A stretch of DNA of 33,658 bases from Pseudomonadota bacterium. GTDB taxonomy: Bacteria; Pseudomonadota; Gammaproteobacteria; Steroidobacterales; JBCBZW01. Shown here in pieces: positions 1-33,658 of this stretch; the stretch's first letter is position 1; every line of letters begins with the position of its first letter. The stretch is taken from the NCBI GenBank assembly GCA_039815145.1, contig JBCBZW010000050.1, positions 1 through 33,658 on the forward strand. Reading direction: 5' to 3'. A model generated the notes under the pieces. That model made no database searches. It was not told the DNA's origin and saw nothing but the letters and a program-made list of their open reading frames with translations. The translations under genes and the position numbers were made by a program.

Positions 1-1
1 C

Positions 2-955
2 ACCAACCGAGGCGTGGTCGCCGCCGCCAGCTACGAAGCGCGCCGCTACGGCGTGCGGTCGGCCATGCCGATCCGTCAGGCGCTCGAACGCTGCCCGGAG
101 CTGGTACGCGTGCCAGTACGCATGGCGCGCTACCGGGAGGTGTCTTCCCAGGTGTTCGCTGTGTTCCACGAGCACGCCTCACAGGTGCAGGGCCTTTCCC
201 TGGACGAGGCCTACCTGGACGTGACGGAGGCCGCCACCGCCAGCGACATCGAGACCATCGGCAAGCGCATCAAGGATCTGATCAAAGACCGCACCGCCCT
301 GACCGCCTCCGTCGGCATGGCGCACAACATGCTACTCGCCAAGATCGCCTCGGATCTCGACAAGCCGAATGGATTCGTTCACATCCGACCCGAACAGGCC
401 AGCGACATGCTGGCCGAACTCCCCGTACGACGCCTGGCCGGCATCGGCCCGCGCACGGCAGACCGGCTCAAGGAGCTCGGCATCGACACGCTGGCGCAGC
501 TGCACGCGGCCAGCGAAGCTCGCCTTCGCCCCATATTAGGTAACCACGCCCGCGTGGTGCGGGACCGTGCCATCGGCATCGATCATCGCCAGGTGGTCAG
601 CGATCGCGAGGACCGCAGCGTCAGCGCCGAAGACACCTTCGATCGAAACATCACGGCACCTCAAGGGCTACACCAGGAGCTGACGGCGCTCACCAACCGC
701 GTCGCTGAACGGCTCCAGCACAAGGGCCTTCGCGGAGGCCTCGTGCGGGTGAAGATCCGCCGTCGCGACTTCACCACGCTCACCCGCCAGCGTCGCATCG
801 CCCCGCCCACCGACGAGGCATCGAGCCTGCTCGCTGTGGCGGGGGAACTGCTCGATGAGTGGATCGCCGGCGAGCCGCGCTTCAGCGTCCGGCTCCTGGG
901 CGTGGGCGTGGGCGAGCTGCAGCAGCGCGATCAGCTGGATCTGTTCGGCGCCTGA
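2..955 (+). CDS. dinB: DNA polymerase IV (Y-family), 5' end missing
   Basis: Error-prone translesion DNA polymerase that extends past lesions and mismatches in the cytoplasm. The reading frame is open from base 2, and the residues before the first in-frame GTG at 14 (TNRG) continue the family's usual RGVVAAASYEAR segment. The gene therefore starts upstream of the window and the GTG is not its start. Visible features are the catalytic palm motif SLDEAYLD near bases 198–221, helix-hairpin-helix thumb sequence (LAGIGPRTADRLKELGI), and a little-finger domain. The C-terminus ends in QLDLFGA; QLDLF matches the canonical beta-clamp-binding pentapeptide, as expected for Pol IV. Only the N-terminal portion with the first metal-binding Asp is absent. 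Identification is secure from the motifs; regulation cannot be judged because the promoter is outside the window. Confidence 0.95.
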   Translation, partial: TNRGVVAAASYEARRYGVRSAMPIRQALERCPELVRVPVRMARYREVSSQVFAVFHEHASQVQGLSLDEAYLDVTEAATASDIETIGKRIKDLIKDRTALTASVGMAHNMLLAKIASDLDKPNGFVHIRPEQASDMLAELPVRRLAGIGPRTADRLKELGIDTLAQLHAASEARLRPILGNHARVVRDRAIGIDHRQVVSDREDRSVSAEDTFDRNITAPQGLHQELTALTNRVAERLQHKGLRGGLVRVKIRRRDFTTLTRQRRIAPPTDEASSLLAVAGELLDEWIAGEPRFSVRLLGVGVGELQQRDQLDLFGA

Positions 956-1063
956 CGAACGTGCGCTGGCGCGCAAGTCCCAGCTCGCGCCTCCGCAGCC
1001 CCTCAACTTCCGTGCTAGAGCGCCGTTAGCGATCGGCAGGAGAGGGAGAACCACGAGGTTTCC

Positions 1064-1780
1064 ATGTCATTCGCGATCAACGCCCCCGCTGAGCTGCTGC
1101 CGAGCGCACCCCCGAGCCCCCCGGAGCCCCCGCTGGTGGCCCCCGTGGGTGCCGCCAGCGAGAACAGCGGCGCGGGCGATGCGAGCCAGGCGGGGGTGGG
1201 CGGCCAGGGCGGCAACGCCTCCCAGGGCGGTAGCGCTCAGCCCGAGCCAGCCGGCTCGGACGCGCGCGAGCAGGTGACCTCCGAGGCTCAGGCCCAACAG
1301 AATCTGACCGAGGCGGAGCAGCGCGAGCTGCGTGAACTCCAGGCACGGGATCGCGAAGTGCGCGCTCACGAGGCCGCGCACGCCGCCGCTGCCGGCAGCC
1401 TGGCGCGCGGCGCCCCCACCTACACCTACGCGCGTGGGCCGGACGGTCGTCAATACGCCGTTGGCGGCGAGGTTCAGATAGATACTGGGGTGATCGCCGG
1501 AGATCCACGCGCCACGCTGGAGAAGGCTCAGCAAATCCAGCGCGCCGCCCTGGCCCCCGGGGAGCCCTCGGCCCAGGATCGCGCCGTGGCGGCCGCGGCA
1601 GCCCAGATGGCCACGGAGGCCCGCGCCGAGCTGGCCGACAGCAGCAAGCTCAGCTGCCCCGAGTGCGGGGGCGAACACGACGCCGCCGCCCACCAGGGCC
1701 TCTCGACCTACGCCGAAGTGGCCGGCGCCGAGCCCCCTCGAGCCGTCGAAACGACCTCCGCAGCCTCTGCCGAGAACTGA
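1064..1780 (+). CDS. SprA-type putative metalloprotease (CJM1_0395 family)
   Basis: A 238-residue protein with a low-complexity Pro/Ala/Gly/Ser-rich N-terminal third (about residues 8–75) and a compact conserved core. The core has HEAAH at 102–106, an HExxH-like zincin motif, followed by YAVGGEVQID at 131–140. These two elements characterise the SprA-related putative metalloprotease family; no protease activity is shown by sequence alone. Near the C-terminus CPECGGEH (198–205) is a possible extra metal-binding knuckle. No signal peptide is evident. A purine-rich Shine-Dalgarno stretch (AGGAGAGGGAGAA around 1037–1050) precedes the ATG somewhat distantly. The gene stands alone between dinB and gspA, so context adds little. 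Family assignment is fairly confident; role unknown. Confidence 0.8.
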   Translation: MSFAINAPAELLPSAPPSPPEPPLVAPVGAASENSGAGDASQAGVGGQGGNASQGGSAQPEPAGSDAREQVTSEAQAQQNLTEAEQRELRELQARDREVRAHEAAHAAAAGSLARGAPTYTYARGPDGRQYAVGGEVQIDTGVIAGDPRATLEKAQQIQRAALAPGEPSAQDRAVAAAAAQMATEARAELADSSKLSCPECGGEHDAAAHQGLSTYAEVAGAEPPRAVETTSAASAEN

Positions 1781-1868
1781 TCGATTCGGAGCGAACTCCC
1801 TGAATTAGCAGGTTTCGCGGTACACTGGATGGCCGTATTCAGCACCGCGGCCCGCCGCGCTCCGTCGC

Positions 1869-3647
1869 ATGTACACGAGCTATTTCGGCCTTCGTGAAAA
1901 GCCCTTTTCGATCACGCCCGACCCCCGCTTTCTCTACCTGAGCGAGCGGCACGCGGAGGCGCTCGCGCATCTCCAGTACGGCGTGCTCGAGAGCGGCGGC
2001 TTCATCCAGCTCACGGGCGAGGTCGGCACCGGCAAGACCACCGTCATGCGCGTGCAGCTCGCCAAGCTGCCCGAGCAGGTGGAAGTCGCCGCCATTCTCA
2101 ACCCGCAGGTGGACCTGATCGGCTTCCTGCGCACGATCTGCCACGAGTTCGGCATCACGCCGGCCGAGCAAGACCACAAGTCATTGCTCGATGCCCTCAA
2201 CGCCCACCTGCTCCTGTGCCACGCGAAGGGCAAGCGAGCGGTGCTGGTCATCGATGAGGCGCAGAACCTCGACCGCTCGGTGCTGGAGCAGATTCGGCTG
2301 CTGACCAATCTCGAGACGGAGACGGCCAAGCTGCTGCAGATCATCCTGATCGGCCAACCGGAGCTGCGTGAGACCTTGGCCCGCACCGACCTGCGCCAGC
2401 TGGCGCAGCGGATCACCGGCCGCTATCACCTAGGCCCCCTGTCGGCACAGGAGACGGCCGACTACGTGCGCCACCGCCTGGACGTGGCGGGCGCGACTAC
2501 CGACATCTTCACCCCGCCTGCGCTGCGGGAAGTGCACCGGGTGTCGGGCGGCGTGCCACGCCTGGTCAACGTGGTGTGCGATCGCTCCCTCCTCGGTGCC
2601 TACTCGAAGATGGAGCGACAGGTGAGCCCGCGCCTCGTACGCCGCGCCAGCGAGGAGGTGCAGGGACCCCGCATCAACCCCCGCGACGGCCAAGGCCCTG
2701 GCTGGTTGCCCCTGGCCGCTGCCGCGACGGTGGCCGCCGCGGCAGCGGGGCTCGGCGGATGGTGGCTGGCGAACTCCGGCACAGACCTAACTCCCGCGGT
2801 AGCGGCCGTGCAGGAACCGCCTGCGGCGGCCGCGCCGACCGTCGCCGCTCCCGTGGTGGCGCAGACCGCGCCCGCGGGTCCGGTAGACACGGCCGCGAGC
2901 GAGCCCGTGGCGCCGGTAGGCGAGGAGTCCACTCCGTCACCGTCGCTCGACGAGCTGCTGGTCACCTACGCGAGCGAGACCACGACGGCCCGCGCCTTCG
3001 ACGCCCTGTTCCAACGCTGGGGCTTGCCGGGCGTCGACCTCGATCAGGAACCCTGCGACCGGGCGCGCCGGGAGGGTCTGCGCTGTGAGGTGCAACTCGG
3101 GTCCTGGGCCCTGCTGCAGGCGATGGACCGGCCGGCGATCCTGTCCCTGGTCGATCTCGGCGGCGAGCGCCATCACGTGGTGGCCACGCGCCTGCAGGAC
3201 GGCGAGATCGACCTGCAGATCGGCGACGAGTCGCACACGCTCGCCCTCAACGACGTCACGCCACGCTGGATGGGCGAGTACCTGCTGCTCTGGCGCCCGC
3301 ACCCGGACGCGGATGGTCTCCTGCGCCCGGGCTCGCGTGGGCCCGGCGTCGCCTGGCTACGAGAATCGCTCACCAGCTTGTCCGGCGAGTCCCTGCTCAC
3401 CAGCGGTTCCACCACACCGGACCTCTACGACTCTGCGCTCACGGCGCAGGTGCGCGACTTTCAACGTGAGGCGCGCTTGGCCGTAGACGGCCTGGCCGGC
3501 TTGCACACGTTGATCGTCCTCAACGCCGCCCTCGAACCGGACGGCGTGCCCACCCTCTCCGACAGCCGTGCCACGGATGGCACGAGCAGCGGCGACAGCG
3601 CCCGCTTGGCGAGCGGCCGTCAGTCGTCCTCCGGTGATCAGGAGTAA
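1869..3647 (+). CDS. gspA: GspA/ExeA-type AAA ATPase with peptidoglycan-binding C-terminus
   Basis: Inner-membrane ATPase that, with GspB, helps place the type II secretion secretin in the cell wall in organisms such as Aeromonas (ExeA). The 592-residue protein opens with MYTSYFGLREKPFSITPDP, the family's typical start. Walker A is GEVGTGKTT (50–58) and Walker B LVIDEAQ (126–132). A hydrophobic Ala/Gly-rich segment at about 279–301 is the predicted single membrane anchor, followed by a Pro/Ala-rich linker. Residues about 360–480 resemble the degenerate C39-like domain of ExeA proteins. Residues about 488–556 form a peptidoglycan_binding_1-like repeat (DSALTAQVRDFQREARLAVDG). gspB starts nine bases after the stop, so the two are probably co-transcribed. 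No core gsp genes (C–N) are in the window. Confidence 0.93.
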   Translation: MYTSYFGLREKPFSITPDPRFLYLSERHAEALAHLQYGVLESGGFIQLTGEVGTGKTTVMRVQLAKLPEQVEVAAILNPQVDLIGFLRTICHEFGITPAEQDHKSLLDALNAHLLLCHAKGKRAVLVIDEAQNLDRSVLEQIRLLTNLETETAKLLQIILIGQPELRETLARTDLRQLAQRITGRYHLGPLSAQETADYVRHRLDVAGATTDIFTPPALREVHRVSGGVPRLVNVVCDRSLLGAYSKMERQVSPRLVRRASEEVQGPRINPRDGQGPGWLPLAAAATVAAAAAGLGGWWLANSGTDLTPAVAAVQEPPAAAAPTVAAPVVAQTAPAGPVDTAASEPVAPVGEESTPSPSLDELLVTYASETTTARAFDALFQRWGLPGVDLDQEPCDRARREGLRCEVQLGSWALLQAMDRPAILSLVDLGGERHHVVATRLQDGEIDLQIGDESHTLALNDVTPRWMGEYLLLWRPHPDADGLLRPGSRGPGVAWLRESLTSLSGESLLTSGSTTPDLYDSALTAQVRDFQREARLAVDGLAGLHTLIVLNAALEPDGVPTLSDSRATDGTSSGDSARLASGRQSSSGDQE

Positions 3648-3656
3648 GCAACCGGC

Positions 3657-4502
3657 ATGTCACTCATACTCGACGCTCTGCGCCGCGCCGAAACGCAGCG
3701 CCATACGCAGAGCCAACCCGTCTACTCCCTGCCGAGCGGTCGCCGCGCGCGCAGTGATGCGGCGCCCCTGCCGCAGAGCGCACTGATCGCTGCCGCGGCA
3801 GGCGCGGTGATCATCGCCGCCGCCGCGGTCACCTGGATGGCCATGCGCTCCGGGGCCAGCGAGCAGGGCACGGCGTTTGCCCCGACACCCACCTCACGCC
3901 CCAGGGAAGCCGCTCCGCAGACGCCGGCCCCGCGGCCCGCGAGTCCGCGCGTGGCGCGCAGCGACTCCCAGCGCGAGATGTCCAGCCTCAGCGCCCTGGC
4001 GAGGGCCGATGATCCGGTGGTCGTGCGGCCTAGCCCGGCAGCGGCCACGGCGGCACCCAGCGTTGCGCCCGGCAGCGTGCAGGTGGTCGAGGCGCAGTAC
4101 CAAAACACACCCTCACCGTCGGCGCAGCGCAACGTCACCCCAGGCACGGTGGTCGTCCGCGACCTGCTGGCCGAGGAAGGCATCACTGCGGGTGGGGGCA
4201 GCATCACGGTGGCCACGCCGACGGCACCGACGCCAGCGCCGGTGCAGGCGACACCGGCCGCCCCAGCGCCGCAGCCGACGCGCGTGACGCCGAGCGTCGC
4301 CAACCTCGCCGCAGCGCCGACGGAGTTCACCCTGAACATGCTGAGCACCAGCCCAGACCCGGCGGACAGCTACGTCTACATCAACATGCAGCGTTACGCG
4401 ATCGGCGACCAGACTTCTGAGGGCGCGGTCGTGGACGACATCAGCAACGCAGGCGCCGTCATCCGCTATCGCGGCCAACGCTACCTGCTCAAGTCACGGT
4501 AA
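3657..4502 (+). CDS. gspB: GspB/ExeB-type type II secretion assembly protein
   Basis: Partner of GspA in building the secretin complex. The 281-residue protein begins MSLILDALRRAETQR, the conserved cytoplasmic N-terminus of GspB proteins. One transmembrane helix lies at about 41–63 (SALIAAAAGAVIIAAAAVTW). A long low-complexity Pro/Ala/Thr-rich periplasmic linker covers about 70–225. The C-terminal small beta domain (about 228–279: SYVYINMQRYAIGDQT, then VIRYRGQRYLL) is the GspB domain. The ATG follows the gspA stop by nine bases, and its stop is six bases before the next ATG. This places gspA, gspB and the kinase fusion in one likely transcription unit. Confidence 0.9.
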   Translation: MSLILDALRRAETQRHTQSQPVYSLPSGRRARSDAAPLPQSALIAAAAGAVIIAAAAVTWMAMRSGASEQGTAFAPTPTSRPREAAPQTPAPRPASPRVARSDSQREMSSLSALARADDPVVVRPSPAAATAAPSVAPGSVQVVEAQYQNTPSPSAQRNVTPGTVVVRDLLAEEGITAGGGSITVATPTAPTPAPVQATPAAPAPQPTRVTPSVANLAAAPTEFTLNMLSTSPDPADSYVYINMQRYAIGDQTSEGAVVDDISNAGAVIRYRGQRYLLKSR

Positions 4503-4508
4503 GACTTC

Positions 4509-6425
4509 ATGTTCGACGACGAAGGACAGTACGAGAAACACGTGAGCGAAGCCCAACTCATCGATGGCCGACTGCGAGCACCTGCGATCAACTACCTCGA
4601 TGGCCAGCGCCTGGCGCGCGGCCTGCGGGCGGGCATCGCACGGGTGTTGGCGGACAAGGACGCGCTGAACAAGATCAACGTGTTCCCCGTGGCCGATGGG
4701 GACACGGGCACCAACATCGCCTCCACCCTGGGCACGGTGTTGGTTCGCCTGGACGAGTCGGAACAGCACGCGGGGCGCCTGCTGGCGGGCGTCGCCGACG
4801 CCGCCCTGGACGGGGCGCGCGGTAACTCCGGTGCCATCCTCGCCCAGTTCTTCCAAGGCCTGTCGGACCACACCGCCGACCTGCCACGCCTCGATGCCAA
4901 AGAGTTCGCCGACGCGGTCAAGCGCGGCGCGCGCTACGCCCGTGAAGCGCTCTCGCAGCCGCGCGAGGGCACGATCCTGTCCGTGCTGTCCGAGTACGCC
5001 AAGGCCCTGTCCCAGCAGCGCCAGCCCAAGACCGGGGCCACGGACATGCGGGTGGTGCTCCAACACGGCCTCGCCGCCGCCCGCCGCGCCCTGGCCAACA
5101 CGCCCAAGCAGCTCGAGGTGCTACGCAAATCCGGCGTCGTGGACGCCGGTGCCAAGGGCTTTGTAGATCTGCTCGAAGGCGTCGACGACTACCTGCGCAG
5201 CGGCTCCCTGCGCGAGCAGACCCACGTGGCGGACATCGCGGACGCCGACGCCTTCGCGGCGGAACTCGACAGCTACGAAGAGTCCGAATTCCGCTTCTGC
5301 ACCGAGTGCCTGATCACCGGTGATGACATCGACCGACGCAAGCTGCGCGAGCAAACGGCGGCGATAGGTGACAGCGTGGTGATCGCCGGCAGTCGGCGCA
5401 AGGTGAGGCTGCACATCCACACCGATCATCCCGATCAGGTGTTCGAACTCGCCGCACGCCAGGGCGTGGTCAGCGGCCAGAAGGCCGACGACATGCACAC
5501 GCAAGCCGGCCACGTGCACCATCAGTCGGCGCAGAAGGTGGCCGTGCTCATGGACAGCGCCGGCGATGTGCCCGAGGACTTGATCGAGGAGCACAACATC
5601 CACCTCGTGTCCCTGCGGGTGCACTTCGGCGACACCAACTTCCTGGACAAGGTGACGCTGACGCCGGAGGAGCTGTTCGAACGGATGAAGACGGATCCTG
5701 AGCATCCGTCCACCTCGCAGCCGAGCCCGGCTGACCTGCGACGGCAGTTCGACTTCCTCGCCTCGCACTACGAGTCCGTGCTCTCCGTGAACGTGACGTC
5801 GAAGGCGAGCGGCACCTGGCAGGCCGCGGCCAGTGCTGCCCAACGGGCGACCCAGCCGGAGAAGCTCCACGTGCTGGACACGGGTAACGCCACCCTCGGC
5901 CAGGGCCTCATCGCCGTCTACGCAGCGGAGTGCGCGAAGGCCGGCTACAACCTCGAGACCACCCTGGCCCTGTGCGAGGCGATCGGTCAGCAGACCAAGG
6001 CCTACGCCTACGTGCGCGACCTGCGCTACGCCGTGCGCGGCGGCCGCGTCCCCGGCGGTGTGAAGGCAGTGGCGGACCTGCTTCGCCTAACACCTATCTT
6101 GGGCAATCGCCGCGACGGACGCATCACGGCCGTCGGCGTACTGGCCGGCCGCACGAAGCTTCCCGAACGATTGACCCGGTTCATCTCGGCCCGCCACGCG
6201 AGCGATTCGCGCCTGCGGATCTTCGTGGGTCACGGCGACGCCCCCGCCGACTGCGAGGAGCTGGCCCAGCGCTTGCGCACCGCCTACCCGTCGCACGAGA
6301 GCTGCCACCAGACGGAAGTGGGCACGGCCCTCGGCGTGCACGGCGGCCCCGGCCTGGTCGTGGTCGGTCTGCAGCACTACGTACCGCCTGCGGAACTCGC
6401 CGCGCAGCTGGGGCTCGAAGTCTGA
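4509..6425 (+). CDS. Fused DhaL (FakA-like kinase) and DegV (FakB-like fatty-acid-binding) protein
   Basis: A 638-residue protein joining two halves that are separate polypeptides in Firmicutes fatty acid kinase. Residues about 30–235 are a DhaL/DAK2 kinase domain with the nucleotide/metal motif VADGDTGTN (61–69) and GARGNSGAI (102–110). Residues about 255–330 match the FakA middle domain (FRFCTECLI at 261–269; VRLHIHTDHPDQV at 299–311). From about 343 onward a DegV domain follows, with DSAGDVP (349–355), STSQPS (401–406) and VTSKASGTWQ (429–438), the lipid-binding loop signatures. In the known system FakA phosphorylates a fatty acid held in FakB; here both would act within one chain. The function is inferred from domains. 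An alternative GTG start exists at 4541. The ATG at 4509 lies six bases after the gspB stop, though its Shine-Dalgarno is poor. Confidence 0.88.
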   Translation: MFDDEGQYEKHVSEAQLIDGRLRAPAINYLDGQRLARGLRAGIARVLADKDALNKINVFPVADGDTGTNIASTLGTVLVRLDESEQHAGRLLAGVADAALDGARGNSGAILAQFFQGLSDHTADLPRLDAKEFADAVKRGARYAREALSQPREGTILSVLSEYAKALSQQRQPKTGATDMRVVLQHGLAAARRALANTPKQLEVLRKSGVVDAGAKGFVDLLEGVDDYLRSGSLREQTHVADIADADAFAAELDSYEESEFRFCTECLITGDDIDRRKLREQTAAIGDSVVIAGSRRKVRLHIHTDHPDQVFELAARQGVVSGQKADDMHTQAGHVHHQSAQKVAVLMDSAGDVPEDLIEEHNIHLVSLRVHFGDTNFLDKVTLTPEELFERMKTDPEHPSTSQPSPADLRRQFDFLASHYESVLSVNVTSKASGTWQAAASAAQRATQPEKLHVLDTGNATLGQGLIAVYAAECAKAGYNLETTLALCEAIGQQTKAYAYVRDLRYAVRGGRVPGGVKAVADLLRLTPILGNRRDGRITAVGVLAGRTKLPERLTRFISARHASDSRLRIFVGHGDAPADCEELAQRLRTAYPSHESCHQTEVGTALGVHGGPGLVVVGLQHYVPPAELAAQLGLEV

Positions 6426-6456
6426 GTTCATTCTCACGCGAGGTCGCCAGCTGCGC

Positions 6457-7911
6457 ATGTTCTCATCGTCGATAGGCGACCTCACGACTCCTAAGCGCGT
6501 TGCGCTCATCGCGCTCACCCTGCTCAGCCTCGGCGCCGGCGCCGCCGAGCGCCTGCACCGCTACGACGTGCAGGTGGACGGCGCCCTCGAGCGGCTATCT
6601 GTACACGCCTGCCTCGCCGCCGGCACCAGCGAGCGCCGCCTCGGCACGGGCAGCTCTCGCGCCGGCAGCTTCCTGATCCGTGATGCCCTCTCGAACAACC
6701 TGAGTCTTCGCGGCGATGGGCAACTGCGCTTCACCGGCTCTGGGGATGGGCGCTGCTTCGACTACGCCGTATCGCTCGAGCGCGCCCGCGGCGCCAACGA
6801 CTCTCGACTGCTCAGCCGCTACGAATCGGATCTCGTGACGCGCTCGACCCTCTGGCTGTGGCGACCGGTCTCGCCACGGGAGGGCGATGACATCGAAGTG
6901 CGCTTCTCGCTCCCGTCCGGGCTCAACGTGTCGGTACCGTGGCAGCGGGTTGGCGATGGGTCCACCCACACCTATCGCGTCGGCGCGACCTCACGCTACT
7001 GGCCTGCGCGCACCGCGTTCGGCCGCTTCGACACGCAGACGGTGCGCGTCGCCGGCGCGCGCCTGCACCTGGCAGCCCTCGCCGGCACCAGGCCGCGGGA
7101 GATGACCCAATGGCTGCAGGAGGCGGCAGGGGCCGTCACCGAACTCTACGGGCGCTTTCCCGTGCCGGACGTGCAGGTGCTCGTCATCCCCTACGGCCGC
7201 GGCAACGAGGCCGTGCCGTGGGCACAGATCGTGCGTGGTGGCGGCAGCGCGGCGCTGTTCTTCGTCGATCCCTCGCGGCCCCTGCGCGAGTTCCGTCAGG
7301 ACTGGACCGCCACCCACGAGTTCAGCCACCTGCTGCTGCCGTTCCTCAACCGGGACGACGCGTGGCTATCGGAAGGTCTCGCCAGCTACTACCAGGAGGT
7401 ACTGCGCGCCCGCGCCGGCCTGCTCGATGAGCGCCGCGCATGGGAGCGCATCGAGGCGGGCTTCGACCGCGGCCGCGCCCAGGGCAAGCTCTCCTCCCTG
7501 GCCTACCTCTCGAGCGAGATGGGACGGGAGCGCGCCCACCGCCACGTGTACTGGAGCGGCGCCGCCTTCTGGCTGGAGATGGACGTGCTCCTGCGCCGCC
7601 AGGGCCAATCGCTGGACGAGGTGCTGTTGGCGCTCGGCGACTGCTGCCTGCCAGCCACGCAGATGTGGACGGGCCAGCAACTGCTGGGGCAGCTCGATCG
7701 CCTCAGCGGCTCCACCCTCTTCACCCGCACCGGCGAGCGCTACGCCAGGCAACGGGGATTTCCGCCGATGCAGACCTTGTTCACCGAACTCGGGGTGCGT
7801 GTGTTCGGCTCGGACTCCGTGCAGCTGGACGACGGCGCGCCCGACGCCCGCGTGCGCCAGGCCATCATGAGGGCATCGACCGCGAACGCGGCGCCCTCGG
7901 CGGGGAACTGA
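6457..7911 (+). CDS. Exported gluzincin-type (M1/M61-like) putative metallopeptidase
   Basis: A 484-residue protein with an N-terminal hydrophobic segment at about 13–30 (PKRVALIALTLLSLGAGAA) that looks like a signal peptide. The zinc motif HEFSH is at 287–291, and a downstream Glu at 306 in AWLSEGLASYY fits the HExxH…E gluzincin arrangement of M1/M61 peptidases. The N-terminal half (30–210) appears to be beta-rich, as in M61-like proteins. I infer a periplasmic or surface zinc peptidase; the substrate is unknown. It starts 31 bases after the fusion gene, and the DUF488 gene begins five bases after its stop. Assignment to a precise peptidase family is uncertain, but the catalytic motif is clear. 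Confidence 0.75.
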   Translation: MFSSSIGDLTTPKRVALIALTLLSLGAGAAERLHRYDVQVDGALERLSVHACLAAGTSERRLGTGSSRAGSFLIRDALSNNLSLRGDGQLRFTGSGDGRCFDYAVSLERARGANDSRLLSRYESDLVTRSTLWLWRPVSPREGDDIEVRFSLPSGLNVSVPWQRVGDGSTHTYRVGATSRYWPARTAFGRFDTQTVRVAGARLHLAALAGTRPREMTQWLQEAAGAVTELYGRFPVPDVQVLVIPYGRGNEAVPWAQIVRGGGSAALFFVDPSRPLREFRQDWTATHEFSHLLLPFLNRDDAWLSEGLASYYQEVLRARAGLLDERRAWERIEAGFDRGRAQGKLSSLAYLSSEMGRERAHRHVYWSGAAFWLEMDVLLRRQGQSLDEVLLALGDCCLPATQMWTGQQLLGQLDRLSGSTLFTRTGERYARQRGFPPMQTLFTELGVRVFGSDSVQLDDGAPDARVRQAIMRASTANAAPSAGN

Positions 7912-7916
7912 CGCGA

Positions 7917-8309
7917 ATGGCGGTGCGTGTGGTGCGCCTCGGCAGCCCTCGCGCCGACGACGAGGGCCTGCGCATCGGCACGGTGCGCCGCCCGCCGCGC
8001 GGTGTGCCGAAGGCGGAGTTCGCGAGCCGCGACCTCTACGACGTCTGGTTCCCCAACCTGGCCCCCAGCGAAGCGCTGCTCAAGGACTTCTTCCCCCTGG
8101 CCGACGAGGCCGCCTGGAAGCAGTTCAAGCGCCGCTACCTGGCGCAGATGAAGGCCCCCGATCAGCGCCGCGAGATCGCCCTGCTCGCCGCCCTGTCGCA
8201 GCACACCAACTTCTCCGTCGGTTGTTACTGCGAAGATGCTTCGCGCTGTCATCGTTCACTGCTGGAGGAACTGTTGCGCAAGGAGGGCGCGCGCTTCGCA
8301 CCGGCCTGA
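7917..8309 (+). CDS. DUF488 family protein
   Basis: A 130-residue cytoplasmic protein. The frame is open much further upstream (to 7440), but that part overlaps the preceding peptidase gene in another frame. The ATG at 7917, five bases after that gene's stop, gives a protein of normal DUF488 length starting MAVRVVRLGSPR. Family features seen are RDLYDVWFPNLAPS, WKQFKRRYLAQM and the C-terminal VGCYCEDASRCHRSLL, where the C-x-C…C-H cluster is typical of DUF488. No biochemical role is established. It is probably translated from the same message as the upstream peptidase. Confidence 0.85.
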   Translation: MAVRVVRLGSPRADDEGLRIGTVRRPPRGVPKAEFASRDLYDVWFPNLAPSEALLKDFFPLADEAAWKQFKRRYLAQMKAPDQRREIALLAALSQHTNFSVGCYCEDASRCHRSLLEELLRKEGARFAPA

Positions 8310-8400
8310 GGGCCGCCGCCACTTGTCGCCCCAGCGTTATGGTAGACACTGCCATCCTCAGGGCGTCATCCTTTGCGGCAGAAGCCCTAAGGAGTCCTCC

Positions 8401-8862
8401 ATGGCCATCAACGTCACCGTAAACGGCGAGCAGCGCACGCTCGACGTCGATCCCCAAATGCCCCTGCTGTGGGCCATCCGCGACCACCTGCGCCTTACCG
8501 GCACGAAGTTCGGCTGCGGCATCGCCCAGTGCGGCGCCTGCACCGTGCACGTCAACGGTCAGCCGCGGCGCGCCTGTGTCACGCCCGTGGGCTCGGTCGC
8601 CGACCAGGCGATCACCACCATCGAAGGCCTCGAGGGCGACGAAGCGGTGGCCGTGCAGGCGGCCTGGGAGCAGCTCGACACGCCGCAGTGCGGCTACTGC
8701 CAGTCCGGCCAGGTGATGTCCGCGGTGGCCCTGCTGAAGCAGCGGCCCAAGCCCAGCGCGCAGGACATCGACGCCGCCATGAGCGGCAACGTCTGCCGCT
8801 GCGCCACCTACGTGCGCATCCGCGAGGCCATCCACCTCGCCGCCGACAAGCTGGAGGGCTGA
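8401..8862 (+). CDS. iorA: 2Fe-2S subunit of isoquinoline 1-oxidoreductase-like molybdenum hydroxylase
   Basis: Electron-transfer subunit of a xanthine-oxidase-family enzyme. The frame is open back to 8236, but the ATG at 8401 has a strong Shine-Dalgarno (AAGGAG at 8389–8394) and yields the standard length of 153 residues starting MAINVTVNGE. Two [2Fe-2S] clusters are predicted. The plant-ferredoxin-type cluster uses Cys39, Cys44, Cys47 and Cys59 (CGIAQCGACTVHVNG). The helical-domain cluster uses Cys97, Cys100, Cys132 and Cys134 (CGYCQSG and NVCRCATYVRIR). It lacks its own signal peptide, so co-export with the Tat-tagged large subunit is likely. The next gene starts three bases after its stop. 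The symbol reflects the family; the substrate is not known. Confidence 0.9.
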   Translation: MAINVTVNGEQRTLDVDPQMPLLWAIRDHLRLTGTKFGCGIAQCGACTVHVNGQPRRACVTPVGSVADQAITTIEGLEGDEAVAVQAAWEQLDTPQCGYCQSGQVMSAVALLKQRPKPSAQDIDAAMSGNVCRCATYVRIREAIHLAADKLEG

Positions 8863-8865
8863 GCC

Positions 8866-11049
8866 ATGTCATCGACCGCACCTCCCACCAATCCCGCCCG
8901 GCGCCAGTTCATCGCTGGCGCCAGCACCTTGGTCGTGGGCGCCAGCCTGCCCATCGCGCCACGGCTGCAGGCCGCCACGGGCCCGGCCAGCGACTCGGGC
9001 ACCTTCGCGCCTAACGCGTTCGTTCGGGTGAACGAGGACAGCACCGTCACCGTCATCGTCAAGCACATCGAATTCGGCCAGGGCCCCTGGACGGGTCTCG
9101 CCACGATGGTGGCCGAGGAGCTCGACGCGGACTGGTCCCAGATTCGCGCCGAGCACGCACCGGCCAATGCCGCCCTCTACGCCAACGCCGCCTTCGGCGT
9201 GCAGGGCACCGGTGGCTCGACGGCCATCGCCTCTTCCTACCTGCCCATGCGCCAGGCTGGCGCCGCCGCCCGGGCGATGCTGGTGAGCGCCGCGGCCCGC
9301 GCCTGGGACGTGCCGGCGGGGGAGATCACCGTCAGCAGCGGCATCATCAACCACGCCGCGAGCGGCAAGCAGGGCACCTTCGGCGAGTTCGCCCGTCTCG
9401 CCGCGACGGAGGAAGTCCCCGCCGAGCCCGCGCTGAAGTCTCCCGACCAGTTCACCCTGATCGGCCGGGACACGCGCAAGCTCGACACCCAGGCCAAGAC
9501 GACCGGCGCCGCCGACTTCACCTTGGACGTGTACCGCCCGGGCATGCTCACGGTGGTGGTCGCCCACCCGTCGCGACTCGGGGCCAAGGTGGCCAGCGTG
9601 GACGACAGCGCCGCCCGCGCCGTACCGGGGGTGGTCGACGTACGGCGGATCAGTGCTGGGGTTGCGGTGTACGGTCGCGACACCTACTCCGCCTTACAAG
9701 GTCGTAAGGCGCTTGAGATCACCTGGGACGACACGGCGAGCGAGAAACGCTCCACCGAGCAGCTCGAGCAGGCCTGGCTGGCCACCGTGCGTAAGGGTCC
9801 CGGTACGGTCGCCGGGAGCCACGGCGATATCGACGCAGGCTTCGGTGCCGGCACTGAGACCTTCGAAGCCGAGTACGTCTTCCCCTACCTTGTCCACGCC
9901 CCCATGGAGCCCCTCGACGGCGTCATGGAGCTGGGCGAAGACGGCCACCTCGATGTGTGGATGGGCAGCCAGCTGCAGACCGTGGACCAGGGCACCATCG
10001 CCGCCGTCGCCGGCGTGGAACCCACCAAAGTACGCGTGCATACCATGCTCGCCGGCGGCAGCTTCGGTCGCCGCGCCCAGCCCACCTCCCACTTTGCTGC
10101 GGAGCTGACCGAGGCCTGGAAGGCGCACGGTGGGGAGACCCCCATCAAGTTGATGTACACGCGGGAGGACGATATCCAGGGCGGCTGGTACCGTCCGCTC
10201 ACGGTGCATCGCCTGCGCGGCGCCCTCGACGACGACGGCAACATCGTGGCCTGGGACCAGACCATCGCCAGCCAGTCGATCCTACAGGGATCGCCCTTCG
10301 AGGGCATGATCGTGAACGGCGTCGACACCACCATGGTGGAAGGCGCCCGCGAACTGCCCTACGCCCTCTCCAACATGCGAGTCACCGCGCACATGACCGA
10401 GAGCCCGGTCACCACCTTGTGGTGGCGTTCGGTCGGTCATACGCACACGGGTTACGCCGTGGAGACCTTCCTCGACGAGCTGCTCGAAGCCGGCGGTCAG
10501 GACCCGGTCGCCGGTCGCCTCGCCCTGATGGGCGACAAGTCGCCGCGTCTCGCGGCCACCCTCGAGCGCGCCGCGAAGATGGCGCAATGGGGCCGAGAGG
10601 CGGAGCCGGGACACGCCTTCGGCGTCGCCTGCGTCGAGTCCTTCGGCAGCTTCGTCACCCAGATCGTCGACGTGTCCCTCGGCGATGACGGCATGCCTCA
10701 CGTGCACAAGGTGTGGTGCGCCGTCGACTGCGGCGTGGCGATCAACCCGAACGTGGTCACGGCCCAGATGGAAGGGGGCATCGGCTACGGGTTGGGCGCC
10801 ATCCTGCACAACGCCCTGGAGCTCGCCCCCGGCGGCACGGTGCGCCAGTCGAACTTCCACGACTACCCGTCCTTGCGACTGAGCGAGATGCCCGAGGTGG
10901 CGGTGGCGGTGATCGCCTCGCGCGAGGCGCCGACCGGCGTGGGCGAACCCGGCGTACCACCGATCGGCCCTGCCGTCGCCAATGCCGTGCGCAAGCTGAC
11001 GGGCGGGACGCCTCGCCTGCTGCCGATGCGCCGCAGCCTCAGCGCGTGA
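8866..11049 (+). CDS. iorB: Molybdopterin-binding large subunit of isoquinoline 1-oxidoreductase-like enzyme
   Basis: Catalytic subunit expected to hydroxylate an aldehyde or N-heteroaromatic substrate at a molybdenum cofactor. The 727-residue protein has a Tat-like leader: NPARRQFIAGAS with the Arg pair at 12–13, then a hydrophobic stretch to about residue 35. Family motifs are GGSFGRR (397–403), a pterin-contact loop, and GVGEPGVPP with Glu694, the position of the conserved base catalyst. The length fits single-chain IorB proteins rather than the XdhB-containing xanthine dehydrogenases, and no FAD subunit is encoded nearby. The cytochrome gene begins two bases after its stop, suggesting electrons leave to a c-type cytochrome. 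True substrate cannot be predicted. Confidence 0.9.
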   Translation: MSSTAPPTNPARRQFIAGASTLVVGASLPIAPRLQAATGPASDSGTFAPNAFVRVNEDSTVTVIVKHIEFGQGPWTGLATMVAEELDADWSQIRAEHAPANAALYANAAFGVQGTGGSTAIASSYLPMRQAGAAARAMLVSAAARAWDVPAGEITVSSGIINHAASGKQGTFGEFARLAATEEVPAEPALKSPDQFTLIGRDTRKLDTQAKTTGAADFTLDVYRPGMLTVVVAHPSRLGAKVASVDDSAARAVPGVVDVRRISAGVAVYGRDTYSALQGRKALEITWDDTASEKRSTEQLEQAWLATVRKGPGTVAGSHGDIDAGFGAGTETFEAEYVFPYLVHAPMEPLDGVMELGEDGHLDVWMGSQLQTVDQGTIAAVAGVEPTKVRVHTMLAGGSFGRRAQPTSHFAAELTEAWKAHGGETPIKLMYTREDDIQGGWYRPLTVHRLRGALDDDGNIVAWDQTIASQSILQGSPFEGMIVNGVDTTMVEGARELPYALSNMRVTAHMTESPVTTLWWRSVGHTHTGYAVETFLDELLEAGGQDPVAGRLALMGDKSPRLAATLERAAKMAQWGREAEPGHAFGVACVESFGSFVTQIVDVSLGDDGMPHVHKVWCAVDCGVAINPNVVTAQMEGGIGYGLGAILHNALELAPGGTVRQSNFHDYPSLRLSEMPEVAVAVIASREAPTGVGEPGVPPIGPAVANAVRKLTGGTPRLLPMRRSLSA

Positions 11050-11051
11050 CC

Positions 11052-11750
11052 ATGCGCACTGGGGTCATCAGCACGCTGGCGGCCCTGGCCGCCAGCCTGA
11101 TCGTAGCGCTAGGCCTGAGCAGCGTGGTGCTGGCCGATCACCACCACGGCACGAAGAAGTCCTCGCAGGAGAGCGTCGAGCTGGGCAAGAAGATGCGCCC
11201 CACCGGCTCTCTGATCGTGAACGGTCTGCGCACGCCCGCCGCCTTCGCCTACATCAAGGACGATGACTCGCGGGCGCGAGCCCTGTTCGCGGAGATGGCC
11301 AAGGTGATGCAGCATCCGCGCTGCGCCAATTGCCACCCCGTGTCGGGGGGGCCGCGGCAGGGCGACGATCAGCATGCGCACGTACCCCCCGTGGGTCGGG
11401 GGATCGCAGGCATCGGGCCCTACGCCATGCAGTGCACGACCTGCCACGGCACGACCAATGTGGCCTACACGAGCATGCAGGGCTCCGTGCCCGGCGCCCA
11501 ACCCTGGCGCCTGGCGCCTGCCAGCATGGGGTGGCTCGGCCATGAGCTCGATGCGCTCTGCCGTCAGGTGAAGGACAAGGCGCGCAACGGGGGCCGCTCC
11601 CTCGATGATCTCATCGCCCACCACACCACCGATCACCTTGTGAACTGGGCCTGGCACCCGGGCGAGGGGCGCACCCCGGCGCCTGGTGATCAGGCCACCT
11701 TCGGCGCGCTCACGGCGGCGTGGGTGGAAGCAGGTGCGGGCTGCCCATAG
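11052..11750 (+). CDS. Exported diheme c-type cytochrome, putative electron acceptor of the molybdenum enzyme
   Basis: A 232-residue protein starting at ATG 11052, two bases after the iorB stop; the same frame is open far upstream only because it shadows iorB. An N-terminal hydrophobic segment (about 8–28, ending VVLADHHH) is a signal peptide. There are two heme-attachment motifs: CANCH at 91–95 and CTTCH at 128–132. Further His residues (HHH at 30–32, HAH near 108–110, and HHTTDH later) could supply axial ligands or bind metal. The spacing of the motifs is not that of cytochrome c4. Its place as third gene suggests it takes electrons from the 2Fe-2S subunit in the periplasm; this is inference. 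Confidence 0.8.
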   Translation: MRTGVISTLAALAASLIVALGLSSVVLADHHHGTKKSSQESVELGKKMRPTGSLIVNGLRTPAAFAYIKDDDSRARALFAEMAKVMQHPRCANCHPVSGGPRQGDDQHAHVPPVGRGIAGIGPYAMQCTTCHGTTNVAYTSMQGSVPGAQPWRLAPASMGWLGHELDALCRQVKDKARNGGRSLDDLIAHHTTDHLVNWAWHPGEGRTPAPGDQATFGALTAAWVEAGAGCP

Positions 11751-12122
11751 GGGCGGCTCGAACCTGCCTCGCCTCGGACGGCAAGCGACTCGGCCAGCCA
11801 CCTTGTCCGATAGGCGAATGAACCGAAGCAGACGCCAGAATCCTCCAAACCGCCTCCCGCACCGATTGCCGACCGCGAAGCCATGTTCGCGAGACCCCAC
11901 ACCGAATCGATCGATTATGTTGAAGGTGCCCTCGCCCTAAGCCGAGATCGCCTGTCTTCTGCCTCGCCTTCGTTGTCACCTTCATCGAGCCACGATCTGT
12001 CCGGACATCCGATCCCGTGCAGTTTGCGAGGATGATTCGAACTTCTTGATCAGCTAGTCTCCCCCATCGCCAAACCGGATTTGTGACCGAGTAAACCGGT
12101 TGCTCGATGCAGGGGGATCACG
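11751..12122. other. 372-base intergenic region with inverted and direct repeats
   Basis: No convincing gene was seen on either strand here. The composition is visibly less GC-rich than the flanking genes. A short perfect inverted repeat CGCGAA-(6)-TTCGCG is at 11874–11879 and 11886–11891. A direct repeat of AAACCGG occurs at 12072–12078 and 12093–12099, 21 bases apart, i.e. about two helical turns, shortly before the GTG start of the M48 peptidase. The region probably holds the promoter of that gene, but I could not identify a convincing -35/-10 pair, and no T-tract terminator for the cytochrome gene is obvious. Confidence 0.5.
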
Positions 12123-13475
12123 GTGAGAACTGCACTTCGCCGCCACGCGGCCACACTCGCCAGCGTTTTCGCAGCTGTGTTGCTGCCTATCGTTACCTAC
12201 GGCGCCGTCGAGGTGCCCGAAGGCGCGAGCGTCGGCCAATACTCGACGCTCGACGACATGGATCGCAAGGATCGCGACGTGGTGCAGAACGCCTCGGAGC
12301 TCGAGGCCTACTTTGAGCGCCGTGGATTCGTGATCCACGATGCGGCATTCGACGCCTACATGCAGGAGATCGCCGCCAAGCTGATGCCGCCCGCGACCGA
12401 CCCGTTCATCGACTACCGGTTCGCCGTCATCAACGATCCCGTGCCCAACGCGTTCGCCCTGCCGGACGGCCAGATCTACGTGCACTCGGGGCTCATCGCC
12501 TGGCTGGAAAGCGAGGCGCAGTTCGCCGGCTTGCTAGCCCATGAGATCAACCACGTAGCCGGGCACCACACCCTGCTCACGATGCGCGACGTGCGCAAGG
12601 ACGCCGTGGGCACCACGGTAATCACCGGCATGCTGGGCGCGGGCCTCGGCCTCGGCGGCGCGCTGGCGGGTAGCCTGATCACGCTCGGTGTGATCTCCGA
12701 GATGTACGAGCACAGCCGTGAGTGTGAGGCCGAGGCAGACGTCGTCGCCGTCGAACGGCTGGTCGACGCGGGCTACGACGTGGCTGAGTTCGCCGAGATG
12801 TTCATGGTGCTGAAGCAGGATTTCGAGGGGCTCAACGTACAGGGCGGGCGCGCCTGGCGCACGCACCCCTACCTCGACGAGCGCCGAGTCGCAGTCCTCT
12901 CCACCGTCTCCCCCACGCCTACGGGGGATGTCGGCCGCGAACGCTACCAGACGATGTCGCGGCGTATCGCCCTGGGCACGGTCGAGGACTACCTCGAGAT
13001 CGACATGCCCCGCTCGGCCTACAACCTGGCGAAGACCCTCGAGGCGCGTTACGGGGAGTCCGCACAGCTACACCTTTCGTTGGGTGACGCGTTGGTCGCC
13101 CTCGGCGCCCGCGACACCTCCGCCGACCTCACGCTGAACGACCGCGACAAGCGCCGCAATCAGCGCGACCGGGTCAATTTCACCCGCGAAGAGCGGTTCG
13201 AGGCAGCGCTCGCGGCGCCCGAAGCGCAGCGCCAACTGGGCGACAACATGGCCCAGGCGATCGAACACTACAACATCGCCAAAGCCGACCCCGAGACGGA
13301 ACTTCAAGCCCTGCGCGGCCTCGGTGATGCCTTCCTCCTACAGGGCGAGCACCGAGCATCCGGGCGCGCCTACATGCAGTACCTGAAGAAGCACCCGGAG
13401 GCGCTCGACCGCAGCATCGTGATCGATCGCCTGCGGGTCGTTCGTGACGCTCTGACAAAAGAAGGAGAATCCTGA
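12123..13475 (+). CDS. Exported M48 family metallopeptidase with C-terminal repeat region
   Basis: A 450-residue zinc metallopeptidase of the M48 family (BepA/Oma1/Ste24 relatives). It starts at GTG 12123 with a purine-rich AGGGGGA seven bases upstream. A signal peptide is likely over residues about 8–28. The active-site HEINH is at 140–144, in the context LLAHEINHVAGHH, and the third-ligand region SRECEAEAD is at 198–206, as usual for M48. An Ala/Gly/Leu-rich hydrophobic stretch at about 161–192 may be a membrane-associating loop. The C-terminal part (about 310–440) looks helical and TPR-like, as in BepA-type envelope quality-control proteases. Its TGA overlaps the next ATG by one base, indicating translational coupling to the unknown exported protein. 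Confidence 0.88.
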   Translation: MRTALRRHAATLASVFAAVLLPIVTYGAVEVPEGASVGQYSTLDDMDRKDRDVVQNASELEAYFERRGFVIHDAAFDAYMQEIAAKLMPPATDPFIDYRFAVINDPVPNAFALPDGQIYVHSGLIAWLESEAQFAGLLAHEINHVAGHHTLLTMRDVRKDAVGTTVITGMLGAGLGLGGALAGSLITLGVISEMYEHSRECEAEADVVAVERLVDAGYDVAEFAEMFMVLKQDFEGLNVQGGRAWRTHPYLDERRVAVLSTVSPTPTGDVGRERYQTMSRRIALGTVEDYLEIDMPRSAYNLAKTLEARYGESAQLHLSLGDALVALGARDTSADLTLNDRDKRRNQRDRVNFTREERFEAALAAPEAQRQLGDNMAQAIEHYNIAKADPETELQALRGLGDAFLLQGEHRASGRAYMQYLKKHPEALDRSIVIDRLRVVRDALTKEGES

Positions 13476-14314
13476 TGACACGCTCGACCTATCGCCGTGG
13501 GCCCCTCGCCGTACTGGGCGTCGCGATGATGCTGCTGCTTCCCATCACCGCATCCGCCAAGTGGTTTGCGACGCCTGACTTCGCCGATCCCAGCGAGCGA
13601 CCCAAGCGCCTGCTGCTGCTGCCGACGCAAGCGGTCCTGTTCCATCAGAAGATCCTCCTGCAGGAGGAGATGCTTGCGGAGACCGAGATGCTGGAGCAGG
13701 GCATGGACGCGTCCCTGCGAGCGCACTTCGAGGAGTTGGGCTACGAGTTGGTCAGCCTGAGTATTGAGGAGATCACGGCGGACGAAGAACTGCGCGACCT
13801 CTACGCGAGCGCGCGTACCAGCTTCTCCACGGAGCAGAAGTCGATCACCCGCAAACCGAAAGGGGTGAAGTACGAACGCTTCAATGGTGGCGACGGCAGC
13901 CGCCTGCTCGCGCGCCGCTTCGACGTCGACGCGGTGGTCTACCCACGCCTGATCGCCGAAGCCGTGGGCGCCGGCAAGGTCGCCATGGCCATCCTCCTCG
14001 GCGGTGGCGCCGGTTACTCGCGGGTGGACGTGGGGGTGGTGGATGCCGAGTCCGGGGTGGTGTCGGCCTACTACTTCATCAACACCGGCGGCCTGCCGAT
14101 GAAGAAGATGCTCAACAACACCCGCGAAGTCACCGATCGCATCGTCCTCGCTACGCTCAAGCGCTACCCGGCCCCCGACAAGAAGCTGAAGATTCGTATC
14201 TCGGATGAGGAGCTCGCCAAGCTCGAGGCGGAACCTGACGAGAACGAAGACAAGGTCTTGGACGACCTGGAAGACCTGCTCGGCGAGGATCCCGCGGAAG
14301 AGTCCGCTTCCTAA
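13475..14314 (+). CDS. Exported protein of unknown function, coupled to the M48 peptidase
   Basis: I do not recognise this 279-residue protein. It has a clear N-terminal signal peptide (basic MTRSTYRRG, hydrophobic LAVLGVAMMLLLPI, cleavage near ASA at about 26–28). The mature part begins KWFATPDF and carries RLLLLPTQAVLFHQ. A Glu-rich helical stretch follows at about 62–90, then a probable alpha/beta core (FDVDAVVYPRLIAEAVGAGK; VDVGVVDAESGVV). The C-terminal 35 residues are strongly acidic. The core could be a CsgG-like or lipoprotein-like alpha/beta domain, but this is only an impression. The ATG shares a base with the upstream stop and has GAAGGAG at 13461–13467 as Shine-Dalgarno. The pairing suggests a substrate, partner or regulator of the peptidase. 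Confidence 0.8.
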   Translation: MTRSTYRRGPLAVLGVAMMLLLPITASAKWFATPDFADPSERPKRLLLLPTQAVLFHQKILLQEEMLAETEMLEQGMDASLRAHFEELGYELVSLSIEEITADEELRDLYASARTSFSTEQKSITRKPKGVKYERFNGGDGSRLLARRFDVDAVVYPRLIAEAVGAGKVAMAILLGGGAGYSRVDVGVVDAESGVVSAYYFINTGGLPMKKMLNNTREVTDRIVLATLKRYPAPDKKLKIRISDEELAKLEAEPDENEDKVLDDLEDLLGEDPAEESAS

Positions 14315-14329
14315 GCGAGCATTGTTTCT

Positions 14330-14355
14330 GGGCCCGTCGCCACCGCGACGGGTCC
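14330..14355. terminator. Hairpin between convergent genes
   Basis: The arms GGGCCCGTCGC (14330–14340) and GCGACGGGTCC (14345–14355) pair over 11 positions with one mismatch around a four-base CACC loop. It sits between a rightward gene ending at 14314 and the leftward yadH ending at 14365, so it may terminate both. There is no strong T-tract on either side, which lowers confidence. Confidence 0.55.
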
Positions 14356-14364
14356 ACCCCCTGC

Positions 14365-15138
14365 CTAGGACCGCATCCCCGTGCCCTTGCGCATCAGGTG
14401 GATCGCGATCGCGTACAGCGCCAGGGCGAAGACGATGATGATCGTGAAGGCCGTGCCGATGCTCACGTCCGACTCGCCGAGGATGCCGTAGCGAAAGGCA
14501 TTCACCATGTAGAGGATGGGGTTCACGCGCGAGATCTCCTGCCAGGGTGAGGGCAGCAGATCGACCGAGTAGAAGACCCCGCCAAGGTAGGTGAGGGGCG
14601 CCAGGACGAAGGTGGGGATGATCGAGATGCCTTCGAAGTCCTTGGCGAAGATGGCGTTGATCAGTCCGCCTAGGGAGAACACCACGGCGGTGAGCAGCAC
14701 CACGGCGATGGTCACCGGCAGGTTGACCACGCTCAGGTTGGTGAACAGCAGGGCAATCACCGTGACCAGGGCGCCGACCAACAAGCCGCGCAGCACGCCT
14801 CCGCTCACGTGGCCCAGGATGATCAACCAGTTCGGCATGGGCGAGACCAGCATCTCCTCGATGTGCTTGCCGAACTTGGCGCCGAAGAACGACGACACCA
14901 CGTTGCCGAAGGAATTGTTGATCACCGACATCATGATCAGACCCGGCGCGATGTACTGCATGTAATCGAAGCCCGCCATGGGCCCGATGCGCTCGCCGAT
15001 GAGCGTGCCGAAGATGATGAAGTACATGCTCACGGTGATCACGGGCGGCACGATCGTCTGCACCCAGATGCGCATGATGCGCGAGTACTCCTTGCGCACG
15101 ATCGTCATGAAGCCGATGGTGTTGGTGGCCACGCTCAT
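14365..15138 (-). CDS. yadH: ABC-2 type transporter permease (YadH)
   Basis: Membrane subunit of a YadGH-type ABC exporter, 257 residues. About six hydrophobic segments are visible, including TIVPPVITVSMYFIIFGTLI, LRGLLVGALVTVIALLF, LPVTIAVVLLTAVVFSLGG, a PTFVLAPLTYLGGVFY segment and a final TAFTIIIVFALALYAIAIHL. The conserved ABC-2 loop GKHIEEMLVSPMPNW precedes the third helix. The start ATG (15138) overlaps the TGA of the upstream ATPase gene by four bases (ATGA), the normal coupled arrangement. Because that ATPase gene carries a nonsense codon, the permease may lack a full-length partner. Substrate unknown. Confidence 0.93.
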   Translation of the reverse strand: MSVATNTIGFMTIVRKEYSRIMRIWVQTIVPPVITVSMYFIIFGTLIGERIGPMAGFDYMQYIAPGLIMMSVINNSFGNVVSSFFGAKFGKHIEEMLVSPMPNWLIILGHVSGGVLRGLLVGALVTVIALLFTNLSVVNLPVTIAVVLLTAVVFSLGGLINAIFAKDFEGISIIPTFVLAPLTYLGGVFYSVDLLPSPWQEISRVNPILYMVNAFRYGILGESDVSIGTAFTIIIVFALALYAIAIHLMRKGTGMRS

Positions 15139-16133
15139 CGGCTGCCCTCCACCGCTGCGGTGCTCGAGGCTGCGGCCGCCGCCGCTTCTTCCGCCTGCTG
15201 GCGATCACGGTCTTCCACCAGGCGGACGAATAATTCCTCTAGGCGGTTGGCCTTGTTGCGCATGGTGGGCACGCGGATGCCGGCGCCGGTGAGGGCCTGG
15301 AAGATGTCGTTGAGGCACTTGCCCTGGTCCTGGAAGACGTCGATCTCGATCGAACACTCATCCACCTGGCGCGTGTCGAACTCGCTGAGCGCGGCTCGCG
15401 CCGCCTCCGCCTGGGGCTCTGCCAGGTCCAGCACGAAGGTCTCCACGTGGAGCTTGCGCAGGAGGCTGCTCATGCCGTCGCGCTCGATGATCTGCCCATC
15501 GTCGATGATGGCGATGTTGCGGCAGAGGGTCTCCGCCTCCTCGAGGTAGTGGGTGGTGAGGATGATGGTGGTGCCCTCGCCGTTGATCTTGCGCAGGAAG
15601 TCCCACATGGAGCGACGGATCTAGATGTCCACCCCGGCCGTGGGCTCATCCAGGATGAGCAGGCGTGGCCGGTGCACGAGGGCGCGGGCGATCATCAGGC
15701 GTCGCTTCATGCCGCCGGAGAGGTTGCGGGCCCGATCGTTGCGCTTGTCCCACAGCTTCAGCTCGCGCAGATAGAACTCGGCGCGCTCGGCCGCCTGGCC
15801 GCGAGGAATGCCGTAGTAGCCCGCCTGATTGATCACGATGTTCTGCACGCGGTCGAACAGGTTGAAGTTGATCTCCTGGGGCACGAGGCCGATCTGGGCC
15901 TTGGCCACCTCCAGCTCGCGATCGATGTCGTGGCCGAACACGCTCACCGTTCCCGCGGTCTTGGAAACCAGGGAGGTGATGATGCCGATCATGGTGGTTT
16001 TGCCGGCGCCGTTGGGACCGAGCAGGGCAAAGAAGTCGCCCTCGTCCACATCCAGGTCTAAGCCACGCAGCGCCTGAAGGCCCGTGGCGTAGGTCTTGGT
16101 CAAGCCGGAAATCGACAGTGCTTTCATAGCCAT
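15135..16133 (-). pseudogene. yadG: ABC transporter ATPase YadG, interrupted by one in-frame TAG
   Basis: The reading frame from ATG 16133 (or ATG 16127, MKALSI) encodes a complete YadG-type ATPase of about 332 codons except for a single TAG at 15623–15621 (codon 171). Before the stop are Walker A GPNGAGKTT, signature LSGGMKRR and Walker B LLILDEP. After it the same frame continues with IRRSMW, the H-loop LTTHYLEEAE and the C-terminal domain ending RLEELFVRLVEDR. E. coli YadG reads DIELRRSMW at this point, so the stop replaces the Glu codon, consistent with one GAG-to-TAG change. A product ending here lacks the catalytic His switch. Everything else is intact, with no frameshift, so the lesion is recent or a sequencing or assembly error. 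Internal reinitiation at ATG 15608 could only make the C-terminal fragment. Confidence 0.9.
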
Positions 16134-16403
16134 CCGATAGTGGTCGGCCGTCACGCTGCCGCTCGCGCGTCGAGGCGCGCCGGACATGGGTGGGGGGTGA
16201 CGGCGTGAGGTGTGGGGGCCGATCAGGGCCGGTGGATGCGGGTTTTGGGGGACCGGTCCACCGGGCCTGAGGCCACTGCGTTATCATACCATGCGTCCCC
16301 GCGGCCCCCCCGTTTCGGCGGCGAGGGCCACCCGCCCGCAGCTGCCAGGGCAGGCGCTGACGCCACCGATTACACCCCGGCAGTACTCGAACCAGATCCG
16401 AAG
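16134..16403. other. Divergent intergenic region between yadG and nudC
   Basis: This 270-base stretch separates leftward yadG from rightward nudC and should contain both promoters. The nudC frame is open throughout from 16212, but I see no family-like sequence before ATG 16404. A TATCAT hexamer at 16282–16287 (five of six matches to the -10 consensus) faces nudC without a good -35. A perfect ten-base palindrome GGACCGGTCC is at 16250–16259. Neither is strong enough to call a promoter or operator. Confidence 0.35.
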
Positions 16404-17366
16404 ATGTCCGACGCTTTCCCAGCCAACGTGTTCGCCGGCGGCCATCCGCAACGCGCCGTACACCGACGCAAGGACGATGGCTGGCTGCGCAGCGACAGCA
16501 CCGCGCGCGACGCCCTGTTCGTGCCCGTGTGCGATGACCACACGCTGATCGAGACCCAGCCGCAGCCCCGCGCACGCCTGCTGCGCTATACCGAAATCAC
16601 CACCTTGGAGCTGCATCGCGAGGAGTGGATCTTCCTCGGTGAATATCGCTCCCAGCACTATTTCGCTCTCGATTGCCCGAGCCACCTCGCCGACTCCCTG
16701 AGTGCCCTCGGCCGCCTCGAGTCCCTACGCCGCCACGCCACCTTGGTGGATCGCGAGGATGCGGGCTTGCTCGCCTACGCCCGGGCTATGGTGCTGTGGC
16801 ACCGAACCCACCGCTATTGCTCGCGTTGCGGCACATCCACCGAGAGCGCCGAGGGCGGCCACATGCGCCGCTGCACCAAACCCGCCTGCGGCGCGCGCCA
16901 GTTCCCGCGCCTCGACCCGGCCGTGATCGTGCTGGTGAGCCGGGGCGAGCGCTGTCTCCTCGGGCGCCAACCCAGCTGGCCGCCCGGTCGCTACTCCACC
17001 GTGGCCGGCTTCGTGGAACCGGGCGAGGGCCTGGAGGACGCCGTGCGCCGTGAAGTCGCCGAGGAGACCAACATCCAGGTCGCCAACGTGCGCTACCACT
17101 CGTCGCAGCCGTGGCCCTTCCCGTCCTCGCTCATGATCGGCTTCACCGCCGAGGCGACTAACACGGACATTCGTCTCAACGACGAAGAGCTGGAGGACGC
17201 GCGCTGGTTCGATCGCGGCGAGCTGCTGCAGCAGATGATCGCCATCCGCGCCGGGCGCACGATGGAGCTGTCGATCGCCTTCCGACTCATCGCACACTGG
17301 TACGACCAGGAGCAGCCCGGACGCCTGGTGGATGAGCTCGAACGCGCCCTGCGCGAGGCCGACTGA
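16404..17366 (+). CDS. nudC: NAD(+) diphosphatase NudC (Nudix hydrolase)
   Basis: Hydrolyses NAD(H) to NMN(H) and AMP and can remove NAD caps from RNA 5' ends. The 320-residue protein from ATG 16404 has the standard architecture. An N-terminal NUDIX-like domain is followed by a four-Cys zinc ribbon (Cys139, Cys142, Cys157, Cys162; YCSRCGT … RCTKPACGARQFPR). The Nudix box occupies about 202–224 (GFVEPGEGLEDAVRREVAEE, then TNI). The NudC-specific SQPWPFPSS is at 234–242 and distinguishes it from other Nudix enzymes. Upstream in-frame codons are open but not family-like, so the 16404 start is preferred. The NRDE gene starts three bases after its stop. Confidence 0.93.
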   Translation: MSDAFPANVFAGGHPQRAVHRRKDDGWLRSDSTARDALFVPVCDDHTLIETQPQPRARLLRYTEITTLELHREEWIFLGEYRSQHYFALDCPSHLADSLSALGRLESLRRHATLVDREDAGLLAYARAMVLWHRTHRYCSRCGTSTESAEGGHMRRCTKPACGARQFPRLDPAVIVLVSRGERCLLGRQPSWPPGRYSTVAGFVEPGEGLEDAVRREVAEETNIQVANVRYHSSQPWPFPSSLMIGFTAEATNTDIRLNDEELEDARWFDRGELLQQMIAIRAGRTMELSIAFRLIAHWYDQEQPGRLVDELERALREAD

Positions 17367-17369
17367 TCC

Positions 17370-18173
17370 ATGTGCCTACTCGCGATCGCCTGGCGCTGCC
17401 ACCCGCGCCACGACCTGGTGTTCGTCGGTAACCGGGACGAGTTCTACGAGCGGCCCACGCAGGCGGCCGCCTGGTGGCAGGCCGGCGAGCGGGCGATGTT
17501 CGGGGGGCGCGATCTGCTGGCCGGGGGCACCTGGCTGGGCATACGTCGGGACGGCGCCTTCGCCACGGTGACCAACGTACGTGAGCCAAACGCCCGCCGC
17601 GCAGGTGCCCGGTCGCGCGGTCACCTCATCACCTCCGTGCTGCGCGCCGAGGATGGGCTGAGCACGCTCGCCACGCTGCGCGATGACGGCGAGCACTACG
17701 CCCACTACAACCTGCTCGCGGGCACCTTCTCGCCCTCGCCGCGCCTGGCCTACCTGAACAACGTCGAAGGGGAGCTGCACCAGGACCTGCCCGCTGGTGT
17801 CTACGTACTGAGCAACCATCGCCTCGATACCCCCTGGCCCAAGGCCGAGCGCATCCGTCAGGCCGTTCAGCGCCTGGTGGATGAACCTTCCGCCGCGGGC
17901 GATGACCAAAGGCTGATCGACGCCCTCCTCACCATCATGAGCGACCGCCACGCCGCCCCTGACGACGCCTTGCCCGCCACCGGCCTGCCCCTCGACCGCG
18001 AGCGCGCCCTGTCCTCGCCCTTCATCGAGACCCAGGGCTATGGCACGCGGGCCACGACGGTGATCCTCGCCAGCGCCGGCGGTGACGCTCATTTCGTGGA
18101 GCAGAGCTTCGGCCCAGGCGGTCAGGTGGGCGAGCGGGTCGATGAGCGCTTCGCGCTGGACCCAAAGGCCTGA
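17370..18173 (+). CDS. NRDE (TANGO2-like) family protein
   Basis: A 267-residue protein of the NRDE/TANGO2 family, starting MCLLAIAW with the conserved Cys2 and carrying the defining NRDE at 21–24 (VGNRDEFYERPT). Other family features are GGRDLLAGGTWLGI, VTNVREP, YNLLAG, and LSNHRLDTPWPKAERI. The family resembles Ntn-hydrolase folds with Cys2 as a candidate nucleophile; human TANGO2 has been linked to lipid and heme handling, but the bacterial role is unclear. No signal peptide. It starts three bases after nudC, and its TGA overlaps the tamA ATG by one base, so it is translated with the TamAB genes. Confidence 0.88.
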   Translation: MCLLAIAWRCHPRHDLVFVGNRDEFYERPTQAAAWWQAGERAMFGGRDLLAGGTWLGIRRDGAFATVTNVREPNARRAGARSRGHLITSVLRAEDGLSTLATLRDDGEHYAHYNLLAGTFSPSPRLAYLNNVEGELHQDLPAGVYVLSNHRLDTPWPKAERIRQAVQRLVDEPSAAGDDQRLIDALLTIMSDRHAAPDDALPATGLPLDRERALSSPFIETQGYGTRATTVILASAGGDAHFVEQSFGPGGQVGERVDERFALDPKA

Positions 18174-19945
18174 TGGATCGGGTAGGTCACCCCGGCGGGC
18201 GGCTCAGGGCCGCCGCCAAGGCCGTCCTGCTCGTGATCTTCATCGCGACCGGTGCCGATGCGGACACGGTGTCCGTGAGCCTCTCGGGCGTCGAGGGCGA
18301 GGAAGAGAAGAACGTACGCGCCTACCTGAGCCTCGCCCGAGCCGACGATGACGATCGGCAACTGAACGCGCTCAACATCCGCACCTTGCACGGGCGAGCG
18401 CCCCAGCAGATCGCCGAGGCCCTACGCCCCTTCGGCTACTACGAACCCAAGATCAGCAGCACACTCGCCCCGCCGTCAGAGGCTGCCGACGCAGAGCCCT
18501 CGCCTTGGCGCGCGCGTTACGAAATCACCCTCGGCCGCGCCGTACGCCTGCGAACCGTCGACTTGCAGTTGCACGGGGAGGGTGCCGAGGATCCCCGACT
18601 CATCGGTAACGTGGCCGCGCTTCCCCTGCGCACGGGCGATCGTCTGTCCCACCCCACCTACGAGCAAAGCAAGGGCCAGCTGCTGGAGATCGCCCATGAG
18701 CTCGGCTACCGCGACGCCACCTTCACCACCGCCCGCCTCGAAGTGGATCCGGTGCGGGCTAAGGCCGATGTTCATCTCGTGTTCGATACGGGTATCGCCT
18801 ACCGCTTCGGAGAGCTGCAGATCGAGCAGGACGTGATCCGCGAGTCGCTCCTGCGTCGCTACGCCACCTTCGAGGCGGGAGAGCCCTACTCCACGCAAAC
18901 GCTGCTCGACTTCGAGTATCGCCTGTTCGACTCGGGCTACTTCGCCACCGTGATGCTCGAGCCCCTGGCGCCCGAGGGCGATGTCGTGCCCATCCGCCTC
19001 ACCGCCACGCCGGGCCCCCGGCGCGCGTGGAACCTGCGGGGTGGCTACGGCACGGACACAGGGCCGAGGATCGGCGCGGGCTTCGAGAGCCGTCGCTTGA
19101 ACAGCCGAGGTCACCGCTTGCGCGCCAACCTCGAGCTGTCCGTGCCCCAACAGGAGCTCGGGTCGGAGTACATCGTGCCCCTGAAGCGCCCGGCCAGCGA
19201 TGAGCGCAGCTATCAGCTGGGCCTCGCCAACCAGGAACTCGGCGACACGGACAGCCGGCGCGTCGAACTCGGCGTGCGCGAGACACGCCGCGACGGCCCC
19301 TGGCAACGGATCCGCTACCTGCGCTACCGCGCCGAGCGCAACATCACCGGCGATGAGGAAAGCACCGCGCAGCTGCTGGTGCCCGGCTACACCCTCGTGC
19401 GCGCGAAGAGCGACAACGTCACCTACCCCAGGCGCGGCACCTATCTGGAGGTAGACCTCCACGGCGGACTGGACGAAGCGCTGTCCGACACGAGTTTCCT
19501 GCAGCTACGCAGCGACCTGCGCCTTATTCACCCTGTAGGCGAACGAAACCGGTTACTACTGCGTGGCGAGTTGGGCGCGATCGTCGCCGATGACTTCGAC
19601 CAGCTGCCCGCCTCCGAGCGGTTCTTCGCTGGCGGGGACCGCAGCGTCCGCGGCTTCGCTCTGAACCAGCTCGGCCCGCGGGACGGGGAAGATCAGGTGG
19701 TGGGCGGTCGCTACCTGGTGGTGGCCAGCGCCGAATACGAGCAACGCATCGTGGGCCCGTGGGGCGTCGGCGTCTTCGTCGATGCAGGCAATGCCTTCGA
19801 CGACGCTATCGACCTCGAGGTGGCCGCTGGGTTCGGGCTGCGCTGGCTCTCACCGATCGGCATGGTGCGCTTCGATCTCGCCCAGCCGATCACCGACGGT
19901 GACGACGGTTGGCGTATCCACTTCACCTTCGGGCCAGAACTGTGA
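18173..19945 (+). CDS. tamA: Translocation and assembly module outer-membrane protein TamA
   Basis: Omp85-family outer-membrane barrel that works with TamB in assembly of outer-membrane proteins and envelope lipid homeostasis. The 590-residue protein has an N-terminal leader (about 10–30, AAAKAVLLVIFIATGADA) and POTRA repeats over about 30–270. These include a GRAPQQIAEALRPFGYYEP segment characteristic of the TamA first POTRA. A 16-strand barrel region follows from about 280 onward. The Omp85 lid-lock motif VRGF is at 492–495 (RSVRGFALNQLGPRD). The C-terminus IHFTFGPEL matches TamA endings. The start overlaps the preceding stop by one base, and the stop overlaps the tamB GTG start (GTGA), giving a coupled pair. 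Confidence 0.93.
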   Translation: MDRVGHPGGRLRAAAKAVLLVIFIATGADADTVSVSLSGVEGEEEKNVRAYLSLARADDDDRQLNALNIRTLHGRAPQQIAEALRPFGYYEPKISSTLAPPSEAADAEPSPWRARYEITLGRAVRLRTVDLQLHGEGAEDPRLIGNVAALPLRTGDRLSHPTYEQSKGQLLEIAHELGYRDATFTTARLEVDPVRAKADVHLVFDTGIAYRFGELQIEQDVIRESLLRRYATFEAGEPYSTQTLLDFEYRLFDSGYFATVMLEPLAPEGDVVPIRLTATPGPRRAWNLRGGYGTDTGPRIGAGFESRRLNSRGHRLRANLELSVPQQELGSEYIVPLKRPASDERSYQLGLANQELGDTDSRRVELGVRETRRDGPWQRIRYLRYRAERNITGDEESTAQLLVPGYTLVRAKSDNVTYPRRGTYLEVDLHGGLDEALSDTSFLQLRSDLRLIHPVGERNRLLLRGELGAIVADDFDQLPASERFFAGGDRSVRGFALNQLGPRDGEDQVVGGRYLVVASAEYEQRIVGPWGVGVFVDAGNAFDDAIDLEVAAGFGLRWLSPIGMVRFDLAQPITDGDDGWRIHFTFGPEL

Positions 19946-22900
19946 AGCGAACGCTTCGCTGGGTCGCCCTGGGCACCATCGCCATGTTGGTGGTCGTCGC
20001 CCTCGCGAGCACCCTCGCGCTGGTCACGCCCCTCGGCACTTGGGCCGTGAATCGCTTAGGTCTACCCGGAGCGTTGCCGAGCGGGGTAACGGTGGAAGGC
20101 TTGAGCGGGCGACTCGCGGGCGACCTGCAGCTGTCGCGCCTACGCGTGGTCGGCGATGGCTTCGCGGTGGAGGTCCGCGATGGCGAGGTCGAGTTCTCGC
20201 CCTGGGGATTACTGCTCCCACCACGGTCTCTTCGCATCGAGCGCATCGCCGCCGCGGAAGTGGTGGTGGAACAGACCCCGACGCAGGCAAGCAAACCACC
20301 TGCTCAGAGCGGCCCGATCCCCCTGGGCGCGCCCCAGCTGCCCATGTCCGTGCTGGTCGATGACGTCGATGTCGACCTGGTGGAGGTAAGCACCGCTAGC
20401 GGTTGGGCCGCGACGATCACCGCCCTTCGCGCCGCCGGGGCTTGGCGCCCGGAAGGCGCGTCGGTCGAAGGCTTGCGCTTTGCCGCGCAGGTACGCGCTC
20501 CCGAGGGTGACGGCGCCATCGCCAGCTTCGAAGCACGGGGCAAGGCCTTGTGGCCGAGCGACTCCGGCCAAGCCAGCGAAGCCCTCCTGACGCTGGCCGG
20601 AGAAACCGCGGGCTTGCCGGCGCTCGAGATCACCGCGGGCCTGCAGGGCGCCCTGGCGGGCCAGCCCACACTATCGCTGACCAGCGCCGCCCCGTTGGCC
20701 GCCGTGCTCGAGGGTCGCGTGCGTGGCCTTAAGAACCCCTCGACCATGGCGGGTGATGCACGCCTTACGCTACCCGAGGCGATCGACCTGGCGCTCTTAC
20801 ATGAGAAGCTGCCGCCGATCACGCTCACGGGAACGCTGGCGGCCGCCCTGGAGGATCAGACCTTGAGCGCCCAGCCCAGGCTCACCATCGGGCTCGAGGC
20901 GTTCGATGTCATCGCGCCCGATCGACGCACCGCCATGGTGGAAGGGTTAGTCACCGTCCGCACGGCTGGCACCGCGCCCGCTACCCTAGGGGTGGAGGAG
21001 TTAGCTGTTTCCCTAGGTAACCCCGAAGCGCCCTCCGGGCGGATCTCGGTGAAGGGCACCGCCACCGCCGAGCCCTCCGTAGACGCCAGCGTGCGCATCG
21101 ACGGTCTGGATCCGGCGTGGGTCGCCCCCCAGTGGAACGGTCGGCTGGAGGGCGATATCGCGCTGGTCGCCGCCCTGCAAGACGGCGCAGCGCTACCCAA
21201 CATCGAACTTCGCGAGTTCATCGTGCAGGGCGAGCTGCGCGAGCAACCGGTCGTCCTGCAGGGCAAGGGCAGCTTCAACGACGAGGGGCGCTTGACGATC
21301 GACGGACTGACCGGCCGCAGCGGCGAGGCAACCCTCGATGTCGACGGTGCCCTGACGCTACTGCCGAGCACGGGCTGGCTGCCCAGCGCCGCGACGCTCG
21401 AGGCGGCCTTGGAAGTCCCGGACCTCGAGGAAGTGATGCCCTACGGCTCAGGGAGTCTGTCGGGACAGGCGACGCTGCAAGGCGACCTCGACAACCCGGT
21501 GGTCGTGGCATCGGTGAGTGCCCAAGCGCTGGCCCTCGACGGCAACATCGCTCTAGATAGCGCAAGCGCGGACATCGATGTCCAAGGTCGCGACGCGCTC
21601 TCCGTCGACGTGAGCGCGCAACGCCTCCAGCTTGCCGGCACGTCCCTGGCACGGGTCACAGCAGGGGCCGAAGGCAGCCTCGACCAACACGAGCTAACGC
21701 TTTCGATCGTCAACCCTGAGGGCACGCTACGCACGGCGGTCAGCGCCGAGGCGGACATCGACGGCCGGCGCTGGGTCGGTACCCTGCGGGAGTTCTCCCT
21801 GAACGCCCTCGATCGAGAATGGCGCTTGGCCGCAGGCGGCGACCAATCACCCACCGCCGAACCGCCGCGTTTGCTCATCTCGACGCAGGAACAGTCGCTC
21901 TCGCCCCTGTGCGTCGCGGCGCCTCCCCATTCCGATCGCCTCTGCGTCAACGGCAAGGCCGAGGGCGAGGTCCTGGACGCTCAGCTGACCTTGGAGTCGG
22001 TGGCCCTGCAGCCCTGGACCAGCCTCCTGGCGCTACCTATCCGCATCGACGCCAGCCTGGCGGGAGACCTTCGCGCTCAGCGCACGGCGCAGGACGCGTT
22101 GCCCACGGTGGCTGGGGGCGTGCGCTTGTCACCCGGCGAACTCACCTTGAGCCCGATCGACCAGGAGGAAGTCGGCGAACGGGCCCTGCGCTGGGATCAA
22201 CTCTCGGTGGAGATCGACACGGTGGAGGAGAGCCTCATCGCAAGCGCCACGGCCGATCTCACCGACGCGGGACGCGTCGACGCGCAGGCTCGCTTGCCAC
22301 GCGCTCTCCTGGGGTCAGGGTTCGAGCCGTCGGCCCACGAGGTGGAAGCGTCCGTTCGCGGTGCCCTGGAGATCCCCGAGCGCCTGGCCGACGCCATCCC
22401 CGGGGTGACCGACCTCAGCGGTCGGGCCACAGTGGATCTTTCGGCCAACGGCGCACTCAATGCGCCTCGCCTGCTTGGCAGCGTCGAGGTGCGCGAGGTG
22501 GAGGCCGATATCGCCCAGGCCGGGCTGCATGTGCAAGACGGAGAGCTCACGCTGCGCGCCGAGGACAACACCCTGAGCGTCCGCGCTCGCGCGGGCACCG
22601 GCGAGGGCGTCTTGCAAACGCAAGCGACCTTCGAACGGGACGATACCGCGTGGCGCGGAGCGTTCTCCCTCGACGGCGAACGGGTGCTGTTGATGGACAC
22701 GCCCCAGGTACGCGCCTTCATCACCCCATCGCTGCGCGCCCGCGTCGATTCGGCGGCACAGACGATCGAACTCGACGGCTCCGTGCTGGTGCCCGAAGCG
22801 CGCCTACGGCCCATCGATCTTTCGAACGCCGTGCGGACATCGAACGATGAGGTCATCGTCGGCCAAGCGGCCGCCGAGACCGACGATGGCTGGCGCACCA

Positions 22901-23601
22901 GTGCGGACCTTACGCTCGCCCTAGGTGAGGATGTGAGCTATCGCGGGGGCGGCTTCACGGGTTTTCTGCGCGGCGAACTCGCCGTGCGTGAGCGACCGGG
23001 GGAAGTCACCACCGGCAACGGCGAACTCAGCGTCGCCGACGCCCGCTTCTCCGTCTTCGGCCAGACCCTGGAGGTCAACCGGGGCCGGGTGGTGTTCATC
23101 CGCTCGCCGCTCACCAATCCGGGGCTCGACGTGCAGGCCAGTCGCAGCGTCGACGACGTCACCGTGCGGGTGGACGTGCGCGGCACCCTGCGCGACCAGG
23201 TGATCACCGTCTCCTCCACCCCAGCGCTACCTCAGGCCGATGCCCTCTCCTACCTGGTCGTCGGCAAGCCCGTGAGCGAACTGCAGGGCGGCGGTGACTC
23301 GGAGCTCCTCGCGAGCGCGGCCCGCCAGGGGGGACTCGCCGGCGCCGACCTGCTGGCGCGCCGGGTCGGGCGCCGCATCGGCCTCGACGACTTCGGCGTG
23401 GAGCAGGAACAGGGCGGGGAGAACGCTCAGCTGGTGGTGGGCAAGTATCTGTCGCCACGGCTGTACGTGCGCTACGGCCTCGGCCTGTTCGAGACCCTGA
23501 ACACGTGGCTCCTGAGGTACGATCTCTCGCGGCGCTGGGCCGTAGAGACGCAGACCGGCGCGCAAAATTCCGTCGACGTGCTCTACTCCATCGAGAACTG
23601 A
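19942..23601 (+). CDS. tamB: Translocation and assembly module inner-membrane protein TamB
   Basis: AsmA/TamB-family bridge protein thought to span the periplasm as a lipid-conducting beta-groove, partnered with TamA. The frame is open from 19909, but the GTG at 19942 overlaps the tamA TGA as GTGA and gives an N-terminus of VKRTLRW followed at once by a signal anchor (about 8–28). This start is therefore preferred, giving 1,219 residues, a typical TamB length. The middle is a long series of beta-strand repeats of the form RLTLPEA… and GEARLDVDG…. The C-terminal DUF490 domain is evident: VVFIRSPLTNPGLDVQASR, LSYLVVGKPVSEL, RRIGLDDFGVEQEQ and VGKYLSPRLYVRYGLGLFE. Ends with VDVLYSIEN. Confidence 0.93.
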   Translation: MKRTLRWVALGTIAMLVVVALASTLALVTPLGTWAVNRLGLPGALPSGVTVEGLSGRLAGDLQLSRLRVVGDGFAVEVRDGEVEFSPWGLLLPPRSLRIERIAAAEVVVEQTPTQASKPPAQSGPIPLGAPQLPMSVLVDDVDVDLVEVSTASGWAATITALRAAGAWRPEGASVEGLRFAAQVRAPEGDGAIASFEARGKALWPSDSGQASEALLTLAGETAGLPALEITAGLQGALAGQPTLSLTSAAPLAAVLEGRVRGLKNPSTMAGDARLTLPEAIDLALLHEKLPPITLTGTLAAALEDQTLSAQPRLTIGLEAFDVIAPDRRTAMVEGLVTVRTAGTAPATLGVEELAVSLGNPEAPSGRISVKGTATAEPSVDASVRIDGLDPAWVAPQWNGRLEGDIALVAALQDGAALPNIELREFIVQGELREQPVVLQGKGSFNDEGRLTIDGLTGRSGEATLDVDGALTLLPSTGWLPSAATLEAALEVPDLEEVMPYGSGSLSGQATLQGDLDNPVVVASVSAQALALDGNIALDSASADIDVQGRDALSVDVSAQRLQLAGTSLARVTAGAEGSLDQHELTLSIVNPEGTLRTAVSAEADIDGRRWVGTLREFSLNALDREWRLAAGGDQSPTAEPPRLLISTQEQSLSPLCVAAPPHSDRLCVNGKAEGEVLDAQLTLESVALQPWTSLLALPIRIDASLAGDLRAQRTAQDALPTVAGGVRLSPGELTLSPIDQEEVGERALRWDQLSVEIDTVEESLIASATADLTDAGRVDAQARLPRALLGSGFEPSAHEVEASVRGALEIPERLADAIPGVTDLSGRATVDLSANGALNAPRLLGSVEVREVEADIAQAGLHVQDGELTLRAEDNTLSVRARAGTGEGVLQTQATFERDDTAWRGAFSLDGERVLLMDTPQVRAFITPSLRARVDSAAQTIELDGSVLVPEARLRPIDLSNAVRTSNDEVIVGQAAAETDDGWRTSADLTLALGEDVSYRGGGFTGFLRGELAVRERPGEVTTGNGELSVADARFSVFGQTLEVNRGRVVFIRSPLTNPGLDVQASRSVDDVTVRVDVRGTLRDQVITVSSTPALPQADALSYLVVGKPVSELQGGGDSELLASAARQGGLAGADLLARRVGRRIGLDDFGVEQEQGGENAQLVVGKYLSPRLYVRYGLGLFETLNTWLLRYDLSRRWAVETQTGAQNSVDVLYSIEN

Positions 23602-23617
23602 TCCCGGCGTCATTGGG

Positions 23618-23656
23618 CTCCCTGGGATCGGCGCGCGTCGCTCCTCGCCCAGGGAG
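23618..23656 (+). promoter_or_regulatory. Inverted repeat that would mask the ribosome-binding site of the S9 peptidase
   Basis: CTCCCTGGG (23618–23626) and CCCAGGGAG (23648–23656) are perfect nine-base complements separated by 21 bases. The right arm contains the AGGGAG Shine-Dalgarno of the peptidase gene, eight bases before its ATG at 23665. In RNA the hairpin would pair the Shine-Dalgarno. It could damp translation or act with tamB transcription ending; no T-tract follows, so it is not a classical terminator. Confidence 0.5.
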
Positions 23657-23664
23657 AGTTCGCC

Positions 23665-25734
23665 ATGACCCGCAACATCCACGCCGGATGGCACGCCTTC
23701 GCTGCCGCCACGCTCGTCCTCAGCAGCAGCCTCGCCTGCGCCGCACATCACGAGGGCCCACCGGTCTTCGATCGCATGGACGTGTTCGACCTCGAGTACG
23801 CCGCAGACCCCCAGGTCTCGCCCTTCGGCGACAAGGTGATCTACGTTCGCCGCGCCAACGACGTGATGCGCGATCGCACCGTCGGCAGCCTGTGGGTGAT
23901 CGACGTGGAGTCCGGCGCCCACCGCCCCCTGATCACGGACGAGGGCAGCGTGGCATCGCCGCGCTGGTCACCGGACGGTGAGCGCCTGGCCTACCTCGCC
24001 GGCAGCGACGCCGGGCCCGTGATCCGCGTGCGCTGGCTCGACAGCGGCGAGACCGCCAACGTCGCCACCCTGAAGCGCGGGCCGCAGGGCCTCACCTGGT
24101 CGCCGGACGGCCGCCACCTCGCCTTCGCCATGGACGTGGACGCCTCCACCAAGCCCCTGGCCGCGCCGCCGCCAGCCCCCAAGGGCGCCGAGTGGGCACC
24201 CGCCGCCAAGTACATCGATCACACCTACTACCGCGCCGACGGCGCCGGCATGCTGCAGCCGAGCTTCACCCACGTGTTCGTGGTGCCGGCGGACGGTGGC
24301 ACCCCGCACCAGCTCACCGACGGTGACTTCAACCACGGCGCGCCCGTCTTCACCCCGGACGGCAGCGCCGTACTGTTCTCCGCCGATCGCAGCGCCGACT
24401 GGGAGCAGGATCCGCAGGAGAGCGAGATCTGGCGCTTGAGCCTGAAGGGCGGCGCCCTCACCCAGCTCACCTCCGATCGCGACGGCCCGGACACGAGCCC
24501 ACGCCCCTCGCCGGACGGTCGCCAGATCGCCTACCTCGGCTTCGACGACAAGCGCCTCAGCAGCCAGCAGACCCGCCTGTACCTAATGAATGCGGACGGT
24601 AGCGATCCGCGCCCCTTGACGGACGACTTCGACCGCTCCGTCGGCAACATCCAATGGGGCGACGACGGCAACCTGTGGTTCCAGTTCGACGATCACGGCC
24701 GCACCCACGTGGCGGCGATTCGCCCGGACGGAAAAGACCGGCGGGTGGTCGCCGAAGATCTCGGCGGCACCACCCTCGGCCGCCCCTACACCAGCGGCGG
24801 CTTCTCCGTCGCGGGCGGCACCATCGCCTACACCAGCGGGAGCGGCGCCCTGCGCCCGGCGGACATCTACGTACGCCGCGGCGAGCGCGAGCAGCGCATG
24901 ACCATGCTCAACGAGGATCTTCTCGGCCATCGCGCCCTCGGCCGGGTGGAGCGCCTGACCTGGAAGTCGAGCGCCGATGAGCTGGAGATCGAGGGCTGGC
25001 TGGTCTACCCACCGCACTACGAGAAGGGCAAGACCTACCCCCTCATCCTCGAGATCCACGGCGGCCCTCACTCCGCCTACGGACCGGTATTTTCCGCGGA
25101 AGTACAGCTCTACGCAGCCGCCGGTCACTTCGTGCTCTACACCAATCCCCGCGGCAGCACGAGCTACGGCCAGGCCTTCGCCCAGGAGATCCACCACGCG
25201 TACCCGGGTGAGGACTACGACGACCTGATGTCCGGCGTAGACGCCGTCGTCGCCCGCGGCATGATCGATGAAGATCAGCTCTACGTGACCGGTGGCTCGG
25301 GCGGCGGCGTGCTGACGGCGTGGATCGTGGGCAAGACCGATCGCTTCCGCGCCGCCGTGGTGGCCAAGCCCGTAATCAACTGGCTCAGCTTTTCCCTCAC
25401 GGCAGACGGATACCCCTACTTCACCCGCTACTGGTTCGCCTCCATGCCCTGGGAAGATCCGGACAGCTATTGGGTACGTTCGCCGCTCTCGCTGGTGGGC
25501 AACGTGAAGACGCCGACCATGCTGCTCACCGGTGAGCAGGACTACCGCACGCCGATCTCCGAGAGCGAACAGTATTATCAGGCGCTGAAGTTACGCGGCG
25601 TGGACACGGCGATGGTGCGCATCCCGGGGGCCTCCCACGGCATCGCCCGCCGGCCTTCGCAGCTTATCGCCAAGGTGGACAACATCCTGGCGTGGTTCGA
25701 ACGGCACGCGCCGTCGAGCGAGGCGGCGCGCTGA
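23665..25734 (+). CDS. Exported S9 family (acylaminoacyl/dipeptidyl-peptidase-like) serine peptidase
   Basis: A 689-residue serine peptidase with a signal peptide (about 10–27, HAFAAATLVLSSSLACAA). An N-terminal beta-propeller (about 40–430) shows repeated WSPDGERLAYLAG, WSPDGRHLAFAM, FTPDGSAVLF and PSPDGRQIAYLG blades. A C-terminal alpha/beta hydrolase domain starts near 440. The catalytic triad is predicted as Ser545 (GGSGGG), Asp626 (GEQDYRTP) and His658 (GASHGIARRP). The DUF of substrate pairing (HGGPHSAYG oxyanion region) is typical for S9C peptidases. It probably trims short peptides in the periplasm. The Shine-Dalgarno AGGGAGA lies in a potential hairpin. The gene converges on the carboxylesterase, 22 bases away. 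Confidence 0.92.
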   Translation: MTRNIHAGWHAFAAATLVLSSSLACAAHHEGPPVFDRMDVFDLEYAADPQVSPFGDKVIYVRRANDVMRDRTVGSLWVIDVESGAHRPLITDEGSVASPRWSPDGERLAYLAGSDAGPVIRVRWLDSGETANVATLKRGPQGLTWSPDGRHLAFAMDVDASTKPLAAPPPAPKGAEWAPAAKYIDHTYYRADGAGMLQPSFTHVFVVPADGGTPHQLTDGDFNHGAPVFTPDGSAVLFSADRSADWEQDPQESEIWRLSLKGGALTQLTSDRDGPDTSPRPSPDGRQIAYLGFDDKRLSSQQTRLYLMNADGSDPRPLTDDFDRSVGNIQWGDDGNLWFQFDDHGRTHVAAIRPDGKDRRVVAEDLGGTTLGRPYTSGGFSVAGGTIAYTSGSGALRPADIYVRRGEREQRMTMLNEDLLGHRALGRVERLTWKSSADELEIEGWLVYPPHYEKGKTYPLILEIHGGPHSAYGPVFSAEVQLYAAAGHFVLYTNPRGSTSYGQAFAQEIHHAYPGEDYDDLMSGVDAVVARGMIDEDQLYVTGGSGGGVLTAWIVGKTDRFRAAVVAKPVINWLSFSLTADGYPYFTRYWFASMPWEDPDSYWVRSPLSLVGNVKTPTMLLTGEQDYRTPISESEQYYQALKLRGVDTAMVRIPGASHGIARRPSQLIAKVDNILAWFERHAPSSEAAR

Positions 25735-25756
25735 CCCTGGCGGGCCGGCGTCGGCC

Positions 25757-26467
25757 TCAGCCGGCGCCGATCGCTTCGGCGATGAAACTGCCGACGGCGC
25801 GCGCCTCCTCCAGACACACGGAGTGGCCCATCGCGTAGCGCTTCCAGGTGACCGTGTAGCCGCGGTCGATGAGTACATCCCGGGCCGCCTCGCCGAGGGC
25901 TACGGGTATCGTCGGGTCCTGGGTGCCGTGGGCGGCGAACACCGGTGGGGCGTCAGGGCCACCGTCCGGCAGGGCCGAGGCCAAACCGCCCGCGAAGGGC
26001 AGATAGCAGGAGAGGGCCACCACCCCGGCCAGGGGCTGGGTGCGGCGCAGGCCCGTGTAGTAGGCCAGCACGCCTCCCTGGGAGAAGCCGGCGAGCACGA
26101 TCTTCGAGGCTGGCACGCCGCGTTCGATCTCCGCGTCGATGAGGGCATCGATTGCCGCCGCGCTCTCGCGGATGCCGTCCTCGTCCTGCTGGGTGAGGCG
26201 ATCAAGGGCGTAGATGTCGTACCAGGCGCGCATGACGAAGCCGTTGTTGATGGTCACGGCGCGCTGGGGTGCGTGGGGGAAGACGAAGCGCACCAATAGG
26301 CCCTGGGGCAGGTCCAGCTCCGGCACGATCGGCTCGAAGTCATGACCGTCTGCGCCCAGGCCGTGCATCCAGATGACGCTGCCCGCCACCGGTGCACCGG
26401 CCCCGTCGTTCGAACTGCGCGGCGCATCACCACCGCCTCGGTACTCCAACTCGATCCGCTCTAACAA
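25757..26467 (-). CDS. Carboxylesterase/phospholipase-type alpha/beta hydrolase
   Basis: A 236-residue cytoplasmic esterase of the carboxylesterase-2/acyl-protein-thioesterase-like family. It has the oxyanion-region motif WMHGLGADGHDF (33–44) and FPHAPQR (63–69). The nucleophile elbow is GFSQGG with Ser129, followed by Asp184 (HGTQDPTIP) and His215 (MGHSVC), a complete triad. YDIYALDR at 83–90 is also typical of the family. It likely hydrolyses short-chain esters; physiological substrate unknown. The ATG at 26467 is the first convincing start. It is transcribed away from the thioesterase gene, sharing the intergenic region 26468–26611. Confidence 0.9.
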   Translation of the reverse strand: MLERIELEYRGGGDAPRSSNDGAGAPVAGSVIWMHGLGADGHDFEPIVPELDLPQGLLVRFVFPHAPQRAVTINNGFVMRAWYDIYALDRLTQQDEDGIRESAAAIDALIDAEIERGVPASKIVLAGFSQGGVLAYYTGLRRTQPLAGVVALSCYLPFAGGLASALPDGGPDAPPVFAAHGTQDPTIPVALGEAARDVLIDRGYTVTWKRYAMGHSVCLEEARAVGSFIAEAIGAG

Positions 26468-26517
26468 GGCCCGCTCCCCGGGTGTTCACTCGCGTGCGAA
26501 GTATAGCCGCCGACGCC

Positions 26518-26543
26518 GACAAACGTTCCCCCGATCGTTTGTC
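26518..26543. promoter_or_regulatory. Inverted repeat in divergent promoter region, possible operator
   Basis: GACAAACG (26518–26525) and CGTTTGTC (26536–26543) are perfect eight-base inverted repeats with a ten-base spacer, half-site centres 18 bases apart. They lie between the divergent carboxylesterase and thioesterase genes. A TATACT hexamer on the minus strand (plus positions 26500–26505) could be the esterase -10, just downstream of the repeat. The form would suit a dimeric repressor, but no regulator gene is adjacent. Confidence 0.4.
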
Positions 26544-26611
26544 CCCTCAGCCACCGCCGGCAGCGGTTGTGTATGCTTCGCAGGCTAAGGTTTCCGCCAC
26601 GAGCACACTGA

Positions 26612-27037
26612 ATGATCTGGAAGTCTGCCCCGAGCCTAGAGCAGTTGAATGGGATGTCGCAGGATACGCTCCTCGCCCACCTCGGCATCACGTTCACCGC
26701 CGTGAGCGATGACGCCCTGTGGGCCACCATGCCCGTGGACCCACGCACGCGCCAGCCCTTCGGCCTGCTCCATGGCGGTGCGTCGGTGGCGCTGGCGGAG
26801 AGCTTGGGCAGCACCGCGGCGAGCCTCGTCGTGGGCCCCGAGACGCCTTGCGTCGGACTCGACATCAACGCCAACCACGTGCGCGGCGTGCGCGAGGGCC
26901 TGCTGACCGGGCGGACCACACCCCATCACCTCGGGCGCAGCACCCACGTGTGGCAGATCGACATCGTCGACGAACGGGAGCGCCTGGTGTGCACCAGCCG
27001 CCTCACCATGGCCATCCTCGGCAGCGGCGGGGCGTGA
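26612..27037 (+). CDS. Hotdog-fold acyl-CoA thioesterase (YdiI/MenI-like)
   Basis: A 141-residue hotdog thioesterase closely resembling E. coli YdiI (1,4-dihydroxy-2-naphthoyl-CoA hydrolase, also broad aryl/acyl-CoA activity). It opens MIWKSAPSLEQLNGMS and has MPVDPRTRQPFGLLHGGASV with Gln48, His54 and the catalytic Glu63 (ALAESLGS), in the positions seen in YdiI. HLGRSTHVWQIDIVDE is the later conserved segment. No men genes are in the window, so the role in menaquinone synthesis is not supported and a general CoA-thioester hydrolase is the safer name. Its TGA overlaps the lptM ATG by one base. Confidence 0.9.
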   Translation: MIWKSAPSLEQLNGMSQDTLLAHLGITFTAVSDDALWATMPVDPRTRQPFGLLHGGASVALAESLGSTAASLVVGPETPCVGLDINANHVRGVREGLLTGRTTPHHLGRSTHVWQIDIVDERERLVCTSRLTMAILGSGGA

Positions 27038-27201
27038 TGGGCCTCCTGCTGCCCCGCCTGGGCCTCGTCCTCTTGCTCGCGGTGGCGGTCAGCGCCTGTG
27101 GCCAGCGTGGCGCCCTGTATCTGCCCGGCACGCCCGATCCGGCGGAGCAGCCGGCGACGCCGGCGGAGGACGAGGAGCGTGACGAGGAGGCCGGCAGCTG
27201 A
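27037..27201 (+). CDS. lptM: Small lipoprotein LptM (YifL), LPS translocon maturation factor
   Basis: A 54-residue lipoprotein overlooked by length cut-offs. It starts at ATG 27037, sharing a base with the preceding stop. A hydrophobic leader (about 5–20, LPRLGLVLLLAVAVSA) ends in the lipobox VSAC with Cys21 as the lipidated residue. The mature N-terminus CGQRGALYLPG is the diagnostic LptM motif. The rest is acidic and Pro-rich (ATPAEDEERDEEAGS). In E. coli LptM assists oxidative maturation of LptD. The gene overlaps lysA by one base (TGATG), the position it commonly holds in Gammaproteobacteria, where yifL/lppL lies beside lysA or dapF. Confidence 0.92.
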   Translation: MGLLLPRLGLVLLLAVAVSACGQRGALYLPGTPDPAEQPATPAEDEERDEEAGS

Positions 27202-28514
27202 TGGCGTCCCTGGTCGACGACGCCTTTGTCTCGCGCGACGGCACCCTGCACTGTGAGCGGGTGAGCCTCGCGACGATCGCCGATCACTACGGCACCCCGT
27301 GCTGGGTCTACTCCAAGCGCATGGTGCTCGACGCCTGGGCCGCCTACGACCGCGCCTTCGCCGACCACCCCCACCTGATCTGCTACGCGGTGAAGGCGAA
27401 CGGCAACATCGCCCTGCTGCAGCAGCTGGCGGACGCCGGCGCTGGCTTCGATATCGTCTCGATCGGCGAGCTGGCGCGCGTGCTCGCCGCGGGTGCAGAC
27501 CCTTCGCGGGTGGTCTACTCCGGCGTCTGCAAGACACCGGACGACCTCGCCACGGCCCTCGCCCGCGGCATCAGGTGCTTCAACGTGGAGTCCGCGGCGG
27601 AGCTAGACACGCTCGCTGAACTCGCGGAGCAGGCCGGCGTGCAAGCGCGCGTGGCGCTGCGCGTGAACCCCAATATCAGCGTCGATACGCACCCCTACAT
27701 CGCCACCGGGCTCAGCGACCACAAGTTCGGCATCCCGATCGGCGAGGCGCCCGCCCTCTACCGGCGCGCTGGCGACCTCACCTCCCTGCAGATAAGCGGT
27801 ATCGCCTGCCACATCGGCTCGCAGATCCGCCAGCTCGACGCGTTCGCGAGCGCGGCGTCGGCCCTGGTGGCGCTCGCCGACGAACTCGAGACGAAGCACG
27901 ACATCATCATCGACCACCTCGATCTGGGCGGCGGCCTCGGCCTGGACGGCGACGACGATCAACGCAGCCCGGGCGTCGATGCCTATGTGAAGTGTTTGGT
28001 GGAGACGGTCAATCGGGGCCGTCGACCGCGCGAGATCGTGATCGAGCCGGGGCGCTCCATCGTCGCCGAGGCCGGGGTGCTGCTGACCCGCGTGCACTAC
28101 GTGAAGCGCAACGGCGAACGGACCTTCGCCCTCACGGACGCCGGCATGAACGAGTTTCTTCGGCCCGCCCTGTACGGCGCCGAGGTCCCCATCGTGCCCG
28201 TTGAGGAGAAGACCGCCCACAGCGAGCTCACGCGCTGCGACGTGGTGGGCCCGGTCTGCGAGAGCGCCGACTTCATCGGCCGCGACCGCAGCCTGCCGCT
28301 GGCCCCGAAGATGCTGCTCGCCGTCGGCGAGGCCGGCGCCTACGGCGCGAGCATGAGTTCGCACTACAACGCCCGCCCCCTGGCCGCCGAGGTGCTGATC
28401 GACGGGGCGGATGTGCATCTGGTGCGTGAGCGCGAGTCGCTCGAAGGATTAATGCGCGGTGAACACCTCGCGCCGGGCACCCCCGGCAGCGTGGATGCCG
28501 CCAGCGGAGGTTAG
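27201..28514 (+). CDS. lysA: Diaminopimelate decarboxylase
   Basis: PLP enzyme converting meso-diaminopimelate to L-lysine, the last lysine step. The 437-residue fold type III enzyme has the PLP-lysine motif CYAVKANGN with Lys65. It also has the phosphate-binding GGGLG, EPGRSIVAEAG, the substrate-site CESADFIGRDR from the partner subunit, and GAYGASMSSHYN near the C-terminus. The last 20 or so residues (MRGEHLAPGTPGSVDAASGG) extend a little past the normal end. The ATG overlaps the lptM stop. dapF, which often follows lysA, is absent; polA begins eleven bases after the TAG stop. Confidence 0.95.
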   Translation: MASLVDDAFVSRDGTLHCERVSLATIADHYGTPCWVYSKRMVLDAWAAYDRAFADHPHLICYAVKANGNIALLQQLADAGAGFDIVSIGELARVLAAGADPSRVVYSGVCKTPDDLATALARGIRCFNVESAAELDTLAELAEQAGVQARVALRVNPNISVDTHPYIATGLSDHKFGIPIGEAPALYRRAGDLTSLQISGIACHIGSQIRQLDAFASAASALVALADELETKHDIIIDHLDLGGGLGLDGDDDQRSPGVDAYVKCLVETVNRGRRPREIVIEPGRSIVAEAGVLLTRVHYVKRNGERTFALTDAGMNEFLRPALYGAEVPIVPVEEKTAHSELTRCDVVGPVCESADFIGRDRSLPLAPKMLLAVGEAGAYGASMSSHYNARPLAAEVLIDGADVHLVRERESLEGLMRGEHLAPGTPGSVDAASGG

Positions 28515-28525
28515 GCTCAGAGCCC

Positions 28526-31291
28526 ATGGCAGCGAAGAAAGACAACAAGACCGGCACCCTCTACCTCATCGACGGGTCCTCCTACCTCTACCGCGCCTTC
28601 CATGCCCTGCCGCCCCTGACCAGCGCCGATGGCCGCCCCACCGGGGCCGTCTACGGCGTGGTCAACATGCTCAATAAGTTCCTGCAGGAGACCGAACCCA
28701 CCCACATCGCCGTGCTGTTCGACGCGCGCGGCAAGACCTTCCGCGACGAGCTCTACGCGGAGTACAAGGCCCAGCGCCCCTCCATGCCCGACGACCTGAA
28801 AGTGCAGATCGAACCCCTGCACGCCACCGTCAAGGCCCTGGGGCTACCGATCGTGCAGGTGCAGGGGGTGGAAGCGGACGACGTCATCGGCACCCTGTGC
28901 ACCCAGGCGCGGGCTGCCGGCTGGAAGACCGTGGTGTCCACCATCGACAAAGACATGGCCCAACTGGTCAACGACGAGGTCCGGTTGGTGAACACCATGT
29001 TCGACACCCAGCTCGACCGCGACGGGGTGGTGGCGAAGTTCGGCGTGCAACCAAAGCAGATCGTCGACTACCTCGCCCTCGTCGGCGACACCTCGGACAA
29101 CATCCCCGGCGTGCCCGGCGTAGGCCAGAAGTCCGCCGCCGGCCTCCTCGGCACCTTCGGCGACCTCGACGGCATCTACGCCAACATCGAGAACCTCGCC
29201 GAGGCCAAGGTGCGCGGCGCGAAACGCATCGGCGAGAAGCTCCTCGAGCACCGCGAGGATGCCTATCTATCCCGTCAGCTGGCGACGATCCGCTGCGACG
29301 TCGAGCTGGAGGTCAGCGCCACCACCCTAGCCCGCGAGACCGCCGATGTGAGCGCCCTGCGCTCGCTCTACACGGAACTCGAGTTCGGCACGCTGCTGCG
29401 AGCACTGCCCCACGACGCACCAGGCGCGGCGCACACGCAACCCGCTGCGGCCGAGGGTGACGCCCCCAGCGAACGCACCCTCCAGCTGATCCAGGACGAC
29501 GCCGCACTCCAAGGCCTGCTCGACGCACTCAGCGGGCAAAACCGCGTCGCCATCGACGTGCACACGCTGCGCCCCGAGCACCAGAGCGCCGAGGAGCTGG
29601 TCGGCTTCTCCATCGCCTGGGAAGGAGGTGCTCAGGTGGCCTACGTGCCGACTGGGCATCGCTACCCCGGCGTCCCCGAGCAACTCGCCGCTGACGGCGT
29701 GGTAGCAGCCTTACGCCCGCTCCTCGAGGGGAGCGCACCCTCCCTCGTCACCCACGATGTGAAGCGCTTGGGCCATGTGCTCGCCCACTGGGACGTCACA
29801 CCTAGCGCGATCGATAGCGACCTCATGCTTGCCTCCTACGTGGTGAACAGCACCACCGGGCGCCACACGCTCGATGAGCTGGGCCTCAAGTACGGTGGCC
29901 TGGCCCTGGACGACTACGTGTCGATCGCCGGCAAGGGGGCGAAGCAACTCGGCTTCGACGAGCTCGAGATCGAACGCGCCGCCGAGTGGATCGCGCCGCG
30001 CACGGGCGCCATGCCGGCCCTGCACGACACGCTCAGCGCGCAGCTCGAGGCGACGCCCGCCCTGGCCACCCTCTATCGCGAACTCGAACTGCCCTTGGCG
30101 GACGTGCTCCGACGCATGGAAGCGCGAGGCGTGCTGGTGGACGCGGAGCAGCTGGCCCAGCAGGGCAAGGAGATCGGCGCCCAGCTGAAGACCTTGGAGG
30201 CCCAGGCCTTCGAGGAAGCCGGCGAGACCTTCAACCTCGGTTCTCCCAAGCAACTGCAGGAGATCCTCTTCGGCAAGCTGGGCCTGCCCGTGAGCCGCAA
30301 GACGCCGAGCGGCCAACCCTCCACGGCGGAGGATGTGCTGGAGGAGCTATCGCAGGACTTCGCCCTGCCGCGCCTGATCCTCGAGCACCGGGCGCTGGCC
30401 AAGCTCAAGTCCACCTACATCGATAGCCTGCCGCGGGTCGCCTCGGCCAAGGACGGGCGTGTCCACACCACCTACCACCAGGCCGTGGCCGCCACGGGGC
30501 GCCTCTCCTCGGCCGACCCGAACATGCAGAACATCCCCATCCGGCGGCGAGAGGGGCGGCGCGTGCGGCGCGCGTTCGTGCCCGCGCCCGGCTGGCAGCT
30601 GATCTCCGCGGACTACAGTCAGATCGAGCTGCGCATCATGGCCCATTTGTCCGCCGACGAGAGCCTTGTGCGCGCCTTCGCCGAGGACCGCGACATCCAC
30701 CAGGCCACGGCCGCCGAGGTTTTCGGTGCGCTCACCGTGGACGAGGTGACTGGCGATCAGCGCCGTTCGGCGAAGGCGATCAACTTCGGTCTCATCTACG
30801 GCATGTCGCCCTTCGGCCTGGCCCGCCAGCTCGGCATCGCCCAGTCCGCCGCCCGCGAGTACGTCGATCGCTACTTCGAGCGCTATCCGGGCGTGCGCAC
30901 GTTCATGGACGAGACGAGAGCACAGGCCCGCGAGGACGGCTACGTGGAGACCGTGTTCGGCCGACGCCTGTATCTACCGGAGATCAATTCGCGTAACTAT
31001 CAGCGCCGTCAGTACGCCGAGCGCAGCGCCATCAACGCGCCCATGCAGGGCACGGCCGCAGACATCATCAAGCGGGCCATGATCGCCGTGGAAAGCTGGT
31101 TGAGCGACGAGTTCGCCAACGACGCGCGCCTGATCATGCAGGTTCACGACGAACTGGTAGTGGAAGTCACCGAAGACGCGGTGAGCGCTGTGAGCGAGGG
31201 CCTCAAGGAAAGAATGAGCGGCGCCGCCGAGTTGGCGGTACCGCTGAAAGTCGAGGCGGGTAGCGGGCAGAACTGGGAAGAGGCCCACTGA
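28526..31291 (+). CDS. polA: DNA polymerase I with probably inactive 3'-5' exonuclease site
   Basis: Repair and Okazaki-fragment polymerase, 921 residues. The 5'-nuclease domain (1–about 290) is intact, with LYLIDGSSYLYRAFHALPPL, VEADDVIGTL, TIDKDMAQLV and GDTSDNIPGVPGVG. The polymerase domain has motif A DYSQIELRIMAHLS, motif B RRSAKAINFGLIYG and motif C QVHDELVVEV. The middle DnaQ-like domain is recognisable but its metal ligands are damaged. By motif alignment with E. coli PolI, D355 and D424 correspond to Asp344 and Asp432, while E357 becomes His346, Y497 becomes Trp488 and D501 becomes Arg492. Proofreading should therefore be lost while gap filling and nick translation remain. The gene is followed by a candidate sRNA and convergent engB. 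Confidence 0.95.
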   Translation: MAAKKDNKTGTLYLIDGSSYLYRAFHALPPLTSADGRPTGAVYGVVNMLNKFLQETEPTHIAVLFDARGKTFRDELYAEYKAQRPSMPDDLKVQIEPLHATVKALGLPIVQVQGVEADDVIGTLCTQARAAGWKTVVSTIDKDMAQLVNDEVRLVNTMFDTQLDRDGVVAKFGVQPKQIVDYLALVGDTSDNIPGVPGVGQKSAAGLLGTFGDLDGIYANIENLAEAKVRGAKRIGEKLLEHREDAYLSRQLATIRCDVELEVSATTLARETADVSALRSLYTELEFGTLLRALPHDAPGAAHTQPAAAEGDAPSERTLQLIQDDAALQGLLDALSGQNRVAIDVHTLRPEHQSAEELVGFSIAWEGGAQVAYVPTGHRYPGVPEQLAADGVVAALRPLLEGSAPSLVTHDVKRLGHVLAHWDVTPSAIDSDLMLASYVVNSTTGRHTLDELGLKYGGLALDDYVSIAGKGAKQLGFDELEIERAAEWIAPRTGAMPALHDTLSAQLEATPALATLYRELELPLADVLRRMEARGVLVDAEQLAQQGKEIGAQLKTLEAQAFEEAGETFNLGSPKQLQEILFGKLGLPVSRKTPSGQPSTAEDVLEELSQDFALPRLILEHRALAKLKSTYIDSLPRVASAKDGRVHTTYHQAVAATGRLSSADPNMQNIPIRRREGRRVRRAFVPAPGWQLISADYSQIELRIMAHLSADESLVRAFAEDRDIHQATAAEVFGALTVDEVTGDQRRSAKAINFGLIYGMSPFGLARQLGIAQSAAREYVDRYFERYPGVRTFMDETRAQAREDGYVETVFGRRLYLPEINSRNYQRRQYAERSAINAPMQGTAADIIKRAMIAVESWLSDEFANDARLIMQVHDELVVEVTEDAVSAVSEGLKERMSGAAELAVPLKVEAGSGQNWEEAH

Positions 31292-31310
31292 TAAATTTTG
31301 TGCTGCGGGT

Positions 31311-31340
31311 GGAACTCTTCGGTGCCTCGCCGCATCTATA
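31311..31340 (+). promoter_or_regulatory. Sigma-E/AlgU-like promoter candidate
   Basis: GGAACTC at 31311–31317 resembles the sigma-E -35 element (GGAACTT), and TCTATA at 31335–31340 lies 17 bases downstream, near the expected -10. TATACC, overlapping it, would be a four-of-six sigma-70 -10, but has no matching -35. It lies just after polA and points at the candidate small RNA. Predicted by eye only; transcription would begin near 31346–31350. Confidence 0.45.
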
Positions 31341-31346
31341 CCTGTG

Positions 31347-31471
31347 AGCGTTGTTAGTGCGCTTGCCCGTTGTTCTCCCTAGACGGGCTCCGCGGCCTGG
31401 CTTTCCCCGGCCAGGCGCGACACCGCTGACCCCGGTGGCTGTAATTCCCCTGCGGCCACCGGGGTTTTTTT
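31347..31471 (+). ncRNA. Candidate small RNA in the polA–engB interval (Spot 42/ErsA position)
   Basis: The interval downstream of polA contains three successive hairpins ending in a strong terminator and no ORF-like sequence. Hairpin 1 is GCCCGT (31365–31370) with ACGGGC (31383–31388), its 12-base loop carrying the pyrimidine-rich TTCTCCCT. Hairpin 2 is GCCTGGC (31395–31401) with GCCAGGC (31410–31416), extendable by three pairs across a bulge. Hairpin 3 is the terminator. The start is estimated from the sigma-E-like promoter and is uncertain by several bases, giving about 125 nt. In enterics this interval encodes Spot 42, and in Pseudomonas the AlgU-dependent ErsA. No primary-sequence identity to either is claimed. 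Confidence 0.6.
31430..31471 (+). terminator. Strong rho-independent terminator
   Basis: CCCCGGTGGC (31430–31439) pairs perfectly over ten bases with GCCACCGGGG (31455–31464) around a 15-base loop, followed directly by seven T residues (31465–31471). The T-tract is on the plus strand, so it ends rightward transcripts: polA read-through and the candidate sRNA. It is the clearest intrinsic terminator in the window. Confidence 0.9.
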
Positions 31472-31491
31472 CCCAAAGTTCAGGCCCCAGG

Positions 31492-32136
31492 TCAAGTCGA
31501 CTCTCCCGCCCGAATCGAATCAGGTGCGGCGGCCGAATCCCCCTCCAGCCACCGACGGGTGACCTGACGCGCTTCGTCGACGCCCACCCGGCGCAGACCT
31601 GAGAACAGTTGCACCCCCACGCCGTCACCCAATTCGCGCCGTACGGCCGCCAGGGTGCGGGTGGATTCGTTGCGATTGAGCTTGTCAGCCTTGGAGAGAA
31701 GCACGTGTATCTCGGGCTCGTGCGCTTGCGCGAAGGCCAGCATCTGCCGATCGAAGGGGCCGAGCGGGCGACGGGCGTCCATGATCAACATCATGCCGAC
31801 GAGGGAGCGACGCTCGGCGAAGTAGGCCTCCATCAGCTGGGCCCACTGCGCCTTCACCTTCGGCGGCACCTGGGCGAAGCCGTAGCCCGGCAGGTCTGCC
31901 AGGCGGCCGAGGTCCTGGAGGTCGAAGAAATTGATGAGCTGGGTGCGCCCTGGCGTCTTGCTGGTGCGGGCCAGGCCTCGGCGGTTGGTGATGGCGTTGA
32001 TCGCGGTCGACTTGCCGCAATTGGAGCGTCCCGCGAATACGACTTCACGACCAGAATCGTGGGGAAATCCCCGAACGTCGGCCGCGCTCGTAAGAAAGTT
32101 TGCGAGTGGCAGGGATGGGCTCCCGGTCGCGTTCAT
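31492..32136 (-). CDS. engB: Ribosome biogenesis GTPase EngB (YihA/YsxC)
   Basis: Essential-type GTPase acting in 50S subunit assembly. The frame is open to 32406, but the ATG at 32136 has a good AAAGGGGG Shine-Dalgarno and gives the usual length (214 residues), starting MNATGSPSLPLANFLTSA. G motifs seen: G1 GRSNCGKS (36–43), G2 region TPGRTQ, G3 DLPG (81–84) and G4 SKADKL. YGFAQVPPKVKAQW is a family signature. Ala in the usual SNAGKS is Cys here, a minor change. The last 15–20 residues (AAAPDSIRAGEST) are a loose tail. It is divergent from the cytochrome c4 gene and convergent with polA and the candidate sRNA. Confidence 0.93.
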   Translation of the reverse strand: MNATGSPSLPLANFLTSAADVRGFPHDSGREVVFAGRSNCGKSTAINAITNRRGLARTSKTPGRTQLINFFDLQDLGRLADLPGYGFAQVPPKVKAQWAQLMEAYFAERRSLVGMMLIMDARRPLGPFDRQMLAFAQAHEPEIHVLLSKADKLNRNESTRTLAAVRRELGDGVGVQLFSGLRRVGVDEARQVTRRWLEGDSAAAPDSIRAGEST

Positions 32137-32153
32137 GGGCGCCCCCTTTCCTG

Positions 32154-32159
32154 TACAAT
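32154..32159 (+). promoter_or_regulatory. Probable -10 element for cytochrome c4 gene
   Basis: TACAAT, five of six matches to TATAAT, lies 50 bases before the cytochrome c4 ATG in the short divergent region with engB. The -35 position (TTCATG around 32132–32137) is weak, so the assignment rests on the -10 and location. Confidence 0.45.
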
Positions 32160-32209
32160 TCGCGCCCCGTGGCGCACCGCAACGATATCGGAACGGAGCA
32201 TTAAAGAGT

Positions 32210-32818
32210 ATGCATATTGCAGCAAAGCACTGGGCTCTCGCCCTGGTCACCGCCTCTGCCCTGCTGATGGGCGGAGCCCACGCCGCCGGTTCGGCAGACG
32301 CCGGTAAGGCAAAATCTGCCACCTGTGCTGCCTGCCACGGCGCCGACGGCAACAGCCTGAACCCCGAATGGCCCGCCCTCGCCGGCCAGCACGCCGCGTA
32401 CATCATTACGCAGCTCGAGTGGTTCCGCTCCGGTCAGCGCAAGAACGTGCTCATGTCCTCCCAGGCAGTCAATCTGTCGGATGAGGACATCAAGGACCTG
32501 GCCGCGTACTTCTCCAGCCAGCCGCTGAAGGTGCCCGGCGCCGTCGAAGGCACCGTGGAGAAGGGTGAGAAGCTCTACCGCGGCGGCAACGCCACCACTG
32601 GCCTCACGGCCTGCATGGGCTGCCATGGCCCGAACGGCCGCGGCAACCCCGGCGCCCTGATGCCCGCGGTCGGCGGCCAGCACGCCGCTTACACGGCCAG
32701 CGCGCTGAAGAACTATCGCTCCGGCGAGCGCGAGCACCCGATCATGGGCGCCATCGCCCAGCGCCTGACGGACGCCGAGATCGATGCCCTGGCCGGCTAC
32801 CTGCAGGGCCTTCACTGA
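32210..32818 (+). CDS. Diheme cytochrome c4
   Basis: Periplasmic diheme electron carrier, often donor to terminal oxidases. The ATG at 32210 is preceded by CGGAG (32194–32198); the same frame upstream shadows engB. The 202-residue precursor has a signal peptide (about 7–26, HWALALVTASALLMGGAHAA). Two homologous halves carry CAACHG (39–44) and CMGCHG (135–140), each followed by the c4-type LAGQHAAYIITQL and VGGQHAAYTASALKNY. The repeated GQHAAY and later Met residues (VLMSS, HPIMGAIAQRL) supply the expected sixth heme ligands. polA–engB–c4–dsbA is the order known from Pseudomonas-type genomes. Confidence 0.95.
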   Translation: MHIAAKHWALALVTASALLMGGAHAAGSADAGKAKSATCAACHGADGNSLNPEWPALAGQHAAYIITQLEWFRSGQRKNVLMSSQAVNLSDEDIKDLAAYFSSQPLKVPGAVEGTVEKGEKLYRGGNATTGLTACMGCHGPNGRGNPGALMPAVGGQHAAYTASALKNYRSGEREHPIMGAIAQRLTDAEIDALAGYLQGLH

Positions 32819-32837
32819 CCCTCGTACCGGCTTGGCG

Positions 32838-32866
32838 CGGCGGCCCCGAGCAAATGGGGGCCGCCG
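32838..32866 (+). terminator. GC-rich hairpin after cytochrome c4
   Basis: CGGCGGCCCC (32838–32847) and GGGGCCGCCG (32857–32866) form a perfect ten-base stem with a nine-base loop, 20 bases past the cytochrome stop. Only a weak AACTT follows instead of a T-tract. It may terminate or attenuate transcription into dsbA or protect the upstream message. Confidence 0.6.
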
Positions 32867-32946
32867 AACTTCCGCCAGCCATGGCCGTCAGAGCTAGCGA
32901 CGACCCAGGGCGACAAGCGATCGCCCATCATTCAGGGAGAAAGAAT

Positions 32947-33657
32947 ATGAAGTTCCTCGCCGGCCTCACCCTGGCCGCCCTTACCGCCTTCACCGGCGCC
33001 GCCTGTGCTGACGAAGCACCCACCCGGCTCGCCCAGGCCCTGTTCCAGGAGGGCGTGCACTTCGAGCGCCTGCCCCAGGCGCAGCCGACCTCCAGCCCCG
33101 CAGGCACCGTCGAGGTCACCGAGTTCTTTATGTACAGCTGCCCGCATTGCTTCAGCTTCGAGCCGCACGTGGAGAACTGGCTGGAGAAAAAGCCTGCCAA
33201 CGTGAACTTCGTGCGCGTGCCGGCGAGCTTCAACCGCGTCGCCCAGCTGCACGCCCAGGCCTACTACGCCGCCGAGGCGCTCGGCGTGCTGGAAGATGTG
33301 CACGGGGAGTTCTTCCGCGAGTTCCACGTGCGCAAGAACCGCCTGATGACGGAGAAGGCCCTCACCGCGTTCTTCACCGATCAAGGCGTCGATAAGGCCG
33401 CTTTCGAGAAGGCCATGGCGTCCTTCCCGGTGGATGCGAAGCTGAAGAAGAGCGCCACCATGGCCCAGCGCTACCGCCTGCAGAGCGTGCCCTCGGTGTA
33501 CGTGAACGGTAAGTACCGCACGGACGCCACCATGGCGGGCAGCTACCCGAACCTGCTGCGCGTGATCGACTACCTCGTGGCCATCGAAGGCGCGAGTGAG
33601 ACCGAAGATGCGTCGGCCAGCGTCAGCGCGCCGGCCAGCAGCGACGGCCAGGGCTAA
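32947..33657 (+). CDS. dsbA: Periplasmic thiol:disulfide interchange protein DsbA
   Basis: Oxidase that introduces disulfides into exported proteins. The ATG at 32947 has an excellent Shine-Dalgarno (AGGGAGAAAG) and gives 236 residues; the upstream open frame from 32854 lacks support. Signal peptide about 1–21 (MKFLAGLTLAALTAFTGAAC). The active site is CPHC (Cys65–Cys68) in the context FFMYSCPHCFSFEPH, and the cis-Pro loop is the VPSVYVNGKY segment. A Ser/Ala/Glu-rich C-terminal tail (about 215–236) extends past the usual DsbA end. The stop TAA lies one base before the window end, so the gene is complete. It shares the window with LptM and diheme cytochromes, all of which relate to periplasmic thiol chemistry, though no operon link is shown. 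Confidence 0.95.
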   Translation: MKFLAGLTLAALTAFTGAACADEAPTRLAQALFQEGVHFERLPQAQPTSSPAGTVEVTEFFMYSCPHCFSFEPHVENWLEKKPANVNFVRVPASFNRVAQLHAQAYYAAEALGVLEDVHGEFFREFHVRKNRLMTEKALTAFFTDQGVDKAAFEKAMASFPVDAKLKKSATMAQRYRLQSVPSVYVNGKYRTDATMAGSYPNLLRVIDYLVAIEGASETEDASASVSAPASSDGQG

Positions 33658-33658
33658 C

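Follow-up and report, generated by a model that had tools for sequence, protein, structure and literature searches.

A predicted small RNA gene with a sigma-E-type promoter between polA and engB, and its relatives across the Gammaproteobacteria

The polA locus houses the small RNAs (sRNAs) Spot 42, alpha-r7 and sX13 according to the excerpted text of PMC3771888, whose authors noted in 2013 that Xanthomonas sRNAs have their homologs mainly in Xanthomonadaceae and raised the question of whether sRNAs of like action are encoded at the polA locus elsewhere among bacteria (section 23), while ErsA is located in the interval between polA and engB (excerpt of PMC8575079). We ask here what occupies this interval in a gammaproteobacterial stretch of 33,658 nucleotides (contig JBCBZW010000050.1, hereafter the window), for which a preliminary description had given the Spot 42/ErsA address. 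The address holds by the open reading frame list together with homology: polA lies upstream on the forward strand (28526–31291; its C-terminal 121 amino acids match 58 of 59 genomes) and a convergent engB frame lies downstream on the reverse strand (31492–32406; its annotated start is too early, with homology beginning at about residue 95). The interval between them is 200 bases long.

This interval is very likely an sRNA gene. The predicted RNA of approximately 125–131 nt would run on the forward strand from 31346 (a start inferred from the −10 element) to 31471, and its fold reaches −70.2 kcal/mol against −47.8 (sd 3.5) in 200 dinucleotide shuffles, none of which was as good (z −6.34). Three stems had been described previously; the fold contains four, and the account of the last one as a ten-pair stem with a seven-T tail agrees with the terminator in the consensus of the relatives. 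Stem-loop 1 (GAGCG...CGCTT, 31346–31364) is seen in the fold and in the covariation of relatives (19 and 88 sequences), and is followed on the same strand by stem-loop 2 (31365–31388), whose loop, GTTCTCCCTA, is the best candidate for a seed. The CU-rich loop given in the preliminary description, TTCTCCCT, is present in the window, but the CTCCCT loop sits in the second hairpin and not in the first. Stem-loop 3 (about 31391–31419, forward strand) exposes a CCCC loop, and stem-loop 4 (31428–31471, forward strand), again with CCCC in its loop, is a Rho-independent terminator according to the fold, a terminator scan and covariation. Its hairpin spans 31428–31466, for which the minimum-energy fold gives 16 pairs and the consensus of the relatives 10, the seven-T run occupies 31465–31471, and it was the strongest of three terminator-like sites in a scan of 31200–31560.

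A scan of 31200–31560 for sigma-70-type promoters found none. Read directly, the forward strand carries a sigma-E-type −35 element, GGAACT (31311–31316), and, 18 bases after it, a −10 element, TCTATA (31335–31340), in agreement with the GGAACTC-17-TCTATA reported before (GGAACTC at 31311–31317, TCTATA from 31335). The genome encodes RpoE (306.2 bits, above the family cut-off) as well as Hfq (97.8 bits, above its cut-off), and CGAACT-N17-TCACA stands directly upstream of its own rpoE. The RpoE model gave 23 matches in this genome, one above the cut-off and 22 below, the latter suggesting many ECF-like sigma factors.

Alignment of the interval from relatives, a check proposed in the preliminary description, revealed compensatory changes in the stems, with both stems and promoter boxes kept. 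A single genome of the same genus was found (interval identity 90%), and an sRNA-like stretch lies no more than 700 bases from the polA stop codon in 20 of 30 polA loci (L006–L035, the window's own included); CTCCCT occurred at ≤ 700 bases in 21 of them, that of L034 not being an sRNA. The alignment A1 comprised 19 sequences chosen by a GGAACT-like filter, with one locus (L010) left out for want of a T-run. In A1, 94.7% of the cells are paired, compensatory changes are seen at 14 of the 27 pairs, the covariation score was reached by 0 of 500 shuffles, pairing falls below 50% if partners are slid by one column, and CTCCCT is invariant (19/19). A covariance model (R1) was built from 19 sequences of the order only; it matches the window, itself a member of the training set, at 31341–31472. 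Among 88 sequences from the order and the class, in an alignment fitted to the model and hence biased towards its structure, 95.1% of the cells are paired and all 27 pairs show compensatory changes. The second loop contains CTCCC in 80, the third CCCC in 79 and the terminator loop CCC in 65 of these 88, and CCC occurs in at least two of the three loops in 87/88; shuffled loops, which are C-rich already, would contain CCC in 62%, 52% and 52% of cases, respectively.

The promoter was counted in sets of copies that were not chosen for it (A2, order; A3, named genomes; A4, class matches up to E 1, including known-family loci and likely noise); the A1 count (18/19) was left unused as circular because the A1 rows had been chosen by the GGAACT-like filter. 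Exact GGAACT lies upstream in 16/21 (A2), 53/75 (A3) and 24/82 (A4) copies, compared with about 1% in shuffled upstream sequence, and a box with at most one mismatch occupies the expected place in 84/94 (A2 and A3 together) and 62/82 (A4). The TC of the −10 box follows the −35 box by exactly 17 bases in 76/84 and 52/62 of the boxed copies, figures that come from a recount without the preference for 17 that a first spacer count had applied in ties. Promoters of E. coli sigma-E and Pseudomonas AlgU are known to be built in this way. Counted from GGAACT, the spacer is 18 bases in the window and in two ErsA loci and 17 in most relatives. The sigma-E-like promoter that had been proposed is thus conserved among relatives at a set spacing, and common control by sigma-E across the family appears probable from these sequences.

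The preliminary description had further suggested that the organism has its own sRNA here. Covariation, promoter conservation and synteny bear out the gene, but it belongs to a class-wide family and is not private to this organism: R1 matches 241/296 genomes of the order (58/68 genera, training genomes counted in) and 172/369 genomes of the class (133/272 genera), so that candidates bearing on the question of 2013 about other bacteria's polA locus are available at the level of sequence. The window itself shows what was used to define the family, i.e., matches to R1 and R2 (a later model, see below) with four covarying helices, C-rich loops and the polA-engB locus, and it is in both training sets. 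R1 gave no match in 55/296 order genomes and 197/369 class genomes. Two of the genomes without a match (G018 and G031, group f4/g17; loci L012 and L028) have a polA-engB gap of only 24 bases, which leaves no room for the sRNA, and appear to have lost it. At least one of polA and engB adjoins the match in 19/20 order loci, 72/75 named loci and 53/59 class loci, the last being hand-picked from match lists with known-family loci included; at 6 of these 59, neither does. The median gap is 107–159 bases to polA (upstream, same strand) and 30–51 bases to engB (downstream, other strand), with the distance to polA exceeding 2 kb in some loci.

A pattern scan of named genomes had Woeseiaceae, Thioalkalivibrio, Competibacteraceae and many gammaproteobacterial MAGs among the matches listed (80 of 98 matched stretches; 5 of the 80 without an R1 match, and L127 and L144 looking like chance). 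Matches such as those in Clostridia were taken as chance, and the loci L083 and L136 represent a single position in one genome (G004), where the contig ends and polA is about 5.5 kb off. The order of the window appears to include Woeseiaceae, as the record WVYQ01000029.1 equals G253 (family f7) in score and span. By R1, the sRNA also occurs in tandem arrays, with four copies each in L257 (3050–3806) and L273 (3059–3996), five in L301 (2757–3501) and two in L274 (3062–3406); the second loops of some copies in the L301 array are divergent.

The relation to named sRNAs was examined with Rfam models and with a further covariance model, R2, trained without sX13 and ErsA. Rfam at the gathering threshold found nothing in the whole window. 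Within the interval the highest match was alpha-r7 (RF02342; 29.1 bits, E 3.1e−4, cut-off 60), followed by anti-hemB (RF02837; 23.4 bits, cut-off 49.5), sX13 (RF02232; 20.5 bits, cut-off 50) and ErsA/Pseudomon-1 (RF01719; 18.0 bits, cut-off 50), all missing their cut-offs. The covariance search suggested earlier with the Spot 42 and ErsA models therefore places the window in neither family: ErsA stays at the 18.0 bits just given, and Spot 42 had no match on the window at the gathering threshold, nor in the interval at E up to 10. Weak interval matches to Scr3202, Hrs1 and eukaryotic families were judged chance. We also considered whether f10 is Xanthomonadaceae and the window RNA sX13 by descent, and dropped the idea, since none of the f10 loci tried scored above the sX13 cut-off and the above-cut-off sX13 matches fall in family f28.

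Across the order, the best-scoring relative is anti-hemB, an sRNA listed in tables of PMC5688073 and PMC3521395 (both in excerpt). Its Rfam model matches all 20 order-level sources (E 6.7e−11 to 0.0045; two above the cut-off) and 88/185 class genomes at E up to 0.001 (9 above the cut-off), many of the latter coinciding with places of R1 matches; above their cut-offs in the same 185 genomes are sX13 in two and ErsA in one. R1 scores two sX13 loci at 36.1 and 30.0 bits and ErsA weakly at 20.2 bits (E 0.0033). With R2, three sX13 loci reach 41.8, 35.7 and 37.7 bits, two ErsA loci 31.7 and 33.3 bits, and eight Rfam-named anti-hemB loci 37.2–59.3 bits (best match per locus), these last not being held out, as the training set of R2 (A5) has above-cut-off anti-hemB copies (L069, L259, L303). 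Of the 19 training rows of R1, three were checked against anti-hemB (the window, L008 and L011), all scoring under the cut-off. The eight anti-hemB loci divide alike by place and promoter: engB adjoins five (L375, L377, L381–L383) and the same five have a sigma-E-type box, which the other three (L372–L374) lack. Anti-hemB differs from the window RNA in being shorter (81 model positions) and in that polA does not adjoin it in the loci seen. One further anti-hemB locus (L293, 3091–3200) holds a single copy with hemB nearby and no sigma-E-type box, and another stretch (L294, 3012–3305) has two copies of anti-hemB type near an smpB gene; both loci are away from polA and engB.

ErsA resembles the window RNA in its place (PMC8575079, excerpt), its C-rich loops and its sigma-E-type promoter with the same spacer in two loci, and R1/R2 matches overlap it in L292 and L379; it differs in that its Rfam model falls far short of the cut-off on the window and its own R2 score lies within noise. 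Also downstream of polA and with three C-rich loops is sX13 (PMC3771888, excerpt), where a good sigma-E-type box is absent in two of three loci (L290, L291) and weak in the third. The same excerpt describes alpha-r7 as a polA-locus RNA of three stem-loops with C-rich motifs and reports no sequence similarity of sX13 to Spot 42 or alpha-r7; the R2 matches outside the class include none beside polA. Spot 42 (spf) sits in the interval between polA and engB (yihA) in E. coli K-12 and, as far as R2 can tell, shares the address only, R2 giving no match there at E values of up to 1.

Taking these results together, we consider it likely that the window encodes a trans-acting sRNA of about 125–131 nt which belongs to a polA-engB family, is transcribed from an RpoE-type promoter, ends at its own terminator before the convergent engB and represses mRNAs through its C-rich loops. 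Under envelope stress, RpoE would transcribe the RNA from the GGAACT promoter, and its three C-rich loops, similar to the anti-Shine-Dalgarno end of 16S rRNA, would base-pair with target mRNAs at G-rich ribosome-binding sites and reduce the translation of these mRNAs. Hfq may take part at the U-tail, a step that is doubtful because sX13, in the excerpt of PMC3771888, does not need Hfq. The longer spacer of the window's promoter, the genomes of order and class in which R1 has no match and the six class loci with neither neighbour speak against this reading.

Other readings of the same interval have to be weighed against this one. The hairpins could be nothing else than the 3′ end of polA, terminating and stabilising its mRNA with no separate sRNA, given that the predicted RNA begins on the polA strand, 55 bases past the stop codon of that gene, and would also terminate polA read-through; we regard this as very improbable, as the upstream stems and loops covary beyond the needs of a terminator, the promoter is conserved at a fixed distance, polA can be more than 2 kb away and, in the tandem arrays, every one of the four copies in L257 and the five in L301 has a box of its own with no more than one mismatch. 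Unlikely, to a lesser degree, is a real sRNA gene served by another sigma factor, with GGAACT incidental or read by another ECF factor. The 22 sub-cut-off RpoE-model matches in the genome would provide candidates, and the loss of the box in the sX13 loci L290 and L291 and in the anti-hemB loci L372–L374 means that the RNA can exist without it, but the box is strongly conserved at a fixed spacing, the same motif precedes the genome's own rpoE, and ErsA transcription is sigma-22 dependent (PMC7565897, excerpt). The RNA might also act on a protein or on ribosomes, as a sponge or an anti-Shine-Dalgarno mimic, instead of pairing with chosen mRNAs, which would suit the several alike C-rich loops per RNA and the multi-copy clusters. 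CsrA sponges carry GGA in their loops, a motif that none of the four window loops contains. With similar loops, sX13 represses mRNAs by acting on their G-rich motifs (PMC3771888, excerpt), and we hold the sponge or mimic to be quite improbable.

The origin of the family is a question on which the evidence is divided. On one account, the ancestor of Gammaproteobacteria in the wide sense carried, between polA and engB, a single sRNA that was driven by RpoE and had three C-rich loops of anti-Shine-Dalgarno type, with ErsA, sX13 and anti-hemB as the descendants of this RNA; sigma-E control would have been lost on divergence (sX13) or on leaving engB (part of anti-hemB), tandem arrays would have arisen in a few lineages, and Spot 42 would have replaced the RNA in enterics. 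We find this account equally easy to accept and to doubt. Rated somewhat under an even chance is the alternative in which the window family is real while ErsA, sX13 and anti-hemB have separate origins and came to share C-rich loops and the locus by convergence. Rfam places these three in no clan, and Spot 42 illustrates that the locus can hold an unrelated sRNA. Moreover, in the two sX13 genomes R2 also matches another C-rich RNA (L386, 2068–2177; L387, 2011–2112) at 35.2 and 33.8 bits, compared with 35.7 and 41.8 bits for sX13 itself. This RNA has a T-run and two C-rich hairpins, lies near neither polA nor engB and has ar14 (below cut-off) as its nearest Rfam model. These matches make a single ancestor less likely and imply that R1 and R2 partly score C-rich hairpins as such, so that the family link rests jointly on place, whole-model match and promoter. 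The ErsA scores of 31.7–33.3 bits are within noise because off-locus matches reach as high: six outside the class, with neither polA nor engB adjoining and set aside as noise, score 30.0–33.5 bits, and two in-class matches without these genes 34.0 (L378) and 31.7 bits (L384). Against convergence stand the overlapping positions, the whole-model matches, the polA/engB synteny, the sigma-E-type box in two ErsA and five engB-linked anti-hemB loci, and intermediates such as G464, which scores on the Rfam models of all three named sRNAs, below each cut-off (41.8, 37.1 and 48.3 bits). The three named sRNAs may thus be divergent branches of the polA-engB family, and if these links hold, they would become one family, and Woeseiaceae and other little-studied groups would gain a candidate envelope-stress regulator. 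As far as our searches show, the link between sX13 and ErsA is unprinted: no paper in the literature searched names both as whole words, and the relevant work on the polA locus consists of the sX13, Spot 42, Erwinia and ErsA papers and one review. The RNA is of interest for how widely its family occurs and for the probable shared control by sigma-E, with a testable common regulator (RpoE) and a testable common mechanism (the C-rich loops).

A possible target of the window sRNA lies close by. A dsbA-like gene starting at 32947 has the Shine-Dalgarno sequence AGGGAGAA at 32934–32941, complementary to the second loop of the sRNA, and the same-genus genome has AGGGAGAC in its place, keeping 7/8 of the seed site. 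Upstream of this gene is a sigma-E-like CGAACT-N17-TCAGA (32865–32892), also kept in the same-genus genome, and a promoter of this type combined with the seed site would amount to an incoherent feed-forward loop of the kind reported for ErsA and algC (PMC7565897, excerpt). The dsbA-like mRNA is thus a candidate target, to be taken as a lead only, as is the excess of the pattern AGGGAGAA-N-ATG (25 sites versus 3 for the reversed pattern), many sites of which are not at real gene starts. Elsewhere in the window (18173–23601), genes for a TamA-like protein (Omp85, POTRA) and TamB belong to envelope biogenesis.
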